64,000 bases of DNA from Sneathiella aquimaris (GTDB lineage Bacteria; Pseudomonadota; Alphaproteobacteria; Sneathiellales; Sneathiellaceae). Below the pieces are notes generated by a model, which was not told where the DNA came from, did no database searches, and was given only the letters and a program-made list of their open reading frames with translations. A program made the translations under genes and the position numbers. Shown one piece after another: positions 1 through 64,000 of this stretch (positions are counted from its first letter, which is position 1; every line of letters begins with the position of its first letter). Location of the stretch: contig NZ_CP112881.1 of assembly GCF_026409565.1 (NCBI RefSeq), forward strand, positions 2,217,501 through 2,281,500. The letters are read 5' to 3'.

Positions 1-8
1 TCCATCAA

Positions 9-566
9 TCAAACCTGCATGATTTCCTGTTGTTTTTCTGACAGCATATCGTCCACATTTTTTACATATGTGTCCGTCAGCTTTTGAATGTCTTCTTCAG
101 CCTTTTTCACATCATCCTTGGAGTAGTCACCGTCTTTTTCAGCCGCTTTGGCGGCATCGTTCCCGTGACGACGCACATTGCGGATAGCAACTTTTGCCTG
201 CTCAGCGTATCCACTGGCAACTTTCGTCAGTTCAACACGACGTTCTTCAGTAAGTTCCGGAATAGGAACGCGCACTGTTAAACCATCTACGACAGGGTTC
301 AGACCAAGACCGGCATTGCGAATGCCTTTTTCAACGGCGCCGACATTTCCCTTGTCCCAAACCTGAACGGCCAGCATCCGTGCTTCCGGAGTGCTTACTG
401 TTCCAACCTGGTTCAAAGGCATCTCTGCACCATAGGATTCAACCGTTACAGGCTCGAGCAAACTGATATGCGCCCGACCGGTTCTCAGACCACCAAATTC
501 CGTTTTTAGAGACTCTAACGCCCCCTTCATCCGTTTTTCCAGGTCCTTCATTTCTGGCCCAGCCAT
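9..566 (-). CDS. frr: Ribosome recycling factor
   Basis: RRF splits the post-termination 70S complex together with EF-G so that subunits are reused; it acts in the cytoplasm. The protein has 185 residues, the usual family length, and begins with the typical three-helix-bundle start ([22 protein letters not shown]) followed by the conserved segment with [13 protein letters not shown] and the [10 protein letters not shown] stretch of the hinge region. It is complete, ending nine bases inside the window edge. It is the last gene seen of the block rpsB-tsf-pyrH-frr, a standard bacterial order, and lies 74 bp after pyrH. Start ATG at 566; the first in-frame start gives a full N-terminus. Confidence 0.97.
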
Positions 567-640
567 TACTCTCTCCCTAAATTAATAGATATTTCTAACA
601 TGCTATCTTAATTCAACAAATCGCTGTGACGGCATTATTA

Positions 641-1357
641 TCAAGAAACTTCCGTAAAGCATCCGTCTTTTTTCAATACTCTAGCAAATGACCCGGTTTC
701 CTGAATAGAAAATACGAGAATTGGAATATTGTTTTCCCGTGCCAGTGATATTGCCGCCGCATCCATGACCTTGAGATCGTTGGCAATTACATCAAGATGA
801 CTGAGCGTATCAAACCGTTTTGCGTCTGGCGAAGTGCGCGGATCTTTATCATAGACCCCATCAACATTCGTGCCCTTAAGCAGCGCATCACATTTCATTT
901 CTGCCGCCCGCAACGCCGCAGCGGTATCAGTTGTGAAAAATGGATTGCCTGTTCCGGCTGCAAAAATCACAATCCGTCCGCGTTCCAGATGACGTTCTGC
1001 CCGGCGTCGAATGTATGGCTCACAAACCGCGGACATCGGAATCGCTGAAAGAACCCTGCTTTCCATACCTTCTTTTTCAATGGCATGCTGCAAGGCAAGG
1101 GCGTTCATGACGGTTGCCATCATCCCCATATAATCGGCATTTGCCTGATCCATGCCTTGAGCGGTCCCGGAGACCCCGCGAAAAATATTTCCGCCGCCAA
1201 CAACAACGCAAACCTCCACCCCTAAATCATGGGCTTCACGGATATCCTGTGCAATACGTGTGGCAGTTTCCACATCGATACCATATTGCTGATTTCCAAG
1301 AAGAGCCTCACCGGAACATTTAAGAAGAACCCGTTTATATTGCGGTTCACTTGGCAT
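641..1357 (-). CDS. pyrH: UMP kinase
   Basis: Phosphorylates UMP to UDP with ATP in pyrimidine nucleotide synthesis; bacterial UMP kinases are homohexamers of the amino-acid-kinase fold. The 238-residue length is normal. The sequence shows the N-terminal [12 protein letters not shown] loop, the nucleotide-binding [11 protein letters not shown] loop and the acceptor-site [20 protein letters not shown] segment, with DGVYDKDPR in the C-terminal half. These are diagnostic of PyrH rather than of aspartokinases or glutamate kinases. It sits between tsf and frr on the same strand, the usual context. Confidence 0.97.
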
Positions 1358-1450
1358 TTTAACCCCGATTTCTAACAGTTGATCTGAATTGAATTTCGGG
1401 AAGACAGCATACAGGATCGGCGAAATATTGAAAGTAATCCTGTCATCCCA

Positions 1451-1485
1451 TAAAAATATGGCGGCCTCGTTCCCGAGACCGCCAT
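1451..1485 (-). terminator. Rho-independent terminator after tsf
   Basis: On the minus strand a stem of about 12 bp (ATGGCGGTCTCG pairing with CGAGGCCGCCAT, one mismatch) is followed by ATATTTTTAT. It lies 23 bp beyond the tsf stop, so it probably ends or attenuates rpsB-tsf transcripts ahead of pyrH-frr. Confidence 0.7.
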
Positions 1486-1507
1486 GTTCTTTAGAGTGGT
1501 TTTGCGC

Positions 1508-2434
1508 TTAGCCGCTAACTGCAGCAGCAACCTCAGCAGCAAAATCAGATTCTTCTTTTTCGATACCTTCACCAACCGCGTAGCGGATGACGCTTGCGAT
1601 CTTGATGGAGGATCCAAGTTCCTTGCCTTTAAGCTCAACAGCTTTTTCGACAGAATTTTCACCGTCAACGACGAACGTCTGTTTCAGCAGAACAACTTCC
1701 TGATAGAATTTGTTCAAACGGCCTTCGACCATCTTGGCGATAATTTCTTCTGGCTTACCAGATTCGCGTGCCTGATCGGAAAGAACTGTCCGTTCACGCT
1801 CTACTGATGCTGGGTCCAACTCGTCAACAGAAACTGCTTCAGGGTTTGTTGCTGCAACATGCATTGCAATCTGCTTACCAAACTCTTCCAGTTTGGCCGC
1901 ATCGCCTTCACTTTCCAAAGCAACAAGAATACCGATCTTACCAAGACCAGGGGCTGTTGCGTTGTGAACATATGATGCAACGACACCATTTTCGACAGAC
2001 ACGCTCACTGCGCGGCGCAGGTTCATGTTTTCGCCGATTGTTGCAATTGCGTTTGTCAGGGTCGCTTCAACAGTTTCGTCCGATCCCGGGAAAGTTGCCG
2101 CTTTAATTGCGTCCAGATCGCCAGACTGTGTAGATGCAACATCTGCGATGCCCATTACCAGTTTCTGGAAATCTTCATTCCGACCAACGAAGTCTGTTTC
2201 TGCGTTCACTTCAACGATCGCACCAGACGTTCCGGAAGTTGAAACGGCAACCAATCCTTCAGCGGCGACACGACCAGATTTTTTAGACGCTGTCGCCAGG
2301 CCTTTTGTACGCAACCAGTCAATCGCAGCGTCAAGATCACCTGCGGTTTCGGTCAGCGCTTTTTTGCAATCCATCATGCCGGCGCCAGATTTTTCGCGAA
2401 GTTCTTTAACTTTTGCAGCTGTAATTTCAGCCAT
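1508..2434 (-). CDS. tsf: Elongation factor Ts
   Basis: Nucleotide-exchange factor that regenerates EF-Tu-GTP. The 308 residues match the normal length of proteobacterial EF-Ts. The N-terminal UBA-like domain carries the signature [19 protein letters not shown], and the core contains [10 protein letters not shown], the exchange loop that contacts EF-Tu. The start ATG at 2434 has GAGGA six bases upstream. It follows rpsB with a 76-bp gap holding a perfect 10-bp hairpin, and precedes a terminator, as in the classic rpsB-tsf unit. Confidence 0.97.
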
Positions 2435-2472
2435 AACCGATCCTCATTTCAATAAATGTGATTGATTTAAAC

Positions 2473-2501
2473 TGTCACATGCCCATTGCGAGCATGTGAC
2501 A
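2473..2501 (-). other. Hairpin between rpsB and tsf
   Basis: A perfect 10-bp inverted repeat (TGTCACATGC and GCATGTGACA, 9-base loop) sits in the rpsB-tsf spacer. No T-run follows on the minus strand, so it looks more like an attenuator, processing or stability element than a full terminator. Confidence 0.6.
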
Positions 2502-2510
2502 ATCGTCAAA

Positions 2511-3326
2511 TTATTCAGAAGCCGCTGGTTGTTCAGCTGGTGCTTCGGCTGCTTCAGCAGGTGCGTCTGCAACTGGAAGCTCTTCTACTGGAGCTTCGAG
2601 TGCTTCGCCGAGATCTTCACCCTTCAGTTCCATTCCTTCAGAAATACCGTCGATAACGGCCTGCTTGAACAGATCACAATAAAGGTTGATGGCGCGCAAG
2701 GCATCGTCATTACCAGGAACCGGATAGTCAATACCATCTGGGTTTGAGTTACTATCAAGAATACCAACAACCGGAATGCCCAGTTTGTTTGCTTCTTTAA
2801 CAGCCAGCTCTTCTTTGTTTGTATCAATCACGACGATGATGCTTGGAAGACCGCCCATGTCTTTAATACCACCAAGAGCCAGTTCCAGTTTGTCACGCTC
2901 GCGTGTCATTTTCAGGATTTCTTTCTTGGTCAGACCCATTTCGTCTGAAGAAAGACGCTCTTCAACAGTGCGAAGACGTTTGATTGACTCAGAAACTGTT
3001 TTCCAGTTTGTCAGCATTCCGCCGAGCCAGCGATGGTTCACATAGAACTGTGCGCACTGCTTGGCACTTTCAGCAACAACTTCAGATGCCTGACGTTTTG
3101 TGCCAACAAAAAGGACACGACCGTTACCAGCGACAACTTTGCGAACCGCCGCGAGGGCCTGGTCCAGCATAGGAACTGTCTGCTGTAGATCGATAATGTG
3201 GATGTTATTTCTTTTGCCGAAGATGTACGGACCCATTTTTGGGTTCCAACGACGGGCTTGGTGACCAAAGTGAACACCAGCTTCTAAAAGCTGCTGCATA
3301 CTGAAGAGAGGCTGTTGCGGCTGCAT
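2511..3326 (-). CDS. rpsB: 30S ribosomal protein S2
   Basis: Structural protein of the small subunit. The conserved N-terminal [14 protein letters not shown], the [14 protein letters not shown] stretch and the [12 protein letters not shown] region identify S2. I place the start at the ATG at 3326, because AAAAGGAG lies eight bases upstream and the longer reading (to 3425) would translate the leader. That gives 271 residues, slightly above E. coli S2; the excess is a C-terminal Glu/Ala/Pro-rich tail (last about 35 residues), common in alphaproteobacteria. First gene of the rpsB-tsf-pyrH-frr block. Confidence 0.97.
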
Positions 3327-3396
3327 AATGCATACTCCTTTTCCGGTTGAACCTCCGTGAGCCTTGGTCCAGAAACATTCTGAACACCGGATGGTC

Positions 3397-3474
3397 GTTA
3401 CCAACACAGTAACTACCGAACTCACGTGTGAATTTACAAGGCGGTGTCTATAGCCCTAATTCCAAAGATGCAAG
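3397..3474 (-). promoter_or_regulatory. rpsB promoter and structured leader
   Basis: On the minus strand CTTGCA (3469-3474), 16 bp, TATAGA (3447-3452) forms a good vegetative promoter. It would start a leader of roughly 115 bases, which contains a hairpin GTTAC-N7-GTAAC (3397-3413). S2 leaders are known sites of autoregulation in other bacteria; that it works so here is inference. Confidence 0.5.
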
Positions 3475-3493
3475 TGAAAAGTGAGCTTTTCTG

Positions 3494-6400
3494 TTAAATA
3501 TCGTGAACATCTACAACACCGGGAACATATTTGATCGCCTGGCGTATTTCTGGAGAGATATTGTAGGTTCTAGCCAAATCCAGCTCGACCTCTTTTGAAT
3601 CGCCCTCAAGGGTCAGAATAAAGGCCACCCGGCCCCGACCGACGCCACCATTCTGAAGAATATCCGAGACTTGCTTCAACGGACCATCATCATCGATAAA
3701 GATCTTGACCCCGTCGCCTGTCTGGGCTGCGACTGTCTCAAGCCGTTGAACTCCTTGCGCTGTCAGTCGGGGTTGTTCGTTGTCGACATTACCAAGGACG
3801 TTAATGACAAGAGAACTACCAACCTCCAGAATCTCGCGGCACTGAAACAGCACCTCTTCGAACATTGTGACCTCAAAGGCCCCTGAAGAATCTGACAGTT
3901 GAACAAAGGCGAGTGCTTTTCCTTTTTTCGTTCTCAACTGGCGCTTTCCCATAACAGTCCCGGCAAGACGCGCCGCCGTTTCCGATGCCCCAAGCGATTC
4001 CAGATATGTGGCGCTGCTGCGAACCCCTGCTTTTTCAAGTGTTTTCGCATAAGCATCGAGAGGGTGACCCGACAAATAGAAGCCAATTGCATCAAATTCG
4101 TGCTTAAGGCTTTCCATGGATGTCCAACGGGACGCTTTTGCCAAACTCGGCGTTACCTCTGCCACCGTGTCGGACCCTCCAAAAAGATTAACCTGTCCGC
4201 TGCCCCGCTCTTCCTCTGCTTGCTGCGCATATCGTAAAAGCAATTCCAACGAGGCAAAAACCTGTGCCCTGTCCGCATGCAGGGCATCAAACGCACCTGC
4301 CCGGGTCAGGTTTTCCGCCTGACGTTTATTCATATGCTTAGGGTTGATCCGGGACGCGAAATCGAACAGGTCCTTGAAGGGTCCATTTTCATAGCGTTCC
4401 TTGACGATGCCTGCCATTGCTTCACGACCAACATTCTTAACCGCTGACAAGGCATACCGTACTGCGCCCTCGTCGCCCTTGAATTCGACAGAAAATTCCA
4501 CCTCTGAATGATTGAGACAAGGAGGGTAAACCGGGATTTTCATTCTATCCAGATCTTGCCGGAATATGTTCAGTTTATCTGTATTATTCAAGTCCAGACT
4601 CATGGACGCCGCCATGAATTCGACTGGGTAATTCGCCTTCAGATAAGCCGTGTGATACGACACCAATGCATAGGCCGCCGCATGGGATTTATTGAAACCA
4701 TAACTCGCAAATTTTGCCACAAGGTCAAAAATGTGGCTGGCATCTTTCGCCTTGACCCCCTGCTCGACCGCCCCATCACAGAAACGCTCCCGCTGTTTGT
4801 CCATTTCTTCTTTAATTTTTTTGCCCATGGCACGGCGCAGCAGATCCGCTTCACCAAGGCTGTATCCCGCAAGAACCTTGGCAATTTCCATCACCTGTTC
4901 CTGATAAATAATCACGCCATAGGTTTCTTCCAGAATATGCTTCAGTTTATCATGCAGCAAATTCGGCTCTTCAAGACCATGTTTACAGCGAATATAGGTC
5001 GGAATATTTTCCATGGGACCCGGACGATACAAGGCCACAATCGCGATAATATCCTCAAACGCATCGGGTCGCATTTTTCGAAGCATATCCCGCATGCCCG
5101 AACTCTCAAGCTGGAAAACGCCAACCGTGTCGCCACTGGACAACAACTCAAACGTTTTAGGGTCATCAAGCGGGATCTTGGCAAAATCAATTGGAATATT
5201 CCGTTTTGCCAGAAGATCCTTGGCCCGGTCCAAGACAGTCAGGGTTTTCAACCCCAAGAAGTCGAACTTTACCAGTCCTGCCGTTTCCACATATTTCATG
5301 GAATATTGTGTAACCGGCATATCAGATCGCGGATCGCGATATAGTGGTACCAGTTTATCCAGCTCCCGGTCCCCGATCACCACGCCCGCCGCATGGGTTG
5401 AGGCATGCCGATACAGACCTTCAAGCTGCAGCGCAATTTCAATCAGTCGAGCAACATCCGCATCCGTATCCCGGGCCTCGCGTAATGGATATTCAGTATC
5501 CAGTGCCTCCTGAAGGCTCATAGGGTTGGCCGGATTAGACGGTATCAGCTTACTGATCCTGTCAACCTGACCATAAGGCATCTGCAAAACACGGCCCACA
5601 TCACGAATGGCCGCCTTGGCCTGCAACTTACCGAATGTGATGATCTGAGCGACTTGATCATGTCCGTATTTGTCCTGAACATACCGGATCACACGCTCGC
5701 GTTTATCCTGACAGAAATCGATATCAAAGTCGGGCATGCTCACCCGCTCCGGGTTCAAAAACCGCTCGAACAGCAAACCAAAACGCAACGGATCAAGGTC
5801 TGTAATAGTCAAGGCCCACGCAACCACCGAGCCCGCGCCTGATCCACGCCCCGGCCCGACTGGAATATCATTTTCTTTCGACCACTGAATAAAATCCGAA
5901 ACGATCAGGAAGTATCCGGGAAATCCCATCTGGTTGATCACACCGGTTTCATATTCCAACCGGTCGAAATATTCCTTGTGCTTGGCTGCCTTGACATCCT
6001 CGTCCATGTCCGCGGTAAACACTTCTTCTTCCAGACGCTTTTGCAAGCCCTGACGGGCCAATGCTTCCAGAGCCCCGGCCTCATCCCGACCCTCAGAGGA
6101 AGAAAAGGCGGGCAGGATGGGATCCCGCGCAGGCGACAACACCGCGCAGCGTTTTGCAATCACCAGCGTGTTTTGGATGGCCTCGGGTAAATCACTGAAC
6201 AGAGCCTGCATTTCATCCGCAGACTTGAAGTAATGTTCGGGTGTCCGTCTTTTCCTCTCAAGATCCCCGACATAGGTACCATTGGCGATACATAATAGGG
6301 CATCATGCGCGTCATACATTTCCTTTTTCGGAAAAAAACATTCATTGGTCGCAACCAAGGGAATATCGTGCTCGTAAGCCAGATCCAGCATAAACGGCTC

Positions 6401-6997
6401 GGTCAGTTTCTCCAAATCCAGGTCATGACGTTGAATTTCCATATAAAGGCGGCCAGGGAAGATCGTTTTCAACCGAAGCAGATACGTTTCAGCATCCTCC
6501 ATCTGCTCGTTCTCAATCAGCTTTCCAATGGGGCCTTCTGCGCCGCCGGTCAAGCAGATCAATCCTTCAGAACAACTTTCCAGATACTCAAGACTGACCT
6601 GCGCCGTATCGCCCGCCTCGGTTTCAAGAAAGGCATGAGAGGTCAATTTTAAAAGATTGTAATACCCAGCCTCATTCTGAGCCAAAAAAACCATGGGATC
6701 CGGATCCGGTTTCCGACCATTTCGGTCAAGCGGTCCGGTGCTGGTCACGGAGACCTGACACCCCATAATTGGCTGGACGCCGCCAGAGGGAAAAGACAGT
6801 GACATTTCCAGACTACCAAACAAATTATTAGTATCTGTCAATGCGACCGCAGGCATTTTAAAATCCTGACACAGCCCTAACAGTCTTTTGACCGGTATCG
6901 CCCCTTCGGACAGGGAGTACGCGGTGTGAACCCGCAAATGGACAAAACCGGCATGGGACAAGGAAACATTCTCCATCAGTGACTTTATACGTCCCAT
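3494..6997 (-). CDS. dnaE: DNA polymerase III subunit alpha
   Basis: Replicative polymerase of the DnaE1 class. At 1167 residues it has the normal length. The N-terminal PHP domain starts with FVHLRVHTAYSL. The C-family polymerase core shows GPGRGSGAGS near residue 380 and the catalytic aspartates in MPDFDIDFCQDKR near 420. Helix-hairpin-helix and OB-fold domains follow (FYLSGHPLDAY, GTVMGKRQLRTKKGKA). I choose the ATG at 6997, ten bases after AAAAGGG; an upstream in-frame GTG at 7003 has poorer spacing. It is not the DnaE2/ImuC error-prone form, having full PHP and C-terminal parts. A LexA-controlled small gene and a perfect DnaA box lie just upstream. Confidence 0.97.
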   Translation of the reverse strand: MGRIKSLMENVSLSHAGFVHLRVHTAYSLSEGAIPVKRLLGLCQDFKMPAVALTDTNNLFGSLEMSLSFPSGGVQPIMGCQVSVTSTGPLDRNGRKPDPDPMVFLAQNEAGYYNLLKLTSHAFLETEAGDTAQVSLEYLESCSEGLICLTGGAEGPIGKLIENEQMEDAETYLLRLKTIFPGRLYMEIQRHDLDLEKLTEPFMLDLAYEHDIPLVATNECFFPKKEMYDAHDALLCIANGTYVGDLERKRRTPEHYFKSADEMQALFSDLPEAIQNTLVIAKRCAVLSPARDPILPAFSSSEGRDEAGALEALARQGLQKRLEEEVFTADMDEDVKAAKHKEYFDRLEYETGVINQMGFPGYFLIVSDFIQWSKENDIPVGPGRGSGAGSVVAWALTITDLDPLRFGLLFERFLNPERVSMPDFDIDFCQDKRERVIRYVQDKYGHDQVAQIITFGKLQAKAAIRDVGRVLQMPYGQVDRISKLIPSNPANPMSLQEALDTEYPLREARDTDADVARLIEIALQLEGLYRHASTHAAGVVIGDRELDKLVPLYRDPRSDMPVTQYSMKYVETAGLVKFDFLGLKTLTVLDRAKDLLAKRNIPIDFAKIPLDDPKTFELLSSGDTVGVFQLESSGMRDMLRKMRPDAFEDIIAIVALYRPGPMENIPTYIRCKHGLEEPNLLHDKLKHILEETYGVIIYQEQVMEIAKVLAGYSLGEADLLRRAMGKKIKEEMDKQRERFCDGAVEQGVKAKDASHIFDLVAKFASYGFNKSHAAAYALVSYHTAYLKANYPVEFMAASMSLDLNNTDKLNIFRQDLDRMKIPVYPPCLNHSEVEFSVEFKGDEGAVRYALSAVKNVGREAMAGIVKERYENGPFKDLFDFASRINPKHMNKRQAENLTRAGAFDALHADRAQVFASLELLLRYAQQAEEERGSGQVNLFGGSDTVAEVTPSLAKASRWTSMESLKHEFDAIGFYLSGHPLDAYAKTLEKAGVRSSATYLESLGASETAARLAGTVMGKRQLRTKKGKALAFVQLSDSSGAFEVTMFEEVLFQCREILEVGSSLVINVLGNVDNEQPRLTAQGVQRLETVAAQTGDGVKIFIDDDGPLKQVSDILQNGGVGRGRVAFILTLEGDSKEVELDLARTYNISPEIRQAIKYVPGVVDVHDI

Positions 6998-7054
6998 TAT
7001 CACACATCCCTTTTAAAAGATCAGTCCTTGACACCCTCCGTTTTGATAAATTCT

Positions 7055-7063
7055 TGTGGATAA
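7055..7063 (-). promoter_or_regulatory. Consensus DnaA box upstream of dnaE
   Basis: TTATCCACA on the minus strand, identical to the strongest E. coli-type DnaA box, about 60 bp upstream of the dnaE start and downstream of the small SOS gene. A single box in 64 kb could occur by chance; its position makes a role in dnaE control possible. Confidence 0.45.
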
Positions 7064-7103
7064 GTTGCGGTGGCTGGATCCCCAAGCCGCAACCAATCAA
7101 ACT

Positions 7104-7211
7104 TCATCCTGTAAAGCTGTGAACAATTTCGGCCCAAAAAACCATGGTCGCCAAAGCACCCCCGAAAACGAGACATTCAAAACCGTTTTTCATCCAATTA
7201 AAGTTCGACAT
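7104..7211 (-). CDS. SOS-controlled small membrane protein (SidA-like)
   Basis: A 35-residue protein with a short polar N-terminus (MSNFNWMKNG), one predicted transmembrane helix (about residues 13-31, LVFGGALATMVFWAEIV) and a five-residue tail. The start at 7211 is preceded by GGAG with six bases spacing; two in-frame ATGs lie six and twelve bases further up. The promoter has a perfect -35, with a LexA box filling the spacer. In Caulobacter the LexA-induced division inhibitor SidA is a similarly short single-helix membrane protein and, from memory, lies next to dnaE. Inference: this is a SidA-type SOS division inhibitor acting in the inner membrane. The sequence is too short to prove homology by eye, so no symbol is given. 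Confidence 0.72.
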   Translation of the reverse strand: MSNFNWMKNGFECLVFGGALATMVFWAEIVHSFTG

Positions 7212-7239
7212 TTTCATCTCCATTGTTCTTATGGAGGCT

Positions 7240-7268
7240 ATTTTGTTCTTGTTTTGTTCTTTTGTCAA
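7240..7268 (-). promoter_or_regulatory. LexA-controlled promoter (SOS box GTTC-N7-GTTC)
   Basis: On the minus strand TTGACA (7263-7268), exactly 17 bp, then CAAAAT (7240-7245). The spacer is occupied by GAAC-N7-GAAC (7245-7259), which is the alphaproteobacterial LexA operator GTTC-N7-GTTC read on the other strand. LexA bound here would cover the polymerase site. The promoter serves the 35-codon gene at 7104-7211 and may also read into dnaE. Confidence 0.8.
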
Positions 7269-7270
7269 AC

Positions 7271-7298
7271 TAAAAAAAACACCCTCAAATAAAGGGTG
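7271..7298 (-). terminator. Terminator after boxR
   Basis: CACCCT, 7-base loop, AGGGTG, then eight T on the minus strand. It closes the box cluster 38 bp after the boxR stop and lies immediately upstream of the SOS promoter, insulating dnaE from catabolic transcription. Confidence 0.85.
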
Positions 7299-7335
7299 CC
7301 TAAACTGATATTTATCAATGCCTTAGACCGCGCCC

Positions 7336-8265
7336 CTATATTTCGATCAGGCCACATTCCCGCATGACAGACAAAATATCACTCAGTGCCTGCCCCACAT
7401 CCCGTCCTGACGTATTTACGGTCATCTCCGCCCGCGCATACAATGCCTCACGGCTCATCAGGATACTTTTCAATTCATCCATCGCTTCCGGATTACCCGC
7501 CATGGGTCGCTCGTCCCCTTGCCCCCGAACCCGTGACATATGATCATCAGGATCGGCCTTGAGCCAAATTGTGTGATAGTGACGTAGAAGATAATTGAAG
7601 GTTTCCGGTTCCGACACAATACCGCCCGCCACAGCAAGAACGATAGAATCATGTGTGGCAGCAATCCTTTCCACGGATTGTTTTTCAAGCCTTCGGTACC
7701 CCTCCTGTCCATATAAGGCAATCACCTCATTTACCGGCATACCACTAGCTTGTTCAATTTCCTCGTTCAGCTCCAGAAAAGGCACGCCAATTTCTTCCGC
7801 GGACATCCGTCCCAGAGTGGATTTTCCAGCCCCGCGCAATCCAATGAAAGCAATTCGCCGCGACCGTTTTATGGCGGGGTGGTCGGGATCAAGTATTTCC
7901 AGCACGCGATTTCGCTGTTCTTTCGTCGACTGCTGCAAAAGTGACAGAATGGGAATAATTTCTGAATGGTAAGGATCTTCTTCGCCAACAAGCCATTCGA
8001 TTTTATAATCAAGGGCATCGGCCACCCGCCTCAACAAAACAATGGAAATATTCCCAGATCCGGTCTCCAGCTGCGCAAGATAGCGTTGCGACACACCCGA
8101 AATATCGGACAGGGCCTTCCGGGAAATATTTTTCCGAGATCGCGCCTCACGAACCCGCTGCCCCACCATCTCCATAAAGGGGGCCGCCAAATCGTTTTCA
8201 AAAGAGGAAGTCTCTTTCTCTCTTGTGAGTGTTTTACCACCAAAAGACGCAATTTCATTTTCCAT
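7336..8265 (-). CDS. boxR: Benzoyl-CoA-responsive regulator, HTH plus shikimate-kinase-like domain
   Basis: Two-domain regulator of the BzdR/BoxR family. After a variable N-terminal stretch of about 30 residues an XRE-type helix-turn-helix follows (VGQRVREARSRKNISRKAL, then SGVSQRYLAQLETG). The C-terminal half resembles shikimate kinase, with a Walker A loop GLRGAGKST and VAVAGGIV. In the known members this domain binds benzoyl-CoA and frees the DNA. Being last in the box operon supports BoxR over AroK; a shikimate kinase would lack the HTH. I place the start at ATG 8265 (309 residues); a GTG at 8304 is possible and neither has a strong Shine-Dalgarno. Confidence 0.88.
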   Translation of the reverse strand: MENEIASFGGKTLTREKETSSFENDLAAPFMEMVGQRVREARSRKNISRKALSDISGVSQRYLAQLETGSGNISIVLLRRVADALDYKIEWLVGEEDPYHSEIIPILSLLQQSTKEQRNRVLEILDPDHPAIKRSRRIAFIGLRGAGKSTLGRMSAEEIGVPFLELNEEIEQASGMPVNEVIALYGQEGYRRLEKQSVERIAATHDSIVLAVAGGIVSEPETFNYLLRHYHTIWLKADPDDHMSRVRGQGDERPMAGNPEAMDELKSILMSREALYARAEMTVNTSGRDVGQALSDILSVMRECGLIEI

Positions 8266-8351
8266 AGGCTGTACACCAAATCGTTCATAACACGCGAAAA
8301 ACACTATATTTCAATGGCTTCAACATATAACACGCAGTATTACAGAGGTCA

Positions 8352-8771
8352 TTACTCAATCATCAATGGTTCAATAAGCGACCGAATATCCGGAGGAGCC
8401 GATTGCTTTTTGAAACTATCCGCCTCGACGAATACATTGACAAATGTCCCGGTGAAACAGTCAATCCCGTCCTGACGCCCGATGACCTGAAAGGTAACCG
8501 AGCTCTCGCCAACTTTGCGAAGCCTCACTTCACATTCCAGTGCAAATCGAGGCGTAACAGGAGAAACAAAATCAAGACTCAAATGAACAAAAGGAGTTCC
8601 AACATTTCGGTCCAGATTTAAACAATACCAATCCTGCCCCACATGCTCTTGCCACCAGGCGTCGATAGCCTCTAGTGCAAAACATGGAAGCCTGCCGGTA
8701 TAGGCTATCTTCGCGGGGTCACAATCTCCCCAGCCAACCCGTACCGAATGAATAAAAGGAAGTGTGACCAT
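8352..8771 (-). CDS. 4-hydroxybenzoyl-CoA-type thioesterase of the box cluster
   Basis: A hotdog-fold acyl-CoA thioesterase of the 4HBT family, 139 residues. The active-site region WGDCDPAKIAYTGR with its Asp is near residue 17-20, followed by FALEAIDAWW. It starts 7 bp after boxA and so belongs to the operon. Box clusters of other bacteria also contain such an enzyme; the proposed role is to hydrolyse CoA esters that accumulate as dead ends and so free the CoA pool. The exact substrate cannot be read from the sequence. Confidence 0.85.
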   Translation of the reverse strand: MVTLPFIHSVRVGWGDCDPAKIAYTGRLPCFALEAIDAWWQEHVGQDWYCLNLDRNVGTPFVHLSLDFVSPVTPRFALECEVRLRKVGESSVTFQVIGRQDGIDCFTGTFVNVFVEADSFKKQSAPPDIRSLIEPLMIE

Positions 8772-8778
8772 TTAATCC

Positions 8779-9969
8779 TCAATATGTTTCCAGATGGTAA
8801 CGGCCATTTTCCCGCAACTCATTTCGAATATCCTGCCAGTTAAGGCCAGCACTGCTTGCAATGGTTTCAAAGGCCTCTTCGACCCCCTCTTCCATGTCTT
8901 TCAGGCCGCACACATAAATATAGGTATGGGGCGAACTGATCAGGCGGCTGATCAAATCCGCTTTTTTGATCATTCTGTCCTGCACATATTCCTTGTCATG
9001 ACCTTCCTCGCGGGAGAATACCAGTTCTTTATGAAGGAAACGATCGGGCACTTTTTTCAATGGACCAAAATAAGGGAGCGCGTCCGGAGTTCGAGCCCCG
9101 AAAAACAGAACCAGATTTGCATTACTTTCTGGTGCGATACGCTGGCGACGCATTGTAAATGCTCTGAACGGGGCTGACCCTGTTCCCGTGCAAATCATCA
9201 GTAAGTTCGCCTGAGGGTCATTCGGCATCAGGAAGGTCGCGCCAAAAGGACCGGTAACCTTAACCTTATCGCCCTTCTTAAGGTCACAGACATAGTTGGA
9301 ACAGACGCCGTTTGTTTCGCGCTTTACGGTCAGCGCGATATTATTTGTGTTTGGTCGCTCGCCATCGCGGGGGCTGGAAAGTGAATAAAGGCGCGGTAAA
9401 TATGGCATCCCATTTTCGTCCGTACCGGGAGGCGTAATTCCAACACTTTGACCTTCAAGAACAGGAAAGGTTTGTCCGCCCATATCCAGAATAATGTGCC
9501 GCACATCATTGTCGGACTGTTCGTTGGTCAGGCGAAAGTTTCCCTGTACTGTTGCTTCTGCAGGATTTCCCAGATTGAACAGGTTCACCGTTGGTTTCGA
9601 TGCACTTGACGGTGCAATGGCTTTACCGCCTGCCCCGGCATGGGCTTCGGCCAGCAATGCTTCAATAGACTGATCAAGCGCCTCGATACTACCGCCGCCA
9701 TCCTTATCAGAGATTTCTTCCTGTTCAGGCAACTCCATCCAGGAAAACTGATCTTCCAGACTGTAAGGGGTTGTCACTACCCGCCAGTTATCAATAGACC
9801 CGGTTGGGCATGGCGCAATACAATCCATACAAAAATTACATTTTGTAAAATCAACAACCACATTGTCATCATTATGCGTAATGGCATCAACAGGGCATGC
9901 ATCTTCGCATGTGTAACACCGAATGCAGATTTCAGGATCGATTACATGTTGCTTCTGAGGAGTGCTCAT
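8779..9969 (-). CDS. boxA: Benzoyl-CoA 2,3-epoxidase reductase subunit BoxA
   Basis: Reductase that passes electrons from NADPH to BoxB. The first 60 residues hold two 4Fe-4S ferredoxin motifs (CIRCYTCEDACP and CNFCMDCIAPCP). A variable linker of about 70 residues leads to a ferredoxin-NADP reductase module with the FAD-binding LPRLYSLSSPRDGE and the NADP-binding ICTGTGSAPFRAF. At 396 residues it fits the BoxA family. It lies 71 bp after boxB and just before the thioesterase gene, all reading the same way. The ferredoxin-FNR fusion plus neighbouring boxB/boxC makes the call secure. Confidence 0.95.
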   Translation of the reverse strand: MSTPQKQHVIDPEICIRCYTCEDACPVDAITHNDDNVVVDFTKCNFCMDCIAPCPTGSIDNWRVVTTPYSLEDQFSWMELPEQEEISDKDGGGSIEALDQSIEALLAEAHAGAGGKAIAPSSASKPTVNLFNLGNPAEATVQGNFRLTNEQSDNDVRHIILDMGGQTFPVLEGQSVGITPPGTDENGMPYLPRLYSLSSPRDGERPNTNNIALTVKRETNGVCSNYVCDLKKGDKVKVTGPFGATFLMPNDPQANLLMICTGTGSAPFRAFTMRRQRIAPESNANLVLFFGARTPDALPYFGPLKKVPDRFLHKELVFSREEGHDKEYVQDRMIKKADLISRLISSPHTYIYVCGLKDMEEGVEEAFETIASSAGLNWQDIRNELRENGRYHLETY

Positions 9970-10040
9970 AAGGTGATCTATTCCCTATTTCAGAGATGCA
10001 TTGAGGACCGAGAGACCCGGTCCTCGACTTTATCTATCTG

Positions 10041-11492
10041 TTACGAGTCGTGCAGCTGTACATATTCAAAGTCGCCCGGCTTGTTGTCAATTCCAATACG
10101 GGGCGGTGCAATCCAGCCTGCATATTTCCCGGCCTCAAGGCAAGGCTTCATCAGGGATTGAATATAGGCCGCATCATCTGATGAGGGCAGCCACTCATCC
10201 CGGCGGGCATCATAGTCTGCCTGAGAAATAATATCACCGGCAGGCGTTGTCCGTACAGACGCAAATTCACCGATCTGGCGATGAAATGCCTGATGTGGAA
10301 TGGTCATTTCGAACTGCACACCGGTTTTGGCAATCAGTGCATTCCAACGTTTCACCCCTCCAGCTGCATCTTTGATATAATCATCCCGCAGACGCATATT
10401 GATCGCTGACAATGCCGGAACCTCTTGCAGGGTAATAACCCCGTTTTGCAAGCGAGTTACCGGATATGTGCTGTTTTTCAACTGATGGTCATCATCAATC
10501 TTGGTTTCCTGAAAACGCCCCTTAATACCGGCGTTGAAGGCATTTGCCGCGTTTGTGGAGACCTCTGAACCAAACAGGTCCAAAGACAACGTATAATGAA
10601 AATTCAGCTTTTTCTGAATGGTTGGAAGGTCAATTACTCCCAGATTACGAACCGCATCGATATCATAAGGATCTTCAATGCCCGCCTCTTTCATCGCATC
10701 ACAGGTGCGTTGAATGACCCGGCCAACGCCTGTTTCACCAACAAACATATGATGGGCTTCTTCTGTCAGCATGAAGCGGCAGGAACGTGACAAAGGATCA
10801 AAGCCTGATTGCGCCAGGCTTTCCAATTGCATTTTACCATCCCGATCGGTGAAATAGGTAAACATGAAAAAAGACAGCCAATCCGGTGTTTCTTCGTTGA
10901 AGGCCCCCAACATCCGCGGGGCTTCTTCCGATCCGGACTGCCGGCGCAATAACTCGTTGGCTTCTTCACGGCCATCCCGGCCAAAATACTTTTGCAGCAG
11001 ATACACCATTGCCCAAAGATGACGTCCTTCTTCGACATTCACCTGAAACAAGTTCCGCATATCATACAACGACGGGGCCGTTTTCCCCAAAAAGCGCTGT
11101 TGCTCGACAGATGCTGGTTCCGTATCGCCCTGAATAACGATCAGACGACGCAACATGGAACGATATTCACCGGGCACTTCCTGCCAGACAGGCTCGCCGT
11201 AATGTTCGCCGCACGGAATTGTCCGATTTTCAACTTGCGGCGACAAGAGAACGCCCCACCGGTATTCAGGCATCTTTACATACCCAAATTTTGCCCAGCC
11301 TTTCGGATCGACACTGACCGCTGTCCTTAGATAGACCTGACTTTCATGAAAGCCGCTCGGCCCAAGATCTTTCCACCAGTTGATATATCCCGGATGCCAG
11401 CGTTCCAAGGCTTTTAGAACACGCTTATCCGTCGACAGCCCAACATTGTTGGGAATTTGTGTATCGTAACTCACATTTATCAGATCAACCAT
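10041..11492 (-). CDS. boxB: Benzoyl-CoA 2,3-epoxidase, di-iron subunit BoxB
   Basis: Oxygenase that converts benzoyl-CoA to its 2,3-epoxide. The 483-residue protein carries the two ExxH half-sites of a class I di-iron centre (EEGRHLWAM and TEEAHHMF). The N-terminus is MVDLINVSYDTQIPNNVGLS. The ATG at 11492 is preceded by GAGGAA. It is placed between boxC and boxA, the usual order. Related PaaA/BoxB-like enzymes exist, but the BoxA and BoxC partners decide the function. Confidence 0.95.
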   Translation of the reverse strand: MVDLINVSYDTQIPNNVGLSTDKRVLKALERWHPGYINWWKDLGPSGFHESQVYLRTAVSVDPKGWAKFGYVKMPEYRWGVLLSPQVENRTIPCGEHYGEPVWQEVPGEYRSMLRRLIVIQGDTEPASVEQQRFLGKTAPSLYDMRNLFQVNVEEGRHLWAMVYLLQKYFGRDGREEANELLRRQSGSEEAPRMLGAFNEETPDWLSFFMFTYFTDRDGKMQLESLAQSGFDPLSRSCRFMLTEEAHHMFVGETGVGRVIQRTCDAMKEAGIEDPYDIDAVRNLGVIDLPTIQKKLNFHYTLSLDLFGSEVSTNAANAFNAGIKGRFQETKIDDDHQLKNSTYPVTRLQNGVITLQEVPALSAINMRLRDDYIKDAAGGVKRWNALIAKTGVQFEMTIPHQAFHRQIGEFASVRTTPAGDIISQADYDARRDEWLPSSDDAAYIQSLMKPCLEAGKYAGWIAPPRIGIDNKPGDFEYVQLHDS

Positions 11493-11560
11493 ATCATGTT
11501 CCTCAGCCTAGTCAGTTATATCAAGTGGCGCTGCCACACATCTTTTTTTCGGATATTGCC

Positions 11561-13222
11561 TTAAACGCGGCGCATATCATATTCACCCCGAACACCGGTC
11601 CCGTAGCGCTGCAACGCACCACTTTCGCCCACCGCATTCGGCCGCTGGAAAATCCAGTTTTGCCACGCGGTCAAGCGTCCGAAAATTCGAGTTTCCATGG
11701 TTTCCGGGCCCGCAAAGCGAAGATTGGCTTCCATTCCGGTCATTGCATCTGGCGAGAACTTGCTTCTTTCTTCCAGGAAAATGCGGATTTCGTCTTCCCA
11801 ATCGATATCATCGAACGAGTAAGTTACAAGCCCTTGCTCTTCCGCATCCTCCGCGTCGATCAATTGACCTTTCATCTTCTCCAGCATTGAGACCTGTGCC
11901 GGATCTCCCAGAAAACGGGTCTGTAATCGTGTCAGGTCGTTGGACATTGGATAAGGACCAAAATTCCCGTCGGTCAGCAAAAGGGTTGCTATTGGACGAT
12001 TATCGCCCTCAAACTCGCCTTCCGCCATATAGCTGCGATCGACAGAAAACAGTATCTCAGCCAGCATCCCCGCGTAACAGGACCCCGGTTCCACCAAGGC
12101 GACCAAAGACCGGGATGTTAAATCAATGCGTTTTAAAACCCGTTTCCAATAAAGAGAGATTTCCTTGGCCAACCAATGGTCCTGATTGTCCAGAACCAGT
12201 TTTTCATGGGCTGCAACCTGTTCGGGGTCCCCTTGCGTGGAGAATAAAAGAACGCCGATTTCAAGCTCGTTGAGCCGCAATTGCAGGATCGCGTCATCCA
12301 ATTCACGGGCGCAGCGTAAAATCCAAGCGTCCGCACCCTGATCCAACAACTCATCCATTGATTGAGGGACCGTCGATTTTGGACCAGTAATATTGATTGT
12401 GGCCGTTCCTGCATCACGGTCGATTTCCACTTCAACCGTTGAATAAACAAGATTGCCATTATCTTCGATTTCGCGCGTCAAAGGTGTCAAGGCAATCCCC
12501 TTTTCCGCAGGAGCCCGATTTGATTTCTCGGCAAATGCCAAGGCCCGTTCTTTTACCGTTTCATCAAATTTGGAGTTGGCGAGCACCTCATCTACCAAAT
12601 TCCACTTTAACGCACGCTTTCCCCTGACACCTTCTTCGAGGGAACAGAATACATCAGCCAGGTCGCGGCGAACTTTACGTTTATCTGTGACACGCGTAAG
12701 GCCGCCCGTTCCCGGAAGGACAGCCAGTAACGGAACTTCTGGCAGAGCCACATTGGACGAGCCATCATCGGTCAGCATGATATAGTCACAGGCCAGAGCA
12801 AGTTCATAACCACCACCGGCACAGGCGCCTCTTATTGCGCTGATATAATGCTGCCCGGATTCTTCACCTGCTGCTTCAAAAGTGTTGCGTGTCTCATTGG
12901 TAAATTTACAGAAATTCACTTTATGGGCATGCTCAGCACCACCGAGCATACGAATGTTCGCACCCGCACAGAAGACCTTTTCCTTGCCGGATTGAAGGAC
13001 CACTGTTTTGACTTCCGGGTGTTCAAATCGCATCCGCTGGACGATATCGGCAAGTTCAATATCGACCCCCAAATCATAGGAGTTGAGTTTAAGCTCGTAA
13101 CCGTCAAACAGGCCCCCATTTTCATCAACATCCATAAAGAGACTGGCAATCTCGCCATCATACTCGATCCGCCAATGGCGATAAGATGTTGGGTCTACCT
13201 GAAAATCGATGCGCTTGCTCAC
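11561..13222 (-). CDS. boxC: Benzoyl-CoA-dihydrodiol lyase (2,3-epoxybenzoyl-CoA dihydrolase)
   Basis: Opens the epoxide ring with two waters to 3,4-dehydroadipyl-CoA semialdehyde and formate. The 553 residues contain a duplicated crotonase (enoyl-CoA hydratase) fold, much longer than a single-domain hydratase; the first half shows GKEKVFCAGANIRMLGG and the oxyanion segment AIRGACAGGGYELALACDYI. The start is a GTG at 13222, with GAGGAG seven bases upstream. It is the first gene of the boxC-boxB-boxA-thioesterase-boxR unit and carries the operator in its promoter. Confidence 0.95.
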   Translation of the reverse strand: MSKRIDFQVDPTSYRHWRIEYDGEIASLFMDVDENGGLFDGYELKLNSYDLGVDIELADIVQRMRFEHPEVKTVVLQSGKEKVFCAGANIRMLGGAEHAHKVNFCKFTNETRNTFEAAGEESGQHYISAIRGACAGGGYELALACDYIMLTDDGSSNVALPEVPLLAVLPGTGGLTRVTDKRKVRRDLADVFCSLEEGVRGKRALKWNLVDEVLANSKFDETVKERALAFAEKSNRAPAEKGIALTPLTREIEDNGNLVYSTVEVEIDRDAGTATINITGPKSTVPQSMDELLDQGADAWILRCARELDDAILQLRLNELEIGVLLFSTQGDPEQVAAHEKLVLDNQDHWLAKEISLYWKRVLKRIDLTSRSLVALVEPGSCYAGMLAEILFSVDRSYMAEGEFEGDNRPIATLLLTDGNFGPYPMSNDLTRLQTRFLGDPAQVSMLEKMKGQLIDAEDAEEQGLVTYSFDDIDWEDEIRIFLEERSKFSPDAMTGMEANLRFAGPETMETRIFGRLTAWQNWIFQRPNAVGESGALQRYGTGVRGEYDMRRV

Positions 13223-13250
13223 AACTGTTCTCCTCTAGCGTTTAGCATTA

Positions 13251-13283
13251 TGCATAATAATGCACTAAAATGCCACTTGTCCA
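13251..13283 (-). promoter_or_regulatory. boxC promoter with BoxR-type operator TGCA-N6-TGCA
   Basis: The operator TGCATAATAATGCA (13251-13264, plus-strand reading) overlaps a candidate promoter on the minus strand: TGGACA (13278-13283), 17 bp, TTATTA (13255-13260). A further TGCA lies at 13325. The operator is the exact reverse complement of the 14-mer in front of the ligase gene. TGCA direct repeats are the reported recognition element of BzdR, the close relative of BoxR. Confidence 0.65.
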
Positions 13284-13328
13284 GAAATTTCTCTCTCAAA
13301 ATTGACAAAACAATGATTGAATTGTGCA

Positions 13329-13802
13329 TTATATATCATTATTCGATTTAAAACCTTCAAAAAAGGGCGTGATATCCGCCAGTCTTATCTGGTATATGCT
13401 TTCAACTTTTCCCGAAAAGGCCTGCTCCAGCAACGCCCTGGACAATTTTCCCAATCGCACTGCCGCATCAAACCTTCCCAAATCCTTTTTAAGTTTTGCA
13501 TTGGTAAGCTGTATCATCGCCTGCAAGAAAAATTTTTCGGCACTGTTTGGCAGACATTCCAGCCACACCCCTTCCCAAACTTCATGGGCTTCCCAATAGT
13601 ATCCCGCTTCAAAAAACACGCATCCCAGCGATACCTTCTCCAGCGACTTCAGCGAGACCCGATCATCCCGACCCATGAAAAGCTCAATGGTCCGCTTCGT
13701 CTCAGCGTGAATACAGTCCCGATCTCCCACACGCCGGTGCATTGGGCCTTGCGGCAGGATATCCGCCGCCGAATAGGGCGCTTCCTTAACCAGTAATGTC
13801 AT
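13329..13802 (-). CDS. DUF309 family protein in the benzoate operon
   Basis: A 157-residue protein with the DUF309 hallmark FFEAGYYWEAHEVWEGVW and FLQAMIQLTNA. The family is helical and of unknown function. It starts 6 bp after the alpha/beta hydrolase gene and is therefore cotranscribed with the benzoate-CoA ligase. Its stop lies at the upstream edge of the boxC regulatory region. Why a DUF309 protein belongs to a benzoate operon is unknown to me; the first 30 residues look unstructured. Confidence 0.85.
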   Translation of the reverse strand: MTLLVKEAPYSAADILPQGPMHRRVGDRDCIHAETKRTIELFMGRDDRVSLKSLEKVSLGCVFFEAGYYWEAHEVWEGVWLECLPNSAEKFFLQAMIQLTNAKLKKDLGRFDAAVRLGKLSRALLEQAFSGKVESIYQIRLADITPFFEGFKSNNDI

Positions 13803-13808
13803 TTATTT

Positions 13809-14606
13809 TCAAAGACCTATTCTGTTATCTTGAATAAAATTCTTTATCGCATGCACGACATCTTCTGACATTTCCAGATGCGGACTATGCCCGCAATCGG
13901 GTAGCATAAAAACAGTACCATCGCCGGACAACTCTCTCTCAAATGCCTCTACCTGCCGGCAGGTGCCGTACTCGTCCTGCGCCCCCTGTATCATCAATGC
14001 CGGCACGGCTATGGTGCGCACTGACGACAGGATCTGCCAATTCAAAAACGCCGGATCAAGCCAGGCATCACACCATCCATAAAACGCACCATCAATATCT
14101 GAATGGTATTTCGCAAGCCTGTCTTTCAACCCTCCCTGCTCGAAAGCCTCTTTTATCAGGCGTATGGACTTCACGCTAATATCCTCTGCAAAGAAATGAG
14201 GAGCAATCAAAACAATCCCCGCCAGTCCCTGTCCCGCACACTCCCCCGCATATGCTGCGGCTATAGACGCACCATCACTATGCCCAATAACCACATAGCG
14301 TCGCGCCCCAACGAAGGAAATTACTTTCGGCAAAGACACCTTAGCTTCGATATTCATATAATCAAGGGCGCGGGGCAGCCTAATTGGATCAGACCGGCCA
14401 TAACCCTGCCGGGAATAGGCAAAAACCCCAAACCCGAGGCTTTTTACCAGCCGAAGCGGAAAGTCACGCCACAGGTCAACACAGCCCAATCCCTCATGCA
14501 ACAGGAAGATCGTTGGTGCGTCGTCGGGCGGCGGACCAAAACACCGCCCCTCTAACGACACACCGTCCACTTCAAAAACAAGGGAACTCTTGGTTTGCCA
14601 GATCAT
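13809..14606 (-). CDS. Alpha/beta hydrolase of the benzoate operon
   Basis: A 265-residue alpha/beta-hydrolase-fold protein. Visible elements are the oxyanion-side FLLHEGLGCVDLWRDFP, the nucleophile elbow VIGHSDGASIA (Ser in GHSDG) and the late catalytic His in LPDCGHSPHLEM. An acid residue is likely in MIQGAQDEYGT. It lies 8 bp after the ligase gene and 6 bp before DUF309. Such hydrolases are found in several box clusters, where a role in lactone or ester hydrolysis has been suggested; the substrate here is inferred only from context. Confidence 0.85.
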   Translation of the reverse strand: MIWQTKSSLVFEVDGVSLEGRCFGPPPDDAPTIFLLHEGLGCVDLWRDFPLRLVKSLGFGVFAYSRQGYGRSDPIRLPRALDYMNIEAKVSLPKVISFVGARRYVVIGHSDGASIAAAYAGECAGQGLAGIVLIAPHFFAEDISVKSIRLIKEAFEQGGLKDRLAKYHSDIDGAFYGWCDAWLDPAFLNWQILSSVRTIAVPALMIQGAQDEYGTCRQVEAFERELSGDGTVFMLPDCGHSPHLEMSEDVVHAIKNFIQDNRIGL

Positions 14607-14614
14607 GGCCGGAC

Positions 14615-16156
14615 TTACTGAGACCGTAGCTTAAATCGTTGCACTTTACCTGTGGCTGTCTTTGGAAGATCATCAACAATCTCGATCCAGCGAGGGTACT
14701 TCCATTTGCCAACAGCCTCTTTTACATGCTCTTTCAGTCGTTCCTCCAACCCCTCTTTACTGACAGCGTCTTTTAAGACGACATAGGCTTTCGGCTTTTC
14801 CAGATCGTTTTCATCCATAGCGGCAACAACAGCGGCTTCCAGAACATCTTTATGGGTAACCAGAGCCTGTTCGATCTCAAACGGGGACACCCAGATCCCG
14901 CTGACCTTGAACATATCGTCTGTCCGCCCACAATAAACCAGACGGCCATCCGCCTGCTTTTCATATTTGTCGCCGGTCCGGGTCCAGACGCCCTCAAAGG
15001 TAGACCGGGTCTTGTCCCTTTGGTTCCAGTATCCATCGGCAGCCGACGGCCCGTTTACCAGAAGTTCACCAATCTCGCCGGCGCCAACCTCGGCACCGGT
15101 TTCGTCAACCAGTCTAAGCTGATACCCCGGCACCGCCCGTCCGGATGTCCCATAAACTACATCATCCGGGGCATTCGAGAGAAAAATATGCAACATCTCG
15201 GTTGATCCGACACCGTCCAGAATATCAACCCCGGTGGCCGACTTCCACTTGCGGCCAATTTCAGCGGGCAAAGCCTCACCAGCAGAAATACAGCACCGCA
15301 GGCGCTCCATTCCGTTGGGCATCTTGTCTGGCATCGCCGAGACGAGCGCAGCATAAAGGGTCGGCACCCCGCAAAACACGGTGGGATTTGAGCGCCTGAT
15401 GACATCAAACACCGTTTCCGGTGTTGGCCGCCCTGGATAAAGGACGGTTGTCGCCCCCACGGACATGGGGAACGTCATACCGTTCCCTAGACCATAGGCA
15501 AAGAATAGCTTGGCAACCGAGAACACCACGTCATCAACGTTAATCTTGAGGGTTTGGGCGCCATAGGTATCCGACGTGGCCTGAAGACTGCCATGTACAT
15601 GACGAACCCCCTTGGGCTGCCCGGTTGATCCTGAGGAATACAGCCAAAACGCACATTCATCTGCACTCGCCTGTGTCGTTGGCCTTTCCTGAACCGTCGC
15701 CAGTTCATCATTGAAAGACAAAAACCCTTCCTGAGACTCACCAATGACAAAAACGGATTTCAGATATTTTCTATCTTTAAGCACAGGCTTAACAACATCC
15801 AGTAACACCTCAGATACAAATAGACTTTTAGCCTTACTATCATCCAAAATAAGGGCATATAGATCCGCGGCAAGAAGGGTATTGACCGGAACCGGTATGA
15901 CGCCCGCCTTAAGGCTTCCCCAAAAAATAACGGGAAACTCGACAACGTCATGTACTAACATAACAACCCGATCTTCCGGCTGAATATGATACTTCTCAAA
16001 TAACGCTGTCATCTTACCGGATTGTTCACCAAGCGCCGCATAGGTTAAAGAACGTCCTCCATCAACCGCTTCGGTGAACGCCACCTTTTCAGCCGCAGCA
16101 CCCTTGGCATGCCTGTCCACAAAATAGGCGGCCGCATTTTCATTGACTTGCCCCAA
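14615..16156 (-). CDS. bclA: Benzoate-CoA ligase
   Basis: Activates benzoate with ATP and CoA to benzoyl-CoA, the first step of the box pathway. The 513-residue protein of the ANL superfamily shows the AMP-binding loop SSGSTGQPKGVRHVHGS, the GVGSTEMLHIF motif that follows the acyl pocket, and TGDKYEKQADGRLVYCGR with the hinge. The C-terminal catalytic Lys lies in LPKTATGKVQRFKLR. Length and motifs fit benzoate/4-hydroxybenzoate-CoA ligases; I call benzoate because boxABC follow. The start appears to be a TTG at 16156, with GGGAGG about eight bases upstream. Confidence 0.92.
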   Translation of the reverse strand: MGQVNENAAAYFVDRHAKGAAAEKVAFTEAVDGGRSLTYAALGEQSGKMTALFEKYHIQPEDRVVMLVHDVVEFPVIFWGSLKAGVIPVPVNTLLAADLYALILDDSKAKSLFVSEVLLDVVKPVLKDRKYLKSVFVIGESQEGFLSFNDELATVQERPTTQASADECAFWLYSSGSTGQPKGVRHVHGSLQATSDTYGAQTLKINVDDVVFSVAKLFFAYGLGNGMTFPMSVGATTVLYPGRPTPETVFDVIRRSNPTVFCGVPTLYAALVSAMPDKMPNGMERLRCCISAGEALPAEIGRKWKSATGVDILDGVGSTEMLHIFLSNAPDDVVYGTSGRAVPGYQLRLVDETGAEVGAGEIGELLVNGPSAADGYWNQRDKTRSTFEGVWTRTGDKYEKQADGRLVYCGRTDDMFKVSGIWVSPFEIEQALVTHKDVLEAAVVAAMDENDLEKPKAYVVLKDAVSKEGLEERLKEHVKEAVGKWKYPRWIEIVDDLPKTATGKVQRFKLRSQ

Positions 16157-16238
16157 CTCTCCATCCTCCCAGTTTTGGCTTTTAATCCTACATTAAATGG
16201 CCAATTTTATCCCTGCTTATATGCAGGATTTCTTTTTC

Positions 16239-16273
16239 TGCATTATTATGCATTTCAGGAGAAGTGATGCAAG
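16239..16273 (-). promoter_or_regulatory. Ligase-operon promoter with BoxR-type operator
   Basis: On the minus strand CTTGCA (16268-16273), 17 bp, CATAAT (16245-16250). The -10 lies inside the operator, which reads TGCATTATTATGCA on the plus strand (16239-16252) and hence TGCATAATAATGCA on the minus strand. Additional TGCA tetramers are at 16222 and 16268. Binding of the regulator would block the promoter directly, which fits repression relieved by benzoyl-CoA. Confidence 0.68.
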
Positions 16274-16307
16274 ATTATCAGAGGGTACTAAACATAAAAA
16301 TACTGTG

Positions 16308-16335
16308 ATTGAAAATAAAAACTTTTATTTTCAAT
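16308..16335. repeat. AT-rich perfect palindrome between lolD and the box cluster
   Basis: Two 13-bp arms (ATTGAAAATAAAA and its complement) with a 2-base centre. It lies about 100 bp past the lolD stop and upstream of the ligase promoter. It could act as a weak terminator for lolD; TATTTTTATG follows on the minus strand. Confidence 0.55.
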
Positions 16336-16439
16336 TGTTTACAATGTTTTTATAAGACAAAACATATCATGCAATATAATGCTTATGATAAGTCGCAACC
16401 AATAACAGTACGGAAAAATTATCGAATGGCGTTACCAGA

Positions 16440-17120
16440 CTACTCTTCGATCAGCATATGGTCCCGAACTTGGACAATCCTGTCCATTCTTTTAGCAAGA
16501 TCCCGATTATGGGTTGCGACAAGCGCGGCAACATTATGCTGACGGACAAGATCCATAAAGTTAGCAAAAACCAGCTCAGCAGTCTGCTCATCCAGATTGC
16601 CCGTAGGTTCGTCCGCAAGGAGCAAGGCGGGATCATTGGCTAAAGCGCGTGCAATCGCAACACGTTGCTGCTCCCCTCCGGAAAGCTTCGCTGGGCGATG
16701 GCTTAATCGATGTTCCAACCCCATTTTTGTCAACAGGGCAGTTGCTTTCTGCTTGGATACAGATCTGGAAATGCCTGCAATCAAATTTGGCATCATCACA
16801 TTTTCCAACGCCGAAAACTCCGGAAGAAGATGATGGAATTGATAGACGAACCCAATTTTATCCCGGCGCATTTCGGTTCTGCGCTTATCGGATGCTTTTG
16901 TACAATCAGTCTGTGCGATTATCACGCGTCCACTGGTCGGAGGCTCAAGTAGTCCTGCAATTTGAAGTAACGTCGACTTGCCAGCACCGGATTGCCCCAA
17001 CAAGGCGACAATCTCACCCGGCTTGATCTGCAGGTCCACATTATCAAGGATCTCAAGCGTCTCAGGCCCCTGCTTGAAGGTCCTACCTACTTTTTCCAGC
17101 TTCAAGACAGAATTACTCAT
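16440..17120 (-). CDS. lolD: Lipoprotein-releasing ABC transporter ATP-binding protein
   Basis: ATPase that powers release of mature lipoproteins from the inner membrane to LolA. The 226 residues show Walker [10 protein letters not shown], the signature [15 protein letters not shown] and Walker [13 protein letters not shown], and belong to the MacB/LolD subgroup. It overlaps the end of lolC by 8 bp, so the two are translationally coupled. The last part, [14 protein letters not shown], is normal. The conserved order proS-lolC-lolD-dnaE is interrupted right after this gene by the box cluster. Confidence 0.95.
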
Positions 17121-18360
17121 AGCGAAGCGCCTCTACCGGATCCAGCCGCGCAGCCCGCCAGGACGGATAAATCGTCGCTGCGAGAGATATGACAAGCGCC
17201 ATGATGACCACGGTTGTTACCTCTGCCGGATCTACTTTTGCAGGCAGGTTTGACAGGAAATAAATCTCGGCGGAAAAAAGTTCGGCGCCGGTCAATCCTT
17301 CAATCAGGTTTTTGATTTGGTCAATATTGGCGCAAAAGCCGAGCCCCAACAGAAATCCGAACAGAGTGCCAACAACACCGACACTCGCGCCAGCAATAAA
17401 AAAGACACGCATAATCATACCGCGGGTTGCCCCCATGGTGCGTAAAATGGCGACATCCCTCCCTTTATCCTTCACCAGCATAATCAGGCTTGAAATAATA
17501 TTAAACGCTGCGACAAGGATGATCAGGGTCAAAATCAGGAACATGACATTCCGTTCAACCTCCAGGGCGTTAAAGAAACTGGCCCGGGACTGCTGCCAAT
17601 CATAAATATACGCGCGGACATTGACCGCATTAATAATATCTGATCTGAGGGCAAGTGCCCGATCCGGATCGGTTGCAAAAACCTCAATGGAGGTTACCCC
17701 TTCGCCATGCTTGAAATATTTCTGAGCGGCCGAGAGGGACATAAACACATACCCGCTGTCATATTCATACATTCCCGTATTGAACAGACCCGCGACCGTA
17801 TAGGTTTTCACTCTGGGAAAGGTGCCAAAGGCTGTGGAACTGCCTTTTGGCGACAGAAGCTTGATCTTATCGCCCGCCCGAACCCCGAGGGAGCGGGCAA
17901 ACCGATGCCCGATAATAACGGCTTTATCCTCAGCAAAACCTGCAAGGGAGCCCGAGACGATATTCTTCGACAGCAATTCCAGCTTATCCAGTTGGTCAGG
18001 TGCCATACCGCGCACTAACGCACCACTGGCGTTTTTACCAGCCGCGGCCATCACCTGCCCCTGGATAAGGGGTGTAACCCGCACAATATCTTTCAGGGCC
18101 GCCAAACGGGCAACCAGCGGATCATAATCCACCAATACGCCATTTTCGGCGGCCTTGATTTCATAATGACCGTTCATTCCCAGAATTCTATCCAGCAGGT
18201 CTGCCCGAAATCCGTTCATGACAGACATGACGATGATCAGCGTGGCAACGCCCAATCCAATCCCGAGAAATGAAAATAGGGCAATAACAGAGATAAAACC
18301 CTCTTGCCTGCGCGCCCGCAAATACCGAAGCGCCATCGTCCATTCAAATCGGGAAAACAC
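17113..18360 (-). CDS. lolC: Lipoprotein-releasing system permease LolC/LolE
   Basis: Inner-membrane subunit of the Lol exporter, 415 residues. One N-terminal transmembrane helix (ISVIALFSFLGIGLGVATL) is followed by a large periplasmic domain and three C-terminal helices of the FtsX type, ending [20 protein letters not shown], the typical LolC/E C-terminus. Only one permease gene is present, as in many alphaproteobacteria where a single LolC/E-like subunit pairs with LolD. It starts 6 bp after proS. Confidence 0.93.
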   Translation of the reverse strand: MFSRFEWTMALRYLRARRQEGFISVIALFSFLGIGLGVATLIIVMSVMNGFRADLLDRILGMNGHYEIKAAENGVLVDYDPLVARLAALKDIVRVTPLIQGQVMAAAGKNASGALVRGMAPDQLDKLELLSKNIVSGSLAGFAEDKAVIIGHRFARSLGVRAGDKIKLLSPKGSSTAFGTFPRVKTYTVAGLFNTGMYEYDSGYVFMSLSAAQKYFKHGEGVTSIEVFATDPDRALALRSDIINAVNVRAYIYDWQQSRASFFNALEVERNVMFLILTLIILVAAFNIISSLIMLVKDKGRDVAILRTMGATRGMIMRVFFIAGASVGVVGTLFGFLLGLGFCANIDQIKNLIEGLTGAELFSAEIYFLSNLPAKVDPAEVTTVVIMALVISLAATIYPSWRAARLDPVEALRYE

Positions 18361-18366
18361 GGTCTA

Positions 18367-19680
18367 TCAGCCCACCATTTTGGTCAGCGCATCTTCGGGG
18401 GTTAATTCCACTTTTTCCCCGGTCGCGCGATTTTTTACTTCAAACACACCAGATTTTAGTCCGCGTGGTCCAATTGTTACCTGCCAAGGAAGACCGATCA
18501 GATCCATCTTGGCAAATTTTCCGCCTGCCCGGTCTGAAGTGTCATCATACAGAACCTCAACACCTGCTGCGGTCAACTTCTCGTAAAAAGCATCACACGC
18601 AGCATCACACGCCTCGTCACCAGACTTAAGGTTGATCAGGCCAACTTTAAAGGGGGCAACTTCTTCAGGCCAGACAATACCGTTCTCGTCGTGACATGCC
18701 TCAATAATGCCTCCCACCAATCGAGAAACCCCGATACCGTAGGACCCCATTGAAACCGTGACATCTTTTCCATCAGGACCGGCTACAGTCGCGCCCATAG
18801 CTGCTGAATATTTTTCTCCAAAATGGAAAATATGTCCCACTTCGATCCCCCGCCGGGTAACAAGGTCACCCTCGGAAACCGTGCAGGTCTTCGGGTCATG
18901 CATATCATCAGCGGCGGCATAATAAGAAGTCCAGTTATCCACAATCTCCTGTAATTCCTCGGGACTGTGGTCTTTCTCTTCAGGTGTCGCCAGTGTCAGA
19001 ATGTCCTTGTGATAGAAGACTTCGCTTTCGCCGGTTTCTGCAAGGACGATAAATTCGTGGGATAGATCGCCGCCAATTGGTCCTGTGTCTGCACGCAGTG
19101 GAATGGCTTGCAAACCAAGCCGCGCGTAAGTCTTCAGATAGGCCACGAACATACGATTGTAAGCGATCTTTGATGTTTCATAGTCCAGATCGAACGAATA
19201 AGCGTCCTTCATCAAAAATTCGCGACCGCGCATCACCCCAAACCGCGGGCGGACTTCATCTCTGAATTTCCACTGGATATGATAGAGGTTAAGCGGCAAA
19301 TCCTTATAGCTTTTCACGTTGGAGCGGAAAATGTCTGTCACCTGCTCTTCATTTGTCGGGCCATACAGCATTGAACGATCATGACGGTCAGTGATACGCA
19401 GCATTTCCTTGCCGTAGTCGTCATACCGACCCGACTCCTGCCACAAGTCTGCCGGTTGGATTGTTGGCATCAGAATTTCCAGAGCACCTGCTTTATTTTG
19501 CTCTTCGCGAACAATTTTTTCGATATTTTTTAGAACCTTATGCCCCAGTGGCAGCCATGAATAGATTCCCGCGGATGATTGTTGGATCATTCCAGCCCGA
19601 AGCATCAACCGATGAGAAACGATTTGTGCTTCTTTTGGATCTTCTTTCAACGTTGGCATAAAATAGTGGGAAAGACGCAT
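18367..19680 (-). CDS. proS: Prolyl-tRNA synthetase (short form)
   Basis: Charges tRNA-Pro. The 437 residues correspond to the alphaproteobacterial class II ProS without the long editing insertion of E. coli ProS. Visible are the class II motifs, such as [19 protein letters not shown], motif 2 with [18 protein letters not shown], and motif 3 with [13 protein letters not shown]. The start at ATG 19680 ([15 protein letters not shown]) has GAGGA four bases upstream; an upstream in-frame extension to 19776 would add 32 unrelated residues. It precedes lolC. Confidence 0.96.
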
Positions 19681-19800
19681 TGGGTCCTCGTGCTCAAATA
19701 TGGAATACCGAATTTCAACGGACCCGGTTCCGGTGCCGTTTTTTCTAACTTTTATAGGGATTTCGCAAGATTGCAAGGCATAAGGCGCACATAGGTTCGC

Positions 19801-20253
19801 TTACGGCTTGCTATATTGTTTTCTGCATTCTTCCGCAATGGCATGGATCGCCGGATCTGCCAGTTCCTGACCATTAAATGTCAGGCGTCCAGAAAGCAGA
19901 TTGTATTTCAGCGTTCCGATATATGCCTCAGCATTTTCAAGACCCGCTGGTGGATTAGTCAGTAAATCGGAAAGCGGCAGATTTAGATCAATGACGATAT
20001 TTTCGGGCAGAACCAGTCGGTTGTCCTGTAAGTCTGCCGGGGCCACCGGGTTCCCATTTACATCAACACCGGGTTTATAGGTAACGTCCTGCTGTGCGAC
20101 ATATTTTTGGATATGAGAACAATCTTCTTTGCTGACCGTGATCGTTGCTGTTTCGGCGGGTGTGTCGCTTTTTTCCAATGTATCAGCATGCGCGGCAAAA
20201 GGCACGGTTGCCAAAAGCATCCAAGACAGCCTAACAAAAAAGGTCCGTAGCAT
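19801..20253 (-). CDS. Secreted hypothetical protein
   Basis: A 150-residue protein with a clear Sec signal peptide (MLRTFFVRLSWMLLATVPFAAHA, predicted cleavage after AHA near residue 23). The mature part of about 127 residues is soluble, with two conserved-looking cysteines (DCSHIQKY and EECRKQYSKP) that could form a disulfide in the periplasm. No known domain is recognised. It lies between proS and DUF1467 on the same strand and is probably cotranscribed. Confidence 0.8.
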   Translation of the reverse strand: MLRTFFVRLSWMLLATVPFAAHADTLEKSDTPAETATITVSKEDCSHIQKYVAQQDVTYKPGVDVNGNPVAPADLQDNRLVLPENIVIDLNLPLSDLLTNPPAGLENAEAYIGTLKYNLLSGRLTFNGQELADPAIHAIAEECRKQYSKP

Positions 20254-20329
20254 CGTTCAACCTTCCCAAGAAACAGGTATATTGAACAGCATACGGACAC
20301 TTTCATAAAAAAGCCTGAAGAAAACGAGG

Positions 20330-20590
20330 TCAGCTCTCAATCAAAGCCCGATAATCAATCAAGTCAAATTCCAGGGTCGACCAGAAGACAAGAAATAACA
20401 GCGCCGTCACAAGTGTTGTAATGGCGAATTTTCTTAATATCCTTGGCTGAACCGGAGCACTTTCCACCGTACCAGGTTCAATTTCAGTATTCTCATCTTC
20501 AAGTTGGGACCGTACCCCCCATGGCAGAACCATAAAAAGAACGACCATCCAAGTAATTGAAAAGACAACGATACCGCCAACAATGGTCAT
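20330..20590 (-). CDS. DUF1467 family membrane protein
   Basis: An 86-residue protein with two transmembrane helices (residues 4-24, GGIVVFSITWMVVLFMVLPW, and about 55-72, LVTALLFLVFWSTLEF) separated by an acidic loop. The motif FMVLPWGVRSQ is the DUF1467 signature. It is found in alphaproteobacteria next to mce and proS, as here; function unknown. It lies 16 bp after the epimerase gene. Confidence 0.9.
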   Translation of the reverse strand: MTIVGGIVVFSITWMVVLFMVLPWGVRSQLEDENTEIEPGTVESAPVQPRILRKFAITTLVTALLFLVFWSTLEFDLIDYRALIES

Positions 20591-20606
20591 AATATTCAGC
20601 CTTTAA

Positions 20607-21011
20607 TTAAACCTGTTCCAACTCGACAAGGGTCCCGTTGAAATCTTTTGGATGCAGGAACAATACCGGCTTCTTGTGAGCGCCAATTTTTGGCTCTCCG
20701 CTTCCCAAAATACGGGCGCCCTGTTCAACAAGCTTGTCGCGGGCCGCCAGAATATCTTCAACTTCGTAACACACGTGATGCATTCCGCCGGACTTATTTT
20801 TTTCAAGATATCCAGCAATCGGAGAGCCCTCTCCCAGCGGGTGGAGAAGCTCGATCTTTGTATTGTCCAACTCGACAAACACAACGGTAACGCCGTGATC
20901 CGGTTCTGCCTGAGGAGCGCTCACTTTAGCGCCTAATACGTCCCGGTAGGTTTTCGTTGCCGCTTCCAGATCCGGTACAGCGATAGCAACATGATTTAAA
21001 CGACCAATCAT
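20607..21011 (-). CDS. mce: Methylmalonyl-CoA epimerase
   Basis: Interconverts (S)- and (R)-methylmalonyl-CoA in propionate metabolism. It is a VOC-fold metalloenzyme of 134 residues. The N-terminal LNHVAIAVPDLEAA supplies one metal-ligand His, GGMHHVCYEVEDI a second, and the C-terminal FNGTLVELEQV the Glu. Length and motifs match the family. The gene between RNase J and DUF1467 is its common alphaproteobacterial position. Confidence 0.94.
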   Translation of the reverse strand: MIGRLNHVAIAVPDLEAATKTYRDVLGAKVSAPQAEPDHGVTVVFVELDNTKIELLHPLGEGSPIAGYLEKNKSGGMHHVCYEVEDILAARDKLVEQGARILGSGEPKIGAHKKPVLFLHPKDFNGTLVELEQV

Positions 21012-21062
21012 TTTCTTATTCCTTGTGATCCGCTTATATACTTTATGTTCTTTTGTTAGCTT

Positions 21063-22727
21063 TTACACATCTTCTTCAATTCGCACAACATGCACATCGG
21101 TTATCGGCCGTCGGCCTGCAAGTTTCCGGAAAACTTTTCGAATGGAACGCCGTGCGGTTTCAGCGACCTCATCGTCCCTCAATCTATTCGGTTTTGACAT
21201 TTCATAATGGCGCGCCAGAATTTCTTTCTTTAAATCGGCCTGCAGATCTGGAAACAGATCCACATCAACAACACCGCGCAAGTTAATCACCGGATCTTCT
21301 GTAATTTGACCCGCCTCATTAATAATGATCAACGCGTTGGCGGCCCCATTAAAAATCATGCGCCGACGGGTAGACAGAAAATCACCGTCCATGGGGGTCA
21401 TTCCGCCCACATCCACGGCAAAACGCCCGGAAGGTACCGTTCCAACGATGAATGCTTCGCCAGGTGCCAGTTTCAGGACATCGCCATTTTTAATTTCGAC
21501 TGCCTGCGACACTCCCAGGGAAAGTGCCAATTCACAATGCGCTTTCAAGTGACGGGCTTCCCCATGAACCGGGATCGCGATTTTCGGCTGAACGGTCTTG
21601 TACATCTGTTCAAGTTCTGATTTGGCCGGATGACCGGAGACATGCACAAATTCGTCTGCCTCGGTGATCACATTGACACCATTTTCAGTCAATTGATTAT
21701 GCAAAGCATAAAGACTTTTTTCATTACCTGGAATAACCTTGGATGAAAATATGACCGTATCGCCTTTTTCCAATCGGACGTTCTGGTGATCATTCCGCGC
21801 AATCCTTGCCATAGCGCCGCGGACTTCCCCCTGGCTGCCTGTACAGAGGAGCAGAACGCTTTCACGGGGCAGATACCCTAGATCCTTTTCATTCAAAAAG
21901 GGGGGTATGTCATTCAAATATCCTGACTTTTTTGCCGCTTCCGTCATTCTGTGCAAGGACCGTCCGACAAGTACAACATGCCGCTGATGTTTTTCCGCAA
22001 TAGCCGATATGGTTTTCAGGCGGGCAATGTTGGAGGCAAAGGTTGTTATTGCCACGCGCCCCTGTTTAAGGGTGCCCAGCAACCTATCCAGACTAGCCTG
22101 TACATCTCCCTCAGAACCCGAAGTTCCACTTTTAAAAACATTTGTGGAATCACATATCATGGCAAGGACATCGTTAGAAATATCCCCCATTTTACCCATG
22201 TTACTTTCCGGGCCAACGACCGGATCCGGGTCCAGTTTCCAGTCACCACTATGCAGCACCTTGCCATGGGGCGTTGTAATCATCAGAGCCTGCATTTCGG
22301 GTATGGAATGGGTTAAATCAACAAAATCCAGATGAAAATCACCGATTTGCACGGAACTGCCCGGTGAGACGATATTGACGATGACGTCATCCTCCAACCC
22401 TTCCTCGACCAGCTTATTGTGTAGAATTTGTGCCGTGAAAGGACTGGTATAAACAGGACATTGAAACTGGCGCCACATCCGCGCAACAGCACCAACATGG
22501 TCTTCATGGGCATGTGTCACAACAATGGCCAGTAAATCAGCCCGACGCTCGGCGATCCAACTGGCGTCCGGTACAATGAGGTCAATTCCTGGCGCCCGCT
22601 CATCAGCAAAAGAAATTCCACAGTCAACCATCAACCACTTGCCATTACAGCAATACAAATTGAGGTTCATACCAATTTCACCACTTCCTCCAAGAGGGAG
22701 GAAATGCAGGCTGTTATTAAAATCCAT
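21063..22727 (-). CDS. rnj: Ribonuclease J
   Basis: A metallo-beta-lactamase/beta-CASP nuclease with endo- and 5'-exoribonuclease activity that matures rRNA and turns over mRNA. The 554 residues show the metal site VVTHAHEDHVGA, the downstream HSGDWKLD and the beta-CASP segment. VSGHPAKSELEQM is near residue 370 and PVHGEARHLKAH near 390, followed by a C-terminal domain. No truncation is seen. RNase J is typical of alphaproteobacteria among Gram-negatives. Confidence 0.95.
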   Translation of the reverse strand: MDFNNSLHFLPLGGSGEIGMNLNLYCCNGKWLMVDCGISFADERAPGIDLIVPDASWIAERRADLLAIVVTHAHEDHVGAVARMWRQFQCPVYTSPFTAQILHNKLVEEGLEDDVIVNIVSPGSSVQIGDFHLDFVDLTHSIPEMQALMITTPHGKVLHSGDWKLDPDPVVGPESNMGKMGDISNDVLAMICDSTNVFKSGTSGSEGDVQASLDRLLGTLKQGRVAITTFASNIARLKTISAIAEKHQRHVVLVGRSLHRMTEAAKKSGYLNDIPPFLNEKDLGYLPRESVLLLCTGSQGEVRGAMARIARNDHQNVRLEKGDTVIFSSKVIPGNEKSLYALHNQLTENGVNVITEADEFVHVSGHPAKSELEQMYKTVQPKIAIPVHGEARHLKAHCELALSLGVSQAVEIKNGDVLKLAPGEAFIVGTVPSGRFAVDVGGMTPMDGDFLSTRRRMIFNGAANALIIINEAGQITEDPVINLRGVVDVDLFPDLQADLKKEILARHYEMSKPNRLRDDEVAETARRSIRKVFRKLAGRRPITDVHVVRIEEDV

Positions 22728-22798
22728 AAAAAAACCAATACCTAAAGGCGCAGAAAGGAATACCTAGCAGTAACCCGTAGAAACAGAAAGCCTGAAAT

Positions 22799-23260
22799 TC
22801 AAGACGACCCCAATTTTCGCAGGCTGATAAAGGTCGGTACGACATCAATATCGGAAAGGGAAAGCCAATCCAGCACGACCTGTGGTGTCTTTATGAGGTT
22901 AATATCAAATATTTGATATTCGCTGTTTCCATTGGGCATGCGCGAATTAAACATCCGTGCTAAACCATGAGCCAGCGTAGTATCAACAAGATACGCCCCC
23001 CGGAAACTCAAATCCGAATATTGGGTAGTCAATTTTTTGGAAGATAAAAGCCTTATGTCATCCGAGCTTAGCTCCAGCGAACAGCCGGAAACATCAATCA
23101 AACGGTTCAGATCACCGCGATAAGCACAATCATCCGCCACGGCCTTATTACCGTTTATTAAAATTTCTTTTGTCAAAACACCGTAGTGCTTTACGAAAAA
23201 GCATTTGGCTTCCTTGACAATAGAATACTCAAAACCAGAATTAGTCACTTGCCCACTCAA
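22799..23260 (-). CDS. STAS-like hypothetical protein, paralogue 1
   Basis: A 153-residue soluble protein clearly related to its upstream neighbour: both have FVKHYG near residue 23, LNR-(L/V)-(I/L)-D-(V/L)-(S/T)-GCS-(L/I)-E in the middle, and VD-x2-LA-x-G-x2-R near 110. The layout (a short beta hairpin, a repeated strand-helix unit, a C-terminal helix) resembles the SpoIIAA/STAS-like families seen in alphaproteobacteria, but I cannot confirm the family by eye. The start is uncertain: a TTG at 23260 gives full alignment with the paralogue, with no good Shine-Dalgarno. Confidence 0.7.
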   Translation of the reverse strand: MSGQVTNSGFEYSIVKEAKCFFVKHYGVLTKEILINGNKAVADDCAYRGDLNRLIDVSGCSLELSSDDIRLLSSKKLTTQYSDLSFRGAYLVDTTLAHGLARMFNSRMPNGNSEYQIFDINLIKTPQVVLDWLSLSDIDVVPTFISLRKLGSS

Positions 23261-23348
23261 AATTCAAACATTAAAAATTTAATATATTAGTATTAACCTT
23301 AATCACGAATACATACAGAACTCGAGCGATAGACACAAACTAAAAAGG

Positions 23349-23783
23349 TTATTGAATTATCAAAAATTCGGGCAGCAAATATTCGTCATTTAGTGAGAGT
23401 GCTTTTTTTACTTCAACACCTAAATTTGGCGCGTCCGCATAAAAAATAAGATATCGAACAAAATTCTCATCAAGTAAACCGCTTATTACGCGCCCAAAAC
23501 CGAACGCCAATGCACTATCCACGATCAATATTTCCGTATAGGTCCCGCGCAGGGCGGATTGTTCCTTTATGTAACCAGCAACGGCCCTTATTCCAGCCGG
23601 ATCAATCTCAATGCTGCAACCTGTTAAATCCAGAACTCTGTTCAATCCCGGTCGGTGATCAGGGTGGGCGCCAGCATCATTTGATCTTTCCCGCAAGCTA
23701 TCAAAAGTAATTGACCCGTAATGCTTCACAAAAATACAGTTCGCGACCAGATCAATTTTGTATTTGTAGCCAGTTGTTGCCAT
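23349..23783 (-). CDS. STAS-like hypothetical protein, paralogue 2
   Basis: A 144-residue protein sharing the FVKHYG, LNRVLDLTGCSIEI and VDSALAFGFGRV landmarks with the gene 88 bp downstream, so the two arose by tandem duplication. The segment AHPDHRPGLNRVLDLTG recalls the strand-loop of STAS/SpoIIAA-like proteins that bind partner proteins or lipids. No enzymatic motif is visible. It sits 78 bp after coaX on the same strand, in an AT-rich spacer that may hold its own promoter. Function unknown. Confidence 0.75.
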   Translation of the reverse strand: MATTGYKYKIDLVANCIFVKHYGSITFDSLRERSNDAGAHPDHRPGLNRVLDLTGCSIEIDPAGIRAVAGYIKEQSALRGTYTEILIVDSALAFGFGRVISGLLDENFVRYLIFYADAPNLGVEVKKALSLNDEYLLPEFLIIQ

Positions 23784-23861
23784 TAGCCATTTACACCTAA
23801 TTAGGAGTGATAGGAAACCACCTTCTTCTAAGTGATTGGTATTTAATATAATTTCTTTCGT

Positions 23862-24632
23862 TCAGACCTTATTTTTATGAAAAATTTCGACAAGACCGCT
23901 GAGGGTCAGATCTTTATCAATATAATCAATATACTCCGTATGCCTCCCGAAGAGGCTGGCCAACCCACCAGTCGCAACTGTTTTCAGCGATAAACCATAT
24001 TCGTCACGGATCCGGTTGATCAGCCCTTCAATCATGCTGATATATCCCCAGAATATGCCTGACTGCATACATTCCAATGTATTTTTGCCGATAACCTGCT
24101 TTGGTTTTTCAATTGCAATTCGAGGAAGTTTTGCCGCGGCACTGTGAAGCGCGTCCAGGCTTAAATTAACGCCAGGGGCGATAATTCCGCCTGCATAATT
24201 ACCCTGCTCATCCACTACGTCGAGGGTTGTTGCTGTCCCAAAATCCAATACGATAAGGGGCCCGCCGTATTTGGAGTGAGCCGCAACAGCGTCCACCAAT
24301 CGATCAGCCCCCGCTTCTTGCGGATTATCAATCTGTGGTGTCATCCCCAAGTCCACGTTCGGCTCACCAATCACCAGCGGGGTACATCCGAAATAACGTT
24401 TGCACATACCCTTTAAATTAAATAGGGCGCCAGGCACAACGGTTCCAATGATAACGTCTTTTATATCAATGAGCTTTAAATCATCCAAAGCCATCGACTG
24501 GCTTAGCCAAACACCATATTCTTCGGCTGTACGCGTTCCGGATGTCGCAATACGCCATTCATTTACAAGGCTTTTTCCTGAAAAAGCAGCGAAGGTGATA
24601 TTCGTATTTCCAACGTCAATTGCCAACAGCAT
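23862..24632 (-). CDS. coaX: Type III pantothenate kinase
   Basis: Phosphorylates pantothenate in the first committed step of CoA synthesis. The 256 residues show the ASKHA-fold P-loop LLAIDVGNTNITFAAF, the pantothenate-binding GADRLVDAVAA and the phosphate-2 motif VLDFGTATTLDVVD. Type III enzymes resist feedback by CoA. The order nuoN-birA-coaX-rnj is a common alphaproteobacterial arrangement. It starts 11 bp after birA. Confidence 0.95.
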   Translation of the reverse strand: MLLAIDVGNTNITFAAFSGKSLVNEWRIATSGTRTAEEYGVWLSQSMALDDLKLIDIKDVIIGTVVPGALFNLKGMCKRYFGCTPLVIGEPNVDLGMTPQIDNPQEAGADRLVDAVAAHSKYGGPLIVLDFGTATTLDVVDEQGNYAGGIIAPGVNLSLDALHSAAAKLPRIAIEKPKQVIGKNTLECMQSGIFWGYISMIEGLINRIRDEYGLSLKTVATGGLASLFGRHTEYIDYIDKDLTLSGLVEIFHKNKV

Positions 24633-24643
24633 GAGACCCTCAC

Positions 24644-25423
24644 TTAATCATTGGGCAGAAAAAAAACCTCTCCTGCCGTTACCATTCTTTGTGATCCATC
24701 TTCTAACTGAAGCACAAGTGCCCCCGCTGTATCAAGATCTATAAATGTTCCATTAAACGTTTCATTGGGCAAGCGGACGGTAATTTTTTCGTTGATCCCA
24801 GATGCATATTGTAGCCATTCCCGGCGAATAGGGTCAAAACCTTCTTTTTGCCAAACCCGATAAAGCGCCAGAAAATGATCCGCATACAAAGCCAAAACCT
24901 GTTCGATAGAACAATCACTTCCCTGCTTTTGGAACGATGTCGCTGGCAATCCGTCAGTATGCTCGGGAAAGAAAGCAATATTAACACCCGTACCAACAAC
25001 CAGCCATTCAAGATTGCCGTCAGATGCGCTTTTACTTTCAAGCAGGATCCCCGCCACTTTATGACGGTTAATTAATAGATCGTTGGGCCATTTTAATGAA
25101 AGATCCGCATCGTTTGGCAGGACCTCTTTCGCCGAACGGTATAATGCCAACGCAATGAGAAAGGAAAGTTTGGCGCCTTCCTGAACGGAACAATTTGGTC
25201 GAAGCATCAAAGAGCAATAAAGATTGCCTTCCGGGCTGCTCCAGCCTCGGCCCCTGCGACCGACACCCTGATTTTGAGAACGCGCCCATACTAGCTGACC
25301 TTCAACGGCCCCTTTATCAGCAAGTACCCGCGCTTCTTCATTTGTACTGCCTATACTGTCAAAGGCATGAAGGGTAAAAAAGGGCGGCAGGCTAATCTGT
25401 CGGCCGCCCTGATCCTTGGTCAC
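24644..25423 (-). CDS. birA: Biotin--[acetyl-CoA-carboxylase] ligase
   Basis: Attaches biotin to the carboxyl carrier protein. This is the group I form (259 residues) without the N-terminal DNA-binding domain of E. coli BirA, so it cannot act as the bio repressor in the same way. Motifs: the biotinoyl-AMP loop GRRGRGW, the central LKWPNDLLI and the VGTGVNIAF strand. The start overlaps the nuoN stop (ATGA). Confidence 0.94.
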
Positions 25424-26865
25424 TGAAACAGGGCTCCAGCGGCTGAAGCTGCGCCCGCCAACAATGGAGCAGGATACACAAAGAACAGCATCGTGAAGAC
25501 ACCAGACGCCCCCATAATAACAGCCAATGTTTTGTTGAGAGGTTCAAAGCCTTCTGCTTCATCATCAAAATACATGATTTTAACGATACGAATATAATAG
25601 AAAGCACCCACGACCGACGCCAACAAGCCGATAATCGCAAGGGCATACAGGCCAGCATTGATTGCCGCTACGAAGACATAGAATTTACCGAAGAACCCGG
25701 CCAACGGCGGAATGCCCGCCAGGCTAAACATAAAGATCATCAACAAGAAGGCCATCATCGGACGGGATTTACCCAGACCAGCCAACTGCGAGATGTCTTC
25801 CACCATACCATCTTTCTGACGCATGGACAGTATAATGGCAAACGTTCCGATATTCATCACAACGTAGATGGTCAAGTAGATCAGGACCCCTTTAACACCT
25901 TCTTCGGTGCCAGCGGCAAGACCAACAAGCGCATATCCGATATGACCGATCGACGAATAGGCCATCAGGCGTTTGATATTCTTCTGGTTTATGGCGGCAA
26001 ACGCCCCAAGGACCATGGAAAGAATGGACACAAAAACAATGATCTGCTGCCACTGATCGACCATGTCACCAAATGGTGTCAGGAACGCCCGCATAAACAA
26101 TGCCATACCGGCGACCTTGGGCGCGGCTGCAAAGAAAGCCGTTACAGGAGTTGGAACCCCTTCGTAAACATCTGGTGTCCACATGTGAAAAGGAACCGCA
26201 GAAACCTTGAAACACAGTCCTGCAATCAGGAAGACCAAACCAATCAACAAGCCGATATTTGGACCGTCATGCCCTTCAGTCAATGACTGTGCAATCAGAT
26301 CAAAATTCGTAGTCCCGGTGAAGCCATATATCAGGGAACAGCCATAAAGCAGCATTCCTGAAGAAAGGGCACCCAAGACGAAATATTTCAGACCCGCTTC
26401 TGTCGAACGCAAGCTGTCTCTTCTGAAGGCCGCTGTTACGTAAAGCGACAGGCTCATCAATTCAATACCCAGATAAAGTGACATCAGGTCATTGGCCGAG
26501 ATCATCAGCAACATACCCAGTGCCGCGATAACGATCAGTACCGGGAATTCAAACCGGTCAATCCGCTCCCGCGCATTGAAATCCATGCTCATGATGATCG
26601 CCAATGCCGACGCGCCAAGGGCAAGAACCTTCATGAAAGAACCAAAAATGTCGACCTGAAACAAACCATTAAAGGTTACGGCTGAATTGCCATTGCCCAG
26701 TAGCACCAGAACGGCTGCTATGATCAGGGAAATCGTTGCCATCCAGGAAACGGGCTTTGTCGCCCCCTTCCCTTTATACACACCGAACATCAACAAGGCC
26801 ATTGAGGCCAAGGCCAGAAAGATTTCCGGAAGCGCGATTGAAAAGTCATGCAAATCCATTGTCAA
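25420..26865 (-). CDS. nuoN: NADH-quinone oxidoreductase subunit N
   Basis: Antiporter-like membrane subunit of complex I, 481 residues with about 14 transmembrane helices. The Mrp-type core shows the functional Lys/Glu helices ([16 protein letters not shown] and [19 protein letters not shown]) and [17 protein letters not shown]. It is the last nuo gene and shares four bases with birA, so birA and coaX are probably expressed with complex I. Confidence 0.96.
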
Positions 26866-26872
26866 ATCCTAC

Positions 26873-28384
26873 CTATTTAGCCGCTTGAACGGCTGTTTTG
26901 GCGGCATCTAGCGCCAGTTGATGCTGTTCCATGAGGTTCGTCACAGAAGCATGCATGATATTAAGAAACGGTTCCGGGTAAACGCCGATCCACATTGCGA
27001 CAACAATCAAGGGCGCGAAAATCAGAAGTTCGCGTTTATTGACGTCCAGAATGTTTTTCAGGTCTTCTTTAACCAACTCACCAAAAACAACCCGGCGATA
27101 CAGGTACAGACTATAAGCGGCCCCCAGAATTACACCGGTGGTCGCGAAGAAAGCCGTCCATGTGCTGACTTGATAGGTTCCAACCAGAATAAGGAACTCG
27201 CCAACGAAGCCACTTGTTCCGGGAAGACCAATCGTCGCCATCGTAAAGATCATGAAGATTACAGCGTATTTCGGCATCCGATGAACCAGTCCGCCATAGC
27301 GAGAGATTTCACGAGTATGAATACGATCGTAGATCACACCCACACATAGGAACAAAGCGCCGGAGACAATACCGTGACTGATCATTTGCAGTATGCCGCC
27401 TTCAAGCCCCTGTTGGGTGAAAGTGAAAATACCGATTGTGATGAACCCCATATGCGCGACAGAGGAATAAGCAATCAGCTTCTTCATGTCTTTCTGCACC
27501 AAGGCCACCAGGGATGTGTAAATGATGGCCACCACACTCAGGGCGAAGACCATCGGTGCAAAGTAATCTGATGCTTCTGGGAACATCGGGATTGAGAACC
27601 GTAGGAAGCCGTACCCACCCATTTTCAGCAAAACACCTGCCAGGATCACAGAACCGGCCGTTGGGGCCTGAACGTGCGCATCGGGCAACCATGTATGAAC
27701 TGGCCACATCGGCACTTTCACAGCAAAGGATGCGAAGAATGCAAGCCACAACCAAGTCTGCAATTCACTGGCAAACTGAGTTTCCATCAGGACCTGAATA
27801 TCCGTTGTACCAGCGATCTGATACATGGCGATCATCGCTGCCAGCATCAAAACCGACCCGACCAACGTGTACAGGAAGAATTTGAAACTTGCATAAACCC
27901 GGTTCGCACCGCCCCAGATACCAATGATCAGGAACATAGGGATCAAACCGGCTTCAAAGAACAGATAGAACAGCACCATATCCAACGCACAGAACACACC
28001 GATCATCAGTGTTTCCATGATCAGAAACGCAATCATATATTCGCGAACCCGAACCGTAATGGCATCCCAACTGGCGAGAATACAAAGGGGCATCAGGAAG
28101 GTTGTCAGGATGATGAACAGCATCGAAATACCGTCAACGCCCATCCTATACCGAATGGTTTCACCGAGCCAAGCCGCATCTTCTACGAGCTGGAAGCCCG
28201 CTTGAGAGGGGTCAAAGTAAACCCAGATCAAAAGAGAAACAGCGAAAGTCGCAACGGTTGTCCAAAGGGCAACATGCCGCGCATTCCGGTTGGCATCTTC
28301 TTTTTTACCGCCGGTAAGCAGGATCATTAACGCCCCTGCTAACGGAAAGAAGGTCACAAATGAGAGTATATTCCAATCAGCCAT
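26873..28384 (-). CDS. nuoM: NADH-quinone oxidoreductase subunit M
   Basis: Second antiporter-like proton-pumping subunit, 503 residues and about 14 helices. [20 protein letters not shown] carries the essential Glu, [18 protein letters not shown] the conserved loop, and [14 protein letters not shown] the discontinuous helix with Lys. It lies 3 bp after nuoL and 7 bp before nuoN. Confidence 0.96.
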
Positions 28385-28387
28385 GAC

Positions 28388-30322
28388 TTAGTGTCCACCT
28401 GCGAGGAAAAAGAAGGAAACGAACGCTGCAACACCGATCAGCATTGCAAATGCATAATGGTAAACATATCCGCTTTGAAGAACCGATGCCCGCTTGGCAA
28501 GGTCAACGACACGGGCCGCAACACCATTGGGTCCCAGTCCGTCGATAATTTTGCCATCACCGAAGGTCCAGAATTTATTGCCAAGCCAACGGGCGGTTTT
28601 GACAAACAAGACATCATAAAGTTCATCAAAATACCATTTGTTGAGCAGGAACTGGTACAGGGCAGAATGGGTTTTTGCCAATTGAACGGGAATGTCTGTA
28701 CGGCGAATATACATATTGAACGCCACCAGCAAGCCAAGGAAGCCTGCGATAATCGGCAGAGCAATCACCCAGGTTGGAGGATGATGGAAGTCCGCCATTA
28801 CAGTATTGGCTTCTGCGATAAAGATCGCATCTCCCCAGAATTCCTTATATCCGTCGCCAACCATCGGGCCATAGAAGAAGAAACCTGCAAACAAAGCGCC
28901 AATTGCCAACACATAGAGCGGGAACAGCATGACAAACGGGCTTTCATGCACATGTGACATAACTTCTTTATCAGCCCGTGGTTCACCATGGAATGTAAGA
29001 AACGCCAGACGCCAGGAATAGAAAGCTGTCAAAACCGCGGCAGCCACACCACACCAGAAAGCATATTCACCAACACCTGTTCCAGCAGCATATGCGGCCT
29101 CAATGACAGCATCTTTGGAATAGAAACCAGACAGGAACGGAAAGCCGGTCAAAGCCAGAGTACCGATAAGCATCATGGCATAGGTGATCTTGATGTGTTT
29201 TCCAAGGCCGCCCATTTTCCGCATATCCTGTTCATCAGACACGGCATGAATAACCGAACCGGACCCCAAGAACAGCAACGCTTTAAAGAAAGCGTGGGTG
29301 AACAGATGGAAAATCGCAATCGGATAAGCACCAACGCCAATGGCAAAGAACATATAGCCAAGCTGTGAACAGGTTGAATAGGCGATCACCCGTTTAATGT
29401 CATTTTGAACCAGACCAACGGTTGCTGCAAACAACGCTGTCGACGCACCGACAACCGTTACAACCTCCAGAGCGATTGGCGCAAATTCAAAGATCGGCGA
29501 GCAACGCGCAACCATGAAGACACCCGCCGTCACCATCGTCGCCGCATGGATCAGCGCAGACACAGGGGTCGGGCCTTCCATCGCGTCTGGCAACCAGGTG
29601 TGCAGACCAAGCTGGGCTGATTTACCCATTGCACCCAGGAATAACAGCAAACAGATTGTCGTCAGAACATCAACGTCATAGCCAAGGAAACCAAAGGTTT
29701 GGCCAACCATATCCGGCGCTGCCGCAAATACAGTATCGAAACTGATGGATCCGAAAGCCAGATAAATGCCCATGATACCAAGGGCGAAGCCGAAGTCACC
29801 AACACGGTTCACAACAAACGCCTTGATAGAGGCCGCGTTGGCTGAAGGTTTTTTATACCAGAAACCGATCAGCAGATAACTTGCCAAGCCAACGCCTTCC
29901 CAGCCGAAATACATCTGCAGGAAGTTGTCAGAGGTGACCAGCATCAACATGGCAAACGTAAACAGTGACAAATACGCCATGAAACGTTGTCTGTGCGGAT
30001 CGTGGCTCATATAGCCCACGGAATAAATGTGAACCAGAGCGGAAACCGTATTAACAACAACCAGCATCACTGCTGTCAGGCTGTCAATACGCAGGACCCA
30101 GGACACATCGAACGTACCCGAAGAAATCCATGTAAAGAGCTGAACCGTCTGCGGATCACTACCAAAAGCCACCTGTATAAGGGCGACCCAAGACAGGATG
30201 GCACTGATGGCAACAGCACCGCAGGTAACGATCTGACTTCCCTTTACGCCAATCTGACGGCCAAAAAAGCCTGCCAGCATTGCTGCGATCAGAGGAAGGA
30301 ATACAATGAGGACGTACATCAT
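28388..30322 (-). CDS. nuoL: NADH-quinone oxidoreductase subunit L
   Basis: Largest antiporter-like subunit (644 residues), with 14 core helices plus the long C-terminal lateral helix. Landmarks: YFGWEGVGLASYLLIGFWY, LHTWLPDAMEGPTPVSALIH and KRVIAYSTCSQLGYMFFA. Full length, with no break. It sits between nuoK and nuoM with short spacers. Confidence 0.96.
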   Translation of the reverse strand: MMYVLIVFLPLIAAMLAGFFGRQIGVKGSQIVTCGAVAISAILSWVALIQVAFGSDPQTVQLFTWISSGTFDVSWVLRIDSLTAVMLVVVNTVSALVHIYSVGYMSHDPHRQRFMAYLSLFTFAMLMLVTSDNFLQMYFGWEGVGLASYLLIGFWYKKPSANAASIKAFVVNRVGDFGFALGIMGIYLAFGSISFDTVFAAAPDMVGQTFGFLGYDVDVLTTICLLLFLGAMGKSAQLGLHTWLPDAMEGPTPVSALIHAATMVTAGVFMVARCSPIFEFAPIALEVVTVVGASTALFAATVGLVQNDIKRVIAYSTCSQLGYMFFAIGVGAYPIAIFHLFTHAFFKALLFLGSGSVIHAVSDEQDMRKMGGLGKHIKITYAMMLIGTLALTGFPFLSGFYSKDAVIEAAYAAGTGVGEYAFWCGVAAAVLTAFYSWRLAFLTFHGEPRADKEVMSHVHESPFVMLFPLYVLAIGALFAGFFFYGPMVGDGYKEFWGDAIFIAEANTVMADFHHPPTWVIALPIIAGFLGLLVAFNMYIRRTDIPVQLAKTHSALYQFLLNKWYFDELYDVLFVKTARWLGNKFWTFGDGKIIDGLGPNGVAARVVDLAKRASVLQSGYVYHYAFAMLIGVAAFVSFFFLAGGH

Positions 30323-30333
30323 TTTCTCTAGCC

Positions 30334-30642
30334 TTAGCCTTTCATGTGATGGATGTCCTCAACCGCAATCGATCCACGGTTTCGGAAGTAAACAACGAGA
30401 ATGGCAAGACCGATCGCAGCCTCACCCGCCGCGACAGTCAGGATAAAGAGGGTAAATACCTGCCCCACCATATCGCCAAGGAAAGAAGAAAACGCAACCA
30501 GATTGATATTCACCGCGAGGAGCATCAACTCCACAGACATCAGAATAACAATCACGTTCTTTTTATTCAGGAAGATCCCGAAGATACCAAGTGTAAGCAA
30601 TATCGCTGACACAGTAAGGTAATGGGCAAGTCCGATTTCCAT
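30334..30642 (-). CDS. nuoK: NADH-quinone oxidoreductase subunit K
   Basis: Three-helix membrane subunit of 102 residues that carries the conserved membrane Glu in [18 protein letters not shown] and a second in [13 protein letters not shown]. It matches the family in length and lies between nuoJ and nuoL. Confidence 0.96.
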
Positions 30643-30651
30643 CTCGCTCTC

Positions 30652-31266
30652 CTAAATGCCTTGGCCGGGTTCGACTTTACGAACCGCCATTGACTCTTCT
30701 GGACGACGATAAACCTGATCGGCAATCACCTGTTTCTTAACACCTTCACGTTGACGGTGTGTCAAAACGATCGCCCCGATCATTGCAACAAGCAGGATCA
30801 TGCCCGCAGCCTGAAACAGGTAGGCATAATCTGTATAGAGCAGCGACCCCAATTGCTCGGTATTGGTAAGGTTGCTATCCGCTGTCACCTTCGCTGTCGC
30901 AAGCTCGATGGCTTCGGGCGACAGTGACCAGCTACCAACAACCAGAAGCAGCTCTACAAGCAGAATAAGCCCGATCAATGCGCCGATTGGAAGATACTGA
31001 AGGAAGCCCTGCCGAAGTTCAGAGAAGTTGATATCCAACATCATCACAACAAACAGGAACAGGACAGCAACGGCACCGACATAGACAACCACAAGGATCA
31101 TCGCCAGGAATTCCGCGCCAAGCAGAACAAACAGACCTGCTGAATTAAAGAAAGCCAAGATCAGAAACAGTACCGAATGGACCGGATTTTTTGACGCAAT
31201 CACCATGAAGGCGGCGGCAACTGTCAATATGGCAAAAAGATAGAAAGCAAGAGTAGCGATTATCAT
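30652..31266 (-). CDS. nuoJ: NADH-quinone oxidoreductase subunit J
   Basis: Five-helix membrane subunit (204 residues). The conserved third-helix stretch LVVVYVGAVAVLFLFVVMML includes the pi-bulge region that couples quinone reduction to pumping. The C-terminal HRQREGVKKQ is typical. It lies 65 bp after nuoI. Confidence 0.96.
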   Translation of the reverse strand: MIIATLAFYLFAILTVAAAFMVIASKNPVHSVLFLILAFFNSAGLFVLLGAEFLAMILVVVYVGAVAVLFLFVVMMLDINFSELRQGFLQYLPIGALIGLILLVELLLVVGSWSLSPEAIELATAKVTADSNLTNTEQLGSLLYTDYAYLFQAAGMILLVAMIGAIVLTHRQREGVKKQVIADQVYRRPEESMAVRKVEPGQGI

Positions 31267-31331
31267 TACTTTCCCCCCCCTGTTGATGAAGTCAACATTT
31301 TGATCACTGGAGACACAGCGTTCATCCTACC

Positions 31332-31820
31332 TTATCTGTATGGTGTGTCGGCGTTCAGGTTTTGAGCGAGCTCTTGCTCCCACCGATCACCGTTGGCAAG
31401 TAGTTTTGCCTTGTCATAGAAAAGTTCTTCGCGTGTTTCAGTCGCAAACTCGAAATTTGGGCCTTCCACAATGGCATCCACCGGACAGGCTTCCTGACAG
31501 AAGCCGCAATAAATGCACTTTGTCATATCAATGTCATACCGTGTCGTCCGGCGGCTACCGTCTTCACGAGGTTCGGCATCAATGGTAATCGCCAGTGCAG
31601 GACAGGCCGCTTCGCACAGTTTACAGGCGATGCAACGCTCTTCCCCATTGGCGTAACGGCGCAACGCATGCTCGCCCCGGAAACGCGGACTCAATGGCCC
31701 TTTTTCATAGGGGTAATTGATGGTCGCTTTTGTCCGAAACATATACCGAAACGTCATGGCAAACCCGGAGACAATTTCCCCAAGAAGCAGACTACGTGCC
31801 TGTTTATCTATAAAGCCCAT
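31332..31820 (-). CDS. nuoI: NADH-quinone oxidoreductase subunit I
   Basis: Peripheral-arm ferredoxin-like subunit with two 4Fe-4S clusters (N6a and N6b), 162 residues. The cysteine motifs [12 protein letters not shown] and [12 protein letters not shown] are intact. The N-terminal amphipathic helix anchors it near NuoH, whose gene precedes it by 18 bp. Confidence 0.97.
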
Positions 31821-31838
31821 TATGACAAGCCTTTACCG

Positions 31839-32927
31839 TTAAATTTTCTTTTCCAGCGTCTGCTCAATAACAACAGACACCTTCTCATTCATTCTATCAC
31901 TGTCCTTTGGCGCTTTATCAAACGCCACGAGGAAACCTGCTGTCGCAACAACCCAGAACAGGGACAGGGGGAGGAATACTTTCCAACCCAAACGCATCAA
32001 CTGGTCATATCTGTAACGGGGCAGCGCAGCCCGCGCCCAGATAAAGACAAACAACAGGAACGCAACTTTCAGACCGAACCAGACAACGCCTGGAATCCAA
32101 TTGAACGGCGCAATATCCACGATCGGCAACCAACCGCCCATGAACAGGACAACACAGATACCGCACATCAGGATCATGTTCACATATTCGCCAAGGAAGA
32201 ACAGTGCGAACGCCATGGACGAGTATTCTGTTTGATACCCTGCCACCAATTCTGCTTCCGCTTCAGGAAGGTCAAATGGGTGCCGGTTTGTTTCTGCCAG
32301 AATTGAAATGAAAAACACGATGAACATTGGGAACAGGGGTACAAAGAACCAACTGAACAGTCCAAAATCACCCTTCTGAGCCAAGACAATGTCCGTAAGG
32401 TTCAACGAGCCCACACATAGCAACACGGTAACAATGACAAAACCAATGGAGACTTCGTACGATACCATCTGAGCCGCAGAGCGCAGAGCACCAAGGAAAG
32501 GATACCGAGAGTTTGACGCCCAACCAGAAATGATAATGCCATACACACCAAGAGAGGAAATCGCAAACAGATACAGAACGCCCACATTGATGTCAGACAG
32601 AACCATGCCTTCATCAAACGGGATAACCGCCCATGCAATCAGTGACAGGAAGAACGTAATCATCGGAGCCATCAGGAACAAAACCTTGTTCGCGCCGGAT
32701 GGAATGACAGTTTCCTTGAAGAAAAGTTTGGCACCGTCGGCAAAAGGCTGCAACAGACCAAAAAGACCAACAACGTTCGGTCCGCGGCGCAATTGCATGC
32801 CCGCCATGACTTTCCGTTCGTACAGGGTCAAATAAGCCATCGCAACCAGCATAGGCACAACAATCAGCAGGATCTTACCGATGATAATCAATGTCGGTAA
32901 AAGATATGTATCCCAGAACTCAACCAT
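31839..32927 (-). CDS. nuoH: NADH-quinone oxidoreductase subunit H
   Basis: Membrane subunit forming the quinone-access channel with NuoB and NuoD. I start it at ATG 32927 ([14 protein letters not shown]), preceded by GAGGGG and overlapping the nuoG stop by 8 bp; a start at 32969 would add 14 residues that are only nuoG in another frame. This gives 362 residues and eight helices, with [20 protein letters not shown] and the quinone loop [19 protein letters not shown]. Confidence 0.96.
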
Positions 32928-34983
32928 TGGTGCCGGTCCCCTCTTCGCTGTCCGCTGCAAAAGCAGCACTACATTCGGCCATGATACCGCTGGCCCGTGA
33001 AATGGAATTGGTCAGGTAGTTGTCTTTAACTGGATTGACAAACGGTGCATCATCCACGTTACCGGCTTTACCAAAATCACCCCATTCCGCTGAAGTAATT
33101 TCGTCAATCTGCGCAAAATGAGGAGCCGCTTCCACCATCTTACCCCGCAATTCAGCAAGGGAATTGTAGGGAAGTGTTTTGCCAGCTTCTTCAGACAACG
33201 CCCGAAGGATCGTCCAATCTTCCCGCGCATCGCCAGGAGGGTAAACCGCCCGGTTGCCAAGTTGCGGCCGACCTTCTGTATTAACCCAAAGGGCATCTTT
33301 TTCAGTATAGGCAGCGCCAGGCAGGATCACGTCAGCCACATGAGCACCCGCATCACCGTGGCTACCCTGATATATCACGAAGGCTTTTTCCAGTTTCGAC
33401 GTTTCAATTTCGTCTGCACCCAGCAGGTAAACAACGTCGAGGTCCCCGCTCGCTGCTGCCTCCAGCATTTCGGCCACTGATTTACCGCCTTCACCCGGTG
33501 TTAATCCAAGATCAAGACCTGCAACACGGGCTGCGGCTGTATGAAGAACGTTAAATCCGTTCCAATCATCAGAAATGAGACCGAAATCATCCGCAACCTT
33601 TTTAGCCAATGCCAAAACCGCTGCGCCGTCTGCTCTGTTCAGTGCGCCCTGACCCAAGATAATCATTGGCCGCTCGGCTTTTTTCAGAACCTCTGAAAAG
33701 GAATGTTTGCCATCGGCAACTTCCTGCAACGTAGACGCACCGGCTCCCAGATACTCGTGATTGTACGTGAGGTCGACCTGCTCGCCGATCAATGCGATGG
33801 GGAAGTTCCCTTTTTTCCAACGTTTGCGGATGCGGGCATTCAGAAGTGCCGCTTCAACCCGTGGGTTTGAGCCGACGATCAACAGAGCATCTGCCTCTTC
33901 AATTCCGGCAATTGTTGTATTGAAAAGATAAGAGGCCCGGTTTGACGGATCCAGAGCAGCACCATCCTGACGACAGTCAATATTTTTGACATCAAAGGCA
34001 TCCATCAGATCTTTAAGCGCCTTCATGCTTTCTGCGCAAGCCAGATCTCCCGCAATGGCACCGACTTTTGACGCCTCTGTCGCATTCAGCTTCTCAGCAA
34101 CGACGGACAATGCCTCGGACCAGCCAACAGCCTGCAATTTACCTTCTTTGCGGACATATGGTGTATCAAGACGCTGACGTTTCAAACCGTCATATGAAAA
34201 ACGGGACCGGTCAGACAGCCATTCTTCGTTCACATCTTCGTTCAGACGCGGAAGAACTCGCATTACTTCCTGACCTTTGGAGTCAATCCGGATATTGGCA
34301 CCGACGGCATCGAGAACGTCAATGCTTTCCGTTTTGCGAAGTTCCCAAGGCCGGGCGGTAAACGCATAGGGTTTCGACGTCAGCGCACCGACGGGGCAAA
34401 GATCGATGATGTTCCCGGACAGTTCTGAATTCAAAGCCTGTTCAAGATACGTAACAATTTCAGTATTTTCACCGCGGTTCAGAGCGCCCAGATCATCGAC
34501 ACCGGCAACTTCCGTTGCAAAACGAACGCAACGCGTACAGTGAATACAGCGGGTCATGGTGGTTTTCACCAATGGCCCCATATTCTTTTCTTTAACAGCG
34601 CGTTTATGTTCCAGATACCGGCTGTTGCCTGAACCATACGCCATGGACTGATCCTGAAGATCACATTCACCACCCTGATCACAAATCGGGCAATCCAGCG
34701 GGTGATTGATCAGCAAGAATTCCATCGCGCCTTCGCGACCGTTCTTTACCTTTTCTGTGTTGGTGTGAATAACCATACCATCGCCGGCAGGCATCGCACA
34801 GGAAGCCACCAGTTTCGGGGCTTTCTCCATTTCGACAAGGCACATGCGGCAGTTACCGGCAATCGATAACCGCTCGTGATAACAGAAGCGGGGGATTTCT
34901 GCGCCTGCTTCTTCGCAAGCCTGCAGAATTGTCGCTCCGTTCTCGACTGTGACTTCTACACCATCAACTGTAAGTGTCGGCAT
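32920..34983 (-). CDS. nuoG: NADH-quinone oxidoreductase subunit G
   Basis: Largest peripheral subunit (687 residues). The N-terminal ferredoxin domain holds one 2Fe-2S ([16 protein letters not shown]) and 4Fe-4S clusters ([18 protein letters not shown] and [16 protein letters not shown]), followed by an inactive molybdopterin-oxidoreductase-like domain. The ATG at 34983 has AAGGAG seven bases upstream; an in-frame ATG at 35094 would read back into nuoF. It overlaps nuoH by 8 bp. Confidence 0.96.
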
Positions 34984-35009
34984 GTTTCGCTCCTTAAGTA
35001 GCGTGCCAA

Positions 35010-36290
35010 TCAGGCCGCTTTCACGGCTTTCTTGTTTTTGATTCGCTCTTCCACCAAGGGGCGGAAATGACGGATCAGACCCTGAATTGGCCATGCAGCC
35101 GCGTCACCAAGGGCGCAGATTGTATGACCTTCAATACGTTTCGAAACGTCGATCAACATATCGATTTCTTCAATTTCCGCATCGCCTGACACAAGCCGCT
35201 GCATCATGCGCCACATCCAGCCGGTTCCTTCCCGGCACGGTGTGCACTGGCCACAGCTTTCATGCTTGTAGAAATGCGACAGGCGTTCGATTGCCTGAAT
35301 AACGTCCGTAGATTTATCCATCACAATAACGGCTGCGGTTCCAAGACCACTTTGCACTTCGCGCAGGCTATCAAAGTCCATCAGCACATCATCGCAGATG
35401 CTTTTAGGCAGAAGAGGAACGGAAGAGCCGCCCGGAATGATTGCCAGCAGATTATCCCATCCACCGCGCACACCACCGGCATGCTTTTCAATCAATTCAC
35501 GCAGCGGAATACCCATCTCTTCTTCAACATTACAAGGGGTGTTCACATGCCCGGAAATACAAAACAGTTTTGTTCCAGTGTTATTCGGGCGGCCAAGACC
35601 GGCAAACCAGTCAGCACCGCGACGCAGAATTTCAGGACCAACGGCAATGCTTTCCACATTATTCACAGTGGATGGGCAACCCCAGGCACCAACATTCGCT
35701 GGAAAAGGAGGTTTCAAGCGTGGCTGGCCTTTATTGCCTTCAAGGCTTTCAATCAGGGCTGTTTCTTCGCCGCAGATATACGCACCGGCTCCGCGATGAA
35801 CATAAATGTCGAAATCGTATCCGCTGCCGCAGGCGTTTTTACCGATCAGGCCGTCTGCATAGGCTTCCTGAATGGCTTCGTTCAGATGAATGGCTTCATT
35901 GACGAACTCGCCCCGAATATAGATGTAGGCGGCCACTGCCCGCATGGAGAAACCAGCGACCAGACACCCTTCAAGCAACCGATGCGGATCAAAACGCATA
36001 ATTTCCCGATCCTTACAGGTACCAGGTTCAGATTCGTCCGCATTAACGATCAGATAATTCGGACGACCATCTGATTCCTTGGGCATGAAAGACCATTTCA
36101 GGCCGGTCGGGAAACCCGCACCACCGCGGCCCCGAAGACCACTGGCTTTCACCTGTTCAATGATTTCGTCCTGCCCCATTTCCATGAGTTTTTTAGTATT
36201 GTCCCAAACACCTCTGGCTTTAGCCCCGGCCAAACGCCAGTCCTGCTGTCCATAAAGGTTGGTAAAAATACGATCCTGGTCTTTAAGCAT
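35010..36290 (-). CDS. nuoF: NADH-quinone oxidoreductase subunit F
   Basis: NADH- and FMN-binding subunit, 426 residues. [18 protein letters not shown] forms the FMN/NADH pocket, [14 protein letters not shown] the second binding segment, and [17 protein letters not shown] holds the N3 4Fe-4S cysteines. It shares one base with the end of nuoE. Confidence 0.97.
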
Positions 36291-36892
36291 CAGGCATCTC
36301 CCGCTTTTTCAAGCAACGTCGTTGGACCGCCCACTGGTGCAGAATTGATCCGATCAATCTGCGGTCCGTGATCCGGCACGTCGCCTTTAGCAAGTTTATC
36401 AAGCAGAGTTTCGAAATTCTCGGCGTTCAAATCTTCGTAGAAGTCATCGTTTACCTGAATGACCGGCGCATTTACACATGCCCCCAGACATTCCACTTCC
36501 AGAAGCGTGAATTTTCCGTCTTCTGTCGTTTCTCCGTTTCCAATACCAAGCTTGTCTTTACAAACCTTCTCAAGATTATCGGACCCGCGAAGCCAGCATG
36601 GGGTTGTCCGGCAAAGCTGCAGGAAGAACTTACCAACAGGTTTCAGGTTATACATGGTGTAGAAGGACGCAACCTCCAGAACACGCATATATGGAACATC
36701 CAGATACTGACCGACATACTCGATCGCTTCTTTTGACAGCCAATTTTCGTTTTGACGTTGCGCCAGATCCAAAAGCGGCATGACAGCACTTTGCTGCCGA
36801 CCTTCCGGATATTTTGCGATAAAGACATTGGCCTTTTCAATATTCTCTGGCGTAAACTCAAACGCCTTGCCAGTTTTAATGACCTGACTCAT
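36290..36892 (-). CDS. nuoE: NADH-quinone oxidoreductase subunit E
   Basis: Thioredoxin-fold 2Fe-2S subunit (N1a cluster), 200 residues. The cluster cysteines are in [12 protein letters not shown] and [10 protein letters not shown]. The C-terminal 35 residues ([16 protein letters not shown]) extend beyond E. coli NuoE, as in other alphaproteobacteria. It overlaps nuoD by four bases. Confidence 0.96.
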
Positions 36893-38067
36893 CGATCCAC
36901 CTCGCCAAATACAATATCCAAACTACCCAGAATAGCTGATGCGTCAGCCAGCATATGCCCCCGTGTGAGGAAGTCCATGCCCTGCAGATGGGCAAATCCT
37001 GGCGCCCTCACCTTGCAGCGATAAGGCTTGCTGCTGCCATCTGCGACCAGATACACGCCAAGCTCGCCTTTCGGCGCCTCAATGGCCGTGTAAGTCTCTC
37101 CAGCAGGCACCCGAACACCTTCGGTATAATGCTTAAAGTGATTGATCAAAGCTTCCATGGAGGTCTTCATATCGGACCGCCGCGGAGGAGCAATCTTCGG
37201 ATCTTCGCTCAAAACAGGTCCTTCAGGCATTTTATCCAGACACTGTTCCATAATTTTCAAAGACTGACGCATCTCTTCCAGACGCATCAGGTACCGGTCA
37301 TAACAGTCACCGTTCAGCCCCACCGGAATATCAAAGTCCAATTCACCGTATACATCATACGGTGTCGCCTTACGAATATCCCAAGCCAGACCTGTTGACC
37401 GCAGCATGACGCCTGAGAAGCCCCAAGCCATAGCTTCTTCCTGGCTAACTACGCCAATATCAACATTCCGCTGCTTGAAAATCCGGTTTTCAGTCAGCAG
37501 TGTTTCAATATCGTTCAAAACCTTTGGAAAGCCTTCGATAAAGGTACGAATATCGTCGTCAAGACCTGCAGGCATGTCCTGATGAACGCCGCCAATCCGG
37601 AAATAGGCGCCATGCATCCGGGCACCGCAAACACGCTCGTAGAATTCCATCAGCGTTTCACGCTCAACAAACCCCCACAGCATCGGGGTTGTTGCCCCAA
37701 CGTCCATGGCCTGTGCGCAAACATTCATCAAGTGATTCATCAAGCGAGAAATTTCCGCATACAGAACACGAATGAACTGGCCCCGGCGAGGCACATCACA
37801 TCCGAGCAACCGCTCGGCGGCCAAAACAAAAACATGCTCCTGCGCCATCGGTGCGGAATAATCCAGCCGATCAAAATACGGCATGGCCTGCATGTAGGTT
37901 TTGTTTTCGATTAGTTTTTCGGTGCCGCGATGCAGAAGACCGATATGCGGGTCAACCCGCTCAACGATCTCGCCATCCAGTTCCAGAACCATCCGCAAAA
38001 CACCATGGGCGGCTGGATGCTGCGGACCAAAGTTCAACGTATAGTTTTTAATCTGTACTTCAGCCAT
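36889..38067 (-). CDS. nuoD: NADH-quinone oxidoreductase subunit D
   Basis: 49-kDa quinone-site subunit (392 residues), derived from the hydrogenase large subunit. The N-terminal [14 protein letters not shown] loop with its quinone-binding His is present, as are [25 protein letters not shown] and the C-terminal DIVFGEVDR. It is separate from nuoC, unlike the fused nuoCD of enterobacteria, and shares a base with nuoC. Confidence 0.97.
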
Positions 38068-38675
38068 TAGCCCTGCTCCGTCGCTTTTTCATCACCCGGA
38101 AGAACATAATCGGTCCCTTCCCACGGGCTCTGGAAGTCAAATTTACGGAATTCCTGAACCAGGGAGACAGGTTCATAAACAACGCGTTTTTCATCTTCAC
38201 TATACCGCACCTCAACATGGCCGGTGAGCGGGAAATCCTTACGAAGGGGATGGCCTTCAAAACCATAATCCGTCAGCATCCGTCGTAGATCCGGATGGTC
38301 TGAGAACATGATGCCGTACATATCCCATGCTTCACGTTCAAACCAGTTGGCTGTCGGGAAAATCGGAACGACGGTTGGCACAGGCGTGCGCGCGTCCGTT
38401 TGAACTTTCACAGTAATCCGCTGGTTGTTGCTGAGGCTTAACAAATTGTAGACCACATCAAAACGCAGTGGGCGTTCAGGATAGTCGACGCCACAGACAT
38501 CACACAATACCTGAAACTTACATGTCGAATCATCACGAAGGAAAGCCAGCACTTTATCAATCACGTCCGCACGAACTTCAATAAAAAGTTCATTATGAGC
38601 GACGTCAGTCGATATCACCTCGGATGACAATTCACCTGCGATGTGGGCGCCAAGTTCCTTTAAAGCGTTTTCCAT
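38067..38675 (-). CDS. nuoC: NADH-quinone oxidoreductase subunit C
   Basis: 30-kDa peripheral subunit, 202 residues. The family signature [20 protein letters not shown] followed by [20 protein letters not shown] is intact. It binds NuoD and stabilises the quinone module. It lies 21 bp after nuoB. Confidence 0.97.
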
Positions 38676-38696
38676 TTGTTTTCCGATCTTCGCGCT

Positions 38697-39245
38697 TTAT
38701 CTGACGAAAGTACCGGTCCGGCGAATCTTCTTCTGCAATTGGAAGATACCGTAAACCAGGGCTTCTGCTGTTGGAGGACAACCCGGAACATAGACATCAA
38801 CCGGAACAATCCGATCACATCCACGAACCACCGAATAAGAATAGTGATAATAGCCGCCACCATTTGCACAGGATCCCATTGAGATCACATACCGAGGCTC
38901 AGCCATCTGATCGTAAACTTTACGAAGGGCTGGCGCCATTTTATTGGTCAGCGTTCCGGCGACGATCATGACGTCAGCCTGACGCGGTGACCCCCGCGGC
39001 ACAACGCCCAACCGTTCCATATCGTACCGAGGTTGCCATGCATGCATCATTTCAACAGCACAACAGGCCAGACCAAAAGTCATCGGCCAAAGAGATCCGG
39101 TACGGGCCCAATTCACCAATTTGTCAACTTGAGTAACAACATACCCTTTATCGTCAAGCTGGCTGCTCAAATCCCGGAAAAAATCGTCTTGATCATCTCC
39201 TGGGATTGCTGTTGGCATTCCCGTTGTTGAAGGATTTACTCCCAT
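38697..39245 (-). CDS. nuoB: NADH-quinone oxidoreductase subunit B
   Basis: Carries the terminal N2 4Fe-4S cluster next to quinone. The cysteines are in [31 protein letters not shown] and [12 protein letters not shown] prefer ATG 39245, with GGGAG seven bases upstream and a ten-base overlap with nuoA (182 residues). An in-frame ATG at 39266 lacks a ribosome-binding site. Confidence 0.96.
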
Positions 39246-39601
39246 TCCAGGGCTCCCTTCTTCCATTCATAAACAAATCCGATCGTCAGGATGCCCAAAA
39301 ACACCATCATCGACCAGAAGCCAAACATACCAACATCGCCCAAGGACACAGCCCATGGGAAAAGGAAGGCAACTTCCAGATCAAAAATAATGAAAAGAAT
39401 GGCAACCAGGTAAAACCGAACGTCAAACTGATTCCGCGCATCATCGAAGGGTTCAAAACCGCATTCGTAAGGAGAAAGTTTTTCCGCATCAGGATGCTGA
39501 GCCGCTACAATCATCGAAGCGATAACGATAACGGCGGACAAACCGACGGCGATTCCCAAGAAAATCAGGATCGGCAAGTATTCTAAAAGTAGTGCTTCCA
39601 T
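39236..39601 (-). CDS. nuoA: NADH-quinone oxidoreductase subunit A
   Basis: Small three-helix membrane subunit and first gene of the nuoA-N operon. With the start at ATG 39601 ([13 protein letters not shown]) it has 121 residues, the family norm; an in-frame TTG at 39628 would add nine. The conserved loop between helices 1 and 2, [17 protein letters not shown], is intact, including the Cys used as a conformational marker of complex I. Confidence 0.95.
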
Positions 39602-39673
39602 ATCAACGACAATGACAATTTCCAGCAAATGGACGCTGGTTTACGTCACTCCCTCTAGCTCAATTTCGGGCGC

Positions 39674-39679
39674 ATTATA
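39674..39679 (-). promoter_or_regulatory. Candidate -10 of the nuo operon promoter
   Basis: A perfect TATAAT on the minus strand about 75 bp upstream of nuoA, in an otherwise empty spacer. The matching -35 region (TATTTT at 17 bp) is poor, so an activator or another site may be involved. Confidence 0.4.
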
Positions 39680-39815
39680 GTGCTGGGTTATACGGAAAAA
39701 TAGCCGCTTGGCAACATAATTTCGCCAAATTCTTTTAACGCATAAATCCAAGCATACCAATACTTGGGGCGCATTAATTATGTATTAACTATCGGAAAAT
39801 TCACAGCGGGGAAAG

Positions 39816-39892
<77 letters not shown>

Positions 39893-39905
39893 GCTGTGAG
39901 GCCGT

Positions 39906-39934
39906 GTTTTATTGAAGGAGGGCCCACCTGTCAA
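39906..39934 (-). promoter_or_regulatory. tRNA-Asp promoter
   Basis: TTGACA (39929-39934), 17 bp, TAAAAC (39906-39911) on the minus strand, with the -10 ending 13 bp before the mature 5' end. A strong stable-RNA type promoter. Confidence 0.75.
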
Positions 39935-41143
39935 GCAACATAAACAGAATAATGAAAGAAAAATTACATCGCGGTTTCTCGAAGGCGAAAATCGCAGTTT
40001 TAAAGGTGTCCAGAATAGTTTACTTTTCTGATATGGGGGCCTTCTACAAATTATATTGGTCTTCAAAAGATTTTATTTCCGTCGATATAGAAAGAAAGTC
40101 TCGATTTTTTTGAATCACACACAAATCCAATTGAATCAGTTTTCTTCAAACCCGGTTTTATGAAAAATAAGAAATCTGCAAAACAGGTCAAAATGTGATT
40201 TTTCTAATAGAATCCGAGCGTTGCTATTTAGACACACATGGTTAACGTTCCCGTTCATTTTGGCAGTCAGTAAACCCGACCCGATTCAAATTTGAAGTCA
40301 GCACTCGAAACGACCCCTGCTTTTTCGCTCCGTTTTATTTCATTCAGCAATAACCCCCCAAACACCAAACCGGATTGAGAATGACATAAACGGATCAGAT
40401 GGTCCTTATTCCGGCGCACGGTCTGACATCGACCTTTTTTATTGTAAACCTAATGACCTGGAACGACGTTCAGGCAAAATAAGGCTGCTGGGGATTACCC
40501 TCAAGGGGAGTGTATGATCACCCTATCGATTACACCGAACAGAAAATGTTGCAGACCAGATAGGACCTTTCCCAATTCCGGGATATCCGGGAAATTCGAG
40601 CCCATGACAGATAGGCCCGTACTGTAAAGCCCCATTGTTATAAAGGTGGACCTGACCAATACCGTTCTAGGTGCCCTTCACTATATCGGTGAATTCACGA
40701 ACCCAGATGCCCCGCCCTGCTCTTCACTTCACCCTTCATTGAGCATACTGGTCGAATAGCGGGATACCCACTGACGCGGCGGCCGAAGTCATGCTTACCG
40801 TTCTCATGACGTCATGCACAACAGAATATGGTCTATCGGGGTTGGGATAGGATACACTCCAACCCGGTATCCCCTGACACCAACGGGAGGCGCCAGGGCG
40901 GCGAAGATTGACTTTAAATCACAGACCACAAAGCCGCAGATCTTCAGCCACAGGGTCCAACCACAAGAGAATGCCAGCATCGCATCGTTTCAGGCGGGCG
41001 GAGCGTCCAGCTTCAAGACCGATCAATCGCTTTTATCGGCGGTGGTTTTTCGATCTTGATAGATACCTGCCACATAATAGAGGGCGGCCCCTAAAAACGG
41101 GTCCGTCTCATCTTGTCTATTGGCCGTTCTACACAACAGATCC
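39935..41143. other. 1.2 kb region without a recognised gene
   Basis: About 1.2 kb without a convincing gene on either strand. The first 300 bases are AT-rich; the rest is of normal composition but rich in stops. One short open frame (40514-40627, 37 codons) has a strong AAGGGGAG four bases before ATG, but its codons (AGA, AGG, ATA, CTA) are unlike its neighbours. Also visible are a 12-bp palindrome CATGACGTCATG (40805-40816) and two competing hairpins (GGGTTGG with CCAACCC, GGGATA with TATCCC, 40839-40873). It could hold an RNA gene or decayed coding DNA. Confidence 0.4.
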
Positions 41144-41632
41144 CTATGGAATTTGCGAACCTTTCTGCCATTCTTTCAACAGACCCGTGAGCCTCCCTCT
41201 CTGCTCTATATTTAGAGTTGAGACAAGGGATGCCTGCGTAATCAAATGATCTTCAAGCGTCGCATTGATGACAGTCAGGCCTTTTTCCGTCAAGGTCACG
41301 ACCACGCTTCGCCTGTCCCTGTCACTTCGTTGACGTCTCACCAACCCTTGCTTCTCAAGCTGGTCTATCCGGTTGGTCATCGTTCCCGAAGTGACCATCA
41401 TGCGCGCAAGCAACCCGTTAGGTGTCAGCGAATGCGGGGGCCCTTCCCTGACAAGAGTCGCAAGGACATCAAATCCTGCCTGGTTCAAGCCGTGTTTTGC
41501 AAAGGTGTTTTCCATTTGCTGAGAAACAAACTGAGAGACCCGCAACAAGCGACCAATTAATTCTGTCGGCTTGGTATCAAACTCTGGTCTTTGATCTGCC
41601 CATTGTTGTTTTATGTGATCAATATCATCCAT
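41144..41632 (-). CDS. MarR family transcriptional regulator
   Basis: A 162-residue winged-helix regulator. The wHTH lies at about residues 55-120: LLARMMVTSGTMTNRIDQLE is the recognition helix and GLVRRQRSDRDRRSVVVTLT the wing with the MarR-typical DRR. The start MDDIDHIKQQWADQ at 41632 is chosen; an upstream start would cross the operator. It is divergent from an EamA exporter, with a palindrome between them, so it probably represses both. The ligand is unknown. Confidence 0.92.
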   Translation of the reverse strand: MDDIDHIKQQWADQRPEFDTKPTELIGRLLRVSQFVSQQMENTFAKHGLNQAGFDVLATLVREGPPHSLTPNGLLARMMVTSGTMTNRIDQLEKQGLVRRQRSDRDRRSVVVTLTEKGLTVINATLEDHLITQASLVSTLNIEQRGRLTGLLKEWQKGSQIP

Positions 41633-41653
41633 TCGGTGATAGGTAGTGGCTTT

Positions 41654-41671
41654 TATCTTGATGTCAAGATA
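41654..41671. promoter_or_regulatory. Palindromic MarR-type operator
   Basis: TATCTTGA-TG-TCAAGATA, a perfect 8-bp inverted repeat with a 2-bp centre, in the 76-bp gap between the divergent marR and EamA genes. The half-site ATCTTGA resembles known MarR-family operators. On the minus strand it includes TTGACA, a likely -35 of marR, which fits autorepression. Confidence 0.75.
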
Positions 41672-41708
41672 TTCTGGTTTTTTGACATGAAAAGTTAGTG
41701 TGGACCCA

Positions 41709-42569
41709 ATGAATAAAAACAGCACTCTTCTGATTACGGCACTCGCACCTATGATCTGGGGCAGCAGCTATATTGTTTCCACACAGTTTTTAATCAATCT
41801 AAGCCCTTTGACCATTTCGTTTTTCAGGGCTGTTCCAGCCGGCCTGTTGTTGCTGTTACTTGTGCGTGAACTCCCGAAGGGTATCTGGATCCCCAGAATG
41901 TTTTTGTTAGGAGCCTTAAACTTTTCAATTTTCTGGTCCCTGCTCTTTTTCGCAGCGCACCGTCTTCCAGGAGGCGTAGCCGCAATTCTTGGCGCACTTC
42001 AACCCTTTATCGTCATTTTTGCAGCGCGGTATTTTTTAGGAAGCCCCATCAGAATATGGTCATTGGTTGCTGTATTAGCGGGGTTTATCGGAGTTGCTCT
42101 TTTGATACTAACGCCAGATGCCACACTAAACTTTTCGGGTGTCATTGCCGGAATCCTGGGATCAGTTTCAATGGCTTTGGGCACTGTTTTAAGCCGTAAG
42201 TGGCATCCGCCGGTATCCTCCCTAACGTTTACCGCTTGGCAGTTAACTGCCGGGGGCCTTTTATTGCTCCCTTTCCTTCTTCTAAATCCCTCCGAATTAA
42301 CCGAAATAACGACGAGAAATATCTGGGGATTAGCCTATCTCGGGTTGATCGGTGGGGCTATCACCTATGTCATCTGGTTGCGGGGTGTTAAACTCATTCA
42401 CCCATCAGCCGTCTCTATTTTGGGATTTCTGAGCCCCACAACAGCAACTCTTCTGGGCTGGCTTCTGTTAGAAGAAGCATTAAGCGGCATACAAATCGTA
42501 GGAATACTTACTATTCTAAGCAGCGTATTCTGGGGTCAGTATACCTTGCGGGAAAAGAGCCCCGCGTAA
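41709..42569 (+). CDS. EamA/DMT family exporter
   Basis: A 286-residue inner-membrane protein with ten predicted transmembrane helices in two EamA repeats (ITALAPMIWGSSYIVSTQFL begins the first; LSRKWHPPVSSLTFTAWQLT begins the second). Members export amino acids, metabolites or drugs; the substrate cannot be told. The start is taken at ATG 41709, while a GTG nine bases earlier is in frame. It is paired with the divergent MarR regulator and ends at a bidirectional terminator. Confidence 0.9.
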   Translation: MNKNSTLLITALAPMIWGSSYIVSTQFLINLSPLTISFFRAVPAGLLLLLLVRELPKGIWIPRMFLLGALNFSIFWSLLFFAAHRLPGGVAAILGALQPFIVIFAARYFLGSPIRIWSLVAVLAGFIGVALLILTPDATLNFSGVIAGILGSVSMALGTVLSRKWHPPVSSLTFTAWQLTAGGLLLLPFLLLNPSELTEITTRNIWGLAYLGLIGGAITYVIWLRGVKLIHPSAVSILGFLSPTTATLLGWLLLEEALSGIQIVGILTILSSVFWGQYTLREKSPA

Positions 42570-42619
42570 AGGAACACTCGGTGCGATGAACCTTCATCCA
42601 TGATGGGAGCCGTAGAATC

Positions 42620-42649
42620 AAAAAGGCCCGCAAAGAGCGGGCCTTTTTT
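42620..42649. terminator. Bidirectional terminator after the EamA gene and tRNA-Val
   Basis: GGCCCGC, loop AAAGA, GCGGGCC, with six T on the plus side and five A before the stem, so it works in both directions. It serves the EamA gene (plus) and tRNA-Val (minus), which converge here. Confidence 0.9.
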
Positions 42650-42656
42650 GAAAGAA

Positions 42657-42733
42657 TGGTGGGTGATGAGAGATTCGAACTCCCGACCCCCTCGGTGTAA
42701 ACGAGGTGCTCTAACCAGCTGAGCTAATCACCC
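42657..42733 (-). tRNA. tRNA-Val (TAC)
   Basis: A 77-base cloverleaf on the minus strand. The acceptor GGGTGAT pairs with ATCACCC, the discriminator is A, and CCA is encoded. The anticodon stem CCTCG/CGAGG encloses TTTACAC, anticodon TAC. T8 and the TAGCTCAG D-arm are present. Confidence 0.96.
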
Positions 42734-42783
42734 ATCGTACGGTGCGAGGCAGTGTATAACAGGCCCGAAACACAAAGGGAAGA

Positions 42784-42823
42784 TAAAAAAAGAGGCCAGC
42801 ACCATTTTTTTTGGTCTGGCCTC
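42784..42823 (-). terminator. Terminator after HU gene
   Basis: GAGGCCAG and CTGGCCTC form an 8-bp stem, extended by ACC/GGT inside, followed on the minus strand by a run of seven T. It lies 26 bp after the HU stop and upstream of tRNA-Val. Confidence 0.88.
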
Positions 42824-42848
42824 ATTTTATCGGAAAAAACGGGAGTTT

Positions 42849-43124
42849 TTAGCCGTTTACAGAGTCTTTCAGAGCTTTACCAGCTTTGAATTTTGGCTGC
42901 TTTGACGCAGCGATCTGGATAGTTTCGCCTGTACGTGGGTTACGACCCTCGGAAGCTTTACGTTCAGCAACGCTGAATGTACCAAAGCCAACCAGACGAA
43001 CGTCATCCCCTGATGCCAGAGCTTTTGTTACTGCTTCCAGTACAGCGTCAACACCTTTACCTGCATCCGCTTTACCAAGACCAGAAATTTCAGCCACCGC
43101 GGCAACGAGATCGTTCTTATTCAC
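42849..43124 (-). CDS. hup: DNA-binding protein HU
   Basis: Nucleoid protein that bends DNA; 91 residues, a single HU/IHF domain. MNKNDLVAAVAEISGL begins the dimerisation helices, and FGTFSVAERKASEGRNPRTGE is the beta-arm signature with its Pro. It is HU-type rather than IHF by sequence. The start is GTG at 43124 with AAGGGGG six bases upstream. The position next to lon is common in proteobacteria. Confidence 0.96.
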   Translation of the reverse strand: MNKNDLVAAVAEISGLGKADAGKGVDAVLEAVTKALASGDDVRLVGFGTFSVAERKASEGRNPRTGETIQIAASKQPKFKAGKALKDSVNG

Positions 43125-43189
43125 TATAAGCCCCCTTTAGTTTTAATGACGTTTTTTACGTCGCATGTATTCCAACAAAAGACCGATGA

Positions 43190-43218
43190 ATACTAGAGCG
43201 CACATTCCATTCGGTCAA
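43190..43218 (-). promoter_or_regulatory. HU gene promoter
   Basis: TTGACC (43213-43218), 17 bp, TAGTAT (43190-43195) on the minus strand. The leader of about 60 bases contains a GACGT-T5-ACGTC hairpin (plus-strand reading) just before the ribosome-binding site. Confidence 0.7.
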
Positions 43219-43276
43219 AGGGAAAATGAAAGATATCCCCAGCTTTTCTGCGCATTTCAGAGAATTTTATTAAAAC

Positions 43277-45688
43277 TTAGTGCGTTGTCAGGCCGTCTGT
43301 TCCTTTTTGTGCAGATGCAGCACTGGCCAGCTCCTGAGCAAGACGCTCTTCGCTCCAATTAAGAGGCTCTAACGGCTTAGTCAAAGCGACTTTTAACACC
43401 TCACTAACGTCAGATACCGGAATAATTTCCAACCCTTCTTTTACGTTATCGGGAATCTCTGCCAGATCTTTCTCATTATCATGAGGAATAAGAACTGTTT
43501 TGATACCGCCGCGTAACGCTGCAAGCAGTTTTTCTTTCAAACCACCGATCGGAAGAACACGGCCCCGAAGAGTAACTTCGCCCGTCATCGCCACGTCTTT
43601 ATGTACAGGAATATCTGTTAGCACAGAGATGATGGAGGTAACCATCGCGATACCGGCAGACGGTCCATCTTTGGGGGTTGCCCCTTCAGGAACGTGAACA
43701 TGGAAATCGTGTTTGTCGAAATCTGTTGGCTTAACACCCATTTCAAGACAACGAGATTGCACGAAGCTTTTCGCTGCCTGAACAGATTCCTGCATTACAT
43801 CGCCAAGCTTACCCGTGATTTGCATCCGGCCTTTACCATAAAGCTTTACCGCTTCAATTGTCAGCAATTCGCCGCCAACTTCTGTCCAGGCAAGTCCTGT
43901 TACCAGACCAACGCGATCTTCTTCTTCGATTTCACCGAACCGATGACGACGAACGCCAGCATAGGTTTCAAGATTTTCCGGTGTAACCGTGATGGATTTG
44001 GTTCCATCGGTGATGATCTCTTTAACGGCCTTACGCGCCAGTTTCGCAATTTCACGCTCCAAATTACGAACGCCCGCTTCACGGCAATAATAGCGGATCA
44101 AATCCCGAACGGCTTCATCCGTCAGCGTCCATTCACCTTCTTTCAGGCCATGGTTCTTACGTTGTTTCTTGATCAGATGGCGTTTTGCAATCTCTACTTT
44201 TTCATCTTCCGTGTAACCGGACAGATTGATAATTTCCATACGGTCGCGAAGCGGTCCGGGCATGTTCAGCGAATTTGCGGTGCAAATGAACATAACTTCT
44301 GACAGATCGTACTCAACTTCGAGATAATGATCTGCGAAATGTGTGTTCTGCTCCGGATCGAGAACTTCCAGCAATGCAGAAGATGGATCGCCGCGGAAAT
44401 CATTCCCCAACTTATCGATCTCATCAAACAGGAAAAGTGGATTTATCGACTTTGCCTTCTTCATGGACTGGACGACTTTACCTGGCATAGAGCCAATATA
44501 AGTCCGTCGATGACCGCGGATCTCCGCTTCATCCCGCACACCGCCCAAGGCAACACGCACGAAATTACGTCCTGTCGCCTTCGCAACAGATTGCCCCAAT
44601 GAGGTTTTACCAACACCGGGAGGGCCAACAAGGCAAAGAATGGAACCTTGAATTTTACGAACCCGCTGCTGAACAGCAAGATATTCCAAAATCCGTTCTT
44701 TTACTTTTTCCAGGCCATAATGGTCGTCATTCAGGATTTTCTCTGCAAGCGCAAGATCCTTTTTAACACGGGTTCTTTTGCCCCACGGAATTCCCAGAAT
44801 CCAATCCAGATAATTACGAACAACCGTAGCCTCGGCTGACATAGGGCTCATGCTCCGCAGCTTTTTCATTTCCTGCTGACACTTCTCACTCGCCTCTTTT
44901 GTCAGTTTGGTTTTACTGATTTTTTCTTCAAGTTCAGACAGCTCATCCCGGCCATCTTCGCCTTCGCCCAGCTCCTTTTGAATGGCTTTCATTTGCTCAT
45001 TCAAATAATACTCGCGCTGAGTTTTTTCCATCTGCCGTTTTACACGGCTGCGGATTTTCTTTTCTACCTGAAGAACACCGATTTCGTCTTCCATCAAACT
45101 ATAGACACGCTCCAAGCGCTCAGAAGTTCCTTCAATTTCAAGGAGTTCCTGCTTCTCAGAAATTTTCAGCGCCATGTGGGACGCCATTGTATCAGCAAGT
45201 TTAGACGGGTCATCGATCTGATTTAGAGAAACCAGGACCTCTGGCGGGATCTTTCGGTTTAATTTCACATATTGCTCAAACTGAGCAATAACGGAACGAG
45301 CCAATGCTTCCAGTTCCGCGGATTCATTTTCTTTATCGTCGATAACTTCCGCATGCGCCTGAAAGAATTCTTCGTTCTCTGTAAAGTGATGAATACGAGC
45401 GCGTTCGACACCTTCGACAAGAACCTTCACTGTTCCATCCGGCAATTTCAACAATTGCAGAACGGAAGCAATGGTTCCGACGCGGTGAATATCATCTTCG
45501 CCCGGATCATCCTGATTGGCATTTTTCTGCGCGACAAGAAGGATCTGTTTGTCATCCTTCATCACGTCTTCCAGAGCCCGAACAGATTTATCGCGGCCTA
45601 CAAAAAGCGGAACAATCATGTGAGGAAACACCACGATGTCCCGAAGAGGCAGCACTGGAAAAGATTGAGTATGAGGTGTGTCGATCAT
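43277..45688 (-). CDS. lon: ATP-dependent protease Lon
   Basis: Cytoplasmic AAA+ protease for misfolded and regulatory proteins. Of 803 residues, the N-terminal substrate domain (FPVLPLRDIVVFPHMIVPLF) covers about 1-300. The AAA+ module has Walker A GPPGVGKTSLGQS and Walker B LFLFDEIDKLG. The protease domain has the Ser-Lys dyad in PKDGPSAGIAM and GGLKEKLLAALRGG. The start at 45688 has AAGG seven bases upstream. clpX lies upstream behind a terminator, so lon has its own promoter. Confidence 0.97.
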   Translation of the reverse strand: MIDTPHTQSFPVLPLRDIVVFPHMIVPLFVGRDKSVRALEDVMKDDKQILLVAQKNANQDDPGEDDIHRVGTIASVLQLLKLPDGTVKVLVEGVERARIHHFTENEEFFQAHAEVIDDKENESAELEALARSVIAQFEQYVKLNRKIPPEVLVSLNQIDDPSKLADTMASHMALKISEKQELLEIEGTSERLERVYSLMEDEIGVLQVEKKIRSRVKRQMEKTQREYYLNEQMKAIQKELGEGEDGRDELSELEEKISKTKLTKEASEKCQQEMKKLRSMSPMSAEATVVRNYLDWILGIPWGKRTRVKKDLALAEKILNDDHYGLEKVKERILEYLAVQQRVRKIQGSILCLVGPPGVGKTSLGQSVAKATGRNFVRVALGGVRDEAEIRGHRRTYIGSMPGKVVQSMKKAKSINPLFLFDEIDKLGNDFRGDPSSALLEVLDPEQNTHFADHYLEVEYDLSEVMFICTANSLNMPGPLRDRMEIINLSGYTEDEKVEIAKRHLIKKQRKNHGLKEGEWTLTDEAVRDLIRYYCREAGVRNLEREIAKLARKAVKEIITDGTKSITVTPENLETYAGVRRHRFGEIEEEDRVGLVTGLAWTEVGGELLTIEAVKLYGKGRMQITGKLGDVMQESVQAAKSFVQSRCLEMGVKPTDFDKHDFHVHVPEGATPKDGPSAGIAMVTSIISVLTDIPVHKDVAMTGEVTLRGRVLPIGGLKEKLLAALRGGIKTVLIPHDNEKDLAEIPDNVKEGLEIIPVSDVSEVLKVALTKPLEPLNWSEERLAQELASAASAQKGTDGLTTH

Positions 45689-45754
45689 TATGTTGCCTTA
45701 AAAGACACCATCGCCATTCTTTGCAAATGGGCAAATGATGGTCGTCCGAAGTGG

Positions 45755-45789
45755 AAAAATTGACTAAGGGACAGGAACGCCCCTTAGTC
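45755..45789 (-). terminator. Terminator after clpX
   Basis: A perfect 9-bp stem GACTAAGGG/CCCTTAGTC with a 10-base loop, followed by AATTTTT on the minus strand. It starts 9 bp after the clpX stop and separates clpX from lon. Confidence 0.88.
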
Positions 45790-45797
45790 GAAAATAG

Positions 45798-47063
45798 TTA
45801 AGCACTACTGGTTGCGTCTTGCTTCTCAGCATAGATATAGAGCGGCTGTCCTGTTCCTTCAACAACATCACCACTAATCACGATCTCTTCGACGCCTTCC
45901 AGTGTTGGAAGATCATACATTGGATCTAGCAGGATATTTTCAAGGATTGAACGAAGTCCACGGGCACCAGTTTTACGTTCGATCGCTTTCTTCGAAATCG
46001 CGGACAAAGCATCTTCGCTAAATGTCAGCTTAACATCTCCCATTTCAAAAAGGCGTTGATACTGTTTTACAAGCGCATTTTTGGGAGTTGTCAAAATTTC
46101 TACGAGCGCGTCTTCGTCAAGATCTTCAAGCGTCGCAAGAACTGGCAAACGACCAACAAATTCCGGGATCATTCCAAATTTTGTCAAATCGTCAGGCTCA
46201 ACGCCTTTTAGCAATTCACCAACATTGTGATCTTCTTCGCCGCGCACATCGGCGCCGAAACCAATAGACGTGTCTTTTCCGCGCGATCCGATAATTTTAT
46301 CAAGACCGGCAAACGCACCACCACAGATAAACAGAATATTGGTTGTATCGACCTGCAGGAATTCCTGCTGAGGATGTTTACGGCCGCCTTGCGGTGGAAC
46401 AGATGCAACTGTTCCTTCCATAATTTTCAACAAAGCCTGCTGTACGCCTTCACCGGACACATCCCGTGTTATGGACGGATTGTCTGATTTACGACTGATC
46501 TTGTCGACCTCATCGATATAGACGATACCCCGTTGAGCCCGTTCAACATTGTAATCCGCTGACTGCAACAGTTTCAGGATGATGTTTTCAACATCCTCAC
46601 CCACGTAACCAGCTTCGGTCAGGGTCGTTGCATCTGCCATCGTAAAGGGTACATCCAGTATCCGCGCCAATGTTTGCGCCAGAAGTGTTTTACCACACCC
46701 GGTTGGCCCTACCAGCAGGATATTGGATTTCGCCAGTTCGACATCATCCGACTTAGCACTATGGTGCAAGCGTTTGTAATGATTATGAACTGCAACCGAC
46801 AAAACCTTCTTCGCATGCTTCTGACCAATAACATAGTCGTTCAGCACTTCACTGATTTCAACGGGAGTCGGTACACCATCACTAGACTTAACCAGGGTAC
46901 TTTTATGCTCTTCGTGAATGATATCTTTGCAGAGTTCAACGCACTCATCACAAATGAATACGGTAGGCCCTGCTATCAGTTTGCGCACTTCATGCTGGCT
47001 CTTGCCACAGAAGGAACAATACAGGGTATTATTTTTCGAATCTCCGCCACTCGTTTTGCTCAT
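45798..47063 (-). CDS. clpX: ATP-dependent Clp protease ATP-binding subunit ClpX
   Basis: AAA+ unfoldase that feeds ClpP. The 421 residues start with the C4 zinc domain ([19 protein letters not shown] and CDECVELC). They contain Walker [14 protein letters not shown], Walker [11 protein letters not shown], the pore-loop region and the sensor [13 protein letters not shown]. The ATG at 47063 has GGAG five bases upstream, better than the in-frame start at 47069. It lies 221 bp after clpP with two hairpins in the spacer, so it may have a separate promoter. Confidence 0.97.
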
Positions 47064-47121
47064 AGGCACTCCAATTATTCTTTGGGCAGTTCCATATTAG
47101 CCGCCGACCAGACAGTGGACA

Positions 47122-47142
47122 ACAAGAATGTGTAATTCTTGT
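47122..47142. repeat. Inverted repeat in clpX leader
   Basis: ACAAGAAT, 5-base loop GTGTA, ATTCTTGT: a perfect 8-bp inverted repeat about 60 bp upstream of clpX. No T-run follows in either direction. It may be a leader structure or a protein-binding palindrome. Confidence 0.5.
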
Positions 47143-47178
47143 CACGAAGTACTGAAAATGACGACTTCCTTGCCCATA

Positions 47179-47204
47179 GAGGCCATCATATTACAGACGG
47201 CCTC
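47179..47204. repeat. Inverted repeat between clpP and clpX
   Basis: GAGGCCATC and GACGGCCTC, 9 bp with one G-T pair and an 8-base loop, 80 bp after the clpP stop. There is no T-run, so it is at most a weak terminator or processing hairpin. Confidence 0.45.
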
Positions 47205-47284
47205 AACATTTCGTTAACATCTAGATAATATCGGCCCTTGAAAGGCACAAGCTCACAAAAATAAAATAATGTGTGAAGCAACAA

Positions 47285-47923
47285 TTATGATGATGTATCA
47301 GTCGCGAGAGAATCCGGGCGCTTGGAAACCACCTCATCGATCAAACCAAAATCTTTGGCTTCGTCGGCGGTCATAAAGTTATCACGCTCCATCGCATTTT
47401 CGATAACGTCCAAGGCTTGGCCTGTGTGATGAACATAAAGGTCATTCAGGCGGGCCCGGACTTTAAGAATTTCCCGAGCCTGAATTTCAATATCGGTCGC
47501 CTGCCCTTGTGCACCGCCTGAAGGCTGGTGAATCATGACACGGGCGTTCGGCAGCGCATACCGCTGGCCCTTTGTGCCTGCTGTCAGCAGGAAAGAGCCC
47601 ATTGAAGCGGCCTGACCAATACAAACCGTTGCAATATCAGGTTTGATATATTGCATGGTGTCATACATCGCCAAACCAGAGGTAACGACACCCCCCGGTG
47701 AGTTGATATACATCGAAATCGGTTTGTTTGGATTTTCCGCTTCAAGGAAAAGGAGCTGCGCGGTGATCAGGCTTGCCATGCCATCATGAACTTGCCCGGT
47801 GATAAAGATAATTCTCTCTTTCAACAGACGTGAGAAAATATCATATGCCCGCTCTCCCCTTGCGGATTGCTCCACAACCATCGGGACCAGAGTGTTCATA
47901 TAAGTATCAATCACATCGACCAT
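47285..47923 (-). CDS. clpP: ATP-dependent Clp protease proteolytic subunit
   Basis: Serine protease forming the 14-mer chamber. The 212 residues show the catalytic Ser in [16 protein letters not shown], the His in [15 protein letters not shown] and the Asp in [18 protein letters not shown]-terminal [19 protein letters not shown] is normal. I start it at ATG 47923; the preceding GTG (47926) is possible. It lies between tig and clpX, the classic tig-clpP-clpX-lon order. Confidence 0.97.
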
Positions 47924-47989
47924 CACGCATCTTCCTCAAAATAATAAGTGGTTATTTCAATTTGCATATCGTTTCAGAAATTACCACCC

Positions 47990-48017
47990 AAAATCCGAAA
48001 TTTATTTTTCGGATTTT
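47990..48017 (-). terminator. Hairpin overlapping the tig stop codon
   Basis: AAAATCCGAAA and TTTCGGATTTT form an 11-bp AT-rich stem around the last codons and stop of tig, ending in TTTTGGG. As a terminator it would be weak, allowing partial read-through to clpP. Confidence 0.5.
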
Positions 48018-49468
48018 TTAGCTGCTGCTTTTTTAGGGGCTGCTTTTTTGGCAGCTGGCTTATCGCCATCCGCTTTTTTCTTAGCAGGCGCCTTCTTTGC
48101 AGGTGCTTTTTTAGCCGCAGCTTTTTTCTTTGGCTTCTCTTCTGTCGCTTCATCTGGATCCGCTGTCAGTTCCTCTACAGAAACTTTCTTTTCGGAAACA
48201 GTTGCAAGCTCAGCGATGAAATCGACAACTTTGTCTTCAAAGATCGGTGCGCGAAGTGAATTCTGCATCTCAGGATTTTTCTGGAACATTTCAAAAATCT
48301 GCTGTTCCTGTCCTGGGAAATTACGAGCCTGTACAAGCATTGCCTGCTGTACTTCTTCGTTGCTTACATCAATGTTGTTCAAACGACCAACTTCCGCAAG
48401 TAGCAATCCCAAACGAACACGACGCTCTGCGATTTCTGTGTATTCCGCTTTCAGCTCTTCTTCAGACTGGTCCTGATCTTCCATTTTCTGGTTAGACCGT
48501 TCCAGTTCCTGTTTGAACTGATCCCAAATGTTGTTGAATTCGGACTCTTTCATTCCAGGAGGAACTTCGAAAGAATGACCGTCAGCCAACGCATCCAGCA
48601 TGTTACGCTTCAATGTCTGACGTGAAAGCTGGTTGTATTCGTCTTCCATCCGACCCCGCACGGCATCTTTCAATGCTGCCAGATCATCAAGGCCAAGTTT
48701 CTTAGCGAAATCGTCGTCGATCTCAACCGGAGCCGCTTCCTGTACTTCGTGAACAGTCACGTCAAACACAGCGTCTTTGCCGGCAAGATCCGCAGAACCG
48801 TAATTTTCAGGGAATGTCACATTAACAGCAACTTCGTCGCCGCCTTTTTGACCAATCAGCTGCTCTTCAAAGCCAGGAATGAATTGTCCTGAACCGAGCT
48901 CAAGCTGGTGTCCTTCTGCTGTACCGCCATCAAACGCAACACCATCCACTTTACCGACAAAATCGATCAGGACGGCATCGCCTTCTTTGGCTTTACGGTT
49001 ACGGGCTACTTTTTTGAAGTTTTTCTGCTGACCAGCAATCTGCTCCAACGCTTCTGCTACTTTTTCGTCAGCAACATCGGCAACAAGCTTTTCAAGCTTC
49101 AGCTTGGAAAAGTCCATTGGTTCGAATTCAGGCATGATTTCTACTTCAATCGTGAATTCGAGATCCTCACCTTCATCAAATTTGGTGATTTCGATTTTCG
49201 GCTGCTGCGCAGGACGAAGTTCGTTGTCTGTCAAAGCTTTCTGGCTGGTTTCATTAACCGTTTCTTCCAGAATTTCACCCATGACTGAACGGCCAAAACG
49301 CTGACGCAGAATGTTCATGGGAACTTTACCTGGACGGAAACCAGGTAGTTTTACCTGCTGACCAACTGTGGTCAGTTTTTCTGTCACTTTGCTTTCAATT
49401 TCTGCCGCCGCAACAACGACTGTGAAATCCCGTTTCAGCCCCTCGGAGCTAGTCTGTGTAACCTGCAT
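48002..49468 (-). CDS. tig: Trigger factor with Lys/Ala-rich tail
   Basis: Ribosome-bound chaperone and peptidyl-prolyl isomerase. The 488 residues comprise the ribosome-docking domain with GFRPGKVP near residue 45, the FKBP-type PPIase domain (residues about 155-240, GDAVLIDFVGKVDG and FIPGFEEQLIGQKGGDE) and the helical substrate domain. The last about 52 residues (437-488) are a low-complexity Lys/Ala/Pro tail of repeated AKKAPAKK type, reminiscent of histone H1 tails. Typical trigger factors end near residue 435, so the tail is an addition. First gene of the tig-clpP pair. Confidence 0.96.
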   Translation of the reverse strand: MQVTQTSSEGLKRDFTVVVAAAEIESKVTEKLTTVGQQVKLPGFRPGKVPMNILRQRFGRSVMGEILEETVNETSQKALTDNELRPAQQPKIEITKFDEGEDLEFTIEVEIMPEFEPMDFSKLKLEKLVADVADEKVAEALEQIAGQQKNFKKVARNRKAKEGDAVLIDFVGKVDGVAFDGGTAEGHQLELGSGQFIPGFEEQLIGQKGGDEVAVNVTFPENYGSADLAGKDAVFDVTVHEVQEAAPVEIDDDFAKKLGLDDLAALKDAVRGRMEDEYNQLSRQTLKRNMLDALADGHSFEVPPGMKESEFNNIWDQFKQELERSNQKMEDQDQSEEELKAEYTEIAERRVRLGLLLAEVGRLNNIDVSNEEVQQAMLVQARNFPGQEQQIFEMFQKNPEMQNSLRAPIFEDKVVDFIAELATVSEKKVSVEELTADPDEATEEKPKKKAAAKKAPAKKAPAKKKADGDKPAAKKAAPKKAAAKKSEK

Positions 49469-49546
49469 GAACGATTACCTGTCAATTCTGTTAAAAGATC
49501 TATTTTGGCACCGGCGGCCGACACATTCGTCAGCCGCGAAAATTTT

Positions 49547-49631
49547 TGGTGCGGGTAGAGGGAGTCGAACCCCCACGCCTCTCGGCACCAGAACCTAAAT
49601 CTGGCGCGTCTACCAATTCCGCCATACCCGC
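49547..49631 (-). tRNA. tRNA-Leu (TAG)
   Basis: An 85-base class II tRNA on the minus strand with a long variable arm (TGCCGAGAGGCG). The acceptor GCGGGTA pairs with TACCCGC, the discriminator is A, and CCA is encoded. The anticodon loop TTTAGGT gives TAG. Confidence 0.96.
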
Positions 49632-49844
49632 ATTTTTGTCCACACAGCCAACTGAAAAACAGCCGTTTCCACATGGAGCGGCAGTCTATAGCACAACATT
49701 TCTTCAATTGACTAGGGGAATTGTGGACTTCTGGAAAAGAAATCTGAAAAAAGCAACCGCGGCCGATTAAAAACCGCAGTTTTCTGCCAACTCATAAAAT
49801 ATGAAAATCGGAAAAAAATTACAGGAAAACAGGAATAGACCGTC

Positions 49845-50081
49845 TCAGTTGGTTAACCGGAAGTCTTTAACAAACGTATCCAGTGCCAAAACGCGCACGC
49901 CCTGTGGATCCTTATACCCACTTCCAAGAAGCGTTCTTTCAAAGTGAACGTGCGGAATGCCAAAATCATCGTCACTGACATACAGCACTTTTGCTTCTTC
50001 CTGAGCGTTAATCTGCATTGCTCTATAATAGATATCGCCTTGAACGATTTTCTCTCTTAAATCTATCTTCTTAAACAACAT
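49845..50081 (-). CDS. Conserved hypothetical small protein
   Basis: A 78-residue soluble protein (MLFKKIDLREKIVQGDIYYR at the start) with no signal peptide or membrane helix. The pattern is mixed beta, with VLYVSDDDFGIPHVHFERTL in the middle and VRVLALDTFVKDF at the end. I do not recognise a family. It stands alone between tRNA-Leu and the NAD(P)HX repair gene. Even codon use on one frame over its length supports a real gene. The ATG at 50081 has GGA upstream. Confidence 0.65.
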   Translation of the reverse strand: MLFKKIDLREKIVQGDIYYRAMQINAQEEAKVLYVSDDDFGIPHVHFERTLLGSGYKDPQGVRVLALDTFVKDFRLTN

Positions 50082-50197
50082 GGCCAATCCAAACGTTCAA
50101 TGTAATCCGGTATTCTTTTGTAATATAAAGGAAAATCGTAAATAAACCCTTTATACGACAAAAACCGGTTTTTTGGTTGGATATACAGAACCCTTTA

Positions 50198-51664
50198 TTA
50201 TAGAGACTGGAGGATTGCAGGAATTTCCTTTTCGATGTCTTCAGCAATCAGTCCGGGCCCAAACCGATAGCCCGCCTGACCATGCACCCAGGTTGCTGCC
50301 ATCACCGCCAAAAAGGGCTTCATCCCACCCGAGATAAAGCCTGCAATAATCCCGGCAAGGGCATCGCCTGAACCTGCCGTTGCCATCCACGGCGGTGCAT
50401 GAACATTCAAGGCAACCGTTCCATCCGGGTCCGCGATTACGGTTGTCGCTCCTTTCAACAAAACAATTGCGCCAGACAGACGGGCCGCAGCCCGGACTGA
50501 AGCAATTGCATCGGTCTCTTTTTTGAACAAACGGGCAAACTCTGCACTATGCGGTGTCAAGACAACGGCACCGATTTTCTTTTTCTTAATGGCCGCAAAC
50601 AGACGGTCAGGTTCTTCCTGAAAGACAGTCAGGGCGTCTGCATCAAGAACAACCTCTACATCTGATGAAACTGCCGCCAAGGCATTTTCTCTCGTCTTTT
50701 CAGTTACCCCATTCGCAGGCCCGACAACAATTGTCCCCAATCGTTTTTCTTCGATAATCTGTTCAAGCGGCTGATTGTCCTGCTTTAATAACATCACCGC
50801 TTCCAATGCTGCGCTATAAGTCATTATTGCAGACGGCGGCGATATAACAGAAACAGCTCCCGCTCCGGCTCTAAGCGCACAGCGGGCCGTTAATCGTGCC
50901 GCACCAGTATGGGTCATTCCACCGCCGCAAATTCCAGCATGTCCTCGGTCATATTTATGGCCGCTTCGCTGCGCAACGGGCATGGCATCAACCCATAAGC
51001 CAGGCTCGTTCAACCAACACAAATCGTCCAGCTTGTCGAGCACATCCTCCGGGATTCCGATATCAATCAGCTTCAAAAGGCCAATATGATCTTTGCCAGG
51101 ATCCAGATAATGCCCACGCTTAGCCCGAAAAAAACTGACCGTCAAAACCGCTTCCGGGGTACCCGGACTGATCGCCCCTGTATTACCATCCAATCCACTG
51201 GGAACATCGACAGCAATAATGTCAGCCTTCTCGCGACGGATATGCTCAAAAGCTTCCACGACCTCAGCGGGGAGCGTTCCTCGAAACCCTGTCCCGAAAA
51301 GAGCATCGACAAAAACACCCGCTTCAAACTGCCCAATCTCAGAGAGGGGTGCTGTTGCAACAGAGCATTTTTCGTACATTTCCAACGCATCACCCGACAG
51401 TTTGGAAACATCCCCATAGACGAAAACCTGAACAGGCCAGCCAGCATCAAAGAGCGCCCGGGCAACGACATATCCGTCCCCCCCGTTATTGCCTGGCCCG
51501 CATAAAATTCCGATCGGGCAGAGATCCCAGCCTTCCTCAATGAATGCTGCAACCCCCTGCCCTGCATTTTCCATCAACTCTCGGCCCGGAACGCCTTTTT
51601 TTATTGCCCAGCTATCACACTGGTACATTTGTTCAACCGTTAATATTTCAGGACCAAGAGTCAT
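50198..51664 (-). CDS. nnrDE: Bifunctional NAD(P)H-hydrate repair enzyme (epimerase and dehydratase)
   Basis: Repairs hydrated NAD(P)H: the YjeF-type epimerase domain (residues about 1-210, GPGNNGGDGYVVARAL and VDVPSGLDGNTG) interconverts R and S forms. The C-terminal ribokinase-like dehydratase domain (about 225-488) removes water using ADP or ATP; it shows VVLTPHSAEFARLF and the AGSGDALAGIIAGF anion hole. The 488-residue fused form is usual for bacteria. It lies 6 bp after the amidase gene. Confidence 0.95.
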   Translation of the reverse strand: MTLGPEILTVEQMYQCDSWAIKKGVPGRELMENAGQGVAAFIEEGWDLCPIGILCGPGNNGGDGYVVARALFDAGWPVQVFVYGDVSKLSGDALEMYEKCSVATAPLSEIGQFEAGVFVDALFGTGFRGTLPAEVVEAFEHIRREKADIIAVDVPSGLDGNTGAISPGTPEAVLTVSFFRAKRGHYLDPGKDHIGLLKLIDIGIPEDVLDKLDDLCWLNEPGLWVDAMPVAQRSGHKYDRGHAGICGGGMTHTGAARLTARCALRAGAGAVSVISPPSAIMTYSAALEAVMLLKQDNQPLEQIIEEKRLGTIVVGPANGVTEKTRENALAAVSSDVEVVLDADALTVFQEEPDRLFAAIKKKKIGAVVLTPHSAEFARLFKKETDAIASVRAAARLSGAIVLLKGATTVIADPDGTVALNVHAPPWMATAGSGDALAGIIAGFISGGMKPFLAVMAATWVHGQAGYRFGPGLIAEDIEKEIPAILQSL

Positions 51665-51670
51665 TTTATA

Positions 51671-53086
51671 TTACACCAGTCTGGAAAGGTCCGGGCGCGC
51701 GCCACGTGCCGGAGACATTTCTTCAAAAGCCGCAGCAGCAGCCAGCACCACGTCATCACGGTGCATAGGACCAACGATTTGTAATCCGACCGGCATTCCA
51801 TCATCTCCGAACCCACAAGGGACAGAACAGGCAGGCTGCTGTGTCAGGTTAAAAGGATAAGAGAACGGCGTCCAGTCAACCCATTGCCCCCCTTCTGGAC
51901 GAACGTCCGGCGTAAGCTGTGAAACCGGGAACGCGGTGACGGAAAGGGACGGCGTTAACAGCAGGTCATATTGTTGATGGAATTTACGCATCTTAATGCC
52001 CAGCTCAGTGCGGGCGACAGAAGCATCCATCACATCATTTATGCCATACCCTGCCGCTTCTTCAATTACTTGTTTAAGTCCGGGATCCAGCATATCCCGT
52101 TTATCTTCAGGAACATCTTTCATGGCGTAGGCCGCGCCGGAATACCAAAGTGTTTTGAACATTTCGATCGGATTTTCAAATCCCGGATCGACTTCCACAA
52201 CATCCACGCCAGATGCCCGGATTAAATCGACCGCCTTATCGACGGCTCTGGCAACATCGTCATTAACAGAGGCATAGCCAAGATTTCGACTATAGGCCAC
52301 TTTGCGACCTTTAAATCCGTCCTTGAGGGATGTTCGATAATCCACATCCGTGGCAGGAAGGGAAAACCAGTCGCGATAATCAAATCCGATCATACTTTGC
52401 AGCATTAACGCTGCATCAGCAACGGAACGGGTCATTGGCCCAACATGTGAGACAGTCCCAAAAGCCGACGCTGGCCAGACGGGCACCCGACCGAAGCTTG
52501 GCTTTAGACCAAATATCCCTGTAAATGCGGCTGGAATGCGAATGGATCCCCCGCCATCGCTTCCCGTATGAAGAACCCCCATACCCGCGGCACAGGCCGC
52601 GGACGCACCGCCACTGGAACCACCTGGCGTCATTGCCGGATTCCATGGGTTTCTGGTCGCTCCGCTTAACGGACTATCCGTAACGCCCTTCCATCCAAAT
52701 TCCGGAGTTGTCGTCTTCCCCAATAAGACAGCGCCCTGCTCGCGCAGTCTTTGAACCGCTGGCGCATCGTCATCCCAGGGGCCTGCAGGATCAACGATGC
52801 AGGATCCCTTCAATGTAGGAAAGCCTTTCATCAGCATTATATCTTTGATGGTTGTTGGAATACCGTCAACTAACCCCTGAGGCGCGTTATTTTTCCATCG
52901 ACCTTCCGACTGTTTTGCAGCAGCCAGCGCCCCTTCTTCATCAACAAAGACAAACGCATTTAACGCACCATCATACCGCCTGATTTGATCCAGTGCGGCT
53001 TGTGTCGCCTCAACCGGAGAGATATCTCCGGATGCATATCCTTCTAAAAGTTCTGTCGCCGATGCATAGGCCAATTCTTCCGACAT
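51671..53086 (-). CDS. Amidase signature family hydrolase
   Basis: A 471-residue amidase of the GatA/AS family. The Ser-cisSer-Lys triad is visible: Lys in TTIKDIMLMKGF, cis-Ser in PGGSSGGASAACAAGMG, and the nucleophile in GSDGGGSIRIPAAF. It is not GatA, as no gatB/gatC is nearby and the C-terminus differs. The substrate is unknown. The ATG at 53086 with GGGGG upstream is preferred to in-frame ATGs up to 53122. It directly precedes the NAD(P)HX repair gene and may be cotranscribed. Confidence 0.9.
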   Translation of the reverse strand: MSEELAYASATELLEGYASGDISPVEATQAALDQIRRYDGALNAFVFVDEEGALAAAKQSEGRWKNNAPQGLVDGIPTTIKDIMLMKGFPTLKGSCIVDPAGPWDDDAPAVQRLREQGAVLLGKTTTPEFGWKGVTDSPLSGATRNPWNPAMTPGGSSGGASAACAAGMGVLHTGSDGGGSIRIPAAFTGIFGLKPSFGRVPVWPASAFGTVSHVGPMTRSVADAALMLQSMIGFDYRDWFSLPATDVDYRTSLKDGFKGRKVAYSRNLGYASVNDDVARAVDKAVDLIRASGVDVVEVDPGFENPIEMFKTLWYSGAAYAMKDVPEDKRDMLDPGLKQVIEEAAGYGINDVMDASVARTELGIKMRKFHQQYDLLLTPSLSVTAFPVSQLTPDVRPEGGQWVDWTPFSYPFNLTQQPACSVPCGFGDDGMPVGLQIVGPMHRDDVVLAAAAAFEEMSPARGARPDLSRLV

Positions 53087-53244
53087 AACGCCCCCATATT
53101 TGTTTTTATTTGCCATTTTCAAAGAAGAATAGAATTCAACACGGTCACATGCAATGGAAGAGACGTTGGCAAAAGAATATTCTTGGGAAAAACGTCGAAC
53201 GGTTATATATGCAGGGGGTTAGTGACTTACCCAATTATGGCCTT

Positions 53245-53478
53245 ATGAAAAATTTCAGAGAAAAATTTAAAATACCGAAAAAGAAGTCTCACAGGCTTCT
53301 CTTGGGCTGGGCTCTTATGTTTGGCGGGATTTTCGGCTTTATGCCGATTGCCGGCTTCTGGATGTTACCGCTTGCCATTATAGTATTGTCTGTTGATATC
53401 CCGTTTGCTCGGCGCTTGCGCCGCCGGATAGAGGTATGGTGGGGCCGCAGAAAACAGAATAAAACGAAACTTCACTGA
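53245..53478 (+). CDS. Small PGPGW-like transmembrane protein
   Basis: A 77-residue protein with a basic N-terminus (MKNFREKFKIPKKKSHR), two closely spaced hydrophobic segments (LLLGWALMFGGIFGFMPIAG and WMLPLAIIVLSVDI) and a strongly basic C-terminus (RRLRRRIEVWWGRRKQ). This resembles small PGPGW-type membrane proteins; the assignment is tentative. The frame is open back to 53110, but none of the upstream starts has a Shine-Dalgarno, and TTGGGA-N17-TATATG near 53190-53215 could be its promoter. It is divergent from the amidase gene. Confidence 0.65.
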   Translation: MKNFREKFKIPKKKSHRLLLGWALMFGGIFGFMPIAGFWMLPLAIIVLSVDIPFARRLRRRIEVWWGRRKQNKTKLH

Positions 53479-53562
53479 ACCAAATTGACACGTAAGGCCC
53501 GGAAACGGGCACAACAATCAAGGCAAATTGGACCTAAAGAGTAAACCTACACTTCCCGGAAG

Positions 53563-53600
53563 CAAAAAACCCCCGAAAAACCGAAGCTTTTCAAGGGGTT
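53563..53600 (-). terminator. Terminator after tRNA-His
   Basis: AACCCC...GGGGTT with an inner GAAAA/TTTTC helix. On the minus strand it is followed by six T directly after the tRNA-His gene. Confidence 0.85.
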
Positions 53601-53603
53601 GTT

Positions 53604-53681
53604 TGGGGCGAGTGACCGGGATTGAACCGGCGACCTCCTGAGTCACAGTCAGGCGCTCTAACCAACTGAGCTACACTCGCC
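53604..53681 (-). tRNA. tRNA-His (GTG)
   Basis: Minus-strand cloverleaf of 78 bases including the extra G-1 that pairs with the C73 discriminator, the hallmark of tRNA-His. The acceptor GCGAGTG pairs with CACTCGC and CCA is encoded. The anticodon loop CTGTGAC gives GTG. Confidence 0.96.
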
Positions 53682-53734
53682 ATCGGGTGGCGCTTTATTT
53701 ACCGATCATATCCCTACCGGTCAAGCAGGTTTCT

Positions 53735-54904
53735 TCAATTGTTAGAAAAAAAATCATTCAGTCGGGACACTGCATCTGACAAGACTTGCTCTTTCTTACA
53801 GAAACAAAAGCGGACAAAATGATCAACCGCGTTATCGGACGTATAAAAAGCGCTCACAGGCAGGGCTGCGACACCGGCCTGCTCGATAATCAACTGACAG
53901 AATTCAGCATCCGTTCCCTTAAAACCTGACGCCCTGATATCCGCATTGATAAAATAAGTTCCGTCGCAATCTGCTGTTTGAAGACCCGCAGATTCCAAAC
54001 CAAACTTCATAAAGTTCCGTTTCGCCTGCATATCTTCTCGCAACGTTTCGTAATAATCATCATCTTTGTTCAAGCCATAGGCAACCGCATGCTGTAAAGC
54101 AGGTGGGGTTGTAAAGGTCACAAACTGATGGGCCTTCGCAATCCGTGCGATCATTTCGGTGCAGCCGGTCACATATCCCACCTTCCATCCGGTCAACGAA
54201 AAGGTTTTGCCCGCCGAACCAATACGAACAGTTCTCTCTCCCATCCCAGGAAGGGTCGCAATCGGAATATGGCGGGTCAATCCAAAGACGATATGTTCAT
54301 ACACTTCATCACAGACAACATAGGCATCATTTTCAAGCACCCGGTCCGCGATCATCTGCAATTCATCCAGATTAAACACTTTGCCAGTGGGGTTCATGGG
54401 AGTATTCAACAGAACAAGTTTGGTTTTTTCAGAAAACGCCCCTGCAAGCCGGTCCGCATCCAGAGTCCAATGAGGAGGATCCAGACGGACAAATTTTGGA
54501 ATACCCCCGGCCCGCAGGACAAGCGGTAAATAGCAGTCATATAAGGGCTCGAATAAAACAACTTCATCGCCCGGCTCGATCAATGCCATCAGACTGTCAT
54601 TCAATGCCTCAGTCGCGCCAGACGTGATCAGAATATCTGTTTCAGGATTAACGGCGATTCCATAAAAACGGTGATTATGATCGGCAACAGCTTGCCGCAA
54701 CTCCATTGTACCCATCATCGGCGGATACTGATTGGGGCCGTCCATTAAGGCTTTTGCGGCGATGGCACGAATGTCTTCGGGCCCATCCTCATCCGGAAAT
54801 CCTTGCCCCAGATTAATCGCCCCTTTTTCATTTGCGAGCGCGGACATGACTTCAAAAATTGTTGTCCCGAAACCTGATAAGGCACTGTTTGTCTGTTTAA
54901 CCAT
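53735..54904 (-). CDS. PLP-dependent class I/II aminotransferase (methionine/kynurenine aminotransferase-like)
   Basis: A 389-residue fold-type I aminotransferase. Start of domain: SGFGTTIFEVMSALANEKGA then INLGQGFPDEDGP, typical of the YbdL / kynurenine-aminotransferase group. The PLP contacts are NTPMNPTGKVF and CDEVYEHIVF, and the Schiff-base Lys lies in SAGKTFSLTGWKVGY. The start at 54904 gives the family length; an in-frame ATG at 54949 with AGGGAA upstream would add 15 residues. It is divergent from a second aminotransferase. The substrate is not fixed by sequence. Confidence 0.9.
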   Translation of the reverse strand: MVKQTNSALSGFGTTIFEVMSALANEKGAINLGQGFPDEDGPEDIRAIAAKALMDGPNQYPPMMGTMELRQAVADHNHRFYGIAVNPETDILITSGATEALNDSLMALIEPGDEVVLFEPLYDCYLPLVLRAGGIPKFVRLDPPHWTLDADRLAGAFSEKTKLVLLNTPMNPTGKVFNLDELQMIADRVLENDAYVVCDEVYEHIVFGLTRHIPIATLPGMGERTVRIGSAGKTFSLTGWKVGYVTGCTEMIARIAKAHQFVTFTTPPALQHAVAYGLNKDDDYYETLREDMQAKRNFMKFGLESAGLQTADCDGTYFINADIRASGFKGTDAEFCQLIIEQAGVAALPVSAFYTSDNAVDHFVRFCFCKKEQVLSDAVSRLNDFFSNN

Positions 54905-54990
54905 TGCTGCTCTCAATCTTCCCTTGCGGTCATTGATTTCAACAGGCATATCTTTCCCTGTCAATGGACGCAAGCAATAAGGACACAGGA

Positions 54991-56169
54991 ATGGGCATCT
55001 CATCAAAAATCTCGCTTTTGGGTACTGAAACGGCTTTTGATGTCCTGGCAAGGGCTGCAAAGCTGTCCGCCTCGGGCATGGATGTTATCAATCTGGGCAT
55101 CGGGCAACCCGATTTTCCTACGCCCGATGCGATTGTGCAGGCCGGCATCGACGCCCTGAAAAATGGTCACCACGGTTATACGGCGGCCAATGGCACTCAG
55201 GAACTTCGCGAAGCAGTGGCGCAAGACATTTTAAAATATCGCGGCGTCCCTGTCTCTGCGGACAATATCCTGATCATGCCCGGCGGAAAGCCGACCATGT
55301 CCTTTGCCATTGAGCTTTTTGGCGAAGCCGGCGCAGAAATTCTATACCCCAATCCGGGCTTTCCCATTTATGAAAGCATGATCCGATATTCCGGGGCAAA
55401 GCCTGTCCCCATTCCACTTCTGGAAGAACAGGGTTTCTCCTTTGATGCAGACCAGGTTCTCTCTCTTGTGAATAACAATACAAGACTGATCATCCTGAAC
55501 AGCCCGGCGAACCCCACCGGCGGTATTGTCGACAAAAGACAACTGGAAAAGTTGGTGGATGGCCTTAAGAGATGGCCAGATGTCTATATTCTTTCGGATG
55601 AAATTTACAGCAGGATGACCTATGATGGGCAGCAACATGTCAGCCTTCTGTCCTTCAGTGATCTTCGAGAAAGATTGATCATTCTGGATGGCTGGTCAAA
55701 AACCTACGCCATGACAGGATGGCGTTTGGGTTGGGGACTCTGGCCTGAACATCTGGTGCCGGAAGTCACTAAACTATGCGTCAACTATCATTCCTGCGTG
55801 AATGCCGCAGCCCAAATGGCGGGCATCACGGCGCTGACCATGGACCAATCCCCAGTTAACGAAATGATGTATGCTTTTAATGAACGTCGTTTGCTTATCC
55901 ATCAACGGCTCAATGATATGCCGGGTATCTCCTGTGTGCTCCCAAAAGGCGCCTTTTATGCCTTTCCCAATATACAAGGAACCGGAAAAACCGCTAAAGA
56001 GTTGCAGGATATCTTATTGAACGAACAAGGTGTGGCCAGTATTGCCGGAACGAGTTTTGGATCTTTCGGTGAAGGATATCTCCGTTTTTCATACGCCAAC
56101 TCGCTGGATAATATCAATAAAGCCATGGATCGTGTCGATGCCGTCGCCCGGCAGCTTGCAAAAGGATAA
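54991..56169 (+). CDS. PLP-dependent class I/II aminotransferase (aspartate aminotransferase-like)
   Basis: A 392-residue enzyme related to AspC-type aminotransferases: GMDVINLGIGQPDFPTP near residue 30, NSPANPTGGIVDKRQLE, LSDEIYSRMTYDG and the Lys in DGWSKTYAMTGWRLGWGL. The substrate is uncertain. The start at 54991 has AAGGA seven bases before an AGGA-spaced ATG; a longer reading to 54964 is possible. It is followed 7 bp later by slyX, and lies head-to-head with the other aminotransferase, sharing a regulatory gap of under 90 bp. Confidence 0.9.
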   Translation: MGISSKISLLGTETAFDVLARAAKLSASGMDVINLGIGQPDFPTPDAIVQAGIDALKNGHHGYTAANGTQELREAVAQDILKYRGVPVSADNILIMPGGKPTMSFAIELFGEAGAEILYPNPGFPIYESMIRYSGAKPVPIPLLEEQGFSFDADQVLSLVNNNTRLIILNSPANPTGGIVDKRQLEKLVDGLKRWPDVYILSDEIYSRMTYDGQQHVSLLSFSDLRERLIILDGWSKTYAMTGWRLGWGLWPEHLVPEVTKLCVNYHSCVNAAAQMAGITALTMDQSPVNEMMYAFNERRLLIHQRLNDMPGISCVLPKGAFYAFPNIQGTGKTAKELQDILLNEQGVASIAGTSFGSFGEGYLRFSYANSLDNINKAMDRVDAVARQLAKG

Positions 56170-56176
56170 ATACATA

Positions 56177-56389
56177 ATGTCAGAGATTGAAAAACGCCTT
56201 ATGACCCTTGAACTCAGCGTTGCTGAGCAGGATCAGGTCGTGCAGGATTTAAGCGATATGGTCAATAATCAGTGGCAGGAAATAGAACGACTGCGCGCTA
56301 AACTCACAACCGCTCATCAACGGATCGTTTCTCTGGAAGAAAGTGTCCCAACGCAGGGCGGCCAACCTGAAAAACCACCCCATTATTAA
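56177..56389 (+). CDS. slyX: SlyX family protein
   Basis: A 70-residue, almost entirely helical coiled-coil protein (EKRLMTLELSVAEQDQVVQD, then LSDMVNNQWQEIERLRAKL), with a short Pro-rich tail EKPPHY matching the SlyX C-terminal PPHY. The family is widespread and of unknown function. It begins 7 bp after the aminotransferase stop, so it is cotranscribed. Confidence 0.9.
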   Translation: MSEIEKRLMTLELSVAEQDQVVQDLSDMVNNQWQEIERLRAKLTTAHQRIVSLEESVPTQGGQPEKPPHY

Positions 56390-56565
56390 TGTCGGACCGT
56401 GAACCGGGCCCTGCCACACGATTTTTGAACCTCGGACTCTCTCTCGGTATCTGGATTATGTAGGCTGAAGACCCCACCTCTATTTCAGCATATGCTTGCT
56501 TTTCTTGACAGTTGGACGTACAAGCCCATCTACTTTTAAATGGATGAAATGGCAGGTGAAACGCA

Positions 56566-56880
56566 ATGGCATCAGATAAATCAAACAATACTTCTGATCA
56601 GGATCAGGAAAACGCTCCCGAGGATCCGGTGGTTACCTACATTCTGAATGCCGTGGACGGCGGCGGAGAAGTATCCCCCAATCACATCGCTCAGAAAATT
56701 GCATCCGACCGGTCTAAACCAACGGATCCCAATGATATCTGGCGGAAATACATGACCGCAGTTCGCCAGCAGGCAATCCATCTCGCCCGTACAGGCCGGA
56801 TTGAAATCGTAAGAAAAGGTGTGGCCGTAGATCCAAACGATTTTAAGGGTCTCTATAAATTGAGACTGCCTCAAAAATAG
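56566..56880 (+). CDS. DUF3253 family protein
   Basis: A 104-residue protein with a disordered acidic N-terminus (about 20 residues) followed by a small winged-helix-like domain: SPNHIAQKIASD, then DIWRKYMTAVRQQAIHLART, GRIEIVRKGVAVDPN and a C-terminal GLYKLRL. This is the DUF3253 pattern; function unknown, DNA binding conceivable from the fold. It has its own 176-bp upstream gap with a TTGACA at about 56514, but no convincing -10. Confidence 0.82.
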   Translation: MASDKSNNTSDQDQENAPEDPVVTYILNAVDGGGEVSPNHIAQKIASDRSKPTDPNDIWRKYMTAVRQQAIHLARTGRIEIVRKGVAVDPNDFKGLYKLRLPQK

Positions 56881-57051
56881 TCGTTTCGCTTCGGTTTACC
56901 AACGCATCGAGACCCTTTCATTGCACATTATTTAGGCGATTGATGAAATTTTGATCAATTTTTTTGACCAACTTTTAGTCATTCGTAGTATCCAAGGGGA
57001 AAATTTCGCAGTTTTCTGCCTTTGTATTTTTTTTAAAACAACCGACAAAAC

Positions 57052-57067
57052 TGGCACGCCTCATGCT
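57052..57067 (+). promoter_or_regulatory. Sigma54 (-24/-12) promoter of glnBA
   Basis: TGGCACG-N4-ATGCT matches the RpoN consensus TGGCACG-N4-TTGCA, with the GG and GC elements at exact spacing and one mismatch in the -12 element. It lies 58 bp upstream of glnB. Nitrogen control of glnB by NtrC and RpoN is established in related bacteria; I could not see a clean NtrC site upstream. Confidence 0.75.
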
Positions 57068-57121
57068 ATATAGAAGGTAGTTTTGAAAATATCCCCTTTG
57101 CGGCACCAACTGAAGAAGTGA

Positions 57122-57463
<342 letters not shown>

Positions 57464-57547
57464 TCTTAAAAATAAAAAGGCTGTCCGATTCAGGTTAGCC
57501 AATGAATAAGTTCGTCAAACTCTCAAATCAGAAAGAAAGACATAGAT

Positions 57548-58957
57548 ATGAGCACGGTTTCTGAAATTCTCAATGCTATTAAAGAAAATGAAGTCGAATA
57601 TGTAGACCTTCGTTTTACCGATCCAAAAGGTAAATGGCAGCATCTTGCAATGCATGTGGATGCCGTTGACGAAGACATGTTCGAAGACGGCGTGATGTTT
57701 GACGGCTCTTCCATTACAGGGTGGAAAGCAATTAATGAGTCAGACATGACACTGATGCCAGACGTTACTTCTTTTGTAATGGATCCGTTCGCAGCCCGTC
57801 CAACAATGATTGTCTTCTGCGACATTCTCGATCCAACAAGCGGCGAAAGCTATGAGCGCGACCCACGGTCTGTTGCTAAAAAAGCAGAAGCCTATCTTGC
57901 AAGCACAGGTATCGGTGACACTGCCTATTTCGGCCCTGAAGCTGAATTCTTTATGTTCGATAACGTTCAGTTCTCAAATGACAGCCACAACACATTCTTC
58001 AAACTTGAAGATGTAGAAGCACCAATCAGTTCAGGTGAAGAGCTGGAAGGCGGAAATACAGGACACCGTCCTCGTGTTAAAGGTGGTTACTTCCCAGTGC
58101 AGCCTGTTGACCAAGGCGCAGACATCCGTTCAGAAATGGTTTCTGTTGCTAAAGAAATGGGTCTTTCTGTTGAAAAGCATCACCATGAAGTTGCTCCTTC
58201 ACAGCACGAACTTGGTTTTAAATTCGGTACGTTGGTCGGCGCCGCCGATGACATGCAGAAGCAGAAATATGTAACGCACAATGTTGCACATGCTTATGGC
58301 AAAACAGCAACCTTCATGCCGAAACCAGTCGCCGGTGATAACGGCTCTGGCATGCATGTTCACCAGTCAATCTGGAAAGATGGCAAACCTACTTTCGCAG
58401 GCTCAGGTTATGCGGCGCTTTCTGATACAGCCCTTTTCTACATCGGCGGTATCATCAAGCACGCAAAAGCAATCAACGCCTTCACAAACGCTTCTACAAA
58501 CTCCTACAAGCGTTTGATCCCTGGTTTTGAGGCACCGGTTCTTCTGGCATATTCAGCCCGCAACCGTTCCGCATCATGCCGTATTCCGTTTGCACCAAGC
58601 CCGAACGGCAAGCGTGTTGAAATTCGCTTCCCAGACTGTACTGCCAACCCATACCTTGCTTTCGCAGCAATGATGATGGCTGGCCTTGACGGCATTCAGA
58701 ACAAAATTCACCCTGGTGATGCAATGGACAAGGATCTGTATGATCTTCCAACAGAAGAATTGGCAGACATCCCGACTGTTGCCGGTTCACTTCGTGAAGC
58801 TTTGGAAGCCCTCGATGCAGACCGCGAATTCCTGAAAAAAGGTGGTGTTTTCACTGACGACATGATCGACGGTTACATCTCCATGAAATGGGAAGATGTT
58901 TACAAATTCGAACATGCACCTCACCCAGTAGAATTCGATATGTATTTCAGCGTCTAA
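57548..58957 (+). CDS. glnA: Glutamine synthetase type I
   Basis: Makes glutamine from glutamate, ammonia and ATP. The 469 residues show the N-terminal [18 protein letters not shown], the metal site [11 protein letters not shown], the ATP-binding [16 protein letters not shown] and the adenylylation site around [11 protein letters not shown]. The Tyr there marks the GSI-beta class controlled by GlnE. It lies 84 bp after glnB and shares its sigma54 promoter, probably with an additional own promoter. A terminator follows. Confidence 0.97.
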
Positions 58958-58981
58958 GCGTTCGAAACAAATAAAAGAAAA

Positions 58982-59008
58982 GGGCTGCCATCTGGTGGCC
59001 CTTTTTTT
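58982..59008 (+). terminator. Terminator after glnA
   Basis: GGGCTGCCA and TGGTGGCCC form an imperfect stem, followed by seven T, 25 bp after the glnA stop. Confidence 0.8.
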
Positions 59009-59056
59009 ATGGGCTCGCTATACTCGAACAAACAATAAGCTGGAGGGATAGCAACA

Positions 59057-59752
59057 ATGCAAACAGCACTTATCACGGGCGCCAACCGGGGAATTGGATT
59101 AGGCATGGCAACCAAATTCCTTGAAAGCGGGCAGTGGAATATACTGTGCTGCTGTCGAACACCGGAAACCGCTGACAAACTACAGTCATTGAAATCATCC
59201 GCACCGGATCGAATTGAAATTTATCAACTGGATGTATCCGATCCTAAATCAATCAATGCTTTGAAACAGGCATTACACGGCAGGCCGATCAACCTACTCC
59301 TGAACAATGCTGGCATTATGGGCGGGCGGTCGTCCTCAATTCAGGAAGTTGATTTTGACGCTTGGGAAGATGCCCTTCGCATTAATACCATTGGTCCCTT
59401 TCGAATGGTTCAGGCATTTGTTGATAATTTGAAGCAAAGCCATAATCCGCGGGTAGTTACAATTTCAAGCCAAATGGGGGCGCTGAACCTTCATTCCACG
59501 GGTGCCTTTGCCTATCGCTCTTCCAAGGCTGCGGTCAACAAAATAATGCAGACCCTTTCATGCGAACCCGAACTAACGGGCATCATTTTTACACTGTTTC
59601 ACCCGGGGTGGGTTCAAACTGATATGGGCGGTGCCTCCGCTGACATCACCATTGAACAAAGCACATCAGGTCTGTTTGACAAAATCATGTCTCTTGCAAA
59701 AGAGGATAATGGAAAGTTCTTCAAATGGAACGGTGAGGAACATCCCTGGTAA
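59057..59752 (+). CDS. Short-chain dehydrogenase/reductase
   Basis: A 231-residue classical SDR. The NAD(P) loop is GANRGIGLGMA (TGxxxGxG type), the NNAG motif is in LLNNAGIMGG, and the catalytic Ser-Tyr-Lys is represented by VTISSQMGAL and AYRSSKAAVNK. It resembles the sniffer/C-factor-like SDR group (short, lacking the C-terminal extension), but its substrate is not known. It is a single gene after the glnA terminator. Confidence 0.88.
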   Translation: MQTALITGANRGIGLGMATKFLESGQWNILCCCRTPETADKLQSLKSSAPDRIEIYQLDVSDPKSINALKQALHGRPINLLLNNAGIMGGRSSSIQEVDFDAWEDALRINTIGPFRMVQAFVDNLKQSHNPRVVTISSQMGALNLHSTGAFAYRSSKAAVNKIMQTLSCEPELTGIIFTLFHPGWVQTDMGGASADITIEQSTSGLFDKIMSLAKEDNGKFFKWNGEEHPW

Positions 59753-59879
59753 CAAAATCCAGACATAAAAATTACGCATTATCGGGCAATTTATCGTAAT
59801 TCCCGTCACAAAATAGTGAACTTGATACTGACCTTCTACCATCACCGCACTAACGTGACAGCCGTTGAGGAGGCGTATT

Positions 59880-60185
59880 ATGGAACAGAACACCGTTGAC
59901 CAGGACTATCGGGACGCACAACGCCGGGTTAGAAGGCTCCGGCATTTTCTGCAACACCTTACGACCTACTTTGTGATGATTGCCTTCCTGCATATCATTA
60001 ACCTTCTCACCTCAGATTATTACTGGGCCAAGTGGCCGGCGCTGGGTTGGGGTTTGGCCGTGGTTTTACATGGTATCCGGCACGCAAGATACTTTCCGTT
60101 CTTTGATAAGGAATGGGAAGAGAAAAAAATTCAGCAGATACTGGAAAAAAAATCAGCTGATCGCGGAACATCAACGCACAGGTAA
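59880..60185 (+). CDS. 2TM-domain protein
   Basis: A 101-residue membrane protein. After a charged N-terminus (DYRDAQRRVRRLRHFLQHL), two helices follow: YFVMIAFLHIINLLTS and WPALGWGLAVVLHGIRHARY. This is the small 2TM domain often fused to histidine kinases; here it stands alone. The acidic/basic C-terminus (KEWEEKKIQQILEKKS) is likely helical. The ATG at 59880 has GAGGAGG six bases upstream. Function unknown. Confidence 0.85.
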   Translation: MEQNTVDQDYRDAQRRVRRLRHFLQHLTTYFVMIAFLHIINLLTSDYYWAKWPALGWGLAVVLHGIRHARYFPFFDKEWEEKKIQQILEKKSADRGTSTHR

Positions 60186-60210
60186 GGAAGGATCTGTTCT
60201 ACCCAGATAA

Positions 60211-61824
60211 TCAGGAAATCTGCGCTTGATACAACGTTAAACGCTCAGTTGCCTGTGTGAAGTCAGGCTCCTTGATCAAAGCCTCTTTCAGGCTTTCTAC
60301 TGCGTCCTCTTTCTGGCCCACTTCCCAATATAGAATACTCATCAAATACTGGACTTTGGCCGTCAAACCAAAATGACTGGCCGATATTTCAAAAAGTCGC
60401 AACGCCTCATGATACTCACCCATTTTTCCAAGCAGATGACCACATTGCAGATGGATATCAGTTTCCTGATCGGCTCTGTAAAAAAGAGTTATGACGGAGT
60501 GGATCACCTGTTTTAAATACTCTCTCTCCGTCGTTTTCATCGTAGGGACAGCCGCGTTCAACTGATCGAAGATCATAAGAAAAACTCTTGAATCAAATTG
60601 GCTCAAACGTAGAAAAGACATCATATGCTTTAAATCAAGCGTTTCGTTCGGCGCCTCCAGCACCTCTTTCATCAAATTGAAATCATCCGGACTAAAATCA
60701 TCAATATAATCCTGATAAGCCTGTAGAAGATTTGGGTAAGCATCATCGTGATTACCGAAAAGATAACCCACGGTGGCAATGGCACTTGGTTTGCAGGCAG
60801 GTTTCAGAAAAATTCCGTTCCCTTTCTCGCTCAGTCGGCCGATGAAATCAAAATTCGCGGGCACAGTGTAGGCTTTGTTCATCACGACTTTAATCTGACT
60901 GTTATGTTCCTGCATCGCTTCTTTGGATAAGGGCCCAAAATCACTGGCCAGCACAAACAGGGGACCACTTGTAAAGGATTTCAATGTTTCAAGGCACCGG
61001 ATAAATCCGATGGGTACCGCGAACCCAAAGTCATTTTCCCCCTCAACATACCCCTCCAATATCTCTTTCAGATGTTCATTACCATACCAGTCTGACGGAC
61101 AGGGTGTGTCCTTATAGGCAATAAAAGTCTGATCCAGAACCTTTTGAATATCTGGTTCGTTCTCGTTTATTCTGGCTGCCGCCAGTCTTTGATGAAGCTG
61201 GTTGTTCCTTATCTGAAACAGATCTGACGGTAACGTATCGATCAAATAATTCGCGACAACAATGATTGGAACCCGCCCACAATCTGACGTCAAACATTCC
61301 CCGGCTTCGATCAATTCGATCTGGCGCTGCTCGCTGGCATCGAAGTAAGCAAAATCAAGTTCTCCTGACGTTACAAAGGGTTTTAGTTTCTCGTGTTGCC
61401 GCCAAAAGTTAATGTTCGCTTCGCTGATATCAGTCATTACGTAGCGAAAGGGTTGGGTTACGCTCAGTTCTGACAAAGCCTGTTGAATGTGATGCAGGAA
61501 AAAGTGCGCAAAACGTCCAGACCCGGCGCCCAGTTCAAGGATATTAACGGGCTCGTCTTTATTCCCGTGCTTCAGGCACCAGTCTCTGATCATCGCCGCG
61601 ACAACCCGGGCATAGCGATGCGCGATGAAAGAATTTGTCGTTATAAAATTGGGCACCTGTTGCGGACGCCAGGCATCCATGCCCAGTTTTTTATAGAAAT
61701 CCTGCTGGAACTTCCAAAGCGGAGACTGTGAAAGAGGCTTAAACTCAGAAGCTTTAAAATCAGAAGTCTGATAGGGCACCGCCGTGACGTTGGCCGCTGA
61801 TTTGTCATCTTTCACAGGACACAC
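60211..61824 (-). CDS. SAM-dependent methyltransferase with C-terminal TPR region
   Basis: A 537-residue protein. The N-terminal half has a Rossmann methyltransferase core: SAM motif I ILELGAGSGRFAHFF (about residue 94), YVMTDISEANI (motif II) and VVANYLIDTLPSDLF, a pattern like the MidA/NDUFAF7 family. The last about 130 residues contain TPR-like helical repeats (GHLLGKMGEYHEALRLFEIS and YWEVGQKEDAVESLKEAL). MidA homologues methylate a complex I subunit in mitochondria; similarity here is partial, so the target is unknown. It is convergent with the 2TM gene and lies just below the thioesterase gene. Confidence 0.75.
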   Translation of the reverse strand: MCPVKDDKSAANVTAVPYQTSDFKASEFKPLSQSPLWKFQQDFYKKLGMDAWRPQQVPNFITTNSFIAHRYARVVAAMIRDWCLKHGNKDEPVNILELGAGSGRFAHFFLHHIQQALSELSVTQPFRYVMTDISEANINFWRQHEKLKPFVTSGELDFAYFDASEQRQIELIEAGECLTSDCGRVPIIVVANYLIDTLPSDLFQIRNNQLHQRLAAARINENEPDIQKVLDQTFIAYKDTPCPSDWYGNEHLKEILEGYVEGENDFGFAVPIGFIRCLETLKSFTSGPLFVLASDFGPLSKEAMQEHNSQIKVVMNKAYTVPANFDFIGRLSEKGNGIFLKPACKPSAIATVGYLFGNHDDAYPNLLQAYQDYIDDFSPDDFNLMKEVLEAPNETLDLKHMMSFLRLSQFDSRVFLMIFDQLNAAVPTMKTTEREYLKQVIHSVITLFYRADQETDIHLQCGHLLGKMGEYHEALRLFEISASHFGLTAKVQYLMSILYWEVGQKEDAVESLKEALIKEPDFTQATERLTLYQAQIS

Positions 61825-61863
61825 TCATTGTTGTTCAATTGCTTCGCCGTTTATCTTCAGGCC

Positions 61864-62241
61864 TTATTCTGCAGGAACTTCCCGGGGATTCCCCTCGTCA
61901 TCAATCGCGACAAAAATATAGGTTCCCTCAGTCACCTTGATTTCCGCTGGATCCAGCTTGCGGGCAACAATTGTTGTCAGCTTGATATGCATGGACGTTC
62001 TTCCAATTTTTATGATGTCGCCGTAAATACTCACCACATCCCCGGTTTTGATCGGTTGATGAAAGGTCATCGCTTCGACAGCGACAGTGACAACTCTTCC
62101 CTTTGCCCGCCTTGCCGCAATGACACCGCCTGCAATATCCATTTGGGATAAAACCCAGCCACCGAAAATGTCTCCATTGTTATTACAATCACGGGGCAAT
62201 GGGGCTGTTCTGATAATTGGGTCACGGAATTCCGCAGTCAT
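61864..62241 (-). CDS. YciA-like acyl-CoA thioesterase
   Basis: A hotdog-fold thioesterase, 125 residues with the ATG at 62241 (MTAEFRDPIIRTAPLP). The active-site Asp lies in NNNGDIFGGWVLSQMDIAGG and the hotdog helix follows; TVAVEAMTFHQPIKTGDVVS is the second family block. YciA enzymes hydrolyse a broad range of acyl-CoAs in the cytoplasm. A GTG start at 62271 is possible. It is divergent from parE, sharing a 120-bp gap. Confidence 0.9.
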   Translation of the reverse strand: MTAEFRDPIIRTAPLPRDCNNNGDIFGGWVLSQMDIAGGVIAARRAKGRVVTVAVEAMTFHQPIKTGDVVSIYGDIIKIGRTSMHIKLTTIVARKLDPAEIKVTEGTYIFVAIDDEGNPREVPAE

Positions 62242-62363
62242 ATTTTTTACATCCTGAAATAACTTAAACACTTAATCTGAAATTATACACTTTCCTTGAG
62301 CGTAGAGAACAGTATTCTATAGTCTGCAATTTTCAGTTCTTCAGAGTAGTGATCGCATAATCA

Positions 62364-64000
62364 ATGTCAGACCTTTTTCAGACGCCAAAATCAGAAACTT
62401 CCGATTATTCAGCAAAGGATATTGAGGTTCTCGAAGGGTTGGAGCCTGTCCGTAAACGCCCTGGCATGTATATTGGCGGCACGGATGAACGGGCCCGGCA
62501 TCATTTGGCTGCCGAAGTCCTCGACAATTCCATGGACGAAGCTGTGGCCGGTTTTGCAACCCGCATCGATGTTGAACTCTTTGCCGACGGGTCTCTTTGC
62601 ATTCGCGATAATGGCCGAGGCATACCGATCGACCCGCACCCGAAATACAAAGATAAATCTGCTCTGGAAGTTATTCTGACGACCCTGCATTCGGGCGGTA
62701 AATTTTCCAACAAAGTATACCATACAGCCGGTGGCTTACATGGTGTGGGTGTTTCTGTCGTCAACGCGCTTTCTTCCAAAACGATTGTCGAGGTTGCGCG
62801 CGATAAGGTTCTTTGGCGGCAGGAATATTCTCGTGGTTTACCACAAACCCCACTTGAAAAAGTCGGCGCCGCCCCCAATCGCCGAGGCACGTCCATCCAT
62901 TTTCATCCGGACGAAGAGATTTTCGAAGCAGGTACGGCCTTGCGCCCAAACCGGCTTTATAAACTGGTCAGGTCCAAAGCGTATTTGTTCCGCGGTGTAG
63001 AAATTCGCTGGAAAGCCGCGTCTGAGCTGATTAAAGATGAAACCCCGGCAGAGGCGACCCTTCATTTTCCGGGCGGATTGTCGGACTTTCTATCGGCCAC
63101 GATAGAAGGCCGTCAAACAGTAACAGCGGAACCCTTTTCCGGACGGGTCGAAATCGAAGGTGATCGGGGCCGTGTTGAATGGGCAATTGCTTGGCCAGCT
63201 GACAACATTTCTTTTTTGAATTCATATTGTAATACAGTTCCAACACCAGAAGGTGGCACCCACGAGGCCGGTTTCCGTATGGCACTTGTGCGCGGTCTGA
63301 AAGCATACGGCGAACTTATTAACAATAAAAAAGCGACCCAGATTAATGCCGATGATATTCTGAACGGCGCAACCTCGGTTTTGTCGGTTTTTATTCCGGA
63401 ACCGCAGTTCCAAGGGCAGACGAAAGAAAAACTGGCGACGCCGGAAGCATCTCGTGTGGTTGATCTTGCCATCAAAGACCATTTTGATAATTGGCTCGCC
63501 TCTGCCCCGGATCAGGCAAATAACCTGCTGACCTGGATTATCAACAAATCTGAAGAAAGACTGCGCCGCCGGGCAGAGAAAGAAACAAGTCGTAAAACCG
63601 CGACAAGCCGCATAAGGCTGCCAGGAAAACTGGCCGACTGCTCCCAAAATGGGAAAGAAGGCAGCGAACTGTTTATTGTGGAGGGTGACAGTGCGGGCGG
63701 CTCTGCCAAACAAGGGCGCAATCGGAAAACGCAGGCTATTTTGCCATTGCGCGGTAAAATCCTGAACGTCGCGTCCGCTGTTTCTTCAAAAATCAAGGCA
63801 AACCAGGAACTTTCCGACCTGATGCAGGCCTTAGGCTGTGGCAGCCGCGACAAGTATCGTGAGGAAGACCTTCGGTATGACAAAGTCATCATCATGACGG
63901 ATGCGGACGTTGACGGCGCGCATATCGCATCGCTGCTTATGACGTTCTTTTATCAGGAAATGCCTCAGCTAATCACGGATGGCCATTTATATCTGGCCCA
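62364..64000 (+). CDS. parE: DNA topoisomerase IV subunit B (5' part)
   Basis: ATPase subunit of topoisomerase IV, needed for decatenation of sister chromosomes. The gene is open to the window edge: 545 codons are visible of an expected 640-680. The GHKL ATPase shows VLDNSMDEA, IRDNGRGIPID and GGLHGVGVSVVNALSS; the TOPRIM domain shows VEGDSAGGSAKQGRNRKTQ and the metal aspartates in IMTDADVDGAHI. ParE is favoured over GyrB by this TOPRIM sequence and the short N-terminus. Start at ATG 62364, with no strong ribosome-binding site. Confidence 0.93.
   Translation, partial: MSDLFQTPKSETSDYSAKDIEVLEGLEPVRKRPGMYIGGTDERARHHLAAEVLDNSMDEAVAGFATRIDVELFADGSLCIRDNGRGIPIDPHPKYKDKSALEVILTTLHSGGKFSNKVYHTAGGLHGVGVSVVNALSSKTIVEVARDKVLWRQEYSRGLPQTPLEKVGAAPNRRGTSIHFHPDEEIFEAGTALRPNRLYKLVRSKAYLFRGVEIRWKAASELIKDETPAEATLHFPGGLSDFLSATIEGRQTVTAEPFSGRVEIEGDRGRVEWAIAWPADNISFLNSYCNTVPTPEGGTHEAGFRMALVRGLKAYGELINNKKATQINADDILNGATSVLSVFIPEPQFQGQTKEKLATPEASRVVDLAIKDHFDNWLASAPDQANNLLTWIINKSEERLRRRAEKETSRKTATSRIRLPGKLADCSQNGKEGSELFIVEGDSAGGSAKQGRNRKTQAILPLRGKILNVASAVSSKIKANQELSDLMQALGCGSRDKYREEDLRYDKVIIMTDADVDGAHIASLLMTFFYQEMPQLITDGHLYLA

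Follow-up and report, generated by a model that had tools for sequence, protein, structure and literature searches.

Which product is made from the short reading frame in front of dnaE in Sneathiella aquimaris, and does it belong to the SOS response? We analysed a 64-kb stretch of DNA (64,000 nucleotides, hereafter the window), in which this frame lies between a promoter carrying a LexA-type box and the gene for the DNA polymerase III alpha subunit. SidA of Caulobacter, a protein of 29 aa in the inner membrane, is described as inhibiting division and as interacting with FtsW (PMC4211646). We consider it probable, at roughly 70%, that the window gene encodes a SidA-like but divergent inhibitor of division under SOS control, from an old and patchily kept family, a reading that draws on sequence comparison. 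The features of the locus are the following, in window coordinates.

3494–7003, minus strand: dnaE, DNA polymerase III alpha subunit (NF004226, 1496 bits).
7055–7063, minus strand: TTATCCACA, which we take to be a DnaA-box form, between the small gene and dnaE; present in 21 of 21 genus loci.
7104–7211, minus strand: the small gene, 35 codons, for a predicted single-helix, putatively SidA-like membrane protein (from translation, genus homologues, dN/dS below 1 and AlphaFold2).
7218–7221, minus strand: Shine-Dalgarno GGAG (from sequence); in the 21 genus loci a stretch ahead of the ATG matches AGGAG at 3–5 of 5 bases.
7240–7245, minus strand: −10-like hexamer CAAAAT, 17 bp from the −35; CATTAT in 9 of 21 genus loci.
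7245–7259, no strand assigned: LexA-type box GAAC-N7-GAAC, GAACAAAACAAGAAC, reading GTTC-N7-GTTC on the plus strand and filling the −35/−10 spacer.
7263–7268, minus strand: −35 hexamer TTGACA, perfect to consensus; in all 21 genus loci TTGAC stands equally far from the box.
7277–7301, minus strand: terminator-like hairpin behind the upstream gene and ahead of the promoter.
7336–8304, minus strand: upstream neighbour, a protein with HTH and shikimate-kinase-like parts, outside the unit.

Read on the minus strand, the unit runs from TTGACA through a 17-bp spacer holding GAACaaaacaaGAAC to the Shine-Dalgarno, the 35 codons and then dnaE. The sequence-only reading had claimed a perfect −35, a 17-bp spacer with GTTC-N7-GTTC, a Shine-Dalgarno and a 35-residue frame before dnaE, and all of these elements are present. 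The hexamers TTGACA and CAAAAT together agree with consensus at 10 of 12 positions, and the box, which reads GTTCTTGTTTTGTTC on the plus strand, shares one base with the −10 hexamer. Translation from the ATG at 7211 to the stop at 7104 yields the 35-residue protein MSNFNWMKNGFECLVFGGALATMVFWAEIVHSFTG. The longer mechanical frame (7104–7268) opens with a TTG at 7268 that is not a likely start; we regard 7104–7211 as the conserved coding part because, counted from the corresponding ATG, the frame is exactly 35 codons long in 20 of the 21 genus members, the remaining protein reaching 37 residues through a later stop. On the same strand, 100 bp separate the stop of the small gene from the mechanical start of dnaE (GTG at 7003, with an in-frame ATG at 6997).

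We searched the other genomes of the genus with the protein and obtained a match at E 1e-6 or better in 20 of 23; completeness is 84, 65 and 70 percent in the three genomes that lack one. All 21 genus loci, the window included, carry on the same strand TTGAC, a perfect GAAC-N7-GAAC, a Shine-Dalgarno-like stretch, the frame and dnaE. The frame contains neither stops nor frameshifts in any of them, and the 21 proteins align with zero internal gaps. A Nei-Gojobori analysis of the 210 genus pairs gave a mean pN of 0.234 versus a mean pS of 0.764, with synonymous sites near saturation; among the closest 25 pairs listed, out of 33 with pS <0.6, dN/dS is at most 0.18 in 21 and 0.36–0.49 in four. Stops or frameshifts in the frame and loss of the box had been named in advance as two of three grounds for refuting the proposed gene, and neither was seen in the 21 genus loci. 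The small frame is a coding gene under purifying selection. Pfam and NCBIfam returned nothing useful for the window protein (best Pfam match Ariadne, E=0.2, on the longer frame). Nine loci from outside the genus (L022–L030), found by the plain protein search at E 0.07 and above, were dropped as they showed no dnaE match.

These data bear on the possibility that the LexA-type promoter mainly raises dnaE transcription after damage and that the short frame serves as a leader peptide in the dnaE mRNA. The arrangement would suit it, as the gap to dnaE is merely 71–127 bp across the 21 genus loci and a simple minus-strand scan finds no terminator-like site separating the small gene from dnaE. Against this, it is the protein sequence itself that is conserved, as the low dN/dS values indicate, and it is related across families; two SidA-like frames of another family (f122), described below, lie with one-mismatch boxes on contigs other than that of dnaE, and SidA in Caulobacter is a division inhibitor (PMC4211646). 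We regard a leader peptide as very unlikely.

AlphaFold2, run with 13 aligned genus proteins, predicts one helix spanning residues 2–34 (mean pLDDT 92.6, pTM 0.49). Taken together with its hydrophobicity, from which we infer membrane insertion, the window protein is probably a short protein with a single transmembrane helix. Such a helix fits a toxic peptide as well as a division inhibitor, and SOS-regulated single-helix toxic peptides, DinQ for example, are described in E. coli (PMC3567139). The small protein could accordingly be a TisB/DinQ-like SOS-induced membrane peptide that lowers the membrane potential and slows growth instead of inhibiting the divisome. We consider this improbable: the polar residues K8 and E12 are invariant among the 13 aligned genus proteins, the profile comparisons reported below tie the window protein to SidA, whose known partner is FtsW (PMC4211646), and an Rfam search over 6900–7400 found no family, which leaves room for an undescribed antisense RNA.

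Is the box more than a chance word? GTTC-N7-GTTC occurs 3 times in the 64-kb window versus 2.13 expected, which is chance level for the box alone, and the whole genome holds 58 and 61 copies on its two strands, close to the 54 and 51 of the reversed pattern. Taken alone, the box is no proof; its constant position ahead of this frame in all 21 genus loci is not chance. The SOS box of Caulobacter is given as GTTCN7GTTC, the same form as the box in the window (PMC9578287). In the genome of the window, the lexA match has a perfect box 43 bp upstream, recA is preceded by one-mismatch boxes, and 3 of 15 other sites chosen for AT-rich spacers precede genes whose translations look, by eye only, like umuD, imuA and tag. 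The genome thus seems to use the GAAC-N7-GAAC form. The lexA gene, with its own box, lies at G000:C1:2200292-2201032, about 16 kb from the low end of the window. Some genus loci have an additional LexA-like site overlapping the −35 ahead of the small gene: it takes the form GTTC-N7-GTTT in five of them (L005, L006, L008, L009 and L010) and is a complete GTTC-N7-GTTC box in L007.

Of 387 genomes sampled from the class, 381 yielded a dnaE, as did 78 of 80 in a second set; from 93 alphaproteobacterial families we surveyed 120 regions upstream of this gene. GAAC-N7-GAAC lies within 600 bp before dnaE in 24 of the 120 regions (14 families), and a short hydrophobic frame follows it in 23 of these 24, where the frames counted for L161 and L162 are neighbouring frames and not the SidA-like ones. 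Controls gave far lower counts: (i) 11 permutations of the box word were found in 0–2 regions each, 0 with a frame, (ii) other spacer lengths from 3 to 12 were found in 0–4 regions, 0–2 with a frame, and (iii) the opposite form GTTC-N7-GTTC was found in 10 regions, 4 with a frame. The enrichment of the box before dnaE across the class is not chance. Perfect GTTC-N7-GTTC sites also occur 47–85 bp before dnaE in six loci that have no small gene (L046, L072, L076, L082, L122 and L128); they may be chance matches, part of coding sequence, or sites through which LexA controls dnaE directly.

A profile of the candidate genes recognised 26 regions of 15 of the 93 families at E 8.4e-5 or better, the next best match being at 2.3, and in all 26 a box, perfect or with a single mismatch, lies ahead of the frame or at it. 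In the other 78 families, the profile found no small gene before dnaE in the 120 regions. Since this profile was trained on the same genes, leaving out one family at a time is the clean test. The best held-out gene of each of the 15 families scored above every ORF from gene-less regions (353–370 ORFs scored, best negative 3.0–3.9 bits). For the family of the window (f1), the winners are proteins of the genus of the window: held out, all 21 reached 4.6–20.0 bits (window protein 12.6) versus 3.4 for the best gene-less ORF, and the sister-genus gene L106, which is counted in the survey, reached 2.7 bits versus the same best negative. Four families were weak when held out (f52, f57, f113 and f119; best scores 6.1–7.5 bits, best E 0.13–0.37).

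The profile was also run against the whole class, where 183 of 387 genomes matched at E<=0.5; most of the weak matches listed lie in longer frames and are taken as noise. The 32 matches at E below 1e-4 all lie directly before dnaE (28 plus L287, L295, L300 and L303). We picked 15 weaker places (E 0.00097–0.208), mostly for their short open frames and therefore not at random; the box was not used in finding them. Five have a perfect box just upstream (L307 of f122; L310, L319 and L321 of f19; L312 of f90), two of f122 have one-mismatch boxes (L308 and L309), and the other 8 have no box near the frame. L307 and L319 adjoin dnaE; L310 lies at a contig end. In L308 and L309 the SidA-like frame and dnaE are on different contigs; therefore the gene can live elsewhere, and it may have moved. 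One of the weaker places, L314 (f4), is a second place in genome G239 with a SidA-like frame, MKTIVKETLALTSL..., and no LexA box nearby; the same genome has a boxed gene before dnaE (L295).

How do these genes relate to SidA itself? The small gene of Caulobacteraceae (f63) specifies a 29-residue protein; 96 of 119 genomes of the family match at E 1 or better, and dnaE lies right downstream in 30 of 30 inspected loci. A scan for this family supplied 80 of 136 confirmed loci, mostly from Caulobacter, Phenylobacterium, Brevundimonas or entries named at family or order level, a few being assigned only to Alphaproteobacteria, Proteobacteria, Pseudomonadota or bacterium. The protein has 29 residues in all 80, and dnaE is directly downstream in 79, the last stretch ending 48 bases on. 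Within 120 bp, 57 of the 80 loci have a perfect box and 79 have a box with at most one mismatch. Two Caulobacteraceae proteins are SidA by the NCBIfam equivalog model NF033228 (div_inhib_SidA), with E 2.7e-20 and 1.9e-16 (72 and 59.7 bits). The CCNA_02004 locus, sidA, is presumably the same as CC1927. The assignments of sidA to CCNA_02004 (PMC10769358) and of dnaE to CC1926 (PMC1839093) are those of the Caulobacter literature.

Direct comparison does not connect the window protein to SidA. With NF033228, whose cut-off is 35 bits, the window protein gave 0 families at E<=10, and the model matches 4 of 27 members of the cross-family set at E<=10. For a profile made from Caulobacteraceae only, 75–418 of 500 full shuffles scored as well as or better than the four genus proteins tried; conversely, a genus profile recognised none of 8 Caulobacteraceae proteins, and among 21 proteins of other families only 6 stood out at <=1/300 full shuffles. 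Another profile, which excludes both the genus of the window and Caulobacteraceae, was built from 21 proteins of further genera, the sister genus contributing one. With it, all 21 genus proteins scored 14.4–25.5 bits and all 8 tested Caulobacteraceae proteins 16.4–24.8 bits, each outscoring every one of its 300 full and 300 local shuffles. In a variant of this profile, from which the sister-genus member was removed and to which Caulobacteraceae were added, four genus proteins were tried. The window protein scored 12.6 bits, a value equalled by 0 of 2000 full shuffles and by 2 of 2000 local ones; L002 and L014 likewise stood out, and L007 is weak (57 of 2000 full and 100 of 2000 local shuffles as good; 4.6 bits held out).

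Common descent of the window protein and SidA is therefore likely, as seen through intermediate families and not directly, with the caveat that short transmembrane peptides can look alike by convergence. An alternative is that the genes of the different families are independent inventions, SOS regulation having recruited short transmembrane frames before dnaE several times. The failure of single-family profiles between the genus of the window and Caulobacteraceae, the 6 of 21 proteins of other families recognised from the genus and the four families that are weak when held out would all be expected from it. Yet the families align over a core with few gaps, K/R-D/E ... A-L-x-S ... W, the best held-out member of each of the 15 families exceeds all negatives (for f1 a protein of the genus of the window, not L106), and the genes share the same place before dnaE, so that we judge independent origins to be unlikely. 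The earlier, conditional suggestion that SidA-like genes keep their place next to dnaE holds, since SidA of Caulobacteraceae lies directly before dnaE and related small genes with a box occur there in 15 of 93 families; the distribution is patchy, with no small gene found in 78 of the 93.

For the gene as a SidA-like division inhibitor, the following mechanism can be proposed, its steps of LexA repression, derepression, membrane insertion and inhibition of the division complex being modelled on established knowledge of LexA, RecA and SidA. In an undamaged cell, LexA would sit on GAAC-N7-GAAC between the −35 and the −10 and block transcription. Upon damage, RecA would make LexA cleave itself and the promoter would open; both LexA binding and damage induction are attributed to the candidate box by analogy. 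The 35-residue protein would then be made and inserted as one membrane helix, its lysine-bearing amino end probably inside. It would most likely bind the FtsW/FtsI/FtsN septal-synthesis complex and keep it inactive until repair is done, FtsW or FtsN being the putative target and division arrest the putative outcome. An AF3 study predicted SidA at TM7 of FtsW with low confidence (PMC13396833).

The locus may have a second output. Among the 120 class regions, 10 (from 9 families) carry TTATCCACA no more than 300 bp from dnaE; the 50 base-shuffled sets averaged 0.2 such regions and never exceeded 1. The motif possibly links DnaA to dnaE expression. We propose only tentatively, and with some doubt, that SidA is one branch of an old alphaproteobacterial SOS checkpoint family before dnaE, whose locus couples division arrest to dnaE supply by read-through past the DnaA-type box.

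SOS division inhibitors are hard to find by sequence because they are short and diverge fast. A rule of place, combining a LexA box, a one-helix frame of about 26–50 codons and dnaE, picks out, in 15 of 93 families, candidates overlooked by the NCBIfam SidA model. Should these candidates act as SidA does, the checkpoint described in Caulobacter could be tested throughout the class, and their natural sequence variety would map the residues that matter for hitting FtsW/FtsN. Our literature search, limited to partial texts, yielded no description of dnaE-linked SidA relatives outside Caulobacter; the primary sidA literature was beyond its scope and we do not claim a first description.

Among the known systems, SidA of Caulobacter is the closest counterpart, sharing with the window gene a LexA-type box upstream, a tiny protein with a predicted single helix, the place directly before dnaE and profile similarity through intermediate families. 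The window protein differs from it in having 35 instead of 29 residues, no match to NF033228 and no direct significant similarity. DidA of Caulobacter, likened here by description only, is also reported as a small DNA-damage-induced membrane division inhibitor (PMC4211646). Unlike the window gene with its LexA-type box, DidA is described as induced by DriD without SOS and as binding FtsN (PMC4211646). The conserved LexA-type box argues against an SOS-independent induction of the DidA type for the window gene. YneA and ChiZ carry LysM domains. Together with SosA, these proteins from Bacillus, Mycobacterium and Staphylococcus are described as damage-induced small membrane division inhibitors, a likeness again by description only, and YneA as interacting with FtsW (PMC13396833). 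They belong to other phyla, and SidA has been modelled on the opposite side of FtsW TM7 (PMC13396833).
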